This document shows positions 1 through 64,000 of a stretch of DNA of 64,000 nucleotides, one piece after another; within the stretch, counting starts at the first letter, position 1; the number at the start of each line of letters is the position of its first letter. Both the position numbers and the translations under genes were made by a program. This stretch comes from Candidatus Phytoplasma fabacearum. GTDB lineage: Bacteria > Bacillota_I > Bacilli_A > Acholeplasmatales > Acholeplasmataceae. The stretch lies in NCBI RefSeq assembly GCF_030586805.1, contig NZ_JAOSIM010000001.1, forward strand, positions 82,187 through 146,186, in the 5' to 3' direction. The notes beneath the pieces were generated by a model, which had not been told where the DNA came from, did not search any database, and worked only from the letters and a program-made list of their open reading frames with translations.

Positions 1-1410
1 TCGAAGTTAATGATCGCTATCTATAAATATCAACATCAATATTTAACTATTTTCAAAGGCGCTGGAGAAATTATATTAGATTTATCATACTATATTTATA
101 ATAGTCAAAAACAAAAAAATGTTATTAAAGATTCAAAACATAAAGAAGATTTTGAATTAAAGTTAAATCAAAAAGCTCAAATGGGTTATAAAGTATTAGG
201 GATCGCTTATACAAATTTTTTTGATTATCGTTTTTTATGTGATAATATTTCTGTAAAAGAAATTTTGTATATTTTACGTAACAATATTATTTTCATCGGA
301 TTGGTAGGTATTGAAGATCCTATAAAGTTAGAAGTTTTTCAATCGATCCAAGAATGCTATGAAGCTAATATTCAGACAATTATGATTACAGGTGATCATC
401 GTTGTACAGCTATTCAAGTAGCTAATAAATTAAAAATTTTAAATAAAAAAACTGATTTAGTTATTGATGGTTCTGAATTAGATAAATTAACTGAAACAGA
501 ATTATTACAAAATTTAATAAATATTAAGGTTTACGCTCGTACTATTCCGGTACATAAATTAAAAATTGTAAGAGCTTGGCAAAAATTAGGTTATATAGTA
601 GCTATGATTGGCGATGGAGTTAATGATGTACCTAGTATTAAACAAGCTGATGTAGGATTAGCTATGGGTTTAAGTGGTACCGAAATCACAAAACAAAGTG
701 CTGATATTGTTTTAATGGATGACAATTTTCATACTATTTTAACATCTATTAAAGAAGGGCAAAATGTTTTTGTTAATATTCGTAAAAGTTTAGTTTTTTT
801 ATTAAGTTGTAATATGGGTGAAATTTGTCTTATATTATTTAATAGTTTTTTTGGTTTTTTTTATTTTCCTTTTGATTTTGTTATTTTAAATACTTTACAA
901 ATTCTTTGGATTAATTTAGTTACTGATTCTTTAGTAGCTTTAGCTTTAGGCATGGAACCTCCAGAGCATAATATTATAGATCATTCTATGATGAAAAAAA
1001 ATAATAATTTTTTAAATAAATCAACCATTTATAAAATTTTTTTAGAAGGTTTAATGTTGGGTATTATTGTTTTTGGTTCTGCTATTTTAGGTTATTATAG
1101 TCATAGTATTGATAATTTTAAATATGGCCAAACTTTTGCTTTTATGGTATTAGCTTTTTCGCAGTTATTTCATGCTTGGAATTTTAGAAGTTTATCTAAG
1201 TCTATTTTTTCTATTAAAACTAAAAATAATTTTTTTATAATTTATTTTATAATAAGTTTTGCGATACAGTTTATTATTTTATTTATTCCTGTTTTCCAAA
1301 AATATTTTAATTTGGCTAAGTTATCTTTTTGGGATATAAGTATTATTATAGTTATTTCTTTAATTCCTATATTGGTTGTTGAATTATTTAAAAAATATTT
1401 TAAAGATTAA
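1..1410 (+). CDS. Cation-translocating P-type ATPase, C-terminal part (cut by window start)
   Basis: This is the C-terminal part of a P2-type cation pump, probably a Ca2+-ATPase relative that exports cations across the membrane at the cost of ATP. The reading frame is open to base 1, so the real start lies outside. A KGAGE nucleotide-domain motif is near base 60, TGDH at 388-399 and the hinge motif GDGVND at 610-627, followed by several hydrophobic segments to the end. The phosphorylated DKTGT motif must lie upstream of the window. A different P-type ATPase is encoded at 36919-39339. The ion specificity cannot be read from the sequence. Confidence 0.9.
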   Translation, partial: SKLMIAIYKYQHQYLTIFKGAGEIILDLSYYIYNSQKQKNVIKDSKHKEDFELKLNQKAQMGYKVLGIAYTNFFDYRFLCDNISVKEILYILRNNIIFIGLVGIEDPIKLEVFQSIQECYEANIQTIMITGDHRCTAIQVANKLKILNKKTDLVIDGSELDKLTETELLQNLINIKVYARTIPVHKLKIVRAWQKLGYIVAMIGDGVNDVPSIKQADVGLAMGLSGTEITKQSADIVLMDDNFHTILTSIKEGQNVFVNIRKSLVFLLSCNMGEICLILFNSFFGFFYFPFDFVILNTLQILWINLVTDSLVALALGMEPPEHNIIDHSMMKKNNNFLNKSTIYKIFLEGLMLGIIVFGSAILGYYSHSIDNFKYGQTFAFMVLAFSQLFHAWNFRSLSKSIFSIKTKNNFFIIYFIISFAIQFIILFIPVFQKYFNLAKLSFWDISIIIVISLIPILVVELFKKYFKD

Positions 1411-1517
1411 TTTATTATTTAGTTTTTGAAATTTTTTCTAAATTTTGAATTTTATTTTAATAATTTTACATATAAATTTTTTTAATTGATATTTCGAAAG
1501 ATCAGGAGTATTTACTA

Positions 1518-2090
1518 ATGGGATTTATAAAATATAAAATTTATATTTTGTTAACTATGATTAGAAAGATTATTTATTATTTTTTTAATTTATTTTTATT
1601 TTTTTTAGTTATATTTTTATTGTGTAATTTAATTTTAGATAAAGAAAAAACTTCTCAAATTTTTCGTTTTAATTTTTCTCGTGTATCTAGTGATAGTATG
1701 TTACCTTCGATGCGTGTCGATGATATAGTTTTTTTTACTATATTAGATGAAAATAAATGTAAATTATTAAAACCAAGTAATCCAAGAACTTCAGATGGTG
1801 ATATAATTATATTTAAAGCTGATGATTCTCAATTTTCTTATTTAAAAGATAGTTTTATTATTCATAGAGTAGTTGCTAATAATAATCAAGAAAAATATGT
1901 TACTACGAAAGGCGATAATAATTCGGCTATTCAAAAATTTGAAGAAAAAATTCCTTATAAAAATATTTTTTATAAATATTCTTTTAAAATCCCTTATGAG
2001 ATAACTTATGCATTTATATGGGGAATGATGTTATTATTATTTTATTTTATTGTTTGGGGAGAACATGAATACGATGAGAATTTAGTTTAA
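1518..2090 (+). CDS. lepB: Type I signal peptidase, ER/SipW-like (Ser-His) type
   Basis: This protein should cleave signal peptides of Sec-exported proteins at the outer face of the membrane. It has an N-terminal membrane segment (about residues 17-40), the catalytic serine in SDSM (Ser60), a GDIIIF strand, His116 in IIHRVV and a TKGDNN box, then a C-terminal membrane segment (about 160-182). The His in place of the usual catalytic Lys marks the archaeal/ER/SipW subfamily. AGGAG nine bases upstream supports this start; a second ATG lies at 1557. In a wall-less plant and insect pathogen it would mature surface proteins and effectors. Confidence 0.85.
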   Translation: MGFIKYKIYILLTMIRKIIYYFFNLFLFFLVIFLLCNLILDKEKTSQIFRFNFSRVSSDSMLPSMRVDDIVFFTILDENKCKLLKPSNPRTSDGDIIIFKADDSQFSYLKDSFIIHRVVANNNQEKYVTTKGDNNSAIQKFEEKIPYKNIFYKYSFKIPYEITYAFIWGMMLLLFYFIVWGEHEYDENLV

Positions 2091-2151
2091 AATTTTAATT
2101 TATTAATTCAGATTATTATTTTGTTAAAAGAGTTATTGTATAAAGGTGATA

Positions 2152-2817
2152 ATGTTTATGTTGATTAATATAGATTGGGAATATATTATTGATAAAGAAC
2201 AACAAAAAAATTATTTTCTTAAAATAAAAAAATTTTTGCTACTTCAATCTAAGTTGGGGAAAAAAATTTTGCCAAATGCAAAAAATATTTTTACCGCTTT
2301 TAAATTTACTTCTTGGGAAAAAGTAAAAGTTGTTATTTTAGGTCAGGATCCTTATCCTGGACCTAATCAAGCTCACGGCTTAGCATTTAGTACTTTATCT
2401 TGGGATACACCTAAAAGTTTAAAGAATATTTTTATTGAGTTACAAAATGATTTATCTATTATAAATTTTAGAAATCAATTATTTTCTTGGGCTTACGAAG
2501 GGGTATTGTTATTAAATACCATTTTAACTGTCGAACAAGGATTTCCTTTGAGTCACAAAAATATTGGTTGGCATATTTTTATTATTAATATATTTAATTA
2601 TTTGTCTTTGAAAAAAAATATTGTTTATATTTTATGGGGTAAAAAAGCTCAAGAGTATAAAGAATATATTAATATTAAGGATAATTTAATTATTGAAAGT
2701 AGTCATCCTTCTCCTTTATCTGCTTATCAAGGTTTTTTCGGTTCTAAACCTTTTTCTCGTACTAATGAATATTTAAAACATCATCAAAAACAACCTATTA
2801 ATTGGAATTTGCACTAA
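2152..2817 (+). CDS. ung: Uracil-DNA glycosylase
   Basis: This is a family-1 uracil-DNA glycosylase that removes uracil from DNA and starts base excision repair. The water-activating motif GQDPYPGPNQAHG and the DNA-binding loop HPSPLSAYQGFFG are both intact, and the length (about 221 residues) is normal. An AAGGTGAT sequence matching the 16S tail sits at 2143-2150; start codons are possible at 2146 (GTG), 2152 and 2158 (ATG), and I chose 2152 by spacing. Confidence 0.92.
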   Translation: MFMLINIDWEYIIDKEQQKNYFLKIKKFLLLQSKLGKKILPNAKNIFTAFKFTSWEKVKVVILGQDPYPGPNQAHGLAFSTLSWDTPKSLKNIFIELQNDLSIINFRNQLFSWAYEGVLLLNTILTVEQGFPLSHKNIGWHIFIINIFNYLSLKKNIVYILWGKKAQEYKEYINIKDNLIIESSHPSPLSAYQGFFGSKPFSRTNEYLKHHQKQPINWNLH

Positions 2818-3224
2818 AGAGGATTTTTAAATACTAGGTTATATTTCATCAATAACCAACAATGATAAACATTTAAAGGATAAGAATAATATTTTTTATT
2901 AAAAAGAATCGATGGAAATCAAAACATTTTTAAAATTGAGCGGATATTAACTAAGATTATTCCATGATTTTCAATAATTACATTTAGAAGTCAAAAACAT
3001 CCTAATAAAATCATAAATGTTAACGAGAAATTAGTTTTCAGAATAATGTATTATTTTTATGGTTTATATGAGGGGGGGTTATTATCTGTACTTTATATAA
3101 ACAATAATAAAAGATTTTTTCAAAATGTAAATATCTATTTTATTAATTATATTTGAACAAAATAATTAATATTTTATAATTAATTCATTGATAAGAACAC
3201 TTTTAGAAAGGAGTTTTTTGATTC
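2818..3224. other. Intergenic region, no gene seen
   Basis: About 400 bases between ung and rnhC hold no convincing ORF or RNA gene. A run of seven G at about 3072-3078 stands out in this A+T-rich DNA. The last 30 bases carry the ribosome binding site of rnhC (AAAGGAG). Confidence 0.5.
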
Positions 3225-3890
3225 ATGAAGAAAAATTTTCAAAATTATATCGGTTGTGTCGGAGCAGATGAATCAGGTAAGGGTGATGTATTCGGTCCTA
3301 TAGTAGTTAGTATAGTTTATATAAGGTATGAATTAGAAGATTTTTTATTACGCAATAGAGTTAAAGATTCCAAATTATTAAGTAAAAATTCTATTTTTCA
3401 AATAGCTCCTTTTTTGATGAAAAATATTGATTATGATTTTGAGATTTTACAACCTTTTGATTACAATAATTTAATTAAGAAAAAATTAAATCTTAATCAT
3501 ATACTTGCTTGTTTATATAATAAATTAATTTTAAGATTTTATCATAATTTAAAATTTTCATCTCCAGTCATTATAGATCAATTTGCAACTGAATCTTTTT
3601 ATTTTAATTATTTAAAAACAGAATCTAATGTTTATCGTCATATTAGATTTCAAACCAAAGCTGAATCTAAATTTTTATGTGTAGCCGCTTCTTCTATTAT
3701 TGCTCGTTATTTATTTTTAAGAGAGATAGAAAAATTAGGGCAACTTAATAATGTAAAATTAATTTTAGGAGCTTCTGATTTAGTTAATCGACAAATTAAA
3801 TTAATTTATGAAAAATATGGTTTATCCATTTTTTATAAAATTGCTAAAATTAATTTTAAAAATATTAGTAAGAATACTTGTTTTAATTGA
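3225..3890 (+). CDS. rnhC: Ribonuclease HIII, short form
   Basis: This enzyme cleaves the RNA strand of RNA-DNA hybrids. The signature ADESGKGD is at residues 14-21, with Asp15, Glu16 as the catalytic DEG-like pair of the HIII family. At 221 residues it lacks the TBP-like N-terminal domain that most RNase HIII proteins (about 300 residues) carry before this motif. The ATG follows a good AAAGGAG site, so the shortness looks genuine and not a wrong start. Assignment to HIII instead of HII rests on the DESGKGD form of the motif. Confidence 0.85.
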   Translation: MKKNFQNYIGCVGADESGKGDVFGPIVVSIVYIRYELEDFLLRNRVKDSKLLSKNSIFQIAPFLMKNIDYDFEILQPFDYNNLIKKKLNLNHILACLYNKLILRFYHNLKFSSPVIIDQFATESFYFNYLKTESNVYRHIRFQTKAESKFLCVAASSIIARYLFLREIEKLGQLNNVKLILGASDLVNRQIKLIYEKYGLSIFYKIAKINFKNISKNTCFN

Positions 3891-3973
3891 TCTTGATTTT
3901 AAAATTGAATTTTATGAAAATTTTCAAAAAAATATTTATCTAAATTAAAATTATTAAAAAAGGAATAAGCAAT

Positions 3974-4393
3974 ATGCATAATATTTTTTCGAAAATAGTT
4001 AATAAACAAATACCGAGTTATATTATTTATGAAGATGATTTAGTTATGGCTTTTTTAGATATTTCTCAAGCGACTCGTGGTCATACTTTAGTTATTACTA
4101 AAAAAGTTTATTCTAATATTCAAGATGTACCACAAGATATTTTTGTTTATTTATTTAAAATAGTTTATCAAATTAGCCATACATTGATTAAAGCTTTTAA
4201 AGCTTCTGGTTTAAACTTAATAAATAATAATGGAGAAGTAGCTGGACAAACTGTTTTTCATTATCATGTTCATATAATTCCTCGCTTTTCTAAGGAAGAA
4301 ATCTGTTTTCAATTATTAGATAATTCTTCTTATTTAAAGGAACATGATTATAAAATGATTTTACAAAAAATACTAGATTATAATTCTAATTAA
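3974..4393 (+). CDS. HIT-family nucleotide hydrolase/transferase
   Basis: This is a histidine triad protein of the HinT/Fhit superfamily, which hydrolyses nucleoside phosphoramidates or related nucleotides. The triad HYHVHIIPRF is at residues 96-105 (His96, His98, His100), and the length of 139 residues is typical. AAAAAGGA precedes the start. It is convergent with ruvB. The true substrate is unknown. Confidence 0.9.
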   Translation: MHNIFSKIVNKQIPSYIIYEDDLVMAFLDISQATRGHTLVITKKVYSNIQDVPQDIFVYLFKIVYQISHTLIKAFKASGLNLINNNGEVAGQTVFHYHVHIIPRFSKEEICFQLLDNSSYLKEHDYKMILQKILDYNSN

Positions 4394-4490
4394 AAAATAA
4401 AAAAATTTAAATATTTAATACATATTTTTCAAAAAATAATTAAAAAATTTCTTAAATTTCATTAATAAAATAAATATATTAATTAATATA

Positions 4491-5492
4491 TCATACTAAT
4501 CCCCTATTTAATTTATTTAATAATAAAAAAGTTAGATTAGTTGCTATACGGCCTTTGGGAGTTCTTTTTATATAGCCTTTTTGGATTAAATAAGGTTCAT
4601 AAACTTCTTCTATAGTAAAAATTTCTTCTCCCAAAGTAGCAGATAAATTTTTAATCCCTACTGGTCCACCATTAAACTTAATTACTAAATTCTTTAAATA
4701 ATTATAATCTGTTTCATTTAATCCATTTTCATCAATTTTTAATTTTTTTAATGTTTCTATTGTTATTTGATGAGTAATTATTTTATTAGAATATATTTCT
4801 GCAAAATCACGTGTTCTCCGGAATAAACGATTAGCTATTCTAGGCGTGCCACGACTACGTTTTACTAATTCTGTTAATGCTGATTCTTCTATATAATTAT
4901 TATAGACTTTAGCTGTTCTTTGGAGAATAGTTTTTAGTTCTGATTCTTTATAATAATTTAATTTTAAAGTTAAACCAAATCGATCTCTTAGTGGAAAAGA
5001 GATATGCCCGAATTTAGTAGTAGCTCCAATTAAAGAAAAAGCTGCTAAATTAATTCTAATAGTTCTTCTATCGTAATCTTTACCGATAACGATATCTAAA
5101 GCATAATCTTCCATAGCAGAGTATAAAATTTCTTCTACGGTTTTTGGTAATCGATGAATTTCGTCAATAAATAAAATTTCTCCTGTTTTTAAACTGCTCA
5201 AAATAGCAGATAAATCTCCAGCTTTTTCTAAAACAGCCCCATTAGTAATCTTTATATTTGTTTTTAATTCATTAGCTATAATGCGTGCTAAAGTAGTTTT
5301 TCCTAAACCTGGAGGTCCATAAAATAATAGGTGATCTAAAGTTTCTTTTCGTTTTCGTGAAGCTTTGATATAAATATCTAAAATATGTTTAATATCTTCT
5401 TGTCCCGCGTATTCTTTTAATGTTTGAGGTCTTAAAAAAGCATCTTCATTTTTATTTTTTTGATTTGGTTGATTTTTTAATTTTTTTTCCAT
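4491..5492 (-). CDS. ruvB: Holliday junction branch-migration ATPase RuvB
   Basis: RuvB is the AAA+ motor that, loaded by RuvA, drives branch migration of Holliday junctions. Walker A GPPGLGKTT is at residues 59-67, Walker B FIDEIHRL at about 108-115, and the RuvB signature (GATTKFG...PLRDRFG) follows; a winged-helix domain forms the C-terminus. It lies one base downstream of ruvA and its AGGAAA binding site is inside the end of ruvA, so the two are co-transcribed and probably translationally coupled. Confidence 0.95.
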   Translation of the reverse strand: MEKKLKNQPNQKNKNEDAFLRPQTLKEYAGQEDIKHILDIYIKASRKRKETLDHLLFYGPPGLGKTTLARIIANELKTNIKITNGAVLEKAGDLSAILSSLKTGEILFIDEIHRLPKTVEEILYSAMEDYALDIVIGKDYDRRTIRINLAAFSLIGATTKFGHISFPLRDRFGLTLKLNYYKESELKTILQRTAKVYNNYIEESALTELVKRSRGTPRIANRLFRRTRDFAEIYSNKIITHQITIETLKKLKIDENGLNETDYNYLKNLVIKFNGGPVGIKNLSATLGEEIFTIEEVYEPYLIQKGYIKRTPKGRIATNLTFLLLNKLNRGLV

Positions 5493-5493
5493 T

Positions 5494-6060
5494 TTATTTC
5501 CTATTTGTTAATAATAATTGTAAAGCTTCTTTAATCATGGCTTCTATATCTTGTTCTGTATTGATTTGGTTTATAATAGAATTAATTTGTTTTATATCAA
5601 AACCTAAATTACATAAAGCATTTTGAACATCTTTTTGTTTTGGATTAAATATATAATTTGTTTTTTTATTTTTGTTTTTAGTATTTAAATACCAAACAAT
5701 TTGTTGTGCGGTTTTTTCGCCAATACCTGGAAATTGTTTTAAGAAATTTATATTATTAGTTTCAATAGCCATTTGAATGTCTGCAAATAATTCGTTTTGT
5801 GTCAATGCAATAGCTATTTTAGGCCCTATACCTGGAATAGTAATTATTGTTTTAAAAAAATTTAATAGATTAATATTTGTAAAACCATATAAATAGCGTA
5901 TATTTTCTTTAATATATAAATAAGTAAATAATTTTACTTTTTGATTTATTTTGAATAAATAAGGATTATAAAAACCTATTTCGTAACCTATACCATTATT
6001 TTCAAGAATTATATTATTATTATTGATTAATTTTACTAAACCTGTAATATAGTAGTACAT
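5494..6060 (-). CDS. ruvA: Holliday junction DNA-binding protein RuvA
   Basis: RuvA tetramers bind four-way junctions and recruit RuvB. The protein has the N-terminal OB fold, two helix-hairpin-helix motifs (IPGIGPKIA and FPGIGEKTA) and a C-terminal three-helix region, in 188 residues. The ATG follows AAAGGAG about a dozen bases upstream on the minus strand. It is the first gene of a two-gene ruvAB operon transcribed away from rpsP. Confidence 0.92.
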   Translation of the reverse strand: MYYYITGLVKLINNNNIILENNGIGYEIGFYNPYLFKINQKVKLFTYLYIKENIRYLYGFTNINLLNFFKTIITIPGIGPKIAIALTQNELFADIQMAIETNNINFLKQFPGIGEKTAQQIVWYLNTKNKNKKTNYIFNPKQKDVQNALCNLGFDIKQINSIINQINTEQDIEAMIKEALQLLLTNRK

Positions 6061-6563
6061 ATTAACGGTTATTTACTCCTTTATAATTTATTTTTATTAA
6101 TTTTTGATCTAAAAATAATTATTAATTTAAGGTTATCTTTTTTTAATTTAAATAATTTAATTATTTTTAGATATTTGTTGAAATGATTTATTAAATTATA
6201 TATATTTTACTATATTTAGGTATTATAATAAATAATGACTATATAATTAAGAGAATATTATATTTAATATTCTATTAAGTTTACATCTTAATTATATTTT
6301 TAAATTTTTATTTAACCTTTTATATTCTAAATTTTTAATATTATAAATATTAACTCATATTTAATAATTTTTTATAATTTACGTACAAAATATTTTTATT
6401 AATTAAGTTTTAATTTTTAAATAATTTATTATAATAACAATTTTTATTTTTTAAAGAAAATGAGTCAATATATGATTGACAGTAATTATTTTTTATTTTA
6501 TAATTATTTGAATTATTATTTTTCAAAATATTTTTTAATTAAATTGCGTTTGGAGTTAGAAAC
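6061..6563. other. Divergent intergenic region between ruvA and rpsP
   Basis: About 500 bases of very A+T-rich DNA separate two divergent transcription units. It contains a consensus promoter facing rpsP (listed separately) and the ruvA ribosome binding site. No further gene is seen. Confidence 0.6.
6476..6504 (+). promoter_or_regulatory. Consensus sigma-70 promoter of rpsP operon
   Basis: TTGACA (6476-6481) and TATAAT (6499-6504) are separated by exactly 17 bases, a perfect housekeeping promoter, about 60 bases upstream of the rpsP start. Confidence 0.8.
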
Positions 6564-6800
6564 ATGTCAGTTAAAATTCGTTTACAACTTTTCGGTTCTC
6601 GTCACAAACCTTTTTATCGTGTAGTAGCAATTGATGCTCATAACAAAAGGAATGGTAAATTTTTAGAAATTTTAGGAAACTATGATCCATTAAAAGGAAT
6701 AATTAATTTGAATTTAGAGAAAATTAATTATTGGTTATCTTTAGGTGGGCAACCCACTACTACTGTTAAAAATTTGTGTAAAAAATTTAAAAAGAATTAA
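6564..6800 (+). CDS. rpsP: 30S ribosomal protein S16
   Basis: This is a 78-residue S16, recognised by its N-terminal MSVKIRLQLFGSRHKPFYRV pattern and the LGNYDP motif. It is the first gene of the rpsP-trmD-rplS cluster that is conserved in Firmicutes and Mollicutes; rimM, often found between rpsP and trmD, is absent here. A consensus promoter lies just upstream. Confidence 0.95.
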   Translation: MSVKIRLQLFGSRHKPFYRVVAIDAHNKRNGKFLEILGNYDPLKGIINLNLEKINYWLSLGGQPTTTVKNLCKKFKKN

Positions 6801-6912
6801 ATTAATTAATTTTTCGAGTTTAAAAGTTTTTTCAAAATAATAGAATAATTTAAAAGGAAATATAATTGAAATAAGAAATTTATTTTTTGTTTTTTTGAAA
6901 AGGAAAGATTAT

Positions 6913-7662
6913 TTGATAAATAACATGCAAATAGATATTATAACTATTTTTCCCAATTTTTTCGATTATTTCTTAAATCATTCTATTTTGAAAAGAGCTA
7001 AAGAAAAAAATAAAGTTATTATGAATATACATGATTTAAGATTTTATAGTCATAATAAACATTTTAAAATAGATGATAAGCCATATAGTGGCGATGCAGG
7101 AATGTTGTTATCATTTCCGCCTTTATATGATTGTTTAGAAAAAATAAAATCCAATATTAAGAATAAAAGTAAAGTTATTTTATTATCTCCTCAAGGGAAT
7201 GTATTAACTCAATATAAAGCAAATCAATATGTTAATGATTTTGAACAATTAGTTATTATTTGTGGTAATTATGAAGGTGTTGATGCTAGAATTTTAAATT
7301 TTATAGATGAAGAATTGTCTATTGGCGATTACGTTTTAACTGGTGGGGAAATTGCTTCTTTAGTTTTTATAGATGTTATAATTAGACTTATACCAGGGGT
7401 AATTCATAAAAATTCTTATTTATCTGATTCCCATCAAAAAGGTTTATTAAAATATCCTCAATATACTAGGCCTTTCGAATATAAAAATTATAAAGTTCCT
7501 TCGATTCTTTTATCCGGGGATCATCAAAAAATTTATAAATGGCGTTTAAAAGAAAGTTTAAAGAGTACTTTCAAAAAAAGACCAGATTTGTTAGAAAAAA
7601 TTAATTTAGATGGATTAAATCAAAAAATATTAAAAGAAATTAAAAATGAAGGTGAAGAGTAA
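6913..7662 (+). CDS. trmD: tRNA (guanine37-N1)-methyltransferase
   Basis: TrmD methylates G37 next to the anticodon and prevents frameshifting. The SPOUT knot region with GNYEGVD and the [12 protein letters not shown] motif is intact, as is SGDHQKI near the C-terminus. I chose the TTG at 6913 because AGGAAAG lies at 6901-6907; the ATG at 6925 ([10 protein letters not shown]) resembles the family start but has no well-spaced site. The Arg and Pro tRNAs of this window both have G37, the TrmD substrate, right beside their intron insertion point. Confidence 0.92.
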
Positions 7663-7733
7663 ATATTATATTTTTCATGTTTTTGTAAGTATAAATAAAA
7701 TTTTTTTTATTAAGGAAGCGGAAATATTAAATT

Positions 7734-8090
7734 ATGGAATTCAAAGGTCAGTCTTTAATAAGATCTATAGATAGTCAAAGTTTTAAAAAAATACCTTTTT
7801 TTAAAGTTGGTGATACTGTTAGAATGTTAATTAGACAATCTAATGGCGATAATAAACGTGTTCAAAATTTTTCTGGATTAGTTATTAAACGTCAAGGTAG
7901 TGGTATATCTGCAACTTTTACTGTACGCGCTATTAGATTTGGTGTAGGAGTAGAACGTACTTTCCCTATTTATTCAGATTCTTTAGAAAATATAGAAGTT
8001 CTTAGTTCTGGTATAGTTCGTCGTGCGAAATTATATTATATACGTAATTTATCATCAAAAGCTGCTAGAATTAAAACTAAACATAAATAA
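7734..8090 (+). CDS. rplS: 50S ribosomal protein L19
   Basis: This is a normal-length (118 residues) L19 with the typical F-K-V-G-D-T-V-R core and a basic C-terminus. It is the last gene of the rpsP-trmD-rplS cluster and presumably shares the promoter before rpsP. Confidence 0.95.
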
Positions 8091-8199
8091 AAATTTTTTA
8101 TAATCTATATAATTTTTATTTTTGTTTATTTTATTATCTTAAATATACAGAAATAAACATATATTTATAAAAAATAAAATTAAAAATTGGAGATAAAAA

Positions 8200-9459
8200 A
8201 TGTCTTTGTTTGAAGAATTAAAACTGCGTAATTTAATAAAAGATTGTAGCAATGAATCAGATTTAAAACATAAGTTGAATCATAATGTTATTAATTTTTA
8301 TTGCGGTTTCGATCCTACAGCTATTTCTTTAACAATAGGACATTTAGTGCAAATTAACACCATTTTGCTTTTGTATAATAAAGGTCATAATCCTTTTATT
8401 TTGATAGGTCAAGCCACTAGTTTAGTTGGAGATCCTAAAGAAACAAAAGAAAGGACTTTATTAATACCACAAGAAGTTGTTAAAAATACTCGAGATATTT
8501 TTTTACAATTAAAAGGTTTATTGCCTCAAAAAAGAGTATCTTTTGTTAATAATTATGATTGGTTATCTCAAATTAATTTTTTAGATTTTTTACGTCAATA
8601 TGGTAAATTATTTAATATTAAATATATTTTATCTAAAAAAATTATATCCGAAAGATTGAATAATGAAAATTCCGGTATTTCTTATACTGAATTTTCTTAT
8701 AATTTATTGCAAGCTTTTGATTTTTATCAATTATATTTCAACTATAATGTAATATTGCAAATTGGTGGTTCTGATCAGTGGGGAAATATTACTAGCGGTT
8801 TGGAATTAATTAGAAAATTAATTAATCCTTCTCAAAATAAACCTTTAGGTATGAGTATCCCTTTATTATTAAATGATCAAGGTGTTAAAATTGGTAAAAG
8901 TGAAAAAGGTAATGTATGGTTAAATTCAGAATTAACTAGTCCTTTTGATATGTATCAATATTTTGTAAATTTACCTGATAATCGTGTAATTGCATGTTTA
9001 AAACAAATGACTTTAATTACGTTAGATCGCATTAATTATTTAGAATCTGAAATGAAATTTAATTCTTACAAAAGATTAGCTCAAAAAGAATTAGCTAGTT
9101 ATATAGTTTCTTTAGTTCATGGTCCATTAATATCTAAAGATTGTGAACAAGCCAGTTATCTTTTATTTAATAAAAAAAGATCAGATTTGGTAGAATCAGA
9201 TTTAAAATTTTTACAAAAATATTTATTTTGTTTATCAGTTGGCCAAAAAGTTACTTTATTAGATGTTTTAATTCGAAGCAAATTAGCTTTTTCAAAGAAA
9301 GAAGGCAAATCATTGTTATTATCTCAAAGTATTAAAATTTTTCCTTGTAAAAAAATTATTAATTATGATTTATGCTTAACTTCTGAATTAGCTTTATTTA
9401 ATAAATATATTTTATTGACTAAAAAAAAGAAATTTAACATTTTAATATATTTTTCTTAA
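8200..9459 (+). CDS. tyrS: Tyrosyl-tRNA synthetase
   Basis: This class I synthetase charges tRNA-Tyr. It shows the N-terminal FDPTA motif, a HIGH-equivalent TIGHLV near residue 45, the DQWGN tyrosine-site motif and a KMSKS-equivalent KIGKS near residue 230. The C-terminal S4-like RNA-binding domain is at about 340-419. The start follows TTGGAG. The gene stands alone. The matching tRNA-Tyr gene is at 63772-63855. Confidence 0.95.
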   Translation: MSLFEELKLRNLIKDCSNESDLKHKLNHNVINFYCGFDPTAISLTIGHLVQINTILLLYNKGHNPFILIGQATSLVGDPKETKERTLLIPQEVVKNTRDIFLQLKGLLPQKRVSFVNNYDWLSQINFLDFLRQYGKLFNIKYILSKKIISERLNNENSGISYTEFSYNLLQAFDFYQLYFNYNVILQIGGSDQWGNITSGLELIRKLINPSQNKPLGMSIPLLLNDQGVKIGKSEKGNVWLNSELTSPFDMYQYFVNLPDNRVIACLKQMTLITLDRINYLESEMKFNSYKRLAQKELASYIVSLVHGPLISKDCEQASYLLFNKKRSDLVESDLKFLQKYLFCLSVGQKVTLLDVLIRSKLAFSKKEGKSLLLSQSIKIFPCKKIINYDLCLTSELALFNKYILLTKKKKFNILIYFS

Positions 9460-9520
9460 ATTTAAATTAATAATTAAAATTTATTATTTTTTTAATCTCA
9501 AAAATGTGAGTAAAAATATT

Positions 9521-9973
9521 ATGGTTAATTATTTATTATATCGTCAATTAATTATAAAACATTCAAAAAAACCTTTTAATTATGGTTTATTACCTATTAC
9601 TTGTAACAATAATTGCCTTATCAAAAAAAAACACAATTTATTGTGCGGAGATGAAATAACATTACAAATTTTTTTTAATGATGGTTTTATTAATTCAATT
9701 CGGCATGAAACAAAAGGTTGTTCTATAATATGCGCTTCGTCATCTATTATGTCAATTTCTTTATCTAATCAAACATTTACTCAAAGTTTAAAGGTTATTA
9801 ATAATTTTATAAATATGTTACAGAATAAATCTTTTGATATTGCTGTTTTGGAATCAGATTTGTTATTGTTTGAAGTAATTGCTAATATTCCTAATAAATT
9901 AAATTGCACTATTATTCCTTGGTTGTTAGCCTTTGATTTAATACAAAATTATCTTAATAATGTTATAAATTAA
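9521..9973 (+). CDS. sufU: SufU-like Fe-S cluster assembly protein
   Basis: This protein resembles SufU/IscU, the zinc-binding sulfur acceptor or scaffold of Fe-S assembly. Three ligand-type cysteines are present in family contexts: CGDEI, GCSIICASSS and, near the C-terminus, LNCTIIPW. The length (about 150 residues) fits SufU. I prefer the ATG at 9521; a GTG lies at 9506. No sufS cysteine desulfurase is adjacent, so the partner would be encoded elsewhere. Confidence 0.78.
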   Translation: MVNYLLYRQLIIKHSKKPFNYGLLPITCNNNCLIKKKHNLLCGDEITLQIFFNDGFINSIRHETKGCSIICASSSIMSISLSNQTFTQSLKVINNFINMLQNKSFDIAVLESDLLLFEVIANIPNKLNCTIIPWLLAFDLIQNYLNNVIN

Positions 9974-10039
9974 GTTGAAAATATATTTGTTGAATAAATA
10001 TGTATAATAAATATTATTTAAAGTGAGTTGTAATATTCT

Positions 10040-10774
10040 ATGATTTTATCATCTAATAATAGTATTTTTAAGAAAATGATGAAATTATCATCTAAAAAAT
10101 ATCGAGATTTATACGAAGAATTTCTTGTATTTGGTAATCATCTTGTGCAAGAAGCTATCAAAAAAGGATTAGTAGTAAGTTTATATACTATTAATCCTGA
10201 AAAAGAAGCAGGTTTATTTATTAAAAAATCTTTAATGAAATTATTAAATAACAATCATATATTATATTCACAGGTAGCTATTTGTAAAATGTTAAAATCA
10301 TCTTCATATGATGATAAAATACTTATTTTAGATAATATTCAAGATCCATCTAATGCTGGACTTTTATTAAGAAGTGCTTGTGCTTTTGGCTTTAAAACTA
10401 TTTTTTTTAGTAATAATAGTGTAGATATTTATAATGAAAAAACCATTCAAGTTAGTCAAGGAGCTATTTTTAATTTAAATTTTTATCGTGGTAATTTAGC
10501 TAATTTTTTGTTTTTTTTAAGAAAAAAAAATTATTTTGTTATAGGATCTTGTGTTCGTGAAAACACTTTTTTATCTAATGATTTAATAGATTATAGCATG
10601 ATATATAATAATAAAATTGCTTTAATATTAGGTAATGAAGGAAAAGGTATTTCTGATGTTGCTCGTAAAAACTCGGATTATCTAATTTCCATCCCTACTA
10701 CCGATTTAGTAGAAAGTTTAAATGTAGCTATAGCCGGAAGTATTATTATGTTTTATATTTATCTCAATCGATAA
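10040..10774 (+). CDS. SPOUT-family RNA 2'-O-methyltransferase (TrmH/SpoU)
   Basis: This belongs to the SpoU/TrmH family of RNA ribose methyltransferases that use S-adenosylmethionine. The three motifs are visible: DNIQDPSNAGLLLRSA, LILGNEGKGIS and IPTTDLVESLNVAIAG. The exact target (rRNA or tRNA) is not determined by these motifs. A second family member lies at 39382-40104 and is the better RlmB candidate. GTGAG precedes the start at suitable distance. Confidence 0.87.
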   Translation: MILSSNNSIFKKMMKLSSKKYRDLYEEFLVFGNHLVQEAIKKGLVVSLYTINPEKEAGLFIKKSLMKLLNNNHILYSQVAICKMLKSSSYDDKILILDNIQDPSNAGLLLRSACAFGFKTIFFSNNSVDIYNEKTIQVSQGAIFNLNFYRGNLANFLFFLRKKNYFVIGSCVRENTFLSNDLIDYSMIYNNKIALILGNEGKGISDVARKNSDYLISIPTTDLVESLNVAIAGSIIMFYIYLNR

Positions 10775-10824
10775 AGGATTTTTTAGATTTAGATTTTTAA
10801 TCATATATCGAATTCATACAATTA

Positions 10825-11700
10825 TTATTTAAGTTTTAAATTTTTATTAAATAATCTTTTTTTAATCATAATAATTTCTTCTTTATAGATAGGCTTTTCG
10901 TTAACAAAAGGTGTTTCTAAAATTTTAGGGATATTATCGAATAATGGGTAATATATAATTTTTATTAAAACTTCAAATCCTATTTGGCCATATCCAATAT
11001 TTTCGTGTCGGTCTTTTTTACTACCTAAATAATTTTTTGAATCATTAATATGTAGAACGGACAAGTATTTTAAATTAATAATTTTATCAAATTGTTTTAT
11101 TATATTTTCAAATTGGTTTTTAATATCATAACCGGCATCAAATACATGACAAGTATCAAAACAAATAGAAATTCTCTTTTTATCTTCTATTAAATCGATA
11201 ATATTTTTTAATTCTTGAAAATTAGAACCAATTTCATTACCCTTTCCTGCCATAGTTTCTAATGCTATTTTAGTTTTTAGATTAGAAGTATTTTTAAAAA
11301 TTTTGTTAATACCTTGAGCAATCCATTTTATAGCTTCTAATTTATTTTTATTTAGATTATTTCCCGGATGTATTACCATTTGAGGAATTTTCATTTGAGC
11401 AAATCGATTTAATTCTTTTATTAAAAATTCGATAGCAAATTCCCTTTTATTTAAAATAGGATTAGCTAAATTAACAATATATGGCGCGTGACCTACTAAA
11501 TAATTAACATTAATATTGTGTTTTTTCATTTCTGATAAAGTTTGATCAATATCATCTTTTGTAATAATATTTCTTTTAGTATTTTGAGGGGGACCTGAAT
11601 ATAACATAAAAGTATTTGAATTAAATGATAAAGCTTGTTCTAAAGCTCCTAAATACATTTTAGGTTTTTTAAAGGATACATGGCTTCCTATTATTAACAT
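10825..11700 (-). CDS. nfo: Endonuclease IV (AP endonuclease)
   Basis: Nfo cleaves DNA at abasic sites in base excision repair, the step after Ung. Metal-binding signatures are present: HPGNN, LETMAGKGNEIG, CFDTCHVFDAGYD and LHINDSKNYLGSKKDRHENIG. The length of 291 residues is normal. It lies three bases downstream of the DEAD-box gene on the same strand, so the two form an operon. Confidence 0.95.
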   Translation of the reverse strand: MLIIGSHVSFKKPKMYLGALEQALSFNSNTFMLYSGPPQNTKRNIITKDDIDQTLSEMKKHNINVNYLVGHAPYIVNLANPILNKREFAIEFLIKELNRFAQMKIPQMVIHPGNNLNKNKLEAIKWIAQGINKIFKNTSNLKTKIALETMAGKGNEIGSNFQELKNIIDLIEDKKRISICFDTCHVFDAGYDIKNQFENIIKQFDKIINLKYLSVLHINDSKNYLGSKKDRHENIGYGQIGFEVLIKIIYYPLFDNIPKILETPFVNEKPIYKEEIIMIKKRLFNKNLKLK

Positions 11701-11703
11701 ATA

Positions 11704-12870
11704 TTATTTTGTTATCTTTCTGGTTGAAATATATTTTTTATTCTTGGATATTTGATTATGTCTAGGAGTAATTAAAGAATATTGGTTTTTTTTATTATTA
11801 AATTGAATTTGTTTAAATGAAATATTTAATTTTTTTTGCATTGTATCAAGGAATAATTCATCTTTTTCGGTCATTAAAACTATTATATCTCCTGATTTCT
11901 CCATTCTTCCTGTTCTTCCATTGCGATGTTGAAAAAAATCTAAATTTTTATGTGGTAAATCATAATGTATCACTAAATCTATATCTAGGTCTAAGCCTCT
12001 TGCCATAATATCGCTTGCTATAATATATTGATATTTGGCTTTTTGGATATCATTTATATATTGTTTTCGTTTTTTAGTATTTAATGCTGATGAAAAACAA
12101 ATAACTTTTAAATTTTTTTGAACCATTGCTTCATAAATTTTAGCTTGTTCTTTAATGTTGGAAACAAAAATAATAGAAATATAAGGATTAATATGTTGGA
12201 TTAAATGTATTAAAGTTTTTAATTTTTGTTCTGTCGTAGTTAAAAGATTATAATAATTTAATTTTAATTTATGTTCTTGTGTAGTATTTAAAAATAAATT
12301 TTTTCCAAAATATTTATTGATAAAAGGTTTTAATTTGTCAGTTATAGAAGCGGATATTATTATAATTTTAGGATTACATTTTGTTAATATTATATCTAAG
12401 ATGGATAAAGAATCTTGATCAAATAACATATCTGCTTCTTCTAAAACTAAAAAATCGAGTTTATGAATTTTTAGTAATTTATGGCTAAGAACATATTCAT
12501 TCAATTTACTTAAAGTTGTTATTAGTAAAGGAGGTTGTTTTTTTTTAAATTGATCTGATATTTTTTGTTTATTTATGCCACCATATAAAATTTTAATATT
12601 GGCTATTTTAGGTTCTATTTTTTTTAACATATTCAATATTTGCCAACCTAGTTCATTGGTGGGAGTAATTATGATTGCTTGTATTGTATTTTTTTGCCAA
12701 TTTATTTTTGATAATATAGGTAATAAATAAGCATGAGTTTTTCCGGTTCCTGTAGGAGCAACACATACTAAATGATAAGGTTTTTCGAAATTGTTAAACA
12801 TTTGTTTTTGTATAGGTGTTATTTTGAGAAAATTTAGTTGTTTTAATTTTTGCTTTATATAATGTTTCAA
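11704..12870 (-). CDS. DEAD-box-type RNA helicase, CshB-like, with EEAD motif II
   Basis: This two-domain helicase probably remodels RNA in ribosome assembly or decay. The Q-motif region (ITPIQKQM), Walker A APTGTGKT and motif VI HRNGRTGR are present. Motif II reads EEAD (in FLVLEEADMLFD) where the family has DEAD, and motif III reads SAS. The length of 388 residues means only a short basic tail follows the core. It heads a two-gene unit with nfo, like the cshB-nfo neighbourhood of Firmicutes. The Asp to Glu change may lower or alter ATPase activity. Confidence 0.85.
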   Translation of the reverse strand: MKHYIKQKLKQLNFLKITPIQKQMFNNFEKPYHLVCVAPTGTGKTHAYLLPILSKINWQKNTIQAIIITPTNELGWQILNMLKKIEPKIANIKILYGGINKQKISDQFKKKQPPLLITTLSKLNEYVLSHKLLKIHKLDFLVLEEADMLFDQDSLSILDIILTKCNPKIIIISASITDKLKPFINKYFGKNLFLNTTQEHKLKLNYYNLLTTTEQKLKTLIHLIQHINPYISIIFVSNIKEQAKIYEAMVQKNLKVICFSSALNTKKRKQYINDIQKAKYQYIIASDIMARGLDLDIDLVIHYDLPHKNLDFFQHRNGRTGRMEKSGDIIVLMTEKDELFLDTMQKKLNISFKQIQFNNKKNQYSLITPRHNQISKNKKYISTRKITK

Positions 12871-13105
12871 AGTAATTAAATTTCCTTTGTTTTAAATTTG
12901 TATAAATTATTTTTTTTGCCAGTTAATTTTAATATATGTTAGAATATTATTATCTGTTAATATTATATGGAAATTGAATTATAATATTTGATTTATTATT
13001 TATAATTTATCTTTATATGTCGTTGATCTTTTTATCAAAAATTGTTTAGTTTAGTTAGTATTTATATTAAAAAAGATAATAATTTTAAGAGGTTAATAAT
13101 TTTTT

Positions 13106-13339
13106 ATGTTTTGGTTTTTAAATAAAAATAAAAAAGTTAATTCATCAAATTGCAAAAAATGTTTCAGTAATCAACCGAAAGTTGAAAATATAGTTAATAG
13201 AAAAAAAAATGTATCTTGGAAATTTCCAAAAAACAGAATTTTTGTTAATATTATTTCGATTTTGATCGTATTAATTATATTTGTAACTATTGTTGTTATC
13301 CCTGTAGGTTATTTTATTTATTTGATTTTTCAGAGATAA
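13106..13339 (+). CDS. Small single-pass membrane protein of unknown function
   Basis: I do not recognise this 77-residue protein. It has a basic N-terminal half with a CKKC pair (residues 18-21) and one strong membrane segment (about residues 46-74) near the C-terminus. AAGAGG lies upstream of the ATG at a fair distance, and a clear terminator follows at 13413. This supports a real, separately transcribed gene. Confidence 0.6.
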   Translation: MFWFLNKNKKVNSSNCKKCFSNQPKVENIVNRKKNVSWKFPKNRIFVNIISILIVLIIFVTIVVIPVGYFIYLIFQR

Positions 13340-13412
13340 ATTTAAAGTTATTTAATATATTCAATAATAATCAATTTAATCTTGATTAGATAAGTTATTG
13401 ATAAATAAAAAT

Positions 13413-13443
13413 CCATCGAAAAAGATATTTTTTCGACGGTTTT
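13413..13443 (+). terminator. Rho-independent terminator
   Basis: An inverted repeat (CCATCGAAAAA with TTTTTCGACGG, one mismatch) closes a short loop and is followed by TTTTG. It ends the transcript of the small membrane protein and faces the convergent sodA. Confidence 0.75.
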
Positions 13444-13540
13444 GTTATTTTATATTTCTTAATCAATAATTTTCCCTTAAAAATAAATATTTTTGTTTAA
13501 AGTTATTTTTATCTTCATTTTTGATAATTATAATTATTCA

Positions 13541-14164
13541 TTATTCTTTATTTAAGAATGAATTATTTAAATTAATTTCTACTTGTTCCCAATTAATAAT
13601 ATGAAAAAAAGCTTCAATATAATCTTGACGACGATTTTGAAAATCTAAATAATAAGCATGTTCCCAAAGATCTAAACCTAAAATCGGGTGACCTAAATTA
13701 TGAGTTGTATCTTGATTACTGGTGGTTATTATTTCGGATAAATTATTATTATTAATAATCCACCATACCCAACCGCTACCAAAAAGATTTAAAGCTTTAT
13801 TGGTAAATTGATTTTTAAAATTATCTAAATTTTTATAATCTCTTTTTATAATTTTTTGTGTTTCGTTTAATAAAATTGTTTCATTTGTTATTTTTGGTTT
13901 TAAAATTTTCCAGAAAAATGAATGATTAAAATGACCTCCTCCATTATTATGAACAGATTTTCTAATTTCTTGAGGTATTGATGATAAATTTGTTAATAAA
14001 TTATTTATATTATCTTGAATATTAGGAAATTGTGATAAAGATATATTTAATTTATCAATATAGGTTTGATGATGTTTTTGATGGTGAATCATCATTGTTT
14101 TTGTTGTTATAAAAGGTTCTAATTCGTTATATTTATAGTTTAAGGTAGGTAGTTGATATTTCAT
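13541..14164 (-). CDS. sodA: Superoxide dismutase (Mn/Fe family)
   Basis: SodA converts superoxide to oxygen and peroxide and would protect the bacterium from host oxidative bursts. The metal ligands sit in the usual places: His in HHQKHHQTY, His in NHSFFW, and Asp and His in DLWEHAYYLDFQNRR. GSGWVWW is present. The length of 207 residues is normal. SodA is known from phytoplasmas. Metal choice (Mn or Fe) is not decided by the sequence. Confidence 0.94.
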   Translation of the reverse strand: MKYQLPTLNYKYNELEPFITTKTMMIHHQKHHQTYIDKLNISLSQFPNIQDNINNLLTNLSSIPQEIRKSVHNNGGGHFNHSFFWKILKPKITNETILLNETQKIIKRDYKNLDNFKNQFTNKALNLFGSGWVWWIINNNNLSEIITTSNQDTTHNLGHPILGLDLWEHAYYLDFQNRRQDYIEAFFHIINWEQVEINLNNSFLNKE

Positions 14165-14429
14165 ATTTAGATATTATTGCTCCTTTTTATTTTGAATTTT
14201 TACAAAAATATTTTTAAATAAGTTAAATCATTCTTTATTATAACATGTTTAAAACAAAGATAGTTATTTGTAAATTTAATATGGATTTGAAATGGATCTA
14301 ATATATAAAACAATATTTTGTTTTTTAGATATAAAAGTTTTGTTTTATATTTAAAAATTAAATAAAATAAAAAATAATTAATTTTATTATGATAAACATA
14401 ATTATTCAGAAAGAAGTTAAATTCAATTT

Positions 14430-15113
14430 ATGTTAAATAAAAATAACTGTACGAAAAAAAATACACGAAATATTATTAAACAATTAATTTTAGGTTCGAA
14501 TTTAATTTCGATTTCTTGGGTTTTGTTTAACTTAAATAAATATTCTGTTTTAAGTAAAATTAATAAAATCCCTGTAATTAATTCTAATTTATGGTTATTT
14601 TGGCACTTACCTTTATTGTTTTTGGGATTTTTTTTAAATATTAATTATTTAATTTTGTTTTGGTTAATTTATATTTTTATAGATTGTTTCTTTTATTCGG
14701 TACCTAATTATTTAGTAACTTACGAGTATTTAAAAATTAATTATAATTTTTGTATTTCTGATAAATATTTTTTTGTTATTAGTAATATTGTTTTAGGTTC
14801 TTTTATACCCAATCTATTTTTATTAATAAGTTTTCTGTTGAATTATCGTTATGTTAATAAAAAACGTATTTTTATTTTTGGTTTTTTGATTATTATTTTA
14901 CAATCTATCTCTCGTATCTTAAATGGTTATTTAAATTATTGGGATATTATTAAAATCATTTTTTATCGATATAATTATTTTTACTCAGATTTTGTTATAA
15001 ATATTTTATTTTGTTGTTTTAATATTATCCCTATTATCATCAACGGTATAATTAATTGTTTATTATTTGGATTTTTATATAAAAAAGTTCAAAGTCTGTA
15101 TTATGTAAATTAA
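14430..15113 (+). CDS. Multi-pass membrane protein, ECF S-component (ThiT)-like
   Basis: The 227-residue protein has about five or six membrane helices. The order of features resembles the ThiT-type substrate subunit of energy-coupling factor importers: a proline-containing LPLLFLGFF helix followed by LIYIFIDCFF, and later ISRILNGYLNYWD, which is like the R-x-x-x-G-x-x-x-W region of thiamine S-components. A thiamine or other vitamin importer would fit a host-dependent organism. The similarity is weak and by eye; no ECF ATPase or T-subunit is nearby. It could be an unrelated membrane protein. Confidence 0.6.
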   Translation: MLNKNNCTKKNTRNIIKQLILGSNLISISWVLFNLNKYSVLSKINKIPVINSNLWLFWHLPLLFLGFFLNINYLILFWLIYIFIDCFFYSVPNYLVTYEYLKINYNFCISDKYFFVISNIVLGSFIPNLFLLISFLLNYRYVNKKRIFIFGFLIIILQSISRILNGYLNYWDIIKIIFYRYNYFYSDFVINILFCCFNIIPIIINGIINCLLFGFLYKKVQSLYYVN

Positions 15114-15627
15114 TTTAATATTTATATAAATATATAAAATGATTAAATTTATTCAAAATGTTATCGATTTAATTTATCAAAAATAAAATTTTATTATCAT
15201 TTTGTTTCAATTGAAGAGAATTTTTTCAAATTAAATTATTTATTTTATGGTATTATTAATAATAAAATAATTATTTTTTCAACTATATTTAGATTTTTAT
15301 TTAAATTAGTAATTGTAATTTTCAAGAGAGTTATTTTTTTTAAATTTGTGTTGATTATGTTTACCAATACTTTTTTAGATTAAGATCGATATAAGTTGCA
15401 CTTTATTTTCTTAAATTTTAAAATTACAAAAACTTTTAATAAATATTTTTGATTTTTTAATTTTTTTAGGAAAAATATATAGTAATTAAAAATATTTATT
15501 TTAATACCTAAAATAAAAGATTTTGATTATTTACTATTGAGAATATAAAATATTTATTTTTATTAAAGATTGAAAAAAATTTTTATTTTTAATTAAAAAT
15601 TTTCAATAAGATTGAAAGGAAAATATA
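15114..15627. other. Intergenic region upstream of the CshA/DeaD-type helicase
   Basis: About 510 bases without a gene. It contains a good promoter (15396-15424), which would give the helicase mRNA a leader of almost 200 bases. Long leaders are common for cold-shock helicase genes, but I could not identify a specific regulatory fold. Confidence 0.5.
15396..15424 (+). promoter_or_regulatory. Sigma-70-type promoter for DEAD-box helicase
   Basis: TTGCAC (15396-15401) and TAAAAT (15419-15424) are 17 bases apart, one mismatch each from partial consensus, about 200 bases upstream of the helicase start. Confidence 0.5.
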
Positions 15628-17316
15628 ATGATTTCTTCTTTTACAGAGTTAAATTTGTTAACTCAAATTCAAGAAGCTTTAAAAGAGCTTAATTTTAATA
15701 ATCCTACTCCTGTACAGGCTTTGGTGATTCCTAAAATGATTCAAGGTATTGATATTGTAGCTCGTTCTCAAACAGGAACAGGTAAAACTTTTGCTTTTGG
15801 TATCCCAATGATTCAAAAAATTGATGCTAAAAATGCTCAAATTCAAGCTTTAGTATTATGTCCTACGCGTGAGTTAGCCTTACAAGTTTTTACGGAAATC
15901 AATAAACTGTTGAAATTTTATTCTGATATTAGAACTGCTGTTATTTATGGTGGCGAAAAATATTTTAAACAATTTAGCGCTTTGAATAAAAAACCTCATA
16001 TTATTGTAGCTACTCCCGGAAGAATTTTAGATTTGTTAAAACAGCAAAAAATAGATTTATCTAATGTTAAATTGTTAGTTTTAGATGAAGCCGATGAAAT
16101 GTTAAAAATGGGATTTCAAGAGGATGTAGAAGATATTTTAAAGACTATTCCTTCAGAAAGACAAACAGCTTTATTTTCTGCTACAATGCCTGATTCTATT
16201 AAAAAAATAGCTGCAAAATATCAAAAAAATTCTCAAACTTTAGAAATATCTAATAAAAATATTGCAGTTAAAAGTATTAAACAATTTTATTTTATTGTTT
16301 CAGATATAAGTAAAAATTTAGTTTTAGAACGTTTATTAGATTATCAAAATCCCGATTCTGTTATTATTTTCGCTAATACCAAAAGAAATGTAGATAATAT
16401 TACTGATTATTTACAAACAAGAAATTTTTTAGTAGATGCTTTACATGGAGATTTGAAACAAAATCAAAGACAATATGTTCTTAATAATTTTCGTAATAAA
16501 AAAATTAAAATTTTAGTTGCTACCGATGTAGCTGCCCGAGGTTTAGATATTTCTGATGTTCAAATGGTTATTAATTATGATTTATCTAATGATTACGAAA
16601 GTTATGTTCATAGAATAGGTCGTACCGGAAGAGCTGGAAAATCAGGTGTTTCTTATAGTTTTATTAATGTTAGACAAAAAATTAAATTAAAAAAATTAGA
16701 ATATTATTTGAAAGAAAAGTTATTATTAGCTGAAATTCCTAAGATCGAAGAGATTTATCAAAAACAAGATCAATTATTTCGTGACAAAGTTGTTGAATTA
16801 ATAGATAATTATCAAAATAATAATTTATCAGTTGATATGTCTTTAATAGATAATTTAGTTAAAAAATATGATAATGAATTAATTATTAAATCTTTATTGC
16901 ATTATATATCTCCTTGTCGTAAACAATACGAAAATATTATTATGCGAAATGTTTCTAATTATAATAATAATGATTTTGCAAAAACATCTTATATTAAAAA
17001 TAATCGTATTAATAATAATGATTATTCTAAAAAATATGAACAAAATAATATTAACATGACAAAATTAATTATTAATATTGGTAAAAATGATCATGTTTAT
17101 AATCCTGCCATTTTTTTACAAATTTTATATGATAAATTTAATATTTATAGAAAAAATATTGGTTATATTCAGCATTTTGCTGATAAAACAATTTTTGAAA
17201 TTAATAATAATTTTGTTGATAAAATTAAGTCTAGAAAAGATATTTATTGGGAAAATAAATTAATAATTATTAGTGATGATTTAGGTAATAATGTTAACAA
17301 TAAATATAAGAATTAA
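15628..17316 (+). CDS. cshA: DEAD-box RNA helicase with DbpA-type RNA-binding C-terminus
   Basis: This ATP-dependent RNA helicase likely serves ribosome assembly and mRNA turnover. All motifs are canonical: Q motif (NPTPVQALVIP), Walker A SQTGTGKT, PTRELA, VLDEADEML, SAT and HRIGRTGRAG. After a spacer rich in Asn and Lys, residues of about 472-555 form a DbpA/CsdA-like RNA-binding domain (TKLIINIGKNDH...). The length of 562 residues fits CshA/DeaD. AAAGGAAA precedes the start, and a strong terminator follows at 17391. A DbpA-type domain in DeaD proteins binds structured RNA, so this helicase is a possible accessory factor for the group II introns of this window; that is inference. Confidence 0.92.
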   Translation: MISSFTELNLLTQIQEALKELNFNNPTPVQALVIPKMIQGIDIVARSQTGTGKTFAFGIPMIQKIDAKNAQIQALVLCPTRELALQVFTEINKLLKFYSDIRTAVIYGGEKYFKQFSALNKKPHIIVATPGRILDLLKQQKIDLSNVKLLVLDEADEMLKMGFQEDVEDILKTIPSERQTALFSATMPDSIKKIAAKYQKNSQTLEISNKNIAVKSIKQFYFIVSDISKNLVLERLLDYQNPDSVIIFANTKRNVDNITDYLQTRNFLVDALHGDLKQNQRQYVLNNFRNKKIKILVATDVAARGLDISDVQMVINYDLSNDYESYVHRIGRTGRAGKSGVSYSFINVRQKIKLKKLEYYLKEKLLLAEIPKIEEIYQKQDQLFRDKVVELIDNYQNNNLSVDMSLIDNLVKKYDNELIIKSLLHYISPCRKQYENIIMRNVSNYNNNDFAKTSYIKNNRINNNDYSKKYEQNNINMTKLIINIGKNDHVYNPAIFLQILYDKFNIYRKNIGYIQHFADKTIFEINNNFVDKIKSRKDIYWENKLIIISDDLGNNVNNKYKN

Positions 17317-17390
17317 ATAAAAAATTTTAATTTATTTTTGAATTTATTTCATATGATTATCTGATTTAAATATATAATTTAAATAAAAAT

Positions 17391-17440
17391 AAAAAAGTCA
17401 AATTGTTTTTATCCTTATGGAAAGCGATTTGACTTTTTTT
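17391..17440 (+). terminator. Rho-independent terminator after helicase
   Basis: AAAAAAGTCAAAT (17391-17403) pairs with ATTTGACTTTTTTT (from about 17427), leaving a loop of about 23 bases that has further short pairing, followed by a U-run. The symmetric A-run could also let it stop minus-strand transcripts of the ABC operon. Confidence 0.8.
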
Positions 17441-17563
17441 ATTATATGTTTTATTTCTATAACTATTAATAATAATTAAATGGAGTTTATTTTTGTTTTC
17501 ATAATTTTAGTTATTGAATGATTTAGTTTTTTCTTATTATTGTTTTATTATTGTTTATTATCT

Positions 17564-19159
17564 TTATTCAAAAGCTTTTGTATATTTTAAAATTTGAGTT
17601 AAACTTGATAATGATATGTAAATAATGCTTATGATAATAAAAGGTGTTATAGTATCGTAAGTAATAGCTATATTTCGTTGTGCAGTCCATAATAAATTTG
17701 GTAATCCAATAATAGAATATAAAGCGGTTTCTTTTAAATTTATTACAAATTGATCCCATATATTAGGTATTTCTCTTTTTAAAATTTGTTCTAATATAAT
17801 GTGCCTAAATACTTGTTTGGAACTTAAACCTAGAGCATAAGCGGCTTCTATAGGTCCGGATTCTAAAAAATTAATTTGTCTAGACATGTTATTTAAAAAA
17901 TGAAATGCATTATTAATGAAAGTTATAGTTAATGAAATACAAAAAATCCCTATTAAACCTTTTAAAAAAAATATTTTTTGTATTAATAAATTATACATTA
18001 ATACAACTTGAATAGTAATAGGAATAGCTTTTGTAACATGAATACATAAAATTAACATATAATTTATTATTTTTGGAATAAATTTGCTAGAATTTTGGCA
18101 CCATATTTTGAAAGGCAAAAATATTAATGCTAATAAGAAACCTAATAAGATAGCATCTATAGCTAATGTTAATGATATATAAAAGCTATCTTGGTATGTT
18201 TTAACTATATTTATAATTTTAGTTCCAAACTTATTATTTTGTCGTTTTTGCTGGTTATCATTTATGTAAGTTTTTATAGCTTTTGCACGTAAATTTTCCA
18301 TTATATTAGGATTATCTTTTTTAATTTTATCAATTTGTTTTACTATTTCTTTGTATAATTTTTTGTTGTTATGGTGGATAAAAATACCTAAAGGATAATG
18401 AAAATCTTTTTTTTGATTATTTTTTTCGTTATCTATCAATTTTAAAGATTTAAATTTATTTTTATCATTTGCTTTTAAAGAGGTCATTAAATTTATAACA
18501 GGGTGTTCAAAAATAAATAAATCAACACGTTTTTTTTCTACTTCATTAACGCAATTTACTAAATCTTCTTTTGGATTTAATTTATATAAATTTAATTTAT
18601 TTAATATTTCGATATCATAAATAGAACTAGCTGTAGTTGTTGCGCTAATATTTCCGTGTGTTTTAATTAAATTTTTTAAATCTTGAATAGTAATTTCTTT
18701 TTGGTTTATATAATTTTTAAATTTATGATTATCTTTTCTAATTAAAAAACCAATTTCAGAACTATCATATTCAATAGTATTCATTATTTTGTTGCGCTCT
18801 TCCGTAATATTCATGTTACCGATAGCAGCATCAATAACTTCTTGGTCAACTTCATTTAAAATACCAGGAAAATTTAATGATTTTATTTTCAATTGTTTAT
18901 TCATATTTTTGGCTAATTTTTCAAATAAAAAAATATCAGAACCACTTACATATGTTCCTGTTTCGGTACGAAAACTATTAGGATTAGAAGAATCGCTATC
19001 AAAACATAAAGGCGGAGAATTACTTACTACTCCTAAAATAATACTATCTGAAGATTGTTCTTTAAAGCTACAAATTTTAAATAATTTATAATGTAAAAAT
19101 GATATTATTGTAATAAAAATAAAAATTTTTAATATTTTTCGAATTTTTAATTGAAACAT
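17564..19159 (-). CDS. artM: Amino-acid ABC transporter, fused substrate-binding protein and permease
   Basis: This protein carries the extracytoplasmic binding domain and the membrane permease of a polar amino-acid importer in one chain. An N-terminal membrane anchor (about residues 10-27) is followed by a family-3 solute-binding domain (about 38-300; TERERN-like TEERNKIM motif) and a permease domain (about 320-531) with several helices and the EAA loop EAAYALGLSSKQVFRHI that contacts the ATPase. It lies downstream of its ATPase gene in a two-gene operon. Arginine, glutamine or related amino acids are possible; specificity cannot be told. Confidence 0.9.
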   Translation of the reverse strand: MFQLKIRKILKIFIFITIISFLHYKLFKICSFKEQSSDSIILGVVSNSPPLCFDSDSSNPNSFRTETGTYVSGSDIFLFEKLAKNMNKQLKIKSLNFPGILNEVDQEVIDAAIGNMNITEERNKIMNTIEYDSSEIGFLIRKDNHKFKNYINQKEITIQDLKNLIKTHGNISATTTASSIYDIEILNKLNLYKLNPKEDLVNCVNEVEKKRVDLFIFEHPVINLMTSLKANDKNKFKSLKLIDNEKNNQKKDFHYPLGIFIHHNNKKLYKEIVKQIDKIKKDNPNIMENLRAKAIKTYINDNQQKRQNNKFGTKIINIVKTYQDSFYISLTLAIDAILLGFLLALIFLPFKIWCQNSSKFIPKIINYMLILCIHVTKAIPITIQVVLMYNLLIQKIFFLKGLIGIFCISLTITFINNAFHFLNNMSRQINFLESGPIEAAYALGLSSKQVFRHIILEQILKREIPNIWDQFVINLKETALYSIIGLPNLLWTAQRNIAITYDTITPFIIISIIYISLSSLTQILKYTKAFE

Positions 19160-19274
19160 TAAAATAAGTTCTCTTTCGTTCGTGATTTTTTAGGATTAAA
19201 TGTGGTAATTTACAAAAAAAATAATAGTTTTTGCATAAAAATTTATAATATTAAATAAGTGATTATTTGTAATA

Positions 19275-20012
19275 TTATTTTTTTTCTTGTTCAAAGAAAT
19301 ATCTAATTTTAGGACATTTATTTAGTTTGAAAATATCATTTAAATTACCTTTTTCTGCAATTTGACCGTTTTCTAATAAATAAATTTTATTTGAAACTTT
19401 TTTTGCAAATTGTAATTCATGAGTCACAATAATAAGTGTTATATTATGTTTATCAACTAAATTTTTTAATAATTTTAATATTTCTTGGGCTGATTCCGAA
19501 TCCAAAGCTGAAGTTGGTTCATCAAGTAAAATAATTTTAGGATCCATACATAGAGTCCTTGCTATAGCTACTCGTTGTTTTTGTCCTCCAGAAAGTTTTT
19601 GAACGTTTTCATAAGCAAATTTATCCATCCCTACTTCTTTTAATTTTTTTAAAGCTTTTCGAGAAGCTTCTATATAAGGCATTTTAAAAACACATTTCAA
19701 TGCTAGGCAACAATTTTCTAAAACAGTTTTTTCTGAAAACAAATTAAAGTGTTGAAACACCATTCCTATTTTTATTCTTAAATTAGTCAAGGAAATATTA
19801 GAATTTAGAAGATTATAATTATTAAAGAATATTTTTCCTGAATCTGGTTTATTTAATAAATTTAAACATCTTAATAAAGTTGATTTTCCTGAACCGGATC
19901 TACCGATAATAGAAACTATTTCTTGTGGTTTTATTTTTAAATTAATATTATTTAAAATTATTTCTTTATTAAAAGAACTTTTTAAGTTTTTAACTTCTAT
20001 TATATATTTCAT
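19275..20012 (-). CDS. glnQ: Amino-acid ABC transporter ATP-binding protein
   Basis: This is the ATPase subunit that powers the importer encoded next to it. Walker A GRSGSGKST, the signature LSGGQKQRVAIARTL, Walker B IILLDEPTSALD and the switch His in IVTHEL are all intact, in a normal 245 residues. It is the first gene of the operon, with a TTGACA-type promoter upstream on the minus strand and GGAG about ten bases before the start. Confidence 0.95.
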   Translation of the reverse strand: MKYIIEVKNLKSSFNKEIILNNINLKIKPQEIVSIIGRSGSGKSTLLRCLNLLNKPDSGKIFFNNYNLLNSNISLTNLRIKIGMVFQHFNLFSEKTVLENCCLALKCVFKMPYIEASRKALKKLKEVGMDKFAYENVQKLSGGQKQRVAIARTLCMDPKIILLDEPTSALDSESAQEILKLLKNLVDKHNITLIIVTHELQFAKKVSNKIYLLENGQIAEKGNLNDIFKLNKCPKIRYFFEQEKK

Positions 20013-20530
20013 TATAATTTTTATGCTCCTTTTAGATTATAAAATTTAATTTATTTAGTTAGATGGAATGTTTTCGATATTATCGCTAAATATTTAATGA
20101 AATTGGTTTTTTAATTTTTAAAATTCTATAAAAAAAAATGATGTTTGTCAAATTTTAAATAAATTAAATAAAATATTTTATTCCATAAAATTAAAAATTT
20201 TGATAAAATTCTTGTAGTATTATTAAAGTATAATGATTTCTTTATTTAACTTTTAAATATTGGATCGATAGATGTTTGTATATAATATATATTTTATGGA
20301 ATTTTTTATATTTATTATTGTTAGTGGTTAGTTCAATTTTTTTATTTTTGAATATTTTAGATATTACAATATTACAATATTAATATTTAATTTGATATTA
20401 TGATTGTAAAATAGATATTTATTTAGAATTTTAACTAATGATGAACGAATAACTTAATTTATTAAATGAATGTTAGATTAATATAAATTTCTTAAAATAA
20501 TTTATATAAAAGAAAATAGGTATTGCAATT
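20013..20530. other. Divergent intergenic region
   Basis: About 520 bases between the ABC operon (minus) and the membrane protein at 20531 (plus). It holds the minus-strand promoter at 20123-20151 and short AT-rich tandem motifs (ATTACAATATTACAATATT near 20364). No gene is seen. Confidence 0.5.
20123..20151 (-). promoter_or_regulatory. Sigma-70-type promoter of the amino-acid ABC operon
   Basis: On the minus strand TTGACA (20151-20146) and TAGAAT (20128-20123) are 17 bases apart, about 110 bases before the ATPase start. Confidence 0.6.
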
Positions 20531-21139
20531 ATGAATAAAAAAAAACAAATAATTAGGAGAAAAAAAATTTTTTTATTATCGATTTTGGTAACTTCTATTT
20601 TATTTTTTTTCGTGTTCTTTTGTATGGGAAAAATTTTAGGTCATATCGAACAACAACATGAAGAAGTTGTTTTGGACGTTAGTCAAGCTTTAGAAAGTAA
20701 TTTAGAATCAGGGCAAAAAGATTTAATTTCAAATGTTAAAAATTATGCAGAAAACTCTTGTAATGACGTTTCAGAAAAAATTAAAAGTCAAGTAGATGTA
20801 ATAAGTGAATATTTCAAAGAATCTTTAGATGATATTAAAGAAAATGTTCAAATTCGTTTATATAAATGTATTGATGAGTTGGAGCAGCATACAAAAGAAC
20901 ATATTAGTCAAACTTTTAATCAAATTTTAGAGCCTCAAATTGAACAAAATTTAAGTGATCTAAAATCTGGAGTTTTAAATATTTGTTCTAATTGGTTATC
21001 TAATATTTTTAAATTCAATAGTAAATGGGATTTTTTAAAATTTTTGTCTTCGTTTTTCTTTACTAAATCGAATACGTCAGTAAATAATAATAATTTAAAT
21101 AACGATAATGATTTATGTCAAAATATAGAAATAAAATAA
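20531..21139 (+). CDS. Membrane-anchored or secreted helical protein, unknown
   Basis: I do not recognise this 202-residue protein. It starts with a strongly basic stretch and one hydrophobic segment (about residues 13-35), which could be a signal peptide or an anchor. The rest is predicted helical, with acidic, heptad-like spacing at about 40-150 and an Asn/Asp-rich tail. AAATAGG precedes the ATG only weakly. With the genes at 21885, 22866 and 27320 it forms a group of exported or surface-facing proteins, the type phytoplasmas use at the host interface; that role is inferred. Confidence 0.65.
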   Translation: MNKKKQIIRRKKIFLLSILVTSILFFFVFFCMGKILGHIEQQHEEVVLDVSQALESNLESGQKDLISNVKNYAENSCNDVSEKIKSQVDVISEYFKESLDDIKENVQIRLYKCIDELEQHTKEHISQTFNQILEPQIEQNLSDLKSGVLNICSNWLSNIFKFNSKWDFLKFLSSFFFTKSNTSVNNNNLNNDNDLCQNIEIK

Positions 21140-21880
21140 TTAGCTAAATTTAATTATTATTAATATTATTATTCTAAGTTGGCTAATTATAATTATTATT
21201 GGTTTTATTAACACTGAAATTAAAGTTAAACTTTTAAAATAATTTTTTTAAATTCAAATAAGTAAATTTTTATTAATTTTAAAAAAACTTTCGATATTAT
21301 TATGGATCTGTATAATTTTAAATTTGAATTCTTTTTGATTTTTTATTATTCATTTTATAATAGATATTGCTAATTTATTATTTTTTTTATTGATATATTT
21401 TGGTTTGCGAGATATTTTTTAAATATAAATTCGTTTTTTAATTTATTTATTTTTTATGAGATTTTAGCAATTTTATTAATTTATTGGCTTATTTTGTTTT
21501 CATAATTTTGAATTAAATAAATATTTTTATTTTATTATCTATCTATTTTTTTAAAATTCGTTTATAATATTAAATGTAGTAGTTATCTAATTAAAAATTT
21601 AGTTTTAAAAAGCTATGATTACTACAAAAATTAAACACTTATTTGGATAAAAAAGAGTGTATTGTTTTTTTGTTTATTAATTTTAATTTTTAATTAAATT
21701 TAATAAATATTTGATTTTGAAAATTTGAATTTGAACGTTGAAAAAATTATATTTTATTAATTAAGCATTGATTAAGCATTGATAAATTTAATTATTTAGT
21801 TTTTGTTAAAAAAACAAAATATTGAATTATTAAAATTTTATAATTTTAAATTAATTTAATTATTAAAGAAGGAAAGTAAT
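21140..21880. other. Long intergenic region, no gene seen
   Basis: About 740 bases, extremely A+T-rich with no convincing ORF. A short tandem duplication (TTAAGCATTGA twice) is at about 21762-21785, and ACACT...AGTGT with a T-run near 21632-21675 may be a weak terminator. The end carries the strong ribosome binding site of the next gene. Confidence 0.45.
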
Positions 21881-21884
21881 AAAT

Positions 21885-22514
21885 ATAAATACTGAACAAA
21901 GAAAAATTATTTCATTAAAAAATGTTAAAAAAATAGCCGTTATTATGTTTTTTTTAATGATTATAGGTTTATTAACATTTATTTTTTTAAAACCAATAAA
22001 TACATCATTTATGTTTACTGATTCTAAAGAAAATTTGACATCAGGAAATATTTCTTCTGAAGAAGTCCCTCGAATTGATACAGATAATGAAAATTTAATA
22101 AATTTAGAAGAAAAAAATAATCATGATGATCTTGATTATGCTTCTTTAAAGGATTATAATAGTGAGATTTTAGCGGACTTAAGTAATTCTGAAATTAAAG
22201 AAATTATTGGCGAATCCGAAACTCCATCTGAAGTTTTATCTGTAACTCGAACAGATGATAAAAAAGATATAATACAAACTAATGTTATTAAATCTAAATC
22301 TAAAATTCGCTCTTTTTTTAAACCATTTCGTAATATTAGAACAAATTTAAAAAAATTAAAAAAATTTAACTCTACAAATAATCTTGTAAATCATAATTTT
22401 GATTTTGAACCAGATTATGCTACTATTACAAAAAATAAAAATTTAGAAAAAATGAAAAATTTGTCTGCTATTAACTTTCATAAAGTAATTGAAACTCCAG
22501 AAGCTATTTGTTAA
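21885..22514 (+). CDS. Exported or membrane-anchored acidic protein, unusual start
   Basis: I do not recognise this protein. The first ATG is at 21945, but it would begin inside the hydrophobic segment. The frame stays open upstream and gives a basic n-region (NTEQRKIISLKNVKKIAV) before the hydrophobic stretch, and a strong GAAGGAAAG lies at about 21868-21876. No ATG, GTG or TTG is present between that site and the n-region; in-frame ATA codons are at 21879 and 21885. So either a rare ATA start is used or the start codon was mutated. After the signal region the chain is acidic, then basic (KSKSKIRSFFKPFRNIR). A terminator follows. Confidence 0.55.
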   Translation: MNTEQRKIISLKNVKKIAVIMFFLMIIGLLTFIFLKPINTSFMFTDSKENLTSGNISSEEVPRIDTDNENLINLEEKNNHDDLDYASLKDYNSEILADLSNSEIKEIIGESETPSEVLSVTRTDDKKDIIQTNVIKSKSKIRSFFKPFRNIRTNLKKLKKFNSTNNLVNHNFDFEPDYATITKNKNLEKMKNLSAINFHKVIETPEAIC

Positions 22515-22865
22515 TAAATTATTGATTTTACAAAATTTTTAAATAAAAGTTAATATTAATTTTAAGGATTGGAGGGCATTCTAAAAAAATAATTTCTTGT
22601 TTGGAAATTTTTGAATAAAATACCTTTAAATTATATTAAATCTTATTAATTGAAATAATTAATATTTTAAATTGCATTTATAAATTATATTCGAGTGGTA
22701 AAAAAGATCTTGAAAATAGGTCTTTTTTATTTATTTTGTCTTTTTATTTTTTATAAATTTTTGATTTTTAAGTATAAAATTGTTAAATTTTTTTCTTAAT
22801 ATTTATTAATTTAATTTGGCTATATTCATTAGAAAGATATTGGTCGAAGTAAGGTTTCCTTTGCT
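22515..22865. other. Intergenic region upstream of the AAA+ gene
   Basis: About 350 bases without a gene. It contains the terminator at 22700-22729 and, further down, AT-rich DNA that must hold the promoter of the AAA+ gene; I could not pick a convincing one. Confidence 0.5.
22700..22729 (+). terminator. Rho-independent terminator
   Basis: AAAAAAGA (22700-22707) pairs with TCTTTTTT (22721-22728), with extra pairing inside the loop, ending in a T-run. It separates the gene at 21885 from the AAA+ gene. Confidence 0.65.
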
Positions 22866-25800
22866 ATGAAAATTAAAAAAAATTATTTATTTTTTTTTAT
22901 TTTTTTTTGTTTTTTTAAAGTTTTAATTTTTTTATTTTTTTATAAAATGATAATTAAAGATAAAAATATTAATCTAGTTAATGTTTCTTTATGTAATTCA
23001 AAATTTTTACAAGAACAAGATATTAATTTTGAAAATGAATTGAAAAATATTGATACTGACAAATTTAAGGTTTTATTGAAAATTAAAGAATCTTTTCCTC
23101 AATATTTTCAAGAGTCTAACGAGGATAAAAATAGTTTTTTATTAAATCACATTTTAATATTAATTTTAGGAGAACTGAAAAATCATAATTATCAATGGTT
23201 TAATAAATACAAAGAATCAAATTTAATTTTTAAAGAATATTTATCAATTTTAGAAAAATATGATTTATTTAACGAATTTGGATACAAAATAGAAGAAATA
23301 GTTTTTGATCCGAACAAATATATTTTTATTCTTCCTGGTAATTATAATGAATTTAATAATTATGATAAATATTTGTTTTATAAAGAAAATTCCTTTAAAA
23401 TAGATTCAAAGGGTTTTTTTTGGAGCAATTGGTATCCTAAAAATTTGTTATTTATATCTAAAAGTTATTTAGATATTATTTTAAAACTTAGTACAACAAT
23501 TTGGGAGTTAAAAAATAATCCGATTCAAAAATCATTTATAGAAGAAGAATTAAATATATTTCTTAAAAAACATCTTTTATTGTCTAAAGCTGATACAGAT
23601 GTTCATTACATGAAAAATAAAATAAAAAAATTAAAAAATTCTTTGAATAGCGAAAATAAAATAATTTATAATTTAACTATAAAAATCCAAGAGAAAGAAA
23701 GACAATATCGTCAACAAATGAATTTATCTGAAGAAGAACGTCAACAGTTAAAAGAAGATATTGATACACTTAGAAATCAATTAAGTAATAGCCAAGATCA
23801 AATTGAAGGCCAGAAAAAGACTTTAGATAAAGCGCAACAAGATTTACAAAAAACTTCTTATGAATTGACTAATATTCGAGAAGAATTAAAGAAAGATCTT
23901 CAACTCAATAAAGGCGCTGTTGATCAACTTACATCAGAATTAAATGTTTTAACTGATAAACACACTGCATTAAATCATGATTTGGATGAAATGAAACAAG
24001 ATAATCAAATTTTAAAAGATCACAACAAACAATTAGAAAGTCAATTAATAGATTTAAAAACAGAAGTTAGTTCGTTACAAAATCGTATTACCGAACAACG
24101 CGGAATGATTGATTCAATAAGTGATCTTGTATCTGAAACTCGTAAGCAACAAAAAGAGTTAGACGAAAATATTGATTCTTTAACTATAAAAATCCAAGAG
24201 AAAGAAAGACAATATCGTCAACAAATGAATTTATCTGAAGAAGAACGTCAACAGTTAAAAGAAGATATTGATACACTTAGAAATCAATTAAGTAATAGCC
24301 AAGATCAAATTGAAGGCCAGAAAAAGACTTTAGATAAAGCGCAACAAGATTTACAAAAAACTTCTTATGAATTGACTAATATTCGAGAAGAATTAAAGAA
24401 AGATCTTCAACTCAATAAAGGCGCTGTTGATCAACTTACATCAGAATTAAATGTTTTAACTGATAAACACACTGCATTAAATCATGATTTGGATGAAATG
24501 ACAAAAAATAATAATTTTTTAATTGATTTTACTGATAGATTTTTTTATAGTTTGAAGTCGATTACATCTTCGTTTCTAAAACAATTAGATAAACAAAAAT
24601 CTGAAAACATTAAAAATAATTTTTTAAATGTGTCTGCCCAAAAATTTGCTAAAGATACTTCTCAAATGCCTTTATTCGGGGAATTAATTGGCATGAAAAA
24701 AGAAAAAGATCAATTACAAGATTATTTAAATTATCTCCGGGATACTAATAAATATTCGAGTATGGGTATGAAAAAATTTCCTAAAGGTATTATATTATAT
24801 GGCCCCCCAGGTACAGGTAAAACTCATTTAGCTGAAGCATTTGCTCGAGAGTCAGGATTATCCGTGTTTTCTTTATCATCTTCAGATTTTTCGAAAACTT
24901 ATGTAGGGGAAGCTCCAAGATTAATAGAAAATCTTTTTATAGAAGCTCGTAAAAAATTTCCTAGCATTATTTTAATAGATGAATGCGAAAGTGTTTTTCG
25001 TTCTCGTTCTAGTAATTCTTTGACTAATGATCATGGCAATGTTATAGCTGCTTTTTTATCTTATTTAGAAGGTGTTCATGAAGATAAAGAGAAACCTGTA
25101 TTTATTGTTGCTATGACCAATATATTAGAAGAAATAGATTCAGCTATTTTGAGTCGTTTTGATAAACGTATTAAAGTGGATTTATGGGATTTTTCTTCTA
25201 TTCAAGAATTTTTAAAATTAAAAGCTATAAATTATAAATTAGATTTAATGGCTTATGATTATTTGATAAATTATATTCCTAACATTATATTCAAATTCAA
25301 TTATGACGAATTAAAAACTCCTCGTGGTTTAATTAGTTTATTAAATCAAGCTGTTACTATATCTCAAAGATCAAATCATCAACATTCTTATGTAACATTA
25401 ATTGATTTACAATTATCTTTAGATTTAAAATTAGGTCTTAATAAGGTTAATTGGGAAAATCACCAACATAAAGCTAATTCTTGGCAAGATTTAGTTTTTA
25501 TTAAAGAATATAATGGCATTTCTATAAAACAACTTTTTGAAGATAATGATTTTGAAAAATTAGAATTAGAATATTATAAATTAATTAAAAATAATATTCA
25601 AAAGAATAAAAAACCTGTTTATATTTCTTTCAAAAAAGATGGCAGTTATTTTTATGATATTGATTTAAATGATAATATGTGGCCTTCTAGTTTATTAGGT
25701 TTTTATTTAGATGTTCAAGAAGATGTTATAACCGATAATTTGGATAATTTAAAAATTTCAAATCCAGAAGATATTTTAAGGTTATATATTCAAAAATATA

Positions 25801-26960
25801 ATTATAAAGTTAATCGGATATATTTTGTTTGGGATTTATTTAAACAAAAAGAAATTGACTTTTTATTATTGAACAAATGGGAAATTTTTGTTCAAAAATA
25901 TCCTTTTTTAAAAACAAAATATCATATTATGAGAGATGAAGTGAATCCTCGAATTAATTCTTTAAATGATTTAGAATTAAATGAATTATTGAATGATTGG
26001 ATAAAACAATTTAAAAATAAATGGATTCAATTAATACTTCCTAAAATGAAATTATCTGAAAAAACTATTTATGATTTGTTTAATTTAAATATTGTTAATT
26101 TGATTGAAGAAGAAATTAACTTTTTTTGGCAAGAACATAATCTTTCTGAAGAAAATTGTTTAGAAAAGATTATTATGCGTTTGAATGAAAATTTTTATAA
26201 TTTGTTTAAAGATTTTATTCGTACTAAAACTAGCGAAATAATTAATAATATAAATTTAAATAAAAAAATATTTTCTTCATTTCAAATTGAACACATTAAA
26301 GAATATTTAAAAAAAACAACTATTCAAGAATTTGAAAAGGATTTTGATTTATTTTCTCAAAAAAATATTTCATCTGAAGAAATTTTAATAAAAATATTTA
26401 TTAATCAAGAAAAATATTTTAATCAACAAGATAGTTTATATTATAAACTTTGGCAAGAACAAATATATAAATATTTAGATATTTCTTTGCCTATTTTTGA
26501 ACAATTAAAATTAAAACAATATTTAATTCAGCACTTAATTAAAACTTATTTTCAACAAGATTTAGAATTAAGTAATATTATTGAACAATTAAATGAAAAA
26601 ATTGATCTTTATCAGCAACAGTTTGAACAAAAATTAGAAAAAAAAATTAATAAAATTGTAAATAAATATTTTTTATCTAATTATTTTCAAGATTATCCTG
26701 ATTTTGAAACTCTTAATTTTATTAATAAAAGAGCTAATATATGGATTAATCATAATTTAAAATCAGACAAAACAATTAAATCAGAACAAGAAATTGAAAA
26801 TATAGTTTTTAATTTTTTACAACAATATGCAAAAGATATAATTAATAATAAGCAAAAAAATAATTTTTTTGTAGAAAATAATTTTGTGAAAATTATTATT
26901 TTTATTTTTTTGTTATTTTGTGTTTTTTATTTGTTACGTTCCAATAATTTGAAAAAATAA
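22866..26960 (+). CDS. Large membrane-anchored AAA+ ATPase with duplicated coiled coil
   Basis: The 1364-residue protein has a hydrophobic N-terminal segment (about residues 7-28), a region of unknown fold, a long coiled coil (about 245-560), one AAA+ domain and a helical C-terminal half ending in a membrane segment (about 1338-1357). Walker A GPPGTGKT is at about 646-653, Walker B IILIDECE at about 701-708 and a sensor region VAMTN...SRFDKRI follows. No HExxH protease motif is seen, so it is not FtsH itself. The coiled coil carries two identical copies of about 107 residues. AAA+ ATPases with membrane segments are an expanded, virulence-associated group in phytoplasmas. Role here is unknown. 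Confidence 0.85.
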   Translation: MKIKKNYLFFFIFFCFFKVLIFLFFYKMIIKDKNINLVNVSLCNSKFLQEQDINFENELKNIDTDKFKVLLKIKESFPQYFQESNEDKNSFLLNHILILILGELKNHNYQWFNKYKESNLIFKEYLSILEKYDLFNEFGYKIEEIVFDPNKYIFILPGNYNEFNNYDKYLFYKENSFKIDSKGFFWSNWYPKNLLFISKSYLDIILKLSTTIWELKNNPIQKSFIEEELNIFLKKHLLLSKADTDVHYMKNKIKKLKNSLNSENKIIYNLTIKIQEKERQYRQQMNLSEEERQQLKEDIDTLRNQLSNSQDQIEGQKKTLDKAQQDLQKTSYELTNIREELKKDLQLNKGAVDQLTSELNVLTDKHTALNHDLDEMKQDNQILKDHNKQLESQLIDLKTEVSSLQNRITEQRGMIDSISDLVSETRKQQKELDENIDSLTIKIQEKERQYRQQMNLSEEERQQLKEDIDTLRNQLSNSQDQIEGQKKTLDKAQQDLQKTSYELTNIREELKKDLQLNKGAVDQLTSELNVLTDKHTALNHDLDEMTKNNNFLIDFTDRFFYSLKSITSSFLKQLDKQKSENIKNNFLNVSAQKFAKDTSQMPLFGELIGMKKEKDQLQDYLNYLRDTNKYSSMGMKKFPKGIILYGPPGTGKTHLAEAFARESGLSVFSLSSSDFSKTYVGEAPRLIENLFIEARKKFPSIILIDECESVFRSRSSNSLTNDHGNVIAAFLSYLEGVHEDKEKPVFIVAMTNILEEIDSAILSRFDKRIKVDLWDFSSIQEFLKLKAINYKLDLMAYDYLINYIPNIIFKFNYDELKTPRGLISLLNQAVTISQRSNHQHSYVTLIDLQLSLDLKLGLNKVNWENHQHKANSWQDLVFIKEYNGISIKQLFEDNDFEKLELEYYKLIKNNIQKNKKPVYISFKKDGSYFYDIDLNDNMWPSSLLGFYLDVQEDVITDNLDNLKISNPEDILRLYIQKYNYKVNRIYFVWDLFKQKEIDFLLLNKWEIFVQKYPFLKTKYHIMRDEVNPRINSLNDLELNELLNDWIKQFKNKWIQLILPKMKLSEKTIYDLFNLNIVNLIEEEINFFWQEHNLSEENCLEKIIMRLNENFYNLFKDFIRTKTSEIINNINLNKKIFSSFQIEHIKEYLKKTTIQEFEKDFDLFSQKNISSEEILIKIFINQEKYFNQQDSLYYKLWQEQIYKYLDISLPIFEQLKLKQYLIQHLIKTYFQQDLELSNIIEQLNEKIDLYQQQFEQKLEKKINKIVNKYFLSNYFQDYPDFETLNFINKRANIWINHNLKSDKTIKSEQEIENIVFNFLQQYAKDIINNKQKNNFFVENNFVKIIIFIFLLFCVFYLLRSNNLKK
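23672..23994 (+). repeat. Internal direct repeat, copy 1 (coiled-coil coding)
   Basis: This 323-base stretch is repeated, identically as far as I can read, 507 bases downstream in the same reading frame. It encodes residues of about 270-376 of the AAA+ protein, starting LTIKIQEKERQYRQQ. Confidence 0.9.
24179..24501 (+). repeat. Internal direct repeat, copy 2 (coiled-coil coding)
   Basis: This is the second copy of the 323-base unit, residues of about 439-545. The spacer between the copies (184 bases) encodes unrelated coiled coil. Identity at silent sites means the duplication is recent or is kept uniform by recombination. Confidence 0.9.
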
Positions 26961-27056
26961 AATTAATATCCATCAATTTTAATTTTCCGTTTTAGAATGG
27001 AAAATTATCTTTGATAAATAAAAAAATAATATTTTTTTTATTTATTGATTTATATT

Positions 27057-27065
27057 TGTTATAAT
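27057..27065 (+). promoter_or_regulatory. Extended -10 promoter of tRNA-Ser
   Basis: TGTTATAAT is a perfect extended -10 element 58 bases before the mature tRNA-Ser end. No clear -35 box is needed with this element. Confidence 0.55.
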
Positions 27066-27122
27066 TTACGTCGTATTATTTTTTTAAAATAAAATTTATA
27101 AAAATAATAATAAATTTTCATT

Positions 27123-27214
27123 GGAGCAGTACTCAAGTGGCTATAAGAGGCATCTCTGCTAAGGATGTAGTTCGAGAAATTGATGCAAGGGTTCGAATCC
27201 CTTCTGCTCCGCCA
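27123..27214 (+). tRNA. tRNA-Ser(GCT)
   Basis: A class II tRNA with long variable arm. The acceptor stem GGAGCAG pairs with CTGCTCC, the anticodon GCT is at 27158-27160, the T-loop is GTTCGAATC and CCA is encoded. It decodes AGY serine codons. Confidence 0.95.
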
Positions 27215-27263
27215 TTTTTATTTTTTAAATAATTGAATAAAAAAAATTAAATATAAAAAAAAT

Positions 27264-27307
27264 AAAAACACTCTTTAAAATAATTAAAAATTAAAGAGTG
27301 TTTTTTT
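27264..27307. terminator. Bidirectional rho-independent terminator
   Basis: AAAAACACTCTTTAA pairs with TTAAAGAGTGTTTTT. With A-runs on one side and T-runs on the other it can end both the tRNA-Ser transcript and the convergent gene at 27320-28369. Confidence 0.8.
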
Positions 27308-27319
27308 ATTTTGTAATAT

Positions 27320-28369
27320 TTATAAATTATTTGTATTTGGAGTTTTTTTATTAAATTGATAAATTATAAGTACAAATATTACTGTTATTAAAACGCATAA
27401 TAAATAAAATAATTTTGATGCAAAAGAACTGTTATTATTTGATGAAAATTTGAAATTATCTTCATTGTTACTACTATTATTAGTATCCGAATTATTATCA
27501 GTATCATTATCTAAAACTTTATTGATTTCTTCTTTTAATTCTTGGAAAGTGAGTAATTTTTCATCTAAACTTTCATTTATAATAGTTTGTAATGTTAGTT
27601 TTTGTAAATTTATTTCTTCATTTAATATATTTTGGCTTGTCAATTCTTGTTTTAATATTTGATTTATACTAGATAGTTTTACGCGAACACTATCCATTTT
27701 TGTTGTTAATTGGTCTTTTGATTTTAAAGTATTTATTTTATCCACCATGTCTATTAATAAGTTGTTTATTTTTGTGTAATCATTGTCTAAATCGTTATAT
27801 AATGTTTGGAAATCTTTTAAATTTTCTGTTAATGATTCGATAGTTGTTGGGTTATCTTCTTCATTTATATTTTGGAAGAATGTTATACTATCTTCTAATT
27901 TTTTTAATTTTTCATTGAAATATTTTGTTATTTCATTTTTTATATCTTCAAAGTTTTGTTGTGTATTTGAATCTTCTTGTTTTACTAAACCAATTATTGA
28001 AATTAATTCATTAACTATTTCATTTTTTTTGCTTTCTTCTGAATCAAATAATTGATTTTTTAGATTTTTAAATGCTTGTTGGTTATTGAAAAAATTTTTG
28101 ATATCTTCTTCGATAGTTTTGTATTCTTTTAGTAATTGATTGCATTTTTCTAGTAATGATTGATTTCTTGTTATTACTGGGTTATTACTCATTTGTGTTA
28201 AATATGTTAATATATCTCTGTCTTCTTCTTTTGTATTAGCTTTTAATGAAAATTTTGAATTTAAAGTTATGTAATTAATAGCAAATAATAATATTATAAA
28301 CGCTATTAAAATATTTATTAATTTATTAATATAAAAAAATTTTTTGATATTATTTATTATTTTAGGCAT
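27320..28369 (-). CDS. Coiled-coil protein with N- and C-terminal membrane segments
   Basis: I do not recognise this 349-residue protein. A hydrophobic segment near the N-terminus (about residues 17-35) and another near the C-terminus (about 318-340) flank a long, acidic, predicted coiled coil, followed by an Asn/Asp/Ser-rich linker (about 292-315). This is the same architecture as the AAA+ protein upstream, without the ATPase domain, so a partner or scaffold role is conceivable. GAAAGGAT is just upstream of the ATG on the minus strand. A surface protein at the host interface is another possibility. Confidence 0.7.
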   Translation of the reverse strand: MPKIINNIKKFFYINKLINILIAFIILLFAINYITLNSKFSLKANTKEEDRDILTYLTQMSNNPVITRNQSLLEKCNQLLKEYKTIEEDIKNFFNNQQAFKNLKNQLFDSEESKKNEIVNELISIIGLVKQEDSNTQQNFEDIKNEITKYFNEKLKKLEDSITFFQNINEEDNPTTIESLTENLKDFQTLYNDLDNDYTKINNLLIDMVDKINTLKSKDQLTTKMDSVRVKLSSINQILKQELTSQNILNEEINLQKLTLQTIINESLDEKLLTFQELKEEINKVLDNDTDNNSDTNNSSNNEDNFKFSSNNNSSFASKLFYLLCVLITVIFVLIIYQFNKKTPNTNNL

Positions 28370-28888
28370 ATATAAAATTTATCCTTTCATTCTTAAGATT
28401 AAAAAAGCAAAAACTTAGTATAACTGTTGATTATTTTAATCTTATACAAGATTAATTCTAACATAAAAATTTACAAATATATTTTTGATTTTTTAAAATT
28501 TTTTTTAAAATTAAACTATTTTGAATTATAATTTTTTCAATTTATTTTTTATTCAATATTTTTAAAATTATTAATTTTAATTTCAAAATAAAATGATGAG
28601 TTGGATTAAATAATTATTTTAATATTGACTTTAATAAATAATGTTGTTAGAATAAAAAGCAGTTTAATTAAATTTAATTTTTATATTTTCATTACTTTTT
28701 TGATAAATATTTTTAAAGTAATTTTTATAAGTTTTATTTAAATGTAAAAAAAAAATTTGAAACAAACTTTTTATGATAATTTATTATTTTTTAATTTATA
28801 TTTTACATTAATTTATAATTTAAAAATTTGTTGTTTTAATTTATTTTATATATTTTATATATTATTATAATATTTTACTATTCATTTA
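28370..28888. other. Intergenic region upstream of the tRNA cluster
   Basis: About 520 very A+T-rich bases with no gene. It contains one good promoter facing the tRNA cluster (28625-28653) and the upstream region of the divergent coiled-coil gene. Confidence 0.5.
28625..28653 (+). promoter_or_regulatory. Sigma-70-type promoter facing the tRNA cluster
   Basis: TTGACT (28625-28630) and TAGAAT (28648-28653) are separated by 17 bases. The distance to tRNA-Glu is about 235 bases, so another promoter nearer the tRNA may also exist. Confidence 0.45.
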
Positions 28889-28964
28889 GGCCCGTTGGAG
28901 AAATGGTTAACTCACATGCCTTTCACGCATGCATTCACGGGTTCGAATCCCGTACGGGTCACCA
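28889..28964 (+). tRNA. tRNA-Glu(TTC)
   Basis: Acceptor stem GGCCCGT pairs with ACGGGTC, anticodon stem CATGC/GCATG encloses CTTTCAC with anticodon TTC at 28922-28924, and CCA is encoded. It is intact and uninterrupted, unlike the next two tRNA genes. Confidence 0.95.
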
Positions 28965-28989
28965 TTAAGATTATTTTATTTTAAATATT

Positions 28990-30197
28990 GCACCCATAGC
29001 TCAACTGGATAGAGCATCTGACTACGGAGGGCGCAAAAGATGCGCATAATTCTGCTATTTAACGAATAGCCTTGTACGATAATTACAAGAGGTCACGTAA
29101 ACACCTCAAGGTGGGCTTGGTCAATTATTTCGAAAGATTTATTGACAATAGCAAAAGCACGCAAGCGAGATGAGACAAAATATCTAGTCAATAAGTCGAC
29201 GCTAGACCAGAAGTTAAGGAAAAGGTGAAAATCCCTAATCAGATAAAAAGCATGGTAATTTCAGAGACATCTTCGGAAAGATATTGATAAAAAAACCGAG
29301 ATTTTGAAGGTAAAGGATATAGATTCGTAGTATCTTTTAATTATCTGTAAAGTTAGTTGAACTAACTCTTCAAACAGCTATACTTATTCTTGTTTATCGA
29401 AAAAACACATTGATGATTCGATTTTAAAAAGAAATTGTAAACTGAACCTATAAACTTCACGTAGAATTATGTAGTAACTTTGATCTCCCTAAAGATAGGT
29501 TTTGAAAAAAACCTTAAAACAGCCAATAGATGCTGATCCAAGGGAAAAGTGAAACTTATAGTAGTCATAGGAATAATACTAAAATTGGAATATTTCAGGA
29601 TAACCCTATCAAGGAGAAGGATAATAACCTTTGCAAGGCGAAAAAGTTTCAATATCTTTCGTTTTTTATTAAAGATACTTATTAATTGGTAGTTAAAATT
29701 ATATTAGTTTGCGTTCAATTCCATTTGTAAAAGTTTGCGACTAAAATTAAAAAATTTTTTCTACAAAAATTAATAAATTATTTAATTATTATTTTTGTAT
29801 TTTATTTTTATTTATTTTTAAATTTTTTTAGGAAATTCCGGAGTAGATGGATAGATTTAATTTATAATTTTTTATCTTAAATAATTTAATTTATGTTAAA
29901 TTCCATCAAAAAATATGTTTAAAATCGATATAAACCTAAACCGGTTTAAAAAAAGAGCAAAGAAATAACAAAAATATACTTTTAAGATAAATTAGAAATA
30001 ATTTATTTAAGTCGATAGTAATAAAATTAATAAAGAAAAAAAGATATTAGGAGCCGGATGTTTGGAAACTTACTTGTCCGGTTCTGTGGGGGGCTAATTT
30101 CGAATAGGAAAGTTAAATTATATTTTTTAATTTTCTAAACCGATTTAATCTATCCCAATTCAGAAGGTTGGGGGTTCAAATCCTCTTGGGTGTGCCA
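28990..30197 (+). tRNA. tRNA-Arg(ACG), split by a group II intron
   Basis: Exon 1 is 28990-29028 (39 bases: acceptor GCACCCA, D arm, anticodon stem 5' half and whole loop) and exon 2 is 30160-30197 (38 bases: TCAGA stem half, variable loop, T arm, TGGGTGT, G, CCA). Joined they form a 77-base tRNA whose anticodon stem is TCTGA/TCAGA and whose loop is CTACGGA, anticodon ACG at 29024-29026. The insertion lies between positions 38 and 39. ACG tRNA with A34 edited to inosine usually reads CGU, CGC and CGA, so splicing would be needed for most CGN decoding unless a second copy exists elsewhere. The acceptor has a G1-U72 pair. Boundaries could shift by one base (37/38). Confidence 0.88.
29029..30159 (+). 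mobile_element. ORF-less group II intron in tRNA-Arg
   Basis: The 1131-base insert starts GGGCG (group II consensus GUGYG with G at position 2) and ends TCTATCCCAAT (AY end). Domain V is 30051-30084: 34 bases, with the AGC triad in GAGCCGG, a GAAA-containing tip and GGTTC closing. EBS1 TTCGTAG (29324-29330), in the loop of an AAGGATA/TATCTTT stem, pairs 7 of 7 (one G-U) with exon bases CTACGGA (29022-29028). EBS2 may be TCAGAT (29239-29244), complementary to ATCTGA just upstream of IBS1. Shared landmarks with the other copies are GTAACTT (29474) and TAGTAGTC (29559). The domain IV region (about 29650-30050) is A+T-rich with no reverse transcriptase. Splicing is inferred, not shown. Confidence 0.88.
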
Positions 30198-30212
30198 TTT
30201 TTATTTTTTTGT

Positions 30213-31109
30213 CGGGAAGTAGCTTAGTTTGGTTAGAGCGCCTGGTTTGGGAGGGCGAGAAAGATGCCTAAAATATTTAGTGGTTTTACCAACCATCGTC
30301 ATTATGATAATGTGACGCAACATATATCTGGTTGATTATTTCGAAAGATTAATTGATTATAGCAAGGTATAAAAGCGCATTGAGTAAAAAATATTTTTAC
30401 AATAAGTTTGTGCAAGTTGAATGATGGCTATGGATAAACTTTTTATAAAGTCTAAGAGAATGAAGAAATCTGTTTTAATAAAATTACTAAAATAATTAGT
30501 AATTTTTCAGTTTTATTTTAATTTGGTCCCAAGATTAAAATAATTATCACCTTTTTTGAAAAATCAAAAGGACTAGTTTCAAGATTCACCTATTATCTGT
30601 TTTTTGTAAAAAAAATTTGGATCTAGGTTATCTCACCTAAGGTCATTGGGTAAATATTTTAGAGTAACTTCTATCTCCCTAAACTGCATGATATTTTTGG
30701 AGAAAAATTTTAAATTTTGATTCAAGAAAAGTAGCAAGGGAAAAGCAAAACCATAGTAGTCATGGTGTATTTAAGGTAAGTTTTGGAATATTCTTATCAT
30801 ATGATCCCATTTAAGAGATTAGGAAAGCTAATCACAAGGCGAAAGGGGCAAGATAATTTCAGATCGGATATTAATTAATTTATATATTTTTAATATTTCT
30901 AAATTTAATAAAGTTTAAATTTTCAATAAGTTTAATTTAAATTTTATTTTTTAGAAAAATTGAAATTGAAATTATTTAAACGCCGTATACTTGGAAACTT
31001 GTTTGTACGGTGTTGTGTGGGGCTTATTGTAATAATGAATATTCTATGAAACGCAATAATTCTATCACGATCCAGGAGGTCGCGGGTTCGAATCCTGTCT
31101 TCCCGACCA
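30213..31109 (+). tRNA. tRNA-Pro(TGG), split by a group II intron
   Basis: Exon 1 is 30213-30252 (40 bases) and exon 2 is 31072-31109 (38 bases). Joined they give a regular 78-base tRNA: CGGGAAG pairs with CTTCCCG, the anticodon stem is CCTGG/CCAGG around TTTGGGA with anticodon TGG (30248-30250), T-loop GTTCGAATC, encoded CCA. The insertion is at 38/39, exactly as in tRNA-Arg, 15 bases upstream. A TGG tRNA can read all four proline codons in small genomes, so it is probably the only tRNA-Pro. One-base shifts of both junctions are possible. Confidence 0.9.
30253..31071 (+). mobile_element. ORF-less group II intron in tRNA-Pro
   Basis: The 819-base insert starts GGGCG and ends TCTATCACGAT. EBS1 TCCCAAG (30527-30533), in the loop of a perfect ATTTTAAT/ATTAAAAT stem, pairs 7 of 7 (one G-U) with exon TTTGGGA. 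Domain V is 30980-31013: here the triad is CGC and its partner has changed to GUG, so pairing including the central G-U wobble is kept relative to the AGC of the other copies. GTAACTT (30664) and TAGTAGTC (30754) match the sister introns. There is no internal ORF. It is well diverged from the tRNA-Arg intron, so the two insertions are not a recent local duplication. Confidence 0.88.
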
Positions 31110-31146
31110 TTTTTTATTATTTAATAATTTAATTATTTTCGTTTAT

Positions 31147-31221
31147 GCGAATGTCGTATAATGGTTATTACTCTAGCCTTCCAAGCTAGATATGTGGGTT
31201 CGATTCCCATCATTCGCTCCA
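31147..31221 (+). tRNA. tRNA-Gly(TCC)
   Basis: Acceptor GCGAATG pairs with CATTCGC, the anticodon stem CTAGC/GCTAG encloses CTTCCAA with TCC at 31180-31182, and CCA is encoded. Uninterrupted. It lies 100 bases before the orphan intron copy. Confidence 0.95.
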
Positions 31222-31323
31222 GTTTAAATTAAAATTTATACAATAATAATTTGTAGAATTTTATATAAATAAAAATATTTTTATTTTGGGAATTTAATTT
31301 TTAATTTATTATTGTATTCATTT

Positions 31324-31895
31324 GGACGCCAAAGAGGCCTGAATATCGTGTCATTTAACCAATGACCAGTGCGATAAACACTGTAAGGCTAAGAACGGTT
31401 CTTGAACGGAAACTCTCAGGAATTACAGCAGTTCTTAAAAGCGGGTTGCGACGAAGTAGTTAGTCAAGAAGATACCGCCACCAAATGGTTCTAAGGATAA
31501 GCCTGTAATGGCCTAAGAAGATAAGCAGATGTAATAATGAAACCTACTTCGCAAACTACTGTTAATCGAGTAGTCCGGAATCTATCAATATAGATATCTA
31601 ATATTGGATAGTTTATCAATTAACAAACCTGGAATCTCACCATTAACAAAATGGTTACTTCACCTAAGGAATCAAGGTAGATATTTAGCGTAACTTGGAG
31701 AATCCTAAAGGTCAGTTATTAAATTAACTAATAATGAGTTTAAAGTCATTAGGCCCAAGGATAAAGCGACTTCTTAGTAGTCGGAGGAGTAAAACTTGAT
31801 CTGGAATGATAAAGAGAATCGTCCTCCCTGGAATAAGGTTAACGACCTTGATAGGGCGAAAGAAGTCAGTAATTTATTGTTTGTTAGATAACTTA
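31324..31895 (+). mobile_element. Orphan group II intron copy lacking a clear 3' half
   Basis: The stretch aligns along about 570 bases with the rnpA intron (61135-61705), by eye about 95% identical, beginning GGACGCC against GGGCGCC. It includes GTAACTT (31690) and the EBS1 loop, where the heptamer differs (TATCTAA at 31595-31601 against TAAAAAG). A hairpin near the 5' end changed on both sides together (GTCATT...AATGAC against GTGATT...AATCAC). The match ends where domain IV begins; no domain V with a paired triad follows. The 5' flank (TTCATTTG) does not pair with its EBS1. It is probably an inactive remnant not interrupting any recognisable gene. Confidence 0.8.
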
Positions 31896-32885
31896 TTAAA
31901 AGAAATATAAATTTTTGCGAATATTATTCCTGTAATTAAAAAAAATTTAATTAAGAAGGTCATAGAATACTTATTAACTCTCTCTTTTTTGATTTAAGTT
32001 TCGTATTTATAACTCTAAAATATCTTGTTGTTTACTATATAATCCCAAAAATACTGTAATTATAAAGTTAGTAAAAATATCATAAATTTGAATACCTAAC
32101 CTTCTAGCAGAATATATTCTGCGGATTATTATTAGTTTCAAATGAAAATTTTATATAGCTAAAAATTTAAAAAATAAAATTTACTGAAACAGTATTTGTA
32201 AAAAAATTATCATTAAATATAAATCTCAAACTAATTTCTGTCTAGGAAAAACCCCATTTTTATTTTACATGGTTAAGTTAAATCAAATCGTTTTATTAAT
32301 AGTCCAAATGTTAAATCTTACTAACTTCCCCTTTTTTAATAAAAAGGTTTAATTTTAAACTTTTAACAATAAAGATTAAAAAATATGGTTAAGAATAGAT
32401 ATGTATTCAAGGTAAAAAATAATTTTAACAAACAATTGAAAATTAGTTAATAGATAAGCATTAGAGACATTTCTGAATTATAAAAGTTCTAAATTGATTG
32501 AAAAAAATGTAAATTTTTCCGAAATTTACAATAGCTAATTATTATAAATTTATCATATGAAAATGACCGATATAATAACTGGTGTTGTATATAAATTAGA
32601 AATAAATAATGATTATGTTATGTAAAAAAATTGCTATTATCAGATAATTCATCAATATATTCGCTGATATTAAATAATTTAATTAAATAAGAAGAATAAG
32701 AATAAATAAATAATTAGTGGTTGCAAAAATTTAGTCTTTGCAAGAAGATAAATTTATGAAAATTCGGATGCCGGAGAACTTGATCTTTTGATTTGGATTT
32801 AGGATCTTTTAATAAATATCATAAAAACAAATTCGGTTATTGAAATGAAAAAGATCTATATTTATTAAAGCTATTTTGAATATGC
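31896..32885. other. Unassigned region after the orphan intron
   Basis: Nearly 1 kb without an open frame of note on either strand. It may be decayed domain IV of the orphan intron, possibly a dead intron-encoded protein gene, followed by a decayed 3' end: CGGATGC...GAACTTG at about 32764-32782 faintly resembles the 5' half of domain V (CCGGATGC...GAAACTTG), but the 3' half does not pair. I could not recognise reverse-transcriptase motifs. Confidence 0.4.
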
Positions 32886-32914
32886 TTGACATTCTTATTA
32901 TATTTTAATATAAT
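32886..32914 (+). promoter_or_regulatory. Consensus sigma-70 promoter of rplM-rpsI
   Basis: TTGACA (32886-32891) and TATAAT (32909-32914) are exactly 17 bases apart. The leader to rplM is about 220 bases. Confidence 0.8.
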
Positions 32915-33144
32915 TTGGTTATATTCGTTTTATAACGATTTATCTCGTAATTTATAACTTTTTGTTGATATTTTTTTATATATTTAATTAAATTTTTAGT
33001 TATTAAAATTTTAAATTTTTTATTTTTATTAATTTTTAGTTTATAAATCAATTTTATCTACTTATTATTAACACTATTATAAAATAAATTTATTAATTAA
33101 AATATTTTTATTAATTTATTTAAATGGAGATTTTTTTTTAATTT

Positions 33145-33624
33145 ATGACTAATAATGCTACTACAGTTCTTTATAATAAAAATTTAACTGATTTAAATCG
33201 TACTACTAGCATGAGTGAAAATTATTTGAGAAGAAAATGGTATATTATTGATGCTAATCAAAAAATTTTAGGAAGAATAGCCACTAAAATTTCTGCTATT
33301 TTGATGGGCAAACATAAAACTTTTTATACTCCTCATATTGATAATGGTGATTATGTGATAGTCATTAATGCTAAAAAAATTGCTTTAACAGGTAAAAAAA
33401 TTTATCAAAAAAAATATCATAGACATTCAGGATACCCAGGTGGTTTGACACAAGTAAAATTTACTGAGATGATGCAAAAATTTCCTAATAGAATAATCGA
33501 AAAAGCAGTTTTTGGTATGTTACCTAAACATAAATTAGGTCGAAAGATAAGAAAGAAATTGTTTGTTTATGCTGATGATATTCATAAACATAATGCTCAA
33601 AATCCAGAAATTTTAGAGGTGTAA
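33145..33624 (+). CDS. rplM: 50S ribosomal protein L13
   Basis: The L13 core starts near residue 27 (RRKWYIIDANQKILGRIAT) and includes GDYVIVINA and the MLPKH(N)KLGR region. The 25 residues before it are longer than usual; an in-frame ATG at 33211 (MSENYLRRKWY) is an alternative start, but ATGGAGA just upstream of 33145 supports the longer form. It is followed after seven bases by rpsI. Confidence 0.93.
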   Translation: MTNNATTVLYNKNLTDLNRTTSMSENYLRRKWYIIDANQKILGRIATKISAILMGKHKTFYTPHIDNGDYVIVINAKKIALTGKKIYQKKYHRHSGYPGGLTQVKFTEMMQKFPNRIIEKAVFGMLPKHKLGRKIRKKLFVYADDIHKHNAQNPEILEV

Positions 33625-33631
33625 TAATTTT

Positions 33632-34024
33632 ATGACAATAATACAATTTAATGGCACCGGAAGGCGTAAAACTTCTGTGGCAAGAACAATTTTAAGAACT
33701 GGATCAGGAAATATTATAATTAATAATAGAAATTTTGAAGAATATATATTATCTCCTATTAATCGTTCAGAAATTTTAAAACCTTTAAAATTAACTAATG
33801 AATTAAATTGTTATAATATTAAAGTTATTGTTCACGGAGGAGGATCTACTTCTCAAGCAGAAGCTATTCGTTTGGGAATTTCTAGAGCTTTACTTAGAGC
33901 TAAACCTTCTTTAAGAAGTGTTTTAAAAAAAGCAGGATTTTTAACTAGAGATGCGCGTATTGTAGAACGTAAAAAACCCGGTTATAGAAAATCACGAGCT
34001 CGTCCTCAATTTTCTAAACGTTAA
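33632..34024 (+). CDS. rpsI: 30S ribosomal protein S9
   Basis: A normal 130-residue S9 with TGRRKTSVAR at the start, the GGGSTSQAEAIRLGISRAL helix region and the conserved basic tail RKSRARPQFSKR that reaches the P-site tRNA. It forms the universal rplM-rpsI operon. Confidence 0.96.
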   Translation: MTIIQFNGTGRRKTSVARTILRTGSGNIIINNRNFEEYILSPINRSEILKPLKLTNELNCYNIKVIVHGGGSTSQAEAIRLGISRALLRAKPSLRSVLKKAGFLTRDARIVERKKPGYRKSRARPQFSKR

Positions 34025-34111
34025 TTTATTTTTTATAATTTTGATAAATTTAAGATTTAAAATAAAATTTAAGAATCAATTATTTAGTTTTTTTTGAAAA
34101 AAAGGATGATT

Positions 34112-35449
34112 ATGGAATCTGTTAGAGTTCGTTATGCTCCTAGTCCGACCGGTAATGGATTACATATTGGTAATGCTAGAACAGCATTTTTCAATTATTT
34201 GTTTGCTTATGTTTTTAAAGGTTCTTTTATTATTCGTATAGAAGATACAGATATTTATCGTAACGTAATCGGTAGTGAAGAAAAACAATTATTACAGCTG
34301 AAATGGTTAGGTTTAAATTGGTCTGAAGGTCCTGATGTTGGGGGATCTTATGGGCCTTATAGACAATCAGAAAGATTATCCATTTACAATAAATATACAA
34401 AATTATTATTAGAAAAAAATTTAGCATATAAAGTTTATTCTAATAACGATAAAAAAGATTATATAGTGCGTTTTAGAGTTCCTAAAGATCAACAATATTC
34501 TTTTGTAGATTTAATTCGTGGTCCTATTAATTTTGCTAGTAAAGATATAGAAGATTGGATTATATTAAAAGAAAATGGTTATCCTACTTATAATTATGCT
34601 GTTGCTATAGATGATTATTTAATGAAAATTTCTCATATTTTACGGGGAGAAGAACATATTACTAATACCCCTAAACAAATAATGATTTATAAAGCTTTTA
34701 ATTGGGAAATACCTGTTTTTGCTCATATGTCTTTAATTTTCAATCAACATAAACAAAAAATGAGTAAACGTAATTGTGATGATATTCAATTTATTGAACA
34801 ATATCGGAATTTAGGTTATTTACCTGAAGCAATTTTGAATTTTTTATTTTTTTTAGGATTTTCTCCAAAAACAAACCAAACCATTTTAAATAAAGATCTT
34901 ATCACTAATTTATTTGATATCAAACGTTTTAGCAAAGATCCTGCTATTTTTGATATTTCAAAATTAAATTTTCTTAATAAAGAATACTTAAAAAAAATAT
35001 CTTTAGAAGAATTAGCTGTTAAAGTTAATTTTTGTTTTCAACAATTTAAAATTTATTTAGAGCATGATCGAATAATTAAATTAGTCGTTTTGTTGCGTGA
35101 TAGAATATATTATATTCAAGAAATTATTGATTTGTATAAGTATTTTTTTGTTATTGATCATTTAGTAACTCAAGAATTAAAATTTTTTTTAATTGAACAT
35201 AAAGGTTATGAGTTGATACCTTTTTTGTTAGAAATTTTTAATAAATTAGATATTTTTAAATCTTCCGAATTAAAAAAAATAATTTTAAATTTAAAACAGA
35301 ACTTTAATATGGAGTTAAAAATTTTATTTAAAACAGTTAGAATATTATGTACTTGTCAATCGCAAGGACCTAATTTATTCGATTATTTGGAACTTTTGGG
35401 TAAAGATAAGATATTGAAAAATTTAGAAAAATTTACATTAATTTTTTGA
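34112..35449 (+). CDS. gltX: Glutamyl-tRNA synthetase
   Basis: This class I synthetase charges tRNA-Glu (and possibly tRNA-Gln for later amidation). RYAPSPTGNGLHIGN at residues 7-21 holds the HIGH motif and KMSKR lies near residue 220. The length of 445 residues is somewhat short, mostly in the C-terminal anticodon-binding domain. I chose the ATG at 34112 because AAAGG at 34101-34105 fits it. The stop is TGA, one of several showing that UGA is not read as Trp. Confidence 0.95.
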   Translation: MESVRVRYAPSPTGNGLHIGNARTAFFNYLFAYVFKGSFIIRIEDTDIYRNVIGSEEKQLLQLKWLGLNWSEGPDVGGSYGPYRQSERLSIYNKYTKLLLEKNLAYKVYSNNDKKDYIVRFRVPKDQQYSFVDLIRGPINFASKDIEDWIILKENGYPTYNYAVAIDDYLMKISHILRGEEHITNTPKQIMIYKAFNWEIPVFAHMSLIFNQHKQKMSKRNCDDIQFIEQYRNLGYLPEAILNFLFFLGFSPKTNQTILNKDLITNLFDIKRFSKDPAIFDISKLNFLNKEYLKKISLEELAVKVNFCFQQFKIYLEHDRIIKLVVLLRDRIYYIQEIIDLYKYFFVIDHLVTQELKFFLIEHKGYELIPFLLEIFNKLDIFKSSELKKIILNLKQNFNMELKILFKTVRILCTCQSQGPNLFDYLELLGKDKILKNLEKFTLIF

Positions 35450-35553
35450 TTAGTTGTTTTATTAAAATAATTTTGGTTTTAATTTAAATTTGGTAAAAAT
35501 TTAAATTTTTATTAAATTCGAAAAGAAATAAAAATATAAAAAGGTTTTTATTA

Positions 35554-36876
35554 ATGTTACAATTTTATAATTCTTTAACTGGTATTAAAGAAGAATTTTG
35601 TCCTTTAAATAATTCACAAGTTAACATTTATGTTTGTGGTCCTACTGTATATGATCATCTTCATATAGGTAATATTAGATCTTTAATTTTTTTTAATTTA
35701 TTAAAAAAATATTTATTATCTATAGGTTTTAAAGTTTTTTTGGTAGTTAATATTACTGATTTAGATGATAAAATTATTCAAGTTGCTATTCAAAATAAAA
35801 GTACTGAGGAAAAAATAGCTGATTATTACAAAAAACAATTTTTTTATTTGTTAGATAAATTAGATATTCATGAAATTGACAAGTTCCCTTCAGTAACTTG
35901 TTATATCGATCAAATGATTGCATATATTAATTTGCTTTTAGAAAAAAAGTATGCTTATTTAACCAACGAAGGTGTTTATTTTTGTAATAAGAACATTGTG
36001 AATTACGGTTGTTTAAGTGGTCAAAAGATTAATAAATTATATAAAAATATTAATAATAAAAATGTTTTTCTGAAACACAATTCTGAAGATTTTGTTTTAT
36101 GGAAGAAAACTAATATTGGTATTCGTTATTTTAGTCCTTGGTTTTCAGGTCGTCCTGGATGGCATACTGAATGTGTAGTAATGATTAGAGAAATTTTTAG
36201 AAATACTATTGATATTCATGGCGGAGGTCATGATTTGAAATTTCCTCATCACGAAAATGAACAAGCTCAATTTATGGCTAGTGATGGCAAACCTTTAGCT
36301 CGTTATTTTATGCATATAGGTCATGTTAATTATAATAATCATAAAATGAGTAAATCTTTGAATAATGTTGTTTTAGCAAAAGATTTATTGACTGAAATTA
36401 AAGATTCTAATATTATTAAATTTTTCTTTTGTCATTTTCATTATTTAAAACCAATTAATTATACAAAAGAATTAATTAATGAAATTCAAATTAAGTATTT
36501 TAAAATGGTAAAAATTTTAAATAAAGTTAATTTTAAGTTAATAATTAATAATTTTTATAATTATGAAATGAAAAAAATTTATTTACAACAAATGCACCAA
36601 TTTATGAAGAATGATATGGATACTCCTAATATTATTACTTTGATTGAACAAATACTAAAAAATATTTTTAAAAATATAAATAATTTGTCTTTATTATCTG
36701 AATTATATTATACTTTAATTTATATTTTAAAAAATTTAGATATTTCAATTGTTTTAAATAATGTAACAGAACAGATGATTGAATATTATTATTTATGGCA
36801 ACAAGCTAAAAAGTTAAAAGATTTTGATCAAGCAGATTTTTTTAGAAATGTTTTATTACAACAAAATTTTATTTGA
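35554..36876 (+). CDS. cysS: Cysteinyl-tRNA synthetase
   Basis: This charges tRNA-Cys. The CGPTVYDHLHIGN motif at residues 28-40 provides both the HIGH box and the first zinc ligand Cys28; WHTEC and HHENE supply the others; KMSKSLNN follows. The length of 440 residues is normal to slightly short. It follows gltX as in Bacillus, where cysE usually lies between; cysE is missing here, as expected for an organism without cysteine synthesis. Confidence 0.96.
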   Translation: MLQFYNSLTGIKEEFCPLNNSQVNIYVCGPTVYDHLHIGNIRSLIFFNLLKKYLLSIGFKVFLVVNITDLDDKIIQVAIQNKSTEEKIADYYKKQFFYLLDKLDIHEIDKFPSVTCYIDQMIAYINLLLEKKYAYLTNEGVYFCNKNIVNYGCLSGQKINKLYKNINNKNVFLKHNSEDFVLWKKTNIGIRYFSPWFSGRPGWHTECVVMIREIFRNTIDIHGGGHDLKFPHHENEQAQFMASDGKPLARYFMHIGHVNYNNHKMSKSLNNVVLAKDLLTEIKDSNIIKFFFCHFHYLKPINYTKELINEIQIKYFKMVKILNKVNFKLIINNFYNYEMKKIYLQQMHQFMKNDMDTPNIITLIEQILKNIFKNINNLSLLSELYYTLIYILKNLDISIVLNNVTEQMIEYYYLWQQAKKLKDFDQADFFRNVLLQQNFI

Positions 36877-36918
36877 TAATAAATTTTAAGTAATTATTAT
36901 TTCGGAGCAGGTGAAGAT

Positions 36919-39339
36919 ATGAATAACAATATTAATAAAACAATTTTGGAAAATTCTGTAATTAATAATTTTTTATATCAAGATTTAAGTCATTTTGGTC
37001 TTACTACTAATGAAGCAGCTCAAAGATTGAAAAATAAAAAACAAAATAAATCAATCAATAATGATAAAAATATCTTGATTATTATTTGTAATAATTTGTT
37101 TACATGCTTAAATTTGTTATTACTTGTGATTGTTATTGTTATTTTGAAAATGCGACGTTATGATCAATTATTTTTTTTAATAGTTAATTCCTTAAACATT
37201 ATTATTAGTATTGCCCAAGAAATTAAAATAAAAAAAACTTTAGATAAAATTAATTTAATTTTGCCCAATAATATTAAAGTTATTCGGGATGGTCACGTTA
37301 TAGAAGTTGATAACTCTACTTTAGTGGTAGGTGATTGTTTGGTATTGGGTTTGGGTAATCAAATTGTAGCTGATGTTTGTATCAAACATGGAGTTGTAGA
37401 AGTAAATGAATCCTTTTTAACAGGAGAATCTAAATCAGTTTTAAAAAAAACAGGTGATATTGTATATTCTGGTAGTTATGTTATTTCAGGTTTATCTTAT
37501 GCTGATGTTATTGCTTTAGGTGAAGATACTTATGTTTCTAATTTGATTAAACAAGCTAAAAAATATCAAAAAATTAAAACACCTTTAATAAAAACATTTA
37601 CAATTTTAGTTAAATTAATTTTTTTTGCAACAATACCTACTACTATAATTTTATTTTGTTCATATAAATTTAATTTTTATAACTTAACTAGTGATCATTT
37701 ATTAGGAATATGCGGTTTTATGTTAGGCATGACTCCTTCTGGATTATTCTTATTAATGAGTATGATTTCTATTTTAGGATTTATTAGGTTATTTAAACGT
37801 AAAGCTTATATGAAAGATTTATTAGGCATTGAAATGTTGTCTCAAATAAATATATTATGTTTAGATAAAACTGGTACTATTACCGATGGAAATATGAATG
37901 TTAAAAAAATTTTAAAATATTCTAATGATGATACTATTGATTTAAATTATTTAATGGCTAATTTTGTTCAACATTTTTCTACTGATAATAATCCTACTCA
38001 ACAGGCTTTATATAATTATTTTAATGATTATTTAAATCCCCAAAGTGTTTATCAAGTAAGAAATCTTCAAGCTTTTTCTAGTATGAGAAAATATAGTGCT
38101 ATTGAATTTGAAAAAATAGGTACATTTGTATTAGGTGCTCCAGAATTTTTATTAAAACAAAAAGATGATATTATTGATAAAGATGTTGAAGAATATACTA
38201 ATCTAGGATATAGGGCATTATTATTAGTTCATGCTAATAATGTTTTATCTAAAATTGATAAAAATACTAATTATAAAGTTATATCTTTAATTTTATTAGA
38301 AGATATTATTAAAAAAGATGCTTATGAAACTATTAAATATTTTCAAAATTTAGGTATTAAAATAAAAATTATTTCTGGGGATAATGCTTTTACTACAGGT
38401 TATATAGCTCAACGGATTGGTTTAATTAATTCGGTTTCGGAAAAATCTATTAATTTGACTAATATAGAATCTGAAAAATTATGTGATTTATCAATTCGAT
38501 ATGATGTTTTTGGTAGAGCTACTCCAGAACAAAAAAAAACTTTAATAACTTGTTTTAAAAATAATAATCAAAAAGTTGCTATGATCGGAGATGGAGTCAA
38601 TGATATTTTAGCTTTTAAGGAATCAGATTTATCTATTGCTATGGCTTCAGGAAGTAAAGCTGCTCAAAATGTTGCTAATTTAATTTTAATAAATTCTAAA
38701 TTTGATTCTTTACCGTCTGTTTTTTTAGAAGGTCGTAGATTAATTAATAATTTGGAAAAAAATTCTATTGTTTTTTTAACTAAAACTATTTTTACTTTTT
38801 TATTAGCTTGGATTACAATAATTAATAATTTTTTTAGTAATAATTTAATTTTTTTCCCCTTTACTCCTTTACAATTAAATTTTATTGATATTTTTTTTAT
38901 TGGTATACCTTCTTTTTTCTTATCTTTAGAATCTAATTATAAACCTTTAAATAATTATTTTATTAGTGATATTTTAAAAAAATCAGGTATTTACGGATTA
39001 TTAATTAGTGCCAATTATATTTTAATATTAACTTTATATAAAGGATTATTTAATAATTTTCAATCTAATTATCAAATATCTTATCTATTAACTTTAGTAA
39101 CTTCTTTTATTTTTGCTAATATTTTATTCAAAAATTGCCGTCCTTTTAATAAGTTTAAAATGATGTTGTTTTCCAGTATTATATTTATTTTCTATTTATT
39201 ATTAGTAATTTTTGCTTTCAAAATTTCTTTTATTTATGGAATTACGGTGGCTATTTGGAATGTTATATTGATTAGATCTTTTGATTTTTTTATATTATTA
39301 ATAATTAATTTGTTAATTTTATGGAAAATTAAAAAATAA
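36919..39339 (+). CDS. Cation-translocating P-type ATPase
   Basis: A full-length P-type pump of 806 residues. The actuator loop has LTGES, the phosphorylation site is Asp316 in CLDKTGTITDG, and the hinge motif GDGVND is at about 557-562. A membrane-helix motif MTPSGLFLL (in place of PEGLP) precedes the phosphorylation domain and is like the streptococcal Exp7/CaxP subgroup, which exports Ca2+ or related cations. Several C-terminal helices complete it. The start has GGAGCAGGTG upstream. It differs clearly from the truncated ATPase at the window start. Confidence 0.92.
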   Translation: MNNNINKTILENSVINNFLYQDLSHFGLTTNEAAQRLKNKKQNKSINNDKNILIIICNNLFTCLNLLLLVIVIVILKMRRYDQLFFLIVNSLNIIISIAQEIKIKKTLDKINLILPNNIKVIRDGHVIEVDNSTLVVGDCLVLGLGNQIVADVCIKHGVVEVNESFLTGESKSVLKKTGDIVYSGSYVISGLSYADVIALGEDTYVSNLIKQAKKYQKIKTPLIKTFTILVKLIFFATIPTTIILFCSYKFNFYNLTSDHLLGICGFMLGMTPSGLFLLMSMISILGFIRLFKRKAYMKDLLGIEMLSQINILCLDKTGTITDGNMNVKKILKYSNDDTIDLNYLMANFVQHFSTDNNPTQQALYNYFNDYLNPQSVYQVRNLQAFSSMRKYSAIEFEKIGTFVLGAPEFLLKQKDDIIDKDVEEYTNLGYRALLLVHANNVLSKIDKNTNYKVISLILLEDIIKKDAYETIKYFQNLGIKIKIISGDNAFTTGYIAQRIGLINSVSEKSINLTNIESEKLCDLSIRYDVFGRATPEQKKTLITCFKNNNQKVAMIGDGVNDILAFKESDLSIAMASGSKAAQNVANLILINSKFDSLPSVFLEGRRLINNLEKNSIVFLTKTIFTFLLAWITIINNFFSNNLIFFPFTPLQLNFIDIFFIGIPSFFLSLESNYKPLNNYFISDILKKSGIYGLLISANYILILTLYKGLFNNFQSNYQISYLLTLVTSFIFANILFKNCRPFNKFKMMLFSSIIFIFYLLLVIFAFKISFIYGITVAIWNVILIRSFDFFILLIINLLILWKIKK

Positions 39340-39381
39340 GATTAAATCGGAGTTTAAAATTTTTGAAAGAATTATATTTAT

Positions 39382-40104
39382 ATGGTAATTATTTATGGCA
39401 AAAACATAATTAAGGAGGCTATTAAAGCTCAAAGAAAAATTTATTTTTTATATATCAATCCTTGCATGAAAGATAAAGTTTTTTTAAATTTTATATTACG
39501 TCATCATTTGAATTATTGTTATTTAGATAAACATCAACTAAATAATAAAGTTCAAAATAATAATCATCAAGGGGTAGTAGCAGAGGTTCAAGATTATTCG
39601 TATAGACAAGATTTATTAAAATATTTAATAGAAAAATCCGATAGAATAGTTAAATTTTTAATTTTGGATGCTATTCAAGATCCTCATAATTTTGGAGCCA
39701 TCATACGTACTGTAGAAGCAAGTGATTTTGATGGAATTATTGTAAGTAAAAAACATCAGGTGCCTTTAAACGGTACGGTAGCTAAAACTTCTAGCGGAGC
39801 TTTAGAATATGTTAATATTTTTTTAGTTTGTAATTTATATCAAACTATTTTAACTATGCAAAAATTTAATTTTATAATTATTGGAACTGAAATCGGAATA
39901 GATAATAATTTAGATGCTATTCCTCTAGATCAATCTTTAGCTATTATATTGGGTAATGAAGGTATAGGAATGCGCTCTTTGTTGAAAAAAAAATGTAATT
40001 ATTTAGTTAGTATTCCTACACAAGGTATGGTTAATTCTTTAAATGTGAGTGTCTCAGCGGCTATTATTATTTTTTATTTATATATGAAAAATCAAAAATA
40101 TTAA
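39382..40104 (+). CDS. rlmB: 23S rRNA (guanosine-2'-O-)-methyltransferase RlmB-like
   Basis: A SpoU-family methyltransferase with a short N-terminal substrate-binding domain (YGKNIIKEAI; NHQGVVAEV) and the SPOUT motifs LDAIQDPHNFGAIIRT, ILGNEGIGM and IPTQGMVNSLNVSVSAA. This layout is that of RlmB, which methylates G2251 of 23S rRNA. It follows the ATPase and lies before rpmG-secE-nusG, matching the cysS-mrnC-rlmB-rpmG-secE-nusG order of Firmicutes with Mini-III replaced by the ATPase. Confidence 0.88.
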   Translation: MVIIYGKNIIKEAIKAQRKIYFLYINPCMKDKVFLNFILRHHLNYCYLDKHQLNNKVQNNNHQGVVAEVQDYSYRQDLLKYLIEKSDRIVKFLILDAIQDPHNFGAIIRTVEASDFDGIIVSKKHQVPLNGTVAKTSSGALEYVNIFLVCNLYQTILTMQKFNFIIIGTEIGIDNNLDAIPLDQSLAIILGNEGIGMRSLLKKKCNYLVSIPTQGMVNSLNVSVSAAIIIFYLYMKNQKY

Positions 40105-40123
40105 TTTATTTATAATTTAATCA

Positions 40124-40132
40124 TGTTATAAT
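40124..40132 (+). promoter_or_regulatory. Extended -10 promoter of rpmG-secE-nusG
   Basis: TGTTATAAT, a perfect extended -10 element, lies about 125 bases before rpmG. Confidence 0.5.
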
Positions 40133-40257
40133 ATTGAGAAAAGTTTATCTTGATTTAGAAATATTTATAATATAATGTATTTTATTTATCTTTATTAAGT
40201 TATTAAAGTTATTAAAATTTATAAGGTTATTGTTTAAGATCGAAAAATATAAGAATA

Positions 40258-40401
40258 ATGGTTAAGAATAATATTTTAATATGTAAGATTTGTTTGAGTC
40301 GTAATTATCGTGTCAAAATTCATAATCGTAATCAAAAATTAGTTTTAAAAAAATATTGTTGCTTTTGTAAAAAACATATTATTCATGAAGAAACTAGATA
40401 A
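40258..40401 (+). CDS. rpmG: 50S ribosomal protein L33
   Basis: A 47-residue protein with two CxxC pairs (CKIC and CCFC), the zinc-ribbon form of L33, and the pattern NYRVKIHNRN. It sits directly before secE and nusG, the usual bacterial order. It is too short for most ORF callers but the cysteines, context and length leave little doubt. No strong ribosome binding site is visible. Confidence 0.88.
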   Translation: MVKNNILICKICLSRNYRVKIHNRNQKLVLKKYCCFCKKHIIHEETR

Positions 40402-40439
40402 GTAAAATTATCTATTATATAAATGTAAAGGAGATAACT

Positions 40440-40817
40440 GTGGCATATAAAAAATTTGAAGAAAAACCAACAATTCCTTTGATGCAAGTTTTGAAGGAAG
40501 AATATAGTATAATTAATATTTTTTGTGTTATTTTATCTATGGTTTTTTTGGGAGTTTGTTGCAATTGTGTTCATCAATTTTCTGATAAATTAAGTATTTC
40601 TTTATTAGTATTATCTATTGTTTTCTTTTTGATTAGTATCTTTCCTTTTATAAGAAAAATTTTTTGTGATTTTCGTTTTATTAGTTTTCCGACAAAAATT
40701 CAAATTTTTAAGCAAATTATTCAAGTTTTTGTGTTTACTGTTATTTTAATTTTTATTTTAAATTTATTTCAATATTGTTATGATATATATATGATATCTT
40801 TGCTTAAAAAATTTTGA
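40440..40817 (+). CDS. secE: Preprotein translocase subunit SecE, three-helix form
   Basis: SecE clamps the SecY channel. The start is GTG behind AAAGGAGA. The 125-residue chain has three predicted membrane segments (about 24-43, 50-70, 92-115). Between the second and third is the amphipathic region that carries the conserved proline, here SFPT in place of the usual TWPT/SWPS. Gram-positive SecE is normally about 60 residues with one membrane helix; three helices recall the E. coli form. Position between rpmG and nusG supports the call. Confidence 0.82.
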   Translation: MAYKKFEEKPTIPLMQVLKEEYSIINIFCVILSMVFLGVCCNCVHQFSDKLSISLLVLSIVFFLISIFPFIRKIFCDFRFISFPTKIQIFKQIIQVFVFTVILIFILNLFQYCYDIYMISLLKKF

Positions 40818-40898
40818 ATTAAAATTAATTTTTTAGAGTTTAATTTATTGTAATGATTAAATTGAAAATTATTGCTAAATTATATTTAGGTGTTTAAA

Positions 40899-41510
40899 AT
40901 GCAATCAAAAATAAAAAATAATAAAATACTTGATAATGATATAATTAATGAGGATAAAACTCTTTTTAAATCTAAATGGTATATTTTACAAACTCAATCA
41001 GGTTATGAAAAAGTTGTTCAACAAGATTTATTAAAGATAGCTAACAGCGGTATCGGTATATCAAATTTGATTCATGAAGTTATTTGTCCCACTGAAAAAC
41101 ATATTAAAATTAAAGCTGATGGCACTAAAAAAGAAGTAGAAAAAAAAATTTATATCGGTTATATCTTTATTAAAATGATTATGACAGATCAATCTTGGTT
41201 TATAGTTCGTAATATTCCTAAAGTAACTGGATTTTTAGGTTCTATTAAAAAAGAAAAAGGTTCTAAACCTATACCTTTAACTGAAAATGAAATCAATCCT
41301 ATATTATTAAAAATGGGGATTATTTCTAAACCAAATTATGATCATTTAATTAATAAACAAGTTCAAATCGTAAATGGTTCTTTCGCTGGTCAAGTAGGTA
41401 GAGTTTCTTCAGTAGATTATGAAAGAGATAAAGTGATGGTGGAAATAGAGTTATTCGGTAGAGCTACACCTATAGAAATTTCTTTTTCTTCTTTTAAAGA
41501 AATGAATTAA
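40899..41510 (+). CDS. nusG: Transcription elongation/antitermination factor NusG
   Basis: NusG binds RNA polymerase and couples it to ribosomes or Rho. The NGN domain (WYILQTQSGYEKVVQQDL...GYIFIKM...RNIPKVTGFLG) is followed by a KOW domain (VQIVNGSFAGQVGRVSSVD) at about 145-200. The ATG at 40899 is spaced correctly from AGGTG at 40888-40892. Last gene of rpmG-secE-nusG. Confidence 0.95.
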   Translation: MQSKIKNNKILDNDIINEDKTLFKSKWYILQTQSGYEKVVQQDLLKIANSGIGISNLIHEVICPTEKHIKIKADGTKKEVEKKIYIGYIFIKMIMTDQSWFIVRNIPKVTGFLGSIKKEKGSKPIPLTENEINPILLKMGIISKPNYDHLINKQVQIVNGSFAGQVGRVSSVDYERDKVMVEIELFGRATPIEISFSSFKEMN

Positions 41511-41562
41511 ATTAAAATAATATTTTAAATTAGTTGATAAATTTAATTAGTATGATGAAATA

Positions 41563-41571
41563 TGTTATAAT
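41563..41571 (+). promoter_or_regulatory. Extended -10 promoter of rplK-rplA
   Basis: TGTTATAAT, a perfect extended -10 element, about 165 bases before rplK. A TTGATA at 41534 is too distant (26 bases) to be its -35 box. Confidence 0.5.
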
Positions 41572-41736
41572 ACTATGAATATTTTGGATATTTTGATTAT
41601 TAAAAATATTTAATGAATTGATTTTTTGGTTTTGAAAATAATATTTTTTATTTTTATTAATAAAATAATTTTTTAAATAATCGATTAAATGTTAAACATT
41701 TTTAGAAACAAAAAGGTTGGTATTAAATAAATTATA

Positions 41737-42162
41737 ATGGCAAAAAAAGTTATTAAAAATATTAAATTACAAATTTTAGCTGGTAAAGCTAATCCTGCTC
41801 CTCCTATAGGACCTGTTTTGGGACAAGCTCAAGTAAATATTCCTTCGTTTTGTTCTCAATTTAATGAAGCTACTAAAGATAAATTAGGTTTTACTTTACC
41901 AGTAGAAATTACAGTTTTTGATGATAAAAGTTTTAAATTTATTGTTAAAACTCCGATTACAAGTGATTTATTAAAAAAAGCTGCTAATATTTCAAAAGGT
42001 TCTTCTGATTCGGTTAAAAATAAAGTTGCTACTCTCAAATATGATCAAATTGTAGAAATAGCAAAATTAAAAATGCCAGATTTAAACGCTTATTCAGTCG
42101 AACAAGCTTCTAAAATTATAGAAGGAACTGCTATTAATATGGGGATTATTGTAGAGAAATAA
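41737..42162 (+). CDS. rplK: 50S ribosomal protein L11
   Basis: A normal 141-residue L11 with the [22 protein letters not shown]-terminus. The C-terminal rRNA-binding domain is intact. First gene of the rplK-rplA pair in the standard nusG-rplKAJL-rpoBC order. Confidence 0.97.
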
Positions 42163-42230
42163 TAATTTATTGTGTTTGATAAATAAAAAAGAAAGGCATA
42201 TGATTATATAGTATATAAGGCTTAAAATTT

Positions 42231-42920
42231 ATGACAAGAAGTAAAAAATATTTATCAATTAGTAAAAAAATAGACTTTAATCAAATTTATAAAATGCATG
42301 ATGCTGTTGAATTATTATATAATATTAAAACTGCAAAATTTGATGAAACTGCTGAATGCGTTTTTGTTTTAAATATTGAACATAAAAAAGTAGATCAACA
42401 TATACGTGGTTCTGTTGTTTTGCCTTATGGTTTGGGTAAAAAATTTTGTATTGTTGTTATTGCCCAAGGAGAACAAGCTCAGAAAGCTAAAGAATTGGGT
42501 GCAGATTTTGTTGGTGATCAAGAATTAATTCAAAAAATATCTAATGGTTGGACAGATTTTGATGTTTTGATATCTGTTGCTAGCTTTATGCCTTCTTTGA
42601 CTAAGTTAGGAAAACTTTTGGGGCCTAAAGGATTAATGCCTAATCCAAAATTAGGAACTATGACAGAAAATGTAGAGCCAATTATAAAGGATATTCAAAA
42701 AGGTAGAATGGAATATAAAGTAGATAAATTTGGTAATCTTCATACGGTAATAGGTAAATTGTCATTTAATAAAGAAGAATTAACAGGAAATTTGGTTTTT
42801 TTATATAATCATTTGATTTCTATAAAACCTAAAACAGTCAAAGGCGAATTAATTAAAAATATAACTATTTCTTCTACCATGTCTCCAAGTATTAAAGTTG
42901 ATCCTTTATCGATTAGGTAA
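42231..42920 (+). CDS. rplA: 50S ribosomal protein L1
   Basis: A 229-residue L1 of normal length with LPYGLGK and the LGKLLGPKGLMPNPKLGT motif. L1 usually represses its own rplKA mRNA; I did not identify a mimic site here. Confidence 0.97.
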   Translation: MTRSKKYLSISKKIDFNQIYKMHDAVELLYNIKTAKFDETAECVFVLNIEHKKVDQHIRGSVVLPYGLGKKFCIVVIAQGEQAQKAKELGADFVGDQELIQKISNGWTDFDVLISVASFMPSLTKLGKLLGPKGLMPNPKLGTMTENVEPIIKDIQKGRMEYKVDKFGNLHTVIGKLSFNKEELTGNLVFLYNHLISIKPKTVKGELIKNITISSTMSPSIKVDPLSIR

Positions 42921-43033
42921 AATTGAAAAAAACTATTATTTAATTATTTTTTATTTTATCTTTTATAAACTAATCTTTTGATTATATTATTTATTAATTA
43001 AATTTATATTGTTTAAAAAGGAAACAACGATTT

Positions 43034-43540
43034 ATGTTAAAATCTGTTATTAAAGAGAAAAGTAATTATGTTGATTATTTATCTCAAAATATTGATAATT
43101 CTAATTTAGTTGTTTTATTAGAATTTAAAGGATCAAAAGTAAGTGATTTGACTAATTTACGCCGTAAATTACGAGAATTGGTTCCGTGCAAGTTTCAAGT
43201 AGTACCTAATAATATTATTAAAAGAGCATTAATTAAGTCAAAATATGATGAATTAATTGAGTTTAAAAATCCCAAAGCTTTATTTTGGACTTTATCTAAT
43301 TCTTCGGATATTTTTTCTTCTTTGAATGCTTTATACAAATTTTCTAAAATGAATGAATTTTTAAAAATTAATTTTGGTATTATAGAAAATGAAATTTGTT
43401 CTTTGGAGCAAATAATTAAATTAGCGCAAATACCATCTAAATCAGCATTGTTATCTATGTTGTTATTTAGTGTTTCTGCGCCTGTTAAAAATATAATTAC
43501 CGTTTTACAATTATTAATACAAAAAAATAAAAAAATTTGA
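43034..43540 (+). CDS. rplJ: 50S ribosomal protein L10
   Basis: A 168-residue L10, the base of the ribosomal stalk, recognised by the FKGSKVSDLTNLRRKLRE region and the helical C-terminus that binds L7/L12 dimers. AAAAGGAAA precedes the start. Followed by rplL. Confidence 0.93.
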   Translation: MLKSVIKEKSNYVDYLSQNIDNSNLVVLLEFKGSKVSDLTNLRRKLRELVPCKFQVVPNNIIKRALIKSKYDELIEFKNPKALFWTLSNSSDIFSSLNALYKFSKMNEFLKINFGIIENEICSLEQIIKLAQIPSKSALLSMLLFSVSAPVKNIITVLQLLIQKNKKI

Positions 43541-43630
43541 ATTAGTAATGAATAAATTTTTAATGTTATATATATATTCTAATTATTTGCTAAAATAAAT
43601 AAAATTTGAATTATAAATAGGAGATTAACA

Positions 43631-44017
43631 ATGGCAGACAATAATAAAATAGAACAAATTATTCAATTTTTAGGTGATATGAAGGTTAAAGAGTTACAAG
43701 AATTGGTAACTAAAATTCAAGATTCTTTTGGTATTAAAATGGAAAATGTCGCTAATGTAAGTAGTAATAATGAAGATGTTGTTGTAGAAAAAAATGAGCA
43801 AACAGAATTTAAAATTATTATGACTTCTGCGGGTCAATCTCGTACTGCGGTTATTCAACATTTAGTTAAAAATTTTGGTTTTAAGATTGGGGAATTAATA
43901 TCAGCATGTCAATCTGAAAATGTTAATTTATTAATCAAAGAGAATGTTAATAAAGAACAAGCTGAAGAAATAAAAAAACAAATAGAAAATTTAGGAGCTC
44001 AAGTGAAAATTGAATAA
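43631..44017 (+). CDS. rplL: 50S ribosomal protein L7/L12
   Basis: A 128-residue stalk protein. The N-terminal dimerisation domain is followed by a short acidic hinge (about 40-58), and a C-terminal domain that is less conserved than usual: the KIxVIKxVRxxTGLGLKEAK helix reads RTAVIQHLVKNFGFKIGEL. TAGGAGA precedes the start. A terminator or attenuator follows before rpoB. Confidence 0.92.
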   Translation: MADNNKIEQIIQFLGDMKVKELQELVTKIQDSFGIKMENVANVSSNNEDVVVEKNEQTEFKIIMTSAGQSRTAVIQHLVKNFGFKIGELISACQSENVNLLIKENVNKEQAEEIKKQIENLGAQVKIE

Positions 44018-44100
44018 AAAATATATTTTATAGATTGGTTGCAAAATATATAGTTTTGGCAACAATAAATAGAATTTTTTGATAACCTAAATATTTATTA

Positions 44101-44136
44101 AACCTGAGAACTAAAGTAAGTATCTTAGGTTTTTTA
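44101..44136 (+). terminator. Terminator or attenuator between rplL and rpoB
   Basis: AACCTGAGA pairs with TCTTAGGTT (one G-U) followed by TTTTTA. Such a partial terminator between ribosomal protein and polymerase genes commonly sets the rplL to rpoB ratio. Confidence 0.7.
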
Positions 44137-44246
44137 TTATCTTTATTGTTATCTAATATTTTTTTGATGTTTTGTCTATTAAGAATTTAATTTTTTAAAT
44201 TTAAATTCAATTTATGTTGATATTTGTTGGGAGTTCTAAATAAAAA

Positions 44247-47200
44247 ATGAAAAAATATTGTAATGTAAAATATGGCACCAAGGTTGAACGACGAAATTAT
44301 TCTAAAATGAAATATGATTTGGATTTACCAAACTTAATCGAGATTCAAACAAAATCATTTCAAGAATTTTTAAATTATGGTATTAAAACATCATTAAAAA
44401 GTATTTTCCCTATTGAGAGTTATAATGGCGATTTAAAATTATATTTTAATGATTTTTTTTTAGAAGAACCGAAATTTAACGCTGAAGAATCTAAAAAAAG
44501 GGGATTTACTTATAGTGCGGAATTGTTTTTAAATGTAACGTTGGAAAACGTTATTACTCAACAAACTAAAAAAGCCCGTATATTAATGACAGATTTACCT
44601 TTAATGACTATTGCAGGTACTTTTATAATTAATGGTACAGAAAGAGTTGTAGTTTCTCAAATAGTTCGTTCAGCAGGAGCTTATTTTACTGCTAAATTGG
44701 ATAATAAAATTAATAAAAATCGTTTTACTGCTCAAATTATCCCTACTAGAGGTGCTTGGATAGAGTTTGAGCAAAATAATAAAGATTTTTTATATGCTAA
44801 ATTGGATCGTTCGAAAAAAATACCTTTAACAAAATTTATTCATGCTTTAGGTTTTGATACTCAAGAAGAAATTGAAAAAACTTTTGGAATCAATCCTTTA
44901 TTAGATTTAAGTTTTAATAAAGATAATGATTCTAATTGCAATGACGCTATTGTTGAACTCTATTCTAAGTTGCATCAAGGAGAAAGAGTTCCTACTAATG
45001 CAGCAAGAGAATTTATTCGTAATCGTTTGTTTGATAAAGATAAATATGATTTATCTTTAGTAGGACGATATAAGTTGAATCGTAAATTAGATGTTTTAAA
45101 TAGAGCTGAAAATACTTTTTTAGCTCAAGATATTAAAGATTTAACTAATAATGAAATTTTATTTTCTTCTGGAACTTTTTTAAACTATGAAGTTATTAAA
45201 AAATTATCATTACATAGAGATAAATTTCGTGTGGAATTAGTTAATTCTGATTTTCATTTACAAAATCAAAATCATGATTCCAATTCATTTACTTATAGAA
45301 AAAACATAAATGATGATCAAATATATATTAAAGAAGATATTTTGCATTCCCAAACAGGACAAGTATTGATTAAGGCTGATACGCTTTTAGATGATGATAT
45401 TTTGAAGATTTTATTAGAAACTCATAAATATAATATTGATGATAAAATTATTAAATATTTTACTAATAAAGAATATATTCATAAAATTTTTAAAGATCGA
45501 CAAAAAGTTTTTAATGAAAGTTTAGAAGTTTATGTTTTGGATAATAAAAATAATAAACATTTTATTAAAATTATAGGCAATGATCAATCTGAAGATGCTG
45601 AAAATATTGTTTTATCTGATATAATAGCGTCTATTAGTTACTATTTAAATCTTTATCATAATATTGGCACTATTGATGATATTGATCATCTAGGGAATAG
45701 AAGATTAAGGTTGATTGGAGAACTTTTAAAAAATCAATTACGTGTAGGTTTGAATAGAACTAAAAAAAATATCAAAGATCGTATGTCTATTAGTAAATTC
45801 GATTCTATTACACCAGGAGGATTATTTAATTTTTCTTCTCTTTCTATGGCTATTAAAACTTTTTTTTGCAGTTCACGTTTATCTCATTTTATGGATCAAA
45901 TTAATCCTTTAGCTATTATTACTCAAAAACGTAGAATTTCTGCTTTAGGTAGCGGAGGAATTGATCGTGATCGAGCGGGCGTAGAGTTAAGAGATGTTAA
46001 TGATTCTTATTACGGCAGATTGTGTCCTATTGAAACTCCTGAAGGTCCATCTATTGGTTTGATTTGTTCTTTAGCTACTTATGCTCAAGTAGACCAATAT
46101 GGTTTTATTGAAACTCCTTTTTTTAAAGTAATTCATGAAAATGGTAAATCAGTAGTTTCTCATCAATATGAATATTTAACTTCTATTCAAGAAGAAAATC
46201 GTATTATTGCTACATCTTCATCTTGTTTAAATGATGATTTTAGTTTTAAACAATCGAAAGTAATTGCTAGACGAAATGGAGAAATTAGTTTATATAGTGT
46301 TGATCAAATTGATTATATAGATGTTTCTCCTAAACAAATTGTATCTGTAGCTACAGCATCTATTCCTTTTTTAGAACATAATGACGCTTCTAGAGCATTA
46401 ATGGGTGCTAATATGCAACGACAAGCTTTACCTTTATTAATTTCTGAATCTCCTATTGTAGCTACTGGTATTGAGCATAGAATAGTAAAAGATTCAGGTT
46501 GCGTTGTTATTGCTGAAGAAAGTGGATTTGTAGTTTATGTAGATGCTAAAAAAATTATTATTGAAAATAATAACGGAGAACAAAAGATTTATATTTTATC
46601 TACTTTTGATAAATCTAATCAAGATACTTTAATTTTGCAAAAACCTATTGTTAAATTAAATGAAAACGTTAATAAAGGGGATATTATTGCTGATGGTTCT
46701 TCTACTCATCAAGGTGAATTAGCTTTAGGTAAAAATGTTACAGTAGCTTTTATGACTTGGGATGGTTATAATTACGAAGACGCTGTAATTTTATCAGAAC
46801 GTTTAGTACAAGAAGATATTTTTACTTCTGTTCATATTAGTAAATATGAAATTCAAGTTCGAGAATTAAAGAAAGGCGCAGGAAGAGAAGAAATAACTCG
46901 AGAAATACCTAATGTGAGTGCTGAAGCTATTAAGAATTTGGACTCTCGAGGTATTATTATTCCTGGTTCCGAAGTTAACGAAGGTGATTATTTAGTTGGT
47001 AAGATTGTTATTATCCCTCAAAGCTCTTTAGAGAATAATCCTTATGAAAAATTAATTCAAACAATTATTGGAGAAAAATCTCGTGATTATAAAGATGCTT
47101 CCTTAAAGGTTCCTTGTGGTGAGAGTGGTATTGTTCAGAGCGTACAATATTTTTCTGTTAAAAAAGGTGATTTTATTTCTACTCCTGGTGTTAATGAAAT

Positions 47201-47981
47201 TATTAAAGTTTATATAGCTAAAAAAAGAAAAATCCGAGAAGGTGATAAAATAGCTGGAAGACATGGCAATAAAGGAGTAATTTCTTGTATCGCTGCTAAA
47301 GTAGATATGCCTTATATGTCGGATGGAACTCCTGTGGATGTTATTTTAAATCCTTTAGGTGTTCCTAGTCGGATGAATATTGGACAAATTTTAGAAATGC
47401 ATTTAGGAATGGCTGCGCATAAATTAAATATTAAGGTTGCTACTCCGGTTTTAGATGGTGCTGATAATGAAGATTTAAAAAATATTATGCAAGAAGCTAA
47501 TTTACCTTTTGATGGAAAAATGACTTTATACGATGGTAGAACAGGTGAACCGTATGATAATCCTATATCTGTGGGTATTTTGTATATGTTAAAATTATCT
47601 CATATGGTTGAAGATAAAATACATGCTAGAAATGTTGGAACTTATACTTTAATTTTGCAACAACCTGGTAGTGGACGTAATTTTTTAGGCGGCCAAAGAA
47701 TTGGAGAAATGGAAACTTGGAGTTTATTAGCTTATGGAGCTGCTCATACTTTGCAAGAAATTTTAACTTTGAAAAGTGATGATATTATAGGGCGTAATCA
47801 ATTATATCACGCTATAGTTAATGGTTTACGTTTTCCTAAACCTTCTATTCCGGAAAGTTTTAGAGTTTTTACTAAAGAATTACAAGCATTAGGATTACAT
47901 GTAGAATTAATTAAAGCTGATACTAAGGATAATCAAATTAATCGTTCTTTAGTTTCAAATAATAAGGAGAACAAAAAGTAA
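44247..47981 (+). CDS. rpoB: RNA polymerase beta subunit
   Basis: RpoB forms half of the active-site cleft. The 1244-residue protein has the normal lobe, fork and flap regions and conserved blocks GRLCPIETPEGPSIGLI, MTWDGYNYEDAVILSERLV and KIAGRHGNKGVIS. In the rifampicin pocket, the His of the bacterial THKRR motif is Gln (Gln560 in TQKRR), which predicts intrinsic rifampicin tolerance as in other Mollicutes with changes at this site. GGGAG precedes the start. Confidence 0.97.
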   Translation: MKKYCNVKYGTKVERRNYSKMKYDLDLPNLIEIQTKSFQEFLNYGIKTSLKSIFPIESYNGDLKLYFNDFFLEEPKFNAEESKKRGFTYSAELFLNVTLENVITQQTKKARILMTDLPLMTIAGTFIINGTERVVVSQIVRSAGAYFTAKLDNKINKNRFTAQIIPTRGAWIEFEQNNKDFLYAKLDRSKKIPLTKFIHALGFDTQEEIEKTFGINPLLDLSFNKDNDSNCNDAIVELYSKLHQGERVPTNAAREFIRNRLFDKDKYDLSLVGRYKLNRKLDVLNRAENTFLAQDIKDLTNNEILFSSGTFLNYEVIKKLSLHRDKFRVELVNSDFHLQNQNHDSNSFTYRKNINDDQIYIKEDILHSQTGQVLIKADTLLDDDILKILLETHKYNIDDKIIKYFTNKEYIHKIFKDRQKVFNESLEVYVLDNKNNKHFIKIIGNDQSEDAENIVLSDIIASISYYLNLYHNIGTIDDIDHLGNRRLRLIGELLKNQLRVGLNRTKKNIKDRMSISKFDSITPGGLFNFSSLSMAIKTFFCSSRLSHFMDQINPLAIITQKRRISALGSGGIDRDRAGVELRDVNDSYYGRLCPIETPEGPSIGLICSLATYAQVDQYGFIETPFFKVIHENGKSVVSHQYEYLTSIQEENRIIATSSSCLNDDFSFKQSKVIARRNGEISLYSVDQIDYIDVSPKQIVSVATASIPFLEHNDASRALMGANMQRQALPLLISESPIVATGIEHRIVKDSGCVVIAEESGFVVYVDAKKIIIENNNGEQKIYILSTFDKSNQDTLILQKPIVKLNENVNKGDIIADGSSTHQGELALGKNVTVAFMTWDGYNYEDAVILSERLVQEDIFTSVHISKYEIQVRELKKGAGREEITREIPNVSAEAIKNLDSRGIIIPGSEVNEGDYLVGKIVIIPQSSLENNPYEKLIQTIIGEKSRDYKDASLKVPCGESGIVQSVQYFSVKKGDFISTPGVNEIIKVYIAKKRKIREGDKIAGRHGNKGVISCIAAKVDMPYMSDGTPVDVILNPLGVPSRMNIGQILEMHLGMAAHKLNIKVATPVLDGADNEDLKNIMQEANLPFDGKMTLYDGRTGEPYDNPISVGILYMLKLSHMVEDKIHARNVGTYTLILQQPGSGRNFLGGQRIGEMETWSLLAYGAAHTLQEILTLKSDDIIGRNQLYHAIVNGLRFPKPSIPESFRVFTKELQALGLHVELIKADTKDNQINRSLVSNNKENKK

Positions 47982-47989
47982 ACCCGATT

Positions 47990-50900
47990 ATGTTAAATAT
48001 GAAAATTGAAGATTTTGCTTTAACTAAAAGAACTTTGAAAAATTTAAAATCTATAGGTATTAATAATTTAAATGATATTAATAATTATCATTTGAATGAA
48101 TTAGTTGCTTCATTAAACGAAGAATCTTTTCGAGAATTTGTAGTTATTTTGAGAAAGTATGGTCTTCCTGAATCTTTAAGTAATTTAAATCTAAATCAAG
48201 AGATTTTAAATATTTTATGTCAAAATAATATTTTCAATTGTTTATCTTTATTAGAGACTGATAAAGATGTTTTGCTTAATTTATTTAGTTATAATCCTGC
48301 TTATCAGGATCTTTTGATGAATTTTTTAAATTTATATAATGGTTTAAAAAATACTTTTCATCAGACAATTGATAATTCTGTTTCTGATACAGATAATATT
48401 ATTTGGAAACACGAGAATAATGAACACGAATCTGCATCTTCATGGATAATTGATAAAGCTATTTTTTCAAATAATAATAATCGAGAATACGATTATTTTA
48501 AAATTCGTTTATCTTCTCCTCATGAAATTCGTCAAAAATCTTATGGTGAAGTTGTAAATTATGAAACTATTAATTATCGTACAGCTAAACCGGAAAAAGG
48601 AGGATTATTTTGTCCTATTATTTTTGGTCCTGTTCAAGATTTGCAATGTATATGTTCTAAAAAACAAACTTTAAAAAAAGGTCAAATTTGTTCTAAATGT
48701 GGTGTAGAAATTACAGAACAACTAGTTAGACGTGAAAGAATGGGTCATATTGATTTAGCTGCTCCTGTAGTTCATACATGGTTTTTAAATAGTTTGCCTA
48801 GCCGTTTGGCTATTTTATTAGGTATGAAAGCTAAAGAATTAGCAGAAATCGTTTATTATGTATCATATATAGTTATTAATCCTGGTAATAGCGATTTAAC
48901 TAAATATAGTATTATATCTGAGTTAGAATATGGTCAATATTTGGAACGTTGTGATAATAATTTTGTGGCTTTAACTGGCGCTGAAGCTGTTAAAACTATG
49001 TTAAAAGAATTGAATATGGAAGAAACTATTCAGTTATTGAGATTAGAATTAAAACAAGCATCCAAACAAAAAAGAGATTTGATTGTTAAAAGATTAGAAT
49101 TAATGGAATCTTTTTATCAATCCGATAATAAACCAGAATGGATTGTTTTAGAGGCTATTAATGTTATTCCTCCTAGTTTAAGGCCTATAGTTGCTCTCGA
49201 ACAAGGTGTACGTTTTGCTTCCGCTGACATTAATGATTTATATCGTAGGATTTTAAATCGTAATAATCGTTTAAAAAGACAATTGAAACAAAATGCTCCT
49301 AGATTGATTATTAAAAATGAAAAAAGAATGTTACAAGAAGCTGTAGACGCTTTATTTGATAATGCTAAATCTAGTAAAAAAAGTACTTCTAATATCGAAC
49401 GTAATAAACCTTTAAAATCTTTATCGGAAATGTTAAGAGGCAAACAAGGACGTTTTCGTCAAAATTTATTAGGAAAGAGGGTAGATTATTCTGGTCGTTC
49501 CGTTATTATTGTAGGACCTGATTTAAAATTACATCAATGCGGTATTCCGCGACAAATGGCTATTGTTTTGTTTAAACCGTTTGTATTAAATAAATTACAA
49601 GAATCTAAAGGTATTGATAAAAAAAGTGCTAATATTTTATATGAAAAAATGAATGAACATGTGTGGAAATTATTAGAAGAAGTTGTTCAAGAACATCCTG
49701 TTTTGTTAAATAGAGCACCTACTTTACATCGTCAAGGATTACAAGGTTTTCAAGTGAAATTAATCGACGGCAAAGCTATCAGATTACATCCTTTAGTTAC
49801 TTTAGCTTTTAATGCGGATTTTGATGGAGATCAAATGGCCGTTTATGTTCCTCTTTCTGTAGAAGCTCAAGCTGAAGCTCGTTTATTGATGTTATCTTCT
49901 TATAATATATTAGATCCTAAAAATGGTAGTCCAGTTTTATCTCCTTCTCAAGATATGGTGTTAGGTAATTATTATTTGACTATCGAAGAAACACGTAAAC
50001 GCATTATAAAAGGTTACAATGCTGATTTTAGAAACCAACAACATCAGTATAAACATCGTAATGAAGGAAAAGTTTTTAATGATCTACAAGAAGCTGAATT
50101 AGCTTTTTATAATAAACAAATAGCTTTGCATACTCGTATTTTAGTGCGCTCCTCTAATATTTCTTCTTATTTTAATGATGAACAAAAAAATAAATATTTA
50201 GTTACTACATTAGGTAAATTAATTTTTAATAGTATTTTGCCTAATGATTTTCCTTATTTACAAGAACCAACCATATTTAATTTAGAAATAAAAACTCCAG
50301 ATGTTTATTTTATACCTAAAGGTGTTAATTTGATGGAATATTTGCATAATATTCCTACTCCTGAACCTTTTAAAAAACGTTTTTTGTCCCTTATCATTGA
50401 TCGAGTTTTTAAAAGAAGTAATATTTCGGAAACATCAAAAATGTTAGATGATATTAAAAATTTAGGTTTTAAATATTCAACTATGTCGGGAGTAACTATT
50501 TCCCATGCAGATATTAATGTTTATTCTAAAAAATCTGAATTAATAGCTCAAGTAGAAAATAAAATTACAGATATTGAACAATGGCATGATAAAGGATTTT
50601 TAACTACTAGTGAAAAAAAAAGTTTAATTATTCAAGAATGGAAAAACGTTCGTAATGTTATTCAAGAAGGTTTAATGCAAGAATTTAATCAAGATAATCA
50701 TTTATTTATGATAAGCGATAGTGGTGCTCGTGGTAATGTTTCTAATTTCGCACAGTTATCCGGTATGAGAGGTTTAATGCATAGTCCTACTAATAATCAA
50801 TTAGAAATCCCTGTTAAATCTTCTTTCAAAGAAGGTTTGAATGTGCATGAATTTTTTATTTCAACTCATGGAGCTAGAAAGGTGTCTACTGATACAGCTT

Positions 50901-52123
50901 TAAAAACGGCTGAATCCGGATATTTAACTCGTCGTTTAGTTGATGTTGCTCAAGATGTGATTATTATGTCACATGATTGCGGCAGTGATAAAGGTGTTTA
51001 TGTAACTTCTTTGGAGCAAGATGGTAAAGAGATTATTTCTTTACAACAACGTTTATTTGGTCGTTATATAGCGCAAAGCATTATAGATCCTTCGAATAAA
51101 CAAGTTATAGTTAACTTTGGCGAATTAATTACTCGTGAAATAGCGGAAAATATTGTTAAAACAGGAATTTTATCGGTTAAAATTAGAAGTGTTTTAACAT
51201 GTAATTCTGATTATGGTATTTGTGCTAAATGTTATGGTTTGAATTTAGCTACTAATAAAGCGGTTGAGATTGGAGAAGCTGTTGGTATTATCGCTGCTCA
51301 ATCTATTGGTGAACCTGGTACTCAGTTAACTATGAGAACATTTCACACAGGAGGGGTTTTATCAGTTTCCGATATTACCCAAGGATTACCCCGTATTCAA
51401 GAATTATTTGAAGCTCGTAAACCTAAAGGTAAAGCTTTAATAAGTGAATATGATGGTATAGTTAAAGAAATTAAATCTAGTAATCTTTATTCATCAGATA
51501 TTGTTATAGTTTCAGCGATTAATCCTCAACAAGAATATCTTTATACTGTAGATTCTAATGTAGATATTTTAGTGAATGATGGTATGGCTGTAAAAGCCGG
51601 ACAACGTTTAACTTCTGGTTCGATAGATTTAAGAGAATTATTGCGTATTAGTTCTGTAGTAACTACTCAAAAATATATTTTAGAAGAAGTACAACAGGTA
51701 TATCAATCTCAAAGTGTGTATATTAGTGATAAACATATTGAAATTATTATTCGTCAAATGTTTAAACAAATTTTAGTTATTTCCGAAGGCGACAGTAATT
51801 TATTACCGGGATCTGAAGTTTCTATAAAAGAATTTAAGAAAATAAATATGCAATTAATTCAACAAAATAAAAAATTAGCGGCTGGTCGACCTATAGTTTT
51901 TGGTATTACAAGATCTTCTTTAAAAAGTGATTCTTTATTATCTGCCGCATCTTTTCAAGAAACTACTAAAATTTTGATTGATGCTACAATTAAAGGTCAA
52001 AAAGATTTTTTATTAGGTTTAAAGGAAAATGTTATTTTAGGTGGTTTAATACCTGCCGGAACTGGAATTTTAAATCATTCTTTATTTGAATATCCATTAA
52101 AAGAAGAAGATAAAAATAAATAA
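47990..52123 (+). CDS. rpoC: RNA polymerase beta-prime subunit
   Basis: RpoC carries the catalytic NADFDGDQMA motif (Mg2+-binding aspartates), an N-terminal four-cysteine zinc site (CICSKKQTLKKGQICSKCG) and a second zinc site (CNSDYGICAKC). An N-terminal extension of about 150 residues, including helix-hairpin-like repeats (LTKRTLKNLKSIGINNLNDI), precedes the usual start region (YDYFKIRLSSPHEIR); it resembles the C-terminal alpha-subunit helix-hairpin fold and is uncommon. It follows rpoB by eight bases with AAGGAGA inside the end of rpoB. Confidence 0.96.
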   Translation: MLNMKIEDFALTKRTLKNLKSIGINNLNDINNYHLNELVASLNEESFREFVVILRKYGLPESLSNLNLNQEILNILCQNNIFNCLSLLETDKDVLLNLFSYNPAYQDLLMNFLNLYNGLKNTFHQTIDNSVSDTDNIIWKHENNEHESASSWIIDKAIFSNNNNREYDYFKIRLSSPHEIRQKSYGEVVNYETINYRTAKPEKGGLFCPIIFGPVQDLQCICSKKQTLKKGQICSKCGVEITEQLVRRERMGHIDLAAPVVHTWFLNSLPSRLAILLGMKAKELAEIVYYVSYIVINPGNSDLTKYSIISELEYGQYLERCDNNFVALTGAEAVKTMLKELNMEETIQLLRLELKQASKQKRDLIVKRLELMESFYQSDNKPEWIVLEAINVIPPSLRPIVALEQGVRFASADINDLYRRILNRNNRLKRQLKQNAPRLIIKNEKRMLQEAVDALFDNAKSSKKSTSNIERNKPLKSLSEMLRGKQGRFRQNLLGKRVDYSGRSVIIVGPDLKLHQCGIPRQMAIVLFKPFVLNKLQESKGIDKKSANILYEKMNEHVWKLLEEVVQEHPVLLNRAPTLHRQGLQGFQVKLIDGKAIRLHPLVTLAFNADFDGDQMAVYVPLSVEAQAEARLLMLSSYNILDPKNGSPVLSPSQDMVLGNYYLTIEETRKRIIKGYNADFRNQQHQYKHRNEGKVFNDLQEAELAFYNKQIALHTRILVRSSNISSYFNDEQKNKYLVTTLGKLIFNSILPNDFPYLQEPTIFNLEIKTPDVYFIPKGVNLMEYLHNIPTPEPFKKRFLSLIIDRVFKRSNISETSKMLDDIKNLGFKYSTMSGVTISHADINVYSKKSELIAQVENKITDIEQWHDKGFLTTSEKKSLIIQEWKNVRNVIQEGLMQEFNQDNHLFMISDSGARGNVSNFAQLSGMRGLMHSPTNNQLEIPVKSSFKEGLNVHEFFISTHGARKVSTDTALKTAESGYLTRRLVDVAQDVIIMSHDCGSDKGVYVTSLEQDGKEIISLQQRLFGRYIAQSIIDPSNKQVIVNFGELITREIAENIVKTGILSVKIRSVLTCNSDYGICAKCYGLNLATNKAVEIGEAVGIIAAQSIGEPGTQLTMRTFHTGGVLSVSDITQGLPRIQELFEARKPKGKALISEYDGIVKEIKSSNLYSSDIVIVSAINPQQEYLYTVDSNVDILVNDGMAVKAGQRLTSGSIDLRELLRISSVVTTQKYILEEVQQVYQSQSVYISDKHIEIIIRQMFKQILVISEGDSNLLPGSEVSIKEFKKINMQLIQQNKKLAAGRPIVFGITRSSLKSDSLLSAASFQETTKILIDATIKGQKDFLLGLKENVILGGLIPAGTGILNHSLFEYPLKEEDKNK

Positions 52124-52248
52124 TTATTAAAAACAATTATTAAAATTATAATCATTCAATTAAATTTGAGTATATATTTTTGATTTTTGAGATATTTGCT
52201 ATTATTAAATGTTTTAAATAATCTTTTTTAAATGAAATGAAGTTTATA

Positions 52249-52277
52249 TTGACTTTTGTTCAAAAAAAAGATAAAAT
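52249..52277 (+). promoter_or_regulatory. Sigma-70-type promoter of rpsL-rpsG-fusA-tuf
   Basis: TTGACT (52249-52254) and TAAAAT (52272-52277), 17 bases apart, about 60 bases upstream of rpsL. Confidence 0.6.
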
Positions 52278-52336
52278 TTAGGTCGTCTTATATTTCTAAT
52301 TACAAAAATAACAAAGAAAGGTTTTATTGTTTAAAC

Positions 52337-52741
52337 ATGCCTACTATTTCTCAGTTAATCAGAAAACGAAGAGTAAAAAAAAATACTAAAACCAAATCAT
52401 CAGCTTTATCTATTCGTTTTAATGTTTTAAAAAAGAAATTTAAAAATATTAATTCTCCTCAAAAATCTGGAGTTTGTTTAAAAGTATATACTACTACTCC
52501 TAAAAAACCTAATTCTGCTTTAAGAAAAGTAGCTAGAGTTCGTTTGTCAAATCGCCAAGAAGTGACAGCTTATATTCCTGGTATAGGTCATAATTTACAA
52601 GAGCACAGTCTTGTATTAATAAGAGGTGGTCGTGTTAAAGATTTGCCTGGAGTTCGTTATCAAGTTATTCGAGGAGTTCTTGATACTGCCGGAGTAGCTA
52701 ATCGGAAACAAGGTCGTTCTCGATATGGTGCGAAAAAATAA
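52337..52741 (+). CDS. rpsL: 30S ribosomal protein S12
   Basis: S12 guards decoding accuracy. The ATG at 52337 gives the canonical MPTISQLIR start; the frame is open further upstream but has no good start. The streptomycin-site loops [16 protein letters not shown] and [11 protein letters not shown] are intact. The protein is 134 residues. AAAGG lies 16 bases before the ATG, a wide spacing. First gene of the str operon. Confidence 0.95.
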
Positions 52742-52781
52742 GAATTTATTAAAATTCAAATAAATTAAGGTGTATAAACTT

Positions 52782-53252
52782 ATGTCTCGTAAAAAAAGTT
52801 TTAAAAAAAGAACATTGCCTTTAGATCCTGTTTACAATTCTGTTTTAGTAACCAGAGTTATTAATAAACTTATGAAGGATGGAAAAAAAGATATTGCTTG
52901 CTCTATAGTATATAACTGTTTATCCCAAGTTAAAATATTAACAAAAAAAGAACCAATAGAAGTTCTTAATGAAGCTTTTAATCATATTATGCCTTTAGTA
53001 GAATTACGTACACGAACTATTGGTAGTCAAAAGTATCAAGTTCCTTTAGAAGTTTCGGTTGAAAGACGTTATTCTTTAGGTTTAAAATGGTTAATTATGG
53101 GAGCACGTAAACGCAATGAAAAAAGTATGAAAGAAAAACTTGCTCAAGAAATTATTTCTGCTGCTTCCGGAACGGGATTAGCAGTTAAAAAGCGTGATGA
53201 AATTCATCGTATGTCTGAAGCTAATAGAAGTTTTGCTCATTATCGTTGGTAA
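52782..53252 (+). CDS. rpsG: 30S ribosomal protein S7
   Basis: A normal 156-residue S7 starting MSRKKSFKKRTLPLDPVYNS, with LEVSVERRYSLGLKWL and the C-terminal FAHYRW. The ATG at 52782 has AAGG at 52767-52770. Second gene of the str operon. Confidence 0.97.
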   Translation: MSRKKSFKKRTLPLDPVYNSVLVTRVINKLMKDGKKDIACSIVYNCLSQVKILTKKEPIEVLNEAFNHIMPLVELRTRTIGSQKYQVPLEVSVERRYSLGLKWLIMGARKRNEKSMKEKLAQEIISAASGTGLAVKKRDEIHRMSEANRSFAHYRW

Positions 53253-53290
53253 AAAAGTGCGTTTAATATTTTCAACTTAAAGGAGGCAAC

Positions 53291-55357
53291 ATGGGAATTG
53301 AATTAGAATTAGATAAAATACGTAATATTGGTATTATGGCTCATATAGATGCAGGAAAAACCACTACCACTGAAAGGATTTTATTTTATACTGGAAAAAT
53401 TCGTGTAGCTAAAGAAACTCATGAAGGTTTATCGCAAATGGATTGGATGGATCAAGAAAAAGAAAGAGGCATTACTATAACATCAGCCGCTACTACTGTT
53501 TTTTGGAATAATTGTAAAATAAATATTATCGATACTCCAGGACATATAGATTTTTCTTCAGAAGTTAATCGTTCTTTACGTGTTTTGGATGGTGGTGTGG
53601 TAGTTATAGATGCTCAAGCCGGAGTCGAACCACAAACAGAAACTGTTTGGCGTCAAGCAACTTATTATAAAGTTCCTCGAATTGTTTTTGTTAATAAAAT
53701 TGATAAATTAGGAGCTAATTTTGAAAATGCTATTGCTAGTTTAGAAAAAAGGTTAAATGTATTTGCTTACGCTATTCAATGGCCTATTGGTGTAGAAAAT
53801 AATTTTCGCGGTTTTGTTGATTTAATAGAAATGAAAGCTTGGGAATATTCTTCTAATCCTGATCGAGAAAATCAATTAATTTCTATCCCTGAAGAACTAA
53901 AAGAACTTGTTAATTCCAAAAGACAAATATTAATAGATAAATTAGCTTCTTTAAATGATGAATTATTAAATAATCTTTTAGAAAATAAACCTATTTCTAT
54001 TTCTTTAATAAAAAAAGCACTTCGCAAAGCCACTTTAGAAGTTAATTTTTTTCCAGTTTTATGTGGTTCAGCTTTAAAAAATAAAGGTATTGTGCCTTTA
54101 TTAAATGCTTTAGTAGATTTTTTACCTTCGCCTTTAGATTTGCCAAATATTAATGGTTATGATAAAAATGAACAACCTATTGTTCGTAAAATTAATTTTA
54201 AAGAATCTTTTATTGCATTAGCTTTTAAAGTTATGACAGATTCTTTTGGACGTTTAACTTTTGTACGTATTTATTCAGGTTGTCTAAAAGCTGGTTCTTA
54301 TATAAAAAATAATAATAAAAATATTACAGAACGTGCTTCGCGTTTATTACTAATGCATGCTAATTCTCGGCAAGATATTAAAGAAGCTTATGCTGGTGAT
54401 ATTGTAGCTGTAATTGGTTTGAAAAATACTATTACAGGTGATACTTTGACATACGGAAATGATTTTATTTTGTTAGAAAAAATGAGTTTTCCTGAACCAG
54501 TTTTACAAGTTGCAGTAGAACCTGTTTTAGCGAAGGAACAGGAAAAAATTAGTTCTGCTTTGTTCGGTTTTACTCAAGAAGATCCAACTTTTAAATTTAC
54601 TGTAGATCCGGAATCAAAACAAATGATTGCTGCTGGAATGGGCGATTTACATTTAGATGTTTTAATGGAGCGTTTAAAAAGAGAATTTCAAATTCAAGTA
54701 AAAGTTTCTGAGCCTCAAGTTGCTTATCGAGAAACTTTAATTAGTTCTATAGAAGTGGATGGCGAATGTAAACATCAAACAGGGGGGCGCGGTCAGTATG
54801 GTTATGTTCAAATTTTATTTGAACCTAATCCTGGAAAAGGTTTTGAATTCGTTAATAATGTTAAATACGGTGCTATTCCGCAAAATTATATTCCAGCTGT
54901 ATCTAAAGGTTTGCAGGAATCTTTATCTAGTGGTATAATTGCTGGTTATCCTTTAACCGATATTAAAGCTACTTTATTTAGTGGCGCTTTCCATGAAGTT
55001 GACTCTTCTGAATTTGCTTTTAAATCTGCTGCAGCTGCAGCCTTGCGTAAATTGCGTAATAGTAAATTAGTTGTTATTTTAGAGCCTATTATGAAATTAG
55101 AGTTAATTACTCCTCATGAATACATTGGTAATGTTATAGGAGATTTAGTTTCTCGTCGAGGTCGTTTAGAAAAACAAGAAAATGAAGGTATGGTTATGAA
55201 AATTCAAGCTTTTGTGCCTTTAGCAGAAATGTTTAAGTATTCTAGTAGTTTGCGTTCTAATACTCAGGGAAGAGCAAATTTCTCTATGGAATTTTTTAAA
55301 TATGAAAAATCTCCTGAACATATTGCTAATAAAATTATTGAATCACGTAATAAATAA
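53291..55357 (+). CDS. fusA: Elongation factor G
   Basis: EF-G drives translocation. The 688-residue protein has AHIDAGKTTTTE (P-loop), RGITITSAAT, DTPGHIDFSSEV and NKIDKLGANF, followed by domains II to V. AAAGGAGGC is a strong ribosome binding site six bases before the ATG. Third gene of the str operon. Confidence 0.97.
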   Translation: MGIELELDKIRNIGIMAHIDAGKTTTTERILFYTGKIRVAKETHEGLSQMDWMDQEKERGITITSAATTVFWNNCKINIIDTPGHIDFSSEVNRSLRVLDGGVVVIDAQAGVEPQTETVWRQATYYKVPRIVFVNKIDKLGANFENAIASLEKRLNVFAYAIQWPIGVENNFRGFVDLIEMKAWEYSSNPDRENQLISIPEELKELVNSKRQILIDKLASLNDELLNNLLENKPISISLIKKALRKATLEVNFFPVLCGSALKNKGIVPLLNALVDFLPSPLDLPNINGYDKNEQPIVRKINFKESFIALAFKVMTDSFGRLTFVRIYSGCLKAGSYIKNNNKNITERASRLLLMHANSRQDIKEAYAGDIVAVIGLKNTITGDTLTYGNDFILLEKMSFPEPVLQVAVEPVLAKEQEKISSALFGFTQEDPTFKFTVDPESKQMIAAGMGDLHLDVLMERLKREFQIQVKVSEPQVAYRETLISSIEVDGECKHQTGGRGQYGYVQILFEPNPGKGFEFVNNVKYGAIPQNYIPAVSKGLQESLSSGIIAGYPLTDIKATLFSGAFHEVDSSEFAFKSAAAAALRKLRNSKLVVILEPIMKLELITPHEYIGNVIGDLVSRRGRLEKQENEGMVMKIQAFVPLAEMFKYSSSLRSNTQGRANFSMEFFKYEKSPEHIANKIIESRNK

Positions 55358-55447
55358 AATTAGTTAAATACAATTTTGTTAATATTTCTGACATTATAAT
55401 AATTAAGAATTATTTTGGTAAAAAAATATTTAAATGGAGAAAATAAA

Positions 55448-56653
55448 ATGTCAAAAGCAAAAATAAACAATAAAGAAGAATCACAAGTTATTAAACCTCA
55501 TTTAAATGTAGGAACACTTGGTCATGTAGATCATGGTAAAAGTACTTTAAGTTTAGCTATTAATAATTATTTAGCTGCTAAAAATTTAGCTAAATTTCGT
55601 AAAGATATTCAAACTTTAGATAAAACTGTTGAAGAACAAAGACGTGGTATTACTATTAATGCTCATCATTTAGAGTATGAAAGTGATACTCGTAATTATG
55701 CTCATATTGATTGTCCTGGTCATAAAGATTATATTAAAAATATGATTACTGGAGCAGCTCAAATGGATGCTGCTATTTTAGTGGTTTCAGCTGCCGATGG
55801 TCCTCAACCTCAAACTCGTGAACATATTTTATTAGCTAAACACGTTGGTGTCCCAAATTTAATAGTTTTTTTAAATAAATGTGATACAGCTATTCCTGAT
55901 TTAATACCTTTAGTAGAGCATGAAATACGCGAAATTTTAACTAAAAATGGTTATAATGGTTCAGAAATACCTATTATTCAAGGTTCCGCTTTAAAAGCTT
56001 TAGATGGTGACGAAAATTATGTATCAAAAATTGCAGATTTAGTAGCGGAGTTGGATAAATTACCTCTTCCTTTGCGTGACATTGATAAACCTTTTTTAAT
56101 GCCTATCGAAGATATATATTCTATTACAGGTCGTGGTACTACCGCTTCTGGTCGAGTAGAAAGAGGAACATTATCTTTAGGTGACGAAATTGAAATTCTT
56201 GGTTTGGATAAAGATACTTCTACTGTTGCAATAGGTTTAGAAATTTTTAAAAAATCTAAAACTCAAATTCAAGCTGGGGATAATGCTGCTATTTTATTAC
56301 GCGGTATTAAACATAGCGATATTAAAAAAGGTCAGGTAATAGTGAAACCTAATTCTTTAAAAGTTTATTCTCAATTTAAAGCAGAAGTTTATATTTTGAC
56401 TGAAGAAGAAGGTGGTCGTAAAAAATCTTTCCGAACTAATTATAGACCTCAATTTTTCTTTAGAACTGCTAATGTAACAGGTATTATTACTTTACTAGAA
56501 AAAGATGTTGCTTTTGCGATGCCAGGTGATAATGTTACTATTAAAGTAGATTTGATTAAACCTGTAGCATTAGAGGTGGGTACATCTTTTGCTTTCCGTG
56601 AAGGTGGTAAAACTATTGGTTCGGGAAAAATTATTGAAATTTTACCGAATTAA
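55448..56653 (+). CDS. tuf: Elongation factor Tu, divergent
   Basis: EF-Tu delivers aminoacyl-tRNA to the ribosome. The ATG at 55448 follows TGGAGA by a good distance. The 401-residue protein has GHVDHGKST (usually GHVDHGKTT), [25 protein letters not shown] (usually DCPGHADYVKNM), NKCD and SALKAL. Domains II and III are complete. The N-terminal extension ([14 protein letters not shown]) is longer than usual. GTPase residues known to be essential are kept (Lys of GKS, Asp of DCPGH, His of GH). Last gene of the str operon, followed by a terminator. Confidence 0.95.
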
Positions 56654-56673
56654 TTTAAAGTTAATTAATTACG

Positions 56674-56702
56674 AAAGAAGACTATTTTATAGTCTTTTTT
56701 TG
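56674..56702 (+). terminator. Rho-independent terminator after tuf
   Basis: AGACTAT, a three-base loop and ATAGTCT, flanked by an A-rich arm and a run of seven T. Confidence 0.85.
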
Positions 56703-57128
56703 TATTTTAATCGTATTAAAATTTTTTATTCTTGATATCATAAAATTATAATTTTTTATATTTAGCTTATACATTTATTTGCGATTTAATCAATTTAATT
56801 TTTCTTAAATTTATAAAATTATTTTAGATTTTATTATTATTAGATAAAAACATAAATAATAATATTATTAAAAATACAATGAAAAATTGATAATTATCGG
56901 ATTATATATTATTAATAAATAATAATTTTTTCGTTTTATTGTTGAATTATCTATCTTTAAAGTTTATAATTTTACCTAGATTAAAATTAGTAAGATAATT
57001 AAGTAATAAATTTATTTAAATTTATTTTAAAGATATAAGATTTTGATTGTTTGTTAATTTTTTCTAGTTATTATAATATTTTATTGTTGATAAAATATAG
57101 TACAATTGATTTTTATTTTAAAGTGGTT

Positions 57129-57158
57129 TTGTATATTTTAATTGTATTAATATATAAT
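57129..57158 (+). promoter_or_regulatory. Probable promoter of infC-rpmI-rplT
   Basis: TTGTAT (57129-57134) and TATAAT (57153-57158), 18 bases apart, 75 bases before the infC start. Confidence 0.4.
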
Positions 57159-57232
57159 AATTAAGGTTATTTTAAATAATTTTAATTTTTTCGTTAAAAT
57201 TATAAATATAGTTCAAAAAAGGAGTTACACAC

Positions 57233-57784
57233 ATTATTAAACATAAAAAAAATAAAAAAGAAAATGTAAAAATTAGTTTTTTATATAATGAAAAAGTTCC
57301 TGCTGGAGAATATTTGGTTATTGATAACCAAGGAAAACAATTAGGTATTTTTCAAAAAGAACAAATATTTGATTTAGCTGAACAGAAAAATGAAGATTTT
57401 GTCTTGATCAATGCTCATTCCAATCCTAAAGTAGTACGTTTAGTTAATTATTCTAAATTTTATTATGAACAACAAAAAAAAATTAAACAAAATCGAAAAA
57501 AACAACATAATCAAATGAATATTAAAACTATTTGCTTAAGTCCTCGTATCCAAGATAATGATTTATATGTTAAAATTAAAAAAGCTGAGGATTTCTTAAA
57601 AAATGGACATAAAGTGAAAATTAATATGTTTTTACCAGGTAGAATGGTTATAAATCCTAGTATTGGTAATGACATTTTTAAAAAAATTATATCAGCTTTA
57701 AGTTTAGTATCAAAGGTTGATATTCCTCCTAAAATAGAAGGAAATCAAATTAATTCTTTGTTAATTCCTTTGAAATCTAATTAA
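57233..57784 (+). CDS. infC: Translation initiation factor IF-3, ATT start
   Basis: IF-3 keeps ribosomal subunits apart and checks the start codon. No ATG, GTG or TTG lies near the expected N-terminus; AAAAGGAG (to 57224) is followed after eight bases by ATT at 57233. From there the frame gives the full IF-3 N-domain (VKISFLYNEKVPAGEYLVIDNQGKQLG) and C-domain, 183 residues. A TTG at 57314 would remove part of the N-domain. A non-AUG start is the known device by which IF-3 limits its own synthesis, so ATT is convincing. Heads infC-rpmI-rplT. Confidence 0.93.
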   Translation: MIKHKKNKKENVKISFLYNEKVPAGEYLVIDNQGKQLGIFQKEQIFDLAEQKNEDFVLINAHSNPKVVRLVNYSKFYYEQQKKIKQNRKKQHNQMNIKTICLSPRIQDNDLYVKIKKAEDFLKNGHKVKINMFLPGRMVINPSIGNDIFKKIISALSLVSKVDIPPKIEGNQINSLLIPLKSN

Positions 57785-57859
57785 TTTTATTATTAGGTTA
57801 TTTGGATGTCGCGATGCATTTAGTTTTTGTTTTAAAAAAATAGAAAGAAATAATGGTAA

Positions 57860-58051
57860 TTGATTTTGAAAAAAAAAACACATAAAGGTTTAAAAAAACG
57901 TATCAAAATTACTGAAACTGGTAAATGGTTACGCAAACATGCTTTTAAAAATCATTTAGCCGGTTCTAAAACTACTAAACAAAATAGACAATTAAGAGGA
58001 TTTACTTATGTAGATTCTTCAGATTTAAAGCGTATTAAAAATTTAATTTAG
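57860..58051 (+). CDS. rpmI: 50S ribosomal protein L35
   Basis: A 63-residue basic protein with KKKTHKGLKKRIKITETGKW, typical of L35. There is no ATG start; TTG at 57860 or 57866 must serve, with AGAAAG upstream. Placed between infC and rplT as in nearly all bacteria. Confidence 0.92.
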   Translation: MILKKKTHKGLKKRIKITETGKWLRKHAFKNHLAGSKTTKQNRQLRGFTYVDSSDLKRIKNLI

Positions 58052-58086
58052 CAAATTGATATAAATCTAAGGAAAGAAGAATAGTC

Positions 58087-58785
58087 ATGGTTAAAGTAAA
58101 TTTAGTGCCAGCTCGACGTAGACGTCGTAAAAAAATATTAAAATTAGCTAAAGGTTATGTAGGTTCTAAAAGTACCATTTATAAAACTGCTCATGAACAA
58201 GTGATGCGTTCATGGCAATATGCTTATGTTGGTCGTAAAAGAAATAAAAGAGATTGGCGTTCTTTATGGATTCGTCGTATTAATGCTGGATGTTCAGAAA
58301 ATGGTATGAATTATTCCTCTTTTATATATGGTTTAAAATTAGCTGGTGTTGATGTAAATCGTAAAATTTTGGCTAATTTAATTATTAATAAGCCTGAAAT
58401 GTTTAAATTTTATATTGAAATGTCTCAAAAAAGTTTTCTTGATTTTCAGAAAAACAAATTAACAAAACATATTTCTAAATCTACATCAGATTCAAAAGAT
58501 ATTTTAGAATCTGATTTAAATTCAGATTTTGATTCTTTAAATTCGCAATCTATTAACAAAGATTGTCCGGATACTATTATTCAACATTCTTTAACGGATA
58601 ATATTGAGGATATAAAACAAAAAAAATCAGATATTTCTTTAGATAATGGATTTACAATAAACTTATCGTCTTTACAAAAAATGAATTTATTAAATTTACG
58701 TAAGTTAGCTAAACAACATAATATTAACAAAGTTTCTAAGTTAAAAAAAGCTGAATTAATTGATTTATTATTGGCGAAATTGTAA
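58087..58785 (+). CDS. rplT: 50S ribosomal protein L20 with C-terminal Rho_N/SAP-like domain
   Basis: Residues 1-117 are a normal L20 (ARRRRKKILKLAKGYVGSKS at 9-28; NGMNYSSFIYGLKLAGVDVNRKILA). The protein then continues to 232 residues. The extra part has a Ser/Asp-rich linker (about 125-190) and a final helical block of about 36 residues (LQKMNLLNLRKLAKQHNINKV and beyond) that fits the Rho N-terminal/SAP helix-extension-helix fold, known to bind nucleic acids. No frameshift or second start separates the parts. The usual L20 in Firmicutes ends at about 118 residues. Confidence 0.92.
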   Translation: MVKVNLVPARRRRRKKILKLAKGYVGSKSTIYKTAHEQVMRSWQYAYVGRKRNKRDWRSLWIRRINAGCSENGMNYSSFIYGLKLAGVDVNRKILANLIINKPEMFKFYIEMSQKSFLDFQKNKLTKHISKSTSDSKDILESDLNSDFDSLNSQSINKDCPDTIIQHSLTDNIEDIKQKKSDISLDNGFTINLSSLQKMNLLNLRKLAKQHNINKVSKLKKAELIDLLLAKL

Positions 58786-58833
58786 ATAAACTAAAAATTT
58801 AATTATAAATTTGTTTAAAGAGGATTACAAAAT

Positions 58834-59418
58834 ATGTATGAAATTAAAAAAATAACTTTTAAAAAAATTATCTTAAATATTTTTATAACTATTTTATTTT
58901 TATTAAGTTCTTTAGCATGTTTTGAACCTAAATATTTTTCTATAAAAGGGATTAGAATAAGTGATATTTTATTAGGAATTTTATTGTTATTGTTTAATTA
59001 TTATTTTGTATTTGTAAATTTTAAAAAAAATTCAGGATTAAAAAAGTTTTTCTTTTTAATAGAAACATTTTTTTTATTAACTGTTTCTATTAGTTTATTT
59101 ATGTCTTTTTTAATTACTAATTCTTTTGTACAAAAAATTCTCACTTTAAGTAATATTATTAGTTATATTTTAATGATTCATTGTTTTATTTCTTTGCATT
59201 TATTTGGATGGCAGAATAATAAAATTAATATTTGGAGTTTGAATGGTTATTTAGTAACTTTTGGCATAAGTTGTTTTTTATTAGGAAAAAATATTGATTT
59301 TTCTTATATAATTTTAAGAATTTTTTCTATTTTTTTTGGTTTTTTATTTTTATTCTATTTATTCATTGTTATTAAGCAAATTTCCAGTTATAATAAAAAA
59401 ATTGTTAAAAATAATTAA
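58834..59418 (+). CDS. Multi-pass membrane protein, unknown
   Basis: I do not recognise this 194-residue protein. It has about five or six hydrophobic segments, a Cys-Phe-Glu-Pro loop after the first one and a basic C-terminus. AGAGGA precedes the ATG, and the gene is 48 bases behind rplT and 40 bases ahead of the peptidase gene, so it may be co-transcribed with them. No catalytic motif is visible. Confidence 0.65.
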   Translation: MYEIKKITFKKIILNIFITILFLLSSLACFEPKYFSIKGIRISDILLGILLLLFNYYFVFVNFKKNSGLKKFFFLIETFFLLTVSISLFMSFLITNSFVQKILTLSNIISYILMIHCFISLHLFGWQNNKINIWSLNGYLVTFGISCFLLGKNIDFSYIILRIFSIFFGFLFLFYLFIVIKQISSYNKKIVKNN

Positions 59419-59457
59419 AAAAATTTAATTTTTTTAAAAAGGAGAGAAAAATTAAAC

Positions 59458-60519
59458 ATGTCAGATTTATTCCTTAAAATGAAAGAATTAACTATGTTAA
59501 ATGGTATTTCTGGACAAGAAAAACAGATTACTAATTATCTCCAAAAGAATGTTATTTCTTTAGTAGATAAAATAGAATATGATAATTTAGGTAGTCTGAT
59601 AGCTTATAAAGGAAAAAATGGTCCAAAAATTATGTTAGCTGGTCATATGGATGAAATCGGTTTAATGGTTACTGAAATTACAGACAACGGCTTCATTAAA
59701 TTTCAAACTATAGGCGGTTGGTTACCTACAGTTATGTTAGCTCAACTTTGGCAGATTCATACTAATAAAGGTATTGTTTGGGGTGTTACCGGTGCTAAAC
59801 CCCCGCATTCTTTGAGTGTTAATGAACGTAATCAAAATCCAAGTATTAAGAATTTATTTTTAGATATAGGTGTTTCAACTAAAGAAGCGGCTCAAAAATT
59901 AGGAGTTACTATCGGAAATATGATTACTCCTTATTTGGAATGTCGTACTTTAGGTAGCGAAGATTTTATTTTGGCAAAAGCAATAGATAATCGGGTTGGA
60001 GTTTTAATTGTTACTGAAGTATTAGAAAAATTACAAAATAATCCTAATCAATTTATAGGAGCTTTTACAGTTCAAGAAGAAGTAGGTTTAAGAGGAGCTA
60101 TTACTAGTGCTAATAAGGTAAAACCTGAGATTGCTATAGCGGTAGATGTTTGTGTTGCTAATGATGTTCCGGGTAATCAAAACACATCTATTAGTTATTT
60201 AGGAAAAGGTCCGCAAATATCTTGTTATGATCACGGATTAGTGGCTCATACATCTTTAAGGGAATTTGTATTAAAAGTAGCCCGAGACAATAATATTCCT
60301 TTTCAAGAAGCTGCTCCGGAAGGTGGGACTACAGATGCTGCTGCTATGCATACACGTCATATAGGAGCTGCAGCTTTAGTAATTTCGGTACCTACTCGTT
60401 ATATACATTCTCATGCTTCTATCGTTCATCAACAAGATATTAAAAATACCATTAATTTATTAACTTTATTAATACAAAAATTAGATCAAAAACAAGTTCA
60501 AGAAATTTTGTTTAGTTAA
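59458..60519 (+). CDS. M42-family aminopeptidase/glutamyl aminopeptidase
   Basis: A cytosolic, metal-dependent aminopeptidase that would recycle peptides. Metal and catalytic residues are recognisable: GHMDEIGLMV (His), IDNRVG (Asp), QEEVGLRGA (Glu-Glu), AVDVC (Asp) and the C-terminal TRYIHSHASIV (His). The length of 353 residues fits the family. AAAGGAGAG lies before the ATG. M42 members in Firmicutes are named YsdC, YtoP or FrvX; I cannot tell which. Confidence 0.92.
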   Translation: MSDLFLKMKELTMLNGISGQEKQITNYLQKNVISLVDKIEYDNLGSLIAYKGKNGPKIMLAGHMDEIGLMVTEITDNGFIKFQTIGGWLPTVMLAQLWQIHTNKGIVWGVTGAKPPHSLSVNERNQNPSIKNLFLDIGVSTKEAAQKLGVTIGNMITPYLECRTLGSEDFILAKAIDNRVGVLIVTEVLEKLQNNPNQFIGAFTVQEEVGLRGAITSANKVKPEIAIAVDVCVANDVPGNQNTSISYLGKGPQISCYDHGLVAHTSLREFVLKVARDNNIPFQEAAPEGGTTDAAAMHTRHIGAAALVISVPTRYIHSHASIVHQQDIKNTINLLTLLIQKLDQKQVQEILFS

Positions 60520-60682
60520 TTTAAGTCAAATTAATGATAATGATTATTAAATTTAAAAAAAAATTATAATTTAGTTATTTAGCTTATTTTATTGTTTGGT
60601 GTAATTAATATTAGTAATTTCTATTGTTTTATTTTAGTTGTTAATAAAATTTAAAATATTCAAAAGGAAAGATATTAAAAAA

Positions 60683-60817
60683 ATGAAAAGAACTTATCAA
60701 CCTAGTAAAATTAAACGAAAAAGGACACATGGCTTTTTGAAACGAATGTCTAATTCTAGTGGACGCCGTCTTTTATCTAATAGAAGATTCAAAGGGCGTT
60801 ATCAATTAACAGTTTAA
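60683..60817 (+). CDS. rpmH: 50S ribosomal protein L34
   Basis: A 44-residue protein with [19 protein letters not shown], the hallmark of L34. AAAGGAAAG lies about 10 bases upstream. It heads the classic rpmH-rnpA-yidC order, normally next to dnaA and oriC; here an M42 peptidase gene is upstream instead, so the replication origin is not in this window. Confidence 0.96.
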
Positions 60818-60884
60818 TATTATGAATAAAATTAAAATTGTTATTTTTTTATAATATTCTAATGAATCAAATTAAAAAAATATT

Positions 60885-61913
60885 ATGATGAAAAAAAAAT
60901 TTATTTTAAGTAAAAATAAAGAAATTAATTTAATTTTCCAAAATGATAATAAAAGTGTAGCTAATTATTTTTTTAAAATATATTATATCCATTATGCTAA
61001 AACTTTGAATTTTAAATTTGCTTTAAGTATTAACAAAAGATATGGGAAGTCTCATGAGAGAAATTTAATTAAACGTCGTATAAGAGCAATCATTTATAAT
61101 TATTCTTCAGTTTTAAAACCTAATGTTTTTTTTAGGGCGCCAAAGAGGCCTAAATATCGTGTGATTTGACCAATCACCAGTGCGATAAACACTGTAAGGC
61201 TAAGAACGGTTTTTGAAAAGGAAACTCTCAGGAATTACAGCAGTTCTTAAAAGCGGATTGCGACGAAGTAGTTAGTCAAGAAGATACCGCCACCAAATGG
61301 TTCTAAGGATAAGCCTGAAATGGCCTAAGAAGATAAGCAGATGTAATAATGAAACCTACTTCGCAAACTACTGTAATCGAGTAGTCCGGAATCTATCAAT
61401 ATAGATAAAAAGTATTGGATAGTTTATCAATTAACAAACCTGGAATCTCACCATTAATAAAATGGTTACTTCGCCTAAGGAATCAAGGTAGATATTTAGC
61501 GTAACTTGGAGAATCCTAAAGGTCAGTTATTAAATTAACTAATAATGAGTTTAAAGTCATTAGGCCCAAGGATAAAGCGACTTCTTAGTAGTCGGAGGAG
61601 TAAAACTTGATCTGGAATGATAAAGAGAATCGTCCTCCCTGGAACAAGGTTAACGACCTTGATAGGGCGAAAGAAGTCAGTAATTTATTGTTTATTGATA
61701 AATTATGGAAAGCCGGATGCTTGGAAACTTGCTTGTCCGGTTTGGATGGGGGCTATTTGTAATAGTTAATAGAAAAACAAATCCTATTAATAAAACGCAA
61801 ATAATCTATCCATATTTATTATTATTAAACCGACAGCAAAAAAATTGAACTTTGTCGATTTATCTGTAAAATTGTCAGTTTTATTGAGAAAATCTCGTCT
61901 TATAAGTTCCTGA
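60885..61913 (+). CDS. rnpA: Ribonuclease P protein component, split by a group II intron
   Basis: RnpA assists the RNase P RNA in 5' tRNA maturation. Exon 1 (60885-61134) encodes the N-terminus including the RNR-type motif HERNLIKRRIR; exon 2 (61816-61913) encodes IIIKPTAKKLNFVDLSVKL and the final RKSRLISS before TGA. Both are needed for the fold. The exons total 348 bases, and joining at 61134/61816 keeps the frame (…NVFF-IIIIKPTAKK…), giving 115 residues, the family length. Unspliced, translation would stop 11 codons into the intron, giving a 94-residue protein without the last strand and helix. rpmH is upstream and yidC starts 20 bases downstream. Confidence 0.9.
61135..61815 (+). mobile_element. 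ORF-less group II intron in rnpA
   Basis: A 681-base insert beginning GGGCGCC and ending TCTATCCATAT. EBS1 TAAAAAG (61406-61412), in the loop of a CAATA/TATTG stem, pairs 7 of 7 (one G-U) with exon TTTTTTA (61128-61134). Domain V is 61710-61743, 34 bases, AGC triad with the G-U wobble kept. GTAACTT (61501) and TAGTAGTC (61586) match the tRNA introns. Domain IV is minimal, without an ORF. About 570 bases are nearly identical to the orphan copy at 31324. Frame restoration in rnpA gives an independent check on both boundaries (shift of one base possible). Confidence 0.9.
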
Positions 61914-61933
61914 TAAGGATATTTATTGTATAT

Positions 61934-63532
61934 ATGAGTGATGATAAATTTATTTTTTTAAAAAGATTTGTAATTATTTTTTTATTTTGTTTGTTGATAA
62001 CTATCAGTATTAGAGGTTTATTTTTTAGTGATACAAAAATTAATGATGAACCTAATATTATTGATTTAAAAGTTTTTATAAAGAAAGAAAATAATAGCGA
62101 TATTTCAGACGATAAATTATTTAATAAATTACTTGAACTAAAAAATTTTGATTTATATGAATGTCAGAAATTTTTAGATATTTTTGTTTGCGAACTCGAA
62201 GATAATGGTAATTTAAAATGGTATTTATTAGATAATAAAAATTGGAATGATTATGTAAAAAAACAATTACAGGAAACAATAAATAAAATATGTTTAGGAC
62301 TAGAATATTATTTTAGTTTTAATAATTTTAATATCTCTTTAGAAAAGAAAATTATTATATTAAAAAAATTTTTTACAGTGATAACAGGAATTAATAGAAG
62401 TTATTTTTTAAATCGTTTTGCTCAAGAAAAAGATTTTGAAATGTTATCTATAAAAAATATTGAACTTAAAACCAATAGAATCAGTTCAATTACACCAAAT
62501 GATTTATTAAAATTTAACATTTATAAAGATTTTAAAGATAATAAAGAAATATCTAATCTAAATTATAATAATATTATTCGTCAGAAATATTCGAATTCCA
62601 ATTCCAAAAACAAAACATTAAATTTTTTTATTTTAAAAAATAATATTTCTGATAATCAACAATTAGGTTTAAAGATTTTTGTAAATGATCAAGAAGATTT
62701 ACCTATTCAATGGCCTTCAAAATTAGAGTGGAGTAAATTTTTAGGTTTCGGTTATATTTGGAATTTTTTAATTATTTTTATAGCTTCTTTATTAAATTTT
62801 TTTTCTTCTATAGGATCTTACGGATTAGATGGTTTTGTAGTAGGTAATTTAGGGTTAGGAATTGTATTAACTACTATTTTAATTAGAACTTTATCATGGC
62901 CTATTTATACTAAAACTAATAATTTCGCTTTTAATATGAATTTGGCACAACCAGAAATTGATAAAATTCAAGCAAAATATTCTTTATCTAATAATCCTAT
63001 GGAAATAAAAAGAATGCATTTAGAGATTATGCGAGTTTATAAAAAGTATAATTTAAATATGTTTTCTAGTTTATTAATTTCTTTTTGTCAAATGTTTTTG
63101 TTTTTGGCTATGTTCCGTGTTTTACGTCGTTTTCGTATTCCTGGTGGTATTTTTAAAGTTTATAATAAAAAACCTTTTTTAGGTATAATAAATTTACAAT
63201 TAGAAAATAACAATGATAATTTATTTTTTTCTATATCACTAACTTTAATAACAGGTTTTAGTATGTTTATTTTAAATAAATTAATAATGAATAATTCCGA
63301 AACTATAAAAAATAAAAATGTTTTATCAGTTCCGAATGAATTTAATACGATCAGGCCAGAAAAACTAATGAATTTTGTTAGTTATATAATGATTTTATTT
63401 ATGATGTTTTTATCTTTTCGTGATTCTATGTTATCTTTATATTGGATTATAGGAAATTCTTATACTATTTTGCAAACACTTATTAATAAAAAAATTATAT
63501 CCAGAAAAATGCAAAAATTAAAAAAATATTAA
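61934..63532 (+). CDS. yidC: Membrane protein insertase YidC/OxaA
   Basis: YidC inserts and folds membrane proteins, alone or with SecYEG. The protein has an N-terminal membrane segment (about 10-30), a non-conserved hydrophilic region (about 32-265) longer than in most Firmicutes, and the conserved insertase core with LGLGIVLTTILIRTLSWPIY, the positively charged groove Arg within ILIRT, and the cytoplasmic hairpin around EIDKIQAKY. Several further helices complete the core. It follows rnpA in the usual order. Confidence 0.93.
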   Translation: MSDDKFIFLKRFVIIFLFCLLITISIRGLFFSDTKINDEPNIIDLKVFIKKENNSDISDDKLFNKLLELKNFDLYECQKFLDIFVCELEDNGNLKWYLLDNKNWNDYVKKQLQETINKICLGLEYYFSFNNFNISLEKKIIILKKFFTVITGINRSYFLNRFAQEKDFEMLSIKNIELKTNRISSITPNDLLKFNIYKDFKDNKEISNLNYNNIIRQKYSNSNSKNKTLNFFILKNNISDNQQLGLKIFVNDQEDLPIQWPSKLEWSKFLGFGYIWNFLIIFIASLLNFFSSIGSYGLDGFVVGNLGLGIVLTTILIRTLSWPIYTKTNNFAFNMNLAQPEIDKIQAKYSLSNNPMEIKRMHLEIMRVYKKYNLNMFSSLLISFCQMFLFLAMFRVLRRFRIPGGIFKVYNKKPFLGIINLQLENNNDNLFFSISLTLITGFSMFILNKLIMNNSETIKNKNVLSVPNEFNTIRPEKLMNFVSYIMILFMMFLSFRDSMLSLYWIIGNSYTILQTLINKKIISRKMQKLKKY

Positions 63533-63571
63533 AAAATATTTATAATATTTAATAATTCCTGATTATTCATC

Positions 63572-63589
63572 AAAGATTAATCTTTTTTT
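63572..63589 (+). terminator. Weak terminator after yidC
   Basis: AAAGA, a four-base loop and TCTTT followed by more T. The stem is short, so efficiency is doubtful. Confidence 0.4.
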
Positions 63590-63771
63590 GTATAATAAAA
63601 GTCAGGGATTAAAATAATATTTTTTAATATCAAAAATAATTTTATTTTTAAATTTTTTTATAAAAAAAAAAAAAATATATATTTTTATCGTTAAATTATG
63701 TTAAAATCAATTAGTAAGTTTTTTTAGACCAAAAAAAATATAAAATAATTTATAATTAATTATGTTTAAAC

Positions 63772-63855
63772 GGAGGGATAGCGAAGTGGCTAAACGCAGC
63801 AGTCTGTAAAACTGTTCCGAAAGGTACGGCGGTTCGAATCCGTCTCCCTCCACCA
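63772..63855 (+). tRNA. tRNA-Tyr(GTA)
   Basis: A class II tRNA: GGAGGGA pairs with TCCCTCC, anticodon GTA at 63806-63808, long variable arm, T-loop GTTCGAATC and encoded CCA. Uninterrupted. Confidence 0.95.
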
Positions 63856-64000
63856 TATTAGTTTATTTTTATTACTACTTCTTTGAAAACTGAAGATGAT
63901 ATTTTATTATTTATTATAATATTCTATATATTATATAAAATTATTAAATATTAACGATATTTAAATAAATACTATTTATTTAAATGAGATTTATTACGAA

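Follow-up and report, generated by a model that had tools for sequence, protein, structure and literature searches.

The adjacent genes for tRNA-Arg(ACG) and tRNA-Pro(TGG) in a phytoplasma genome are each split between tRNA positions 38 and 39 by a group II intron without an open reading frame (ORF). As far as can be judged from the DNA, ribozyme splicing is very probably the path by which both genes yield a usable tRNA. The genes lie in a 64-kb stretch of DNA (64,000 nucleotides, hereafter the window) belonging to assembly G000, which comprises 568,901 bases in 51 contigs and is 83% complete. In its best segments, the window's RpoB protein shares 99% identity with its counterpart in 'Bonamia sp.' little leaf phytoplasma and 96% with the one in Ca. 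Phytoplasma australasiaticum subsp. taiwanense; hence, by this protein, the source is a phytoplasma that belongs to group 16SrII or is close to it. Split tRNA genes are a real feature of the sequenced genomes of several phytoplasmas; the splicing itself is predicted.

Two interrupted tRNA genes and their introns

Both genes were identified in the 64-kb window using ARAGORN with introns of up to 3 kb allowed. The program called tRNA-Arg(acg) at 28990-30197 and tRNA-Pro(tgg) at 30213-31109; their inserts measure 1131 nt and 819 nt, respectively, and both are located at site 38/39. ARAGORN without introns found four tRNA genes in the window and missed these two, as the original prediction had expected of tools that search for whole tRNAs. 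Intron-mode runs on 20 three-base-block shuffles of the window and on the reversed window gave no tRNA calls. The genes, introns and neighbours are as follows:

28889..28964, + strand: intact tRNA-Glu(TTC), upstream neighbour in the Glu-Arg-Pro-Gly cluster (ARAGORN without introns)
28990..29028, + strand: tRNA-Arg(ACG) 5' exon, 39 nt, to tRNA position 38 (ARAGORN with introns; exon 100% identical in G011, G018 and G025)
29029..30159, + strand: ORF-less group II intron of tRNA-Arg(ACG), 1131 nt, start GGGCG, end CAAT (ARAGORN; RF00029 D5-D6, 47.7 bits)
30160..30197, + strand: tRNA-Arg(ACG) 3' exon, CCA encoded (ARAGORN with introns, joined-tRNA score, relatives)
30213..30252, + strand: tRNA-Pro(TGG) 5' exon, 40 nt, to tRNA position 38 (ARAGORN with introns, relatives)
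30253..31071, + strand: ORF-less group II intron of tRNA-Pro(TGG), 819 nt, start GGGCG, end CGAT (ARAGORN; RF00029 D5-D6, 43.4 bits)
31072..31109, + strand: tRNA-Pro(TGG) 3' exon, CCA encoded (ARAGORN with introns, joined-tRNA score, relatives)
31147..31221, + strand: intact tRNA-Gly(TCC), downstream neighbour (ARAGORN without introns)

The exons spliced in silico score as tRNAs of 77 nt (Arg) and 78 nt (Pro), the lengths that had been claimed for perfect joined molecules. From nucleotide 1 or 2 to the end, the joined Arg sequence is 92-96% identical to intact phytoplasma tRNAs in 18 of 29 genomes, and the joined Pro sequence is 91-96% identical to such tRNAs in 21 of 29. The 12 Arg matches taken as loci aligned without gaps; the 12 Pro matches showed one 1-nt gap at nucleotide 22, in the D-loop, and none at the junction.

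Domains V-VI of a group II intron were recognised by Rfam model RF00029 (gathering score 40 bits) at 30049-30159 with 47.7 bits and at 30978-31071 with 43.4 bits, and in both inserts the match abuts the 3' exon exactly. With this, the split of two adjacent bacterial tRNA genes at 38/39 by group II introns stands on both ARAGORN with introns and RF00029, and the 34-nt domain V and the AY 3' end ascribed to each insert were found as well. The domain V fold has a z-score of -3.7 in the 47.7-bit element and -3.4 in the 43.4-bit element. The following functional elements were located or predicted:

29324..29329, + strand: predicted EBS1 TTCGTA of the Arg intron, pairing with IBS1 TACGGA (tRNA positions 33-38) with one G-U
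30051..30084, + strand: domain V of the Arg intron, 34 nt (RF00029, fold, covariation)
30152, + strand: predicted branch-point A in domain VI of the Arg intron, 8 nt from the 3' end (TCTATC motif; position by eye)
30527..30532, + strand: predicted EBS1 TCCCAA of the Pro intron, perfect complement of IBS1 TTGGGA
30980..31013, + strand: domain V of the Pro intron, 34 nt (RF00029, fold, covariation)
31064, + strand: predicted branch-point A in domain VI of the Pro intron, 8 nt from the 3' end (TCTATC motif; position by eye)

In group II introns, the branch-point A of domain VI lies 7-8 nt from the 3' end. The TCTATC motif is invariant across 13 aligned introns, and helix 3 of domain VI is 100% paired in them, with compensatory changes. 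Over the 19 pairs of D5-D6 in these 13 introns, 95.1% of cells are paired and 38 cells are changed on both sides, the double changes falling in ten of the pairs; controls with slid partners reached at most 47.8% pairing and at most 4 double-changed cells. The upper D5 stem has two adjacent mismatches in both window introns, and two pairs are open in 6 of the 13.

The 3' ends are CCCAAT in the Arg intron and CACGAT in the Pro intron, and AT closes all 33 introns compared, as in the AY rule. The consensus for group II 5' ends is GUGYG. The 33 introns begin with GGGCG (30), GGACG (2) or GTGCG (1), the departure from the consensus being at position 2. The 5' end of a maturase-bearing intron in the asnS gene likewise departs at this position. 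Neither window tRNA intron contains a reverse transcriptase (RT) ORF, as the mobile retroelement form would. Group I families gave no match at gathering in the window and none at E ≤ 1 in 28400-33200. Among the RNA families looked for, including group I and plastid ones, only tRNA and Intron_gpII rose above cut-off in the window, and the others were rejected as candidates.

Exon recognition was evaluated by searching nucleotides 255-420 of each intron for EBS1. A perfect Watson-Crick 6-nt EBS1 for the intron's own IBS1 was present in 21 of 33 introns, compared with 81 of 986 pairings with foreign IBS1 and 332 of 6600 shuffled segments over the same interval. The position-limited count was preferred because an unrestricted scan mixes in chance sites: in it, for many introns, 20-30% of foreign IBS1 equal the own one. 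Among 17 distinct IBS1 sequences, 11 had a perfect EBS1; the other six reached 10/15 to 15/16 with G-U allowed, including the window Arg(ACG) IBS1 (13/15, one G-U) and the poorest fit, that of the Thr intron in genome G017 (10/15). For the introns in the T-loop of tRNA-Arg(TCT), the best EBS1 was 13/17, at a site outside the expected region. Joining the exons gave a valid tRNA for 29 of 31 tRNA introns, and the remaining two share one tRNA-Phe gene that is valid once both are removed. In nine comparisons of G000 with G011, G018 and G025, the exons are identical at 36-38 of 38 nt and the introns are 83-97% identical. Because the introns tested are related rather than independent, the EBS1, D5-D6 and exon figures describe these elements rather than prove their function.

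The table of 33 introns leaves aside the loci of G013 and G026 with chimeric exon pairs, together with Arg(TCT) of G011 and G018, the second Arg(TCT) of G026, Asp of G025, Arg and Trp of G021 and Asn of G004, which had no single contiguous copy or were found late. The intron tree was built on a MAFFT alignment with 1040 of 1770 columns kept, and some of its forks are unsettled.

Split tRNA genes in the genome and its relatives

The G000 assembly contains 53 domain V-VI matches, 51 of them above the cut-off. ARAGORN with introns was applied to 31 sequences, namely the window and 30 stretches chosen for D5 and tRNA matches. Besides the two window genes, tRNA-Thr(TGT) and tRNA-Leu(TAG) are split at 38/39, by 839 nt and 780 nt, respectively, and in tRNA-Arg(TCT), recognised by eye, 818 nt separate positions 54 and 55 of the T-loop. 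Thus, at least five tRNA genes of G000 are split. No intact copy of any of the five, tRNA-Arg(ACG) and tRNA-Pro(TGG) included, was found elsewhere; searches of the whole assembly returned the two halves and weaker matches to other tRNAs. The assembly has 27 distinct intact tRNA genes, with 27 Rfam tRNA matches above cut-off; three are Val(TAC), two of these near contig ends, and may be repeats. Arg and Pro are absent from this intact set, so all the Arg and Pro tRNA genes found in the assembly are intron-split. Given this, splicing would be needed before the organism could make protein. The 27 intact and five split genes amount to 32, within the 31-35 indicated as usual for phytoplasmas in the accessible parts of two genome papers (PMC3633829, PMC8632452).

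A total of 29 phytoplasma genomes, G000 included, were compared. Split tRNA genes can be read in one stretch in seven of the other 28; G021, with its exons on separate contigs, is counted outside these seven. tRNA-Arg(ACG) is intact in 18 genomes, split at 38/39 in G000, G011, G013, G018 and G025 and split in the D-loop in G004 and G017; G021 has two halves on two contigs, G026 has the 5' half only, and in two genomes none was found. tRNA-Pro(TGG) is intact in 21, split at 38/39 in G000, G011, G018 and G025 and in the T-loop in G013, with a 3' part only in G026 and no convincing match in two genomes. tRNA-Leu(TAG) is intact in 17, split in G000, G011, G013, G017, G018 and G025, and absent or weakly matched in six. 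tRNA-Thr(TGT) is intact in 14 and split in G000 and G017, the other 13 being partial, weakly matched or not found. tRNA-Arg(TCT) is intact in 23 and split in the T-loop in G000 and G025; pieces in G011 and G018 fit the same T-loop split, while G026 is split at about 31/32, the site that pieces in G013 fit. In addition, tRNA-Asn is split in G017 and G026, and tRNA-Asp in the T-loop in G025. Some ARAGORN labels proved wrong, the D-loop-split Arg of G004 and G017 being called Ser(gct) and the Pro of G025 Ser(tga), and gene bounds were therefore set from the exons.

The Leu(TAG) intron of G017 belongs to a different family in the intron tree from that of G000. Since both the sites and the intron families differ between lineages, insertion into tRNA genes very likely happened repeatedly, judging from the sequences compared. 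Domain V matches occur in 27 of the 29 phytoplasma assemblies, many of which have only one to four, and none was found in eight genomes of other genera of the same family.

In some contigs, the exons on the two sides of an intron come from different tRNAs: Arg 5' with Phe 3' and Thr 5' with Asn 3' in G013, and Arg 5' with Pro 3' in G026. These pairs may reflect misassembly between near-identical introns or real recombination. They, and the repetitive nature of the introns, lend something to the idea that the split genes are themselves a product of assembly or contamination, e.g., of plastid sequence joined to bacterial contigs. We hold this to be very improbable: the sites and neighbours of the Arg and Pro splits are common to the four assemblies G000, G011, G018 and G025, both exons come from the same bacterial tRNA, the flanks carry bacterial tRNA and protein genes, and plastid D5 families stay far below their cut-off (best 29.2 bits vs. 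61 bits).

The introns might also be dead insertions, the split genes being pseudogenes in a cell that uses intact copies missing from the assembly or imports host tRNAs. An unassembled intact copy in G000 is conceivable because the assembly is 83% complete and in 51 contigs; moreover, phytoplasmas live inside host cells. This explanation is nevertheless unlikely. Genome G025 (NCHU2014, CP040925.1), published as one circular chromosome and a plasmid according to the part of its description available (PMC8632452), likewise has Arg(ACG), Pro, Leu(TAG) and Arg(TCT) as split copies only. Furthermore, the exons stay nearly identical while the introns drift, a fitting EBS1 is kept in most introns and D5-D6 covaries, all of which speaks against dead insertions.

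Maturase, proposed splicing mechanism and possible splicing-only lineages

The single RT match in the G000 assembly is an intact maturase gene of 576 aa, encoded within a 2480-nt group II intron in asnS. The protein scores 305.4 bits with TIGR04416 (cut-off 300), comprises RT, domain X and HNH parts, and has LtrA as its best solved-structure match. Two more domain X pieces lie on contigs C25 and C6, the latter with stops. Another intron of the asnS maturase-intron family is found in the window:

61135..61815, + strand: group II intron, 681 nt, interrupting rnpA, the gene for the RNase P protein (RF00029, 49.0 bits)

The D5 match of this intron is at 61708-61815, its IBS1 and EBS1 are TTTTTA and TAAAAA, and the 5' part of rnpA matches positions 1-77 of 109 of Pfam Ribonuclease_P. 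In the intron tree, the rnpA intron groups with the asnS intron, and the tRNA introns form separate families.

In the mechanism that we propose, the Glu-Arg-Pro-Gly cluster would be transcribed as one precursor, from which the tRNAs would be cut out. Each intron would fold on the anticodon loop of its tRNA through EBS1-IBS1 pairing, and lariat splicing of the precursor would be followed by RNase P and other maturation. Conversion of A34 to inosine in tRNA-Arg(ACG) would have to come after splicing, since until then the anticodon arm is interrupted. The LtrA-like maturase from the asnS intron, with its domain X and HNH parts, would help the ORF-less introns in trans, in the manner of organellar matK-type maturases. 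Two knots would follow: this order of splicing before inosine formation, and rnpA and asnS (the AsnRS gene) themselves standing behind introns in G000. As to history, the introns would have spread from mobile copies by retrohoming and retrotransposition and lasted longest in tRNA genes, because exact intron loss is rare and tRNA loss is lethal. Some lineages, in which tRNA introns are kept and RT is undetected, would have arrived at a splicing-only, organelle-like state.

Whether the asnS maturase takes part bears on a second reading, to which we give a little less than an even chance: the tRNA introns would be spliced without any intron-encoded protein, either on their own or aided by host or general RNA-binding factors, and the asnS maturase would serve its own family only. 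RVT_1 was found in ten of the 29 assemblies, all within the 27 that bear D5; of the 17 D5-bearing assemblies lacking it, four hold between 8 and 52 D5 matches (G013, 52; G026, 14; G017, 10; G021, 8). Domain X was not above cut-off in G004, G013, G017, G021 or G026, and the tRNA intron families stand apart from the asnS and rnpA introns. Against this, G000 does have a maturase, and three of the four intron-rich assemblies (G013, G026 and G021, with 9 to about 20 contigs each) could miss an RT. A plasmid-borne RT copy is also possible, and highly diverged maturases may escape the models.

G017 is a single contig of 511,268 bp, and all ten of its domain V matches lie within nine tRNA genes: Phe, with two introns, Ala, Leu(TAA), Thr, Trp, Leu(TAG), Gln, Arg(ACG) and Asn. 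Intact copies were sought for three of these, Arg(ACG), Leu(TAG) and Thr, each of which counts as split in G017. Only the removal of both introns yields a valid tRNA-Phe. The Thr case is the weakest of the ten, because its 5' part continued into intron sequence, with no 3' exon, already reaches a tRNA score of 44.6 bits. The Ala intron and the T-loop intron of Phe are identical in the tree and share IBS1 GTTCGA, a T-loop sequence, which suggests copying from T-loop to T-loop by retrohoming. Neither RVT_1 nor domain X was detected in G017; if no maturase remains there, decoding by its split tRNAs would rest on ribozymes spliced without an intron-encoded protein.

In G013, an intron begins after the 5' half of tRNA-Arg(TCT), and inserted into its first part is a second, complete group II intron of 791 nt. 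The inner intron has its own domain V (L288:4891-4978, 43.9 bits), and its EBS1 TTAACG fits the preceding outer sequence with one G-U; beyond it, the outer intron continues to a domain V of its own (54.7 bits). Because the 3' exon joined to this nest is that of tRNA-Phe, the contig may be chimeric. The same nest start is also present on contig C11, and about 1.1 kb upstream of it on C11 is duplicated on C1 at 95.6%. It is somewhat more probable than not that the retroelement introns of some phytoplasmas have turned into splicing-only residents of tRNA genes, much as in organelles, with decoding by the split tRNAs of G017 dependent on ribozymes that work without an intron-encoded protein and with a twintron in a relative. 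These phytoplasmas would offer a recent and repeated bacterial model of the passage from mobile retroelement to host-dependent splicing intron, otherwise inferred from organelles.

Known systems and annotated tRNA sets

Group II introns in tRNA genes are typical of chloroplasts and very rarely reported in bacteria. The original prediction had taken bacterial tRNA introns described so far to be group I. This premise is wrong: the tRNA-Ile(CAU) gene of Thermosynechococcus elongatus, present in a single copy, harbours the group II intron TeI4h (PMC2882425). TeI4h resembles the present introns in its location in a single-copy, putatively essential bacterial tRNA gene and in its good EBS/IBS pairing. 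It differs in being confined to one tRNA gene and having its own ORF, whereas here at least five tRNA genes per genome carry ORF-less introns at several insertion positions, and relatives have no detectable RT. Plastid trnK/matK is similar in having introns in essential tRNA genes and few maturases for many introns (accessible part of PMC4424553), but here the genome is bacterial and no plastid D5 model is above cut-off. Bacterial group I tRNA introns likewise hide tRNA genes from annotation in the sections available of PMC3984707 and, for Thiomargarita and Beggiatoa, PMC4853749; these are group I ribozymes, and the window has no match to a group I family.

Group II introns are known in the same genus. 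OYPI1, OYPI2 and an ORF-less intron of the flavescence doree phytoplasma have been described, the ORF-less ones being thought to be helped in trans and the flavescence doree intron RNA being the most expressed transcript; the available text reports no tRNA location for them (PMC4299374). According to the sections consulted of a 2015 review (PMC4424553), group II introns of bacteria are found mostly outside housekeeping genes, those lacking an ORF are rare and almost always occur in genomes that encode a related intron-encoded protein (IEP), and twintrons are intergenic or outside housekeeping genes with little apparent effect on gene expression. The phytoplasmas with split tRNA genes appear to depart from all three statements. 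The same sections name a single known bacterial exception, the group II intron C.te.I1 of Clostridium tetani, which has no ORF and whose host genome encodes no related IEP; G017 would have ten introns of this kind, all in tRNA genes.

No report of such phytoplasma tRNA introns was found in the literature searched, the scope of which excluded most subscription papers and bioRxiv preprints. Nor is the set one of two genes: it is larger, with at least five genes in G000 and nine in another phytoplasma. Phytoplasma goes unmentioned in the main text of a survey of group II introns in prokaryotes from 2022 (PMC8919778), and the word "intron" is absent from the main text of PMC8632452, PMC10868231, PMC3633829, PMC10999746, PMC12454383 and PMC10353367.

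The available portions of these genome papers give 24-27 tRNA genes (PMC8632452, PMC10868231, PMC3633829, PMC12454383, PMC10353367) or, for 178 drafts from several groups, a mean of 28 (PMC10999746). The 16SrII genomes have 24-27 tRNA genes, whereas the other phytoplasmas listed alongside have 31-35 (PMC8632452, PMC3633829). Introns in tRNA genes would explain these low annotated counts. For NCHU2014, which has 24 tRNA genes, the authors remark on the lowest tRNA number (available text of PMC8632452).

Exons of different tRNAs and possible tRNA remnants in relatives

Two other phytoplasma assemblies, G013 and G026, contain loci in which one intron is flanked by exons of different tRNAs:

Locus L288 (G013, contig C1), 3950-5760, reverse: Arg-Phe
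Locus L293 (G013, contig C18): Thr-Asn
Locus L236 (G026, contig C3): Arg-Pro

These mixed pairs may result from misassembly or from intron-mediated recombination, or the exons may be trans-splicing partners.

The NCHU2014 chromosome (G025) is described as complete in its published account (PMC8632452). A search of this genome with the joined Thr(TGT) tRNA gave no strong match, and one locus holds sequences that, to the eye, resemble decayed tRNAs:

Locus L212 (G025:C1:532500-536500), 1480-1770, reverse: tRNA-Lys-like and tRNA-Ala-like sequences

The Lys, Ala and Thr(TGT) picture may mean that further split genes are hidden here, or that the tRNAs have been lost.

The rnpA intron and the surroundings of the tRNA cluster

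Three further features were located in the window:

61135-61815 (+): 681-nt group II intron in rnpA (region 60885-61900)
31324-31920, on to about 33100: 5′ part of a group II intron resembling the one in rnpA (GGACGCCAAAGAGGCC...)
27320-28369 (-): reading frame of 349 aa, flanked by tRNA-Ser and tRNA-Glu

The 5′ part of the interrupted rnpA matches positions 1-77 of 109 of Pfam Ribonuclease_P. The piece resembling the rnpA intron, situated ~100 nt beyond tRNA-Gly, gave no domain V match and is probably a decayed copy. For the 349-aa frame, a Pfam search with E values allowed up to 0.001 gave no hit.

Maturase and RVT_1 matches

The single reverse transcriptase match of the window's own genome (G000) is an intact group II maturase, encoded within an intron of the asparaginyl-tRNA synthetase gene:

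Locus L062:1101-3580 (G000:C1:36101-38580): maturase-bearing group II intron inside asnS

RVT_1 matches numbered 28 in G025, 10 in G011 and 6 in G018, several of them fragmented or containing stops. In these phytoplasmas, copies of the mobile intron family thus seem to be undergoing decay where they stand.
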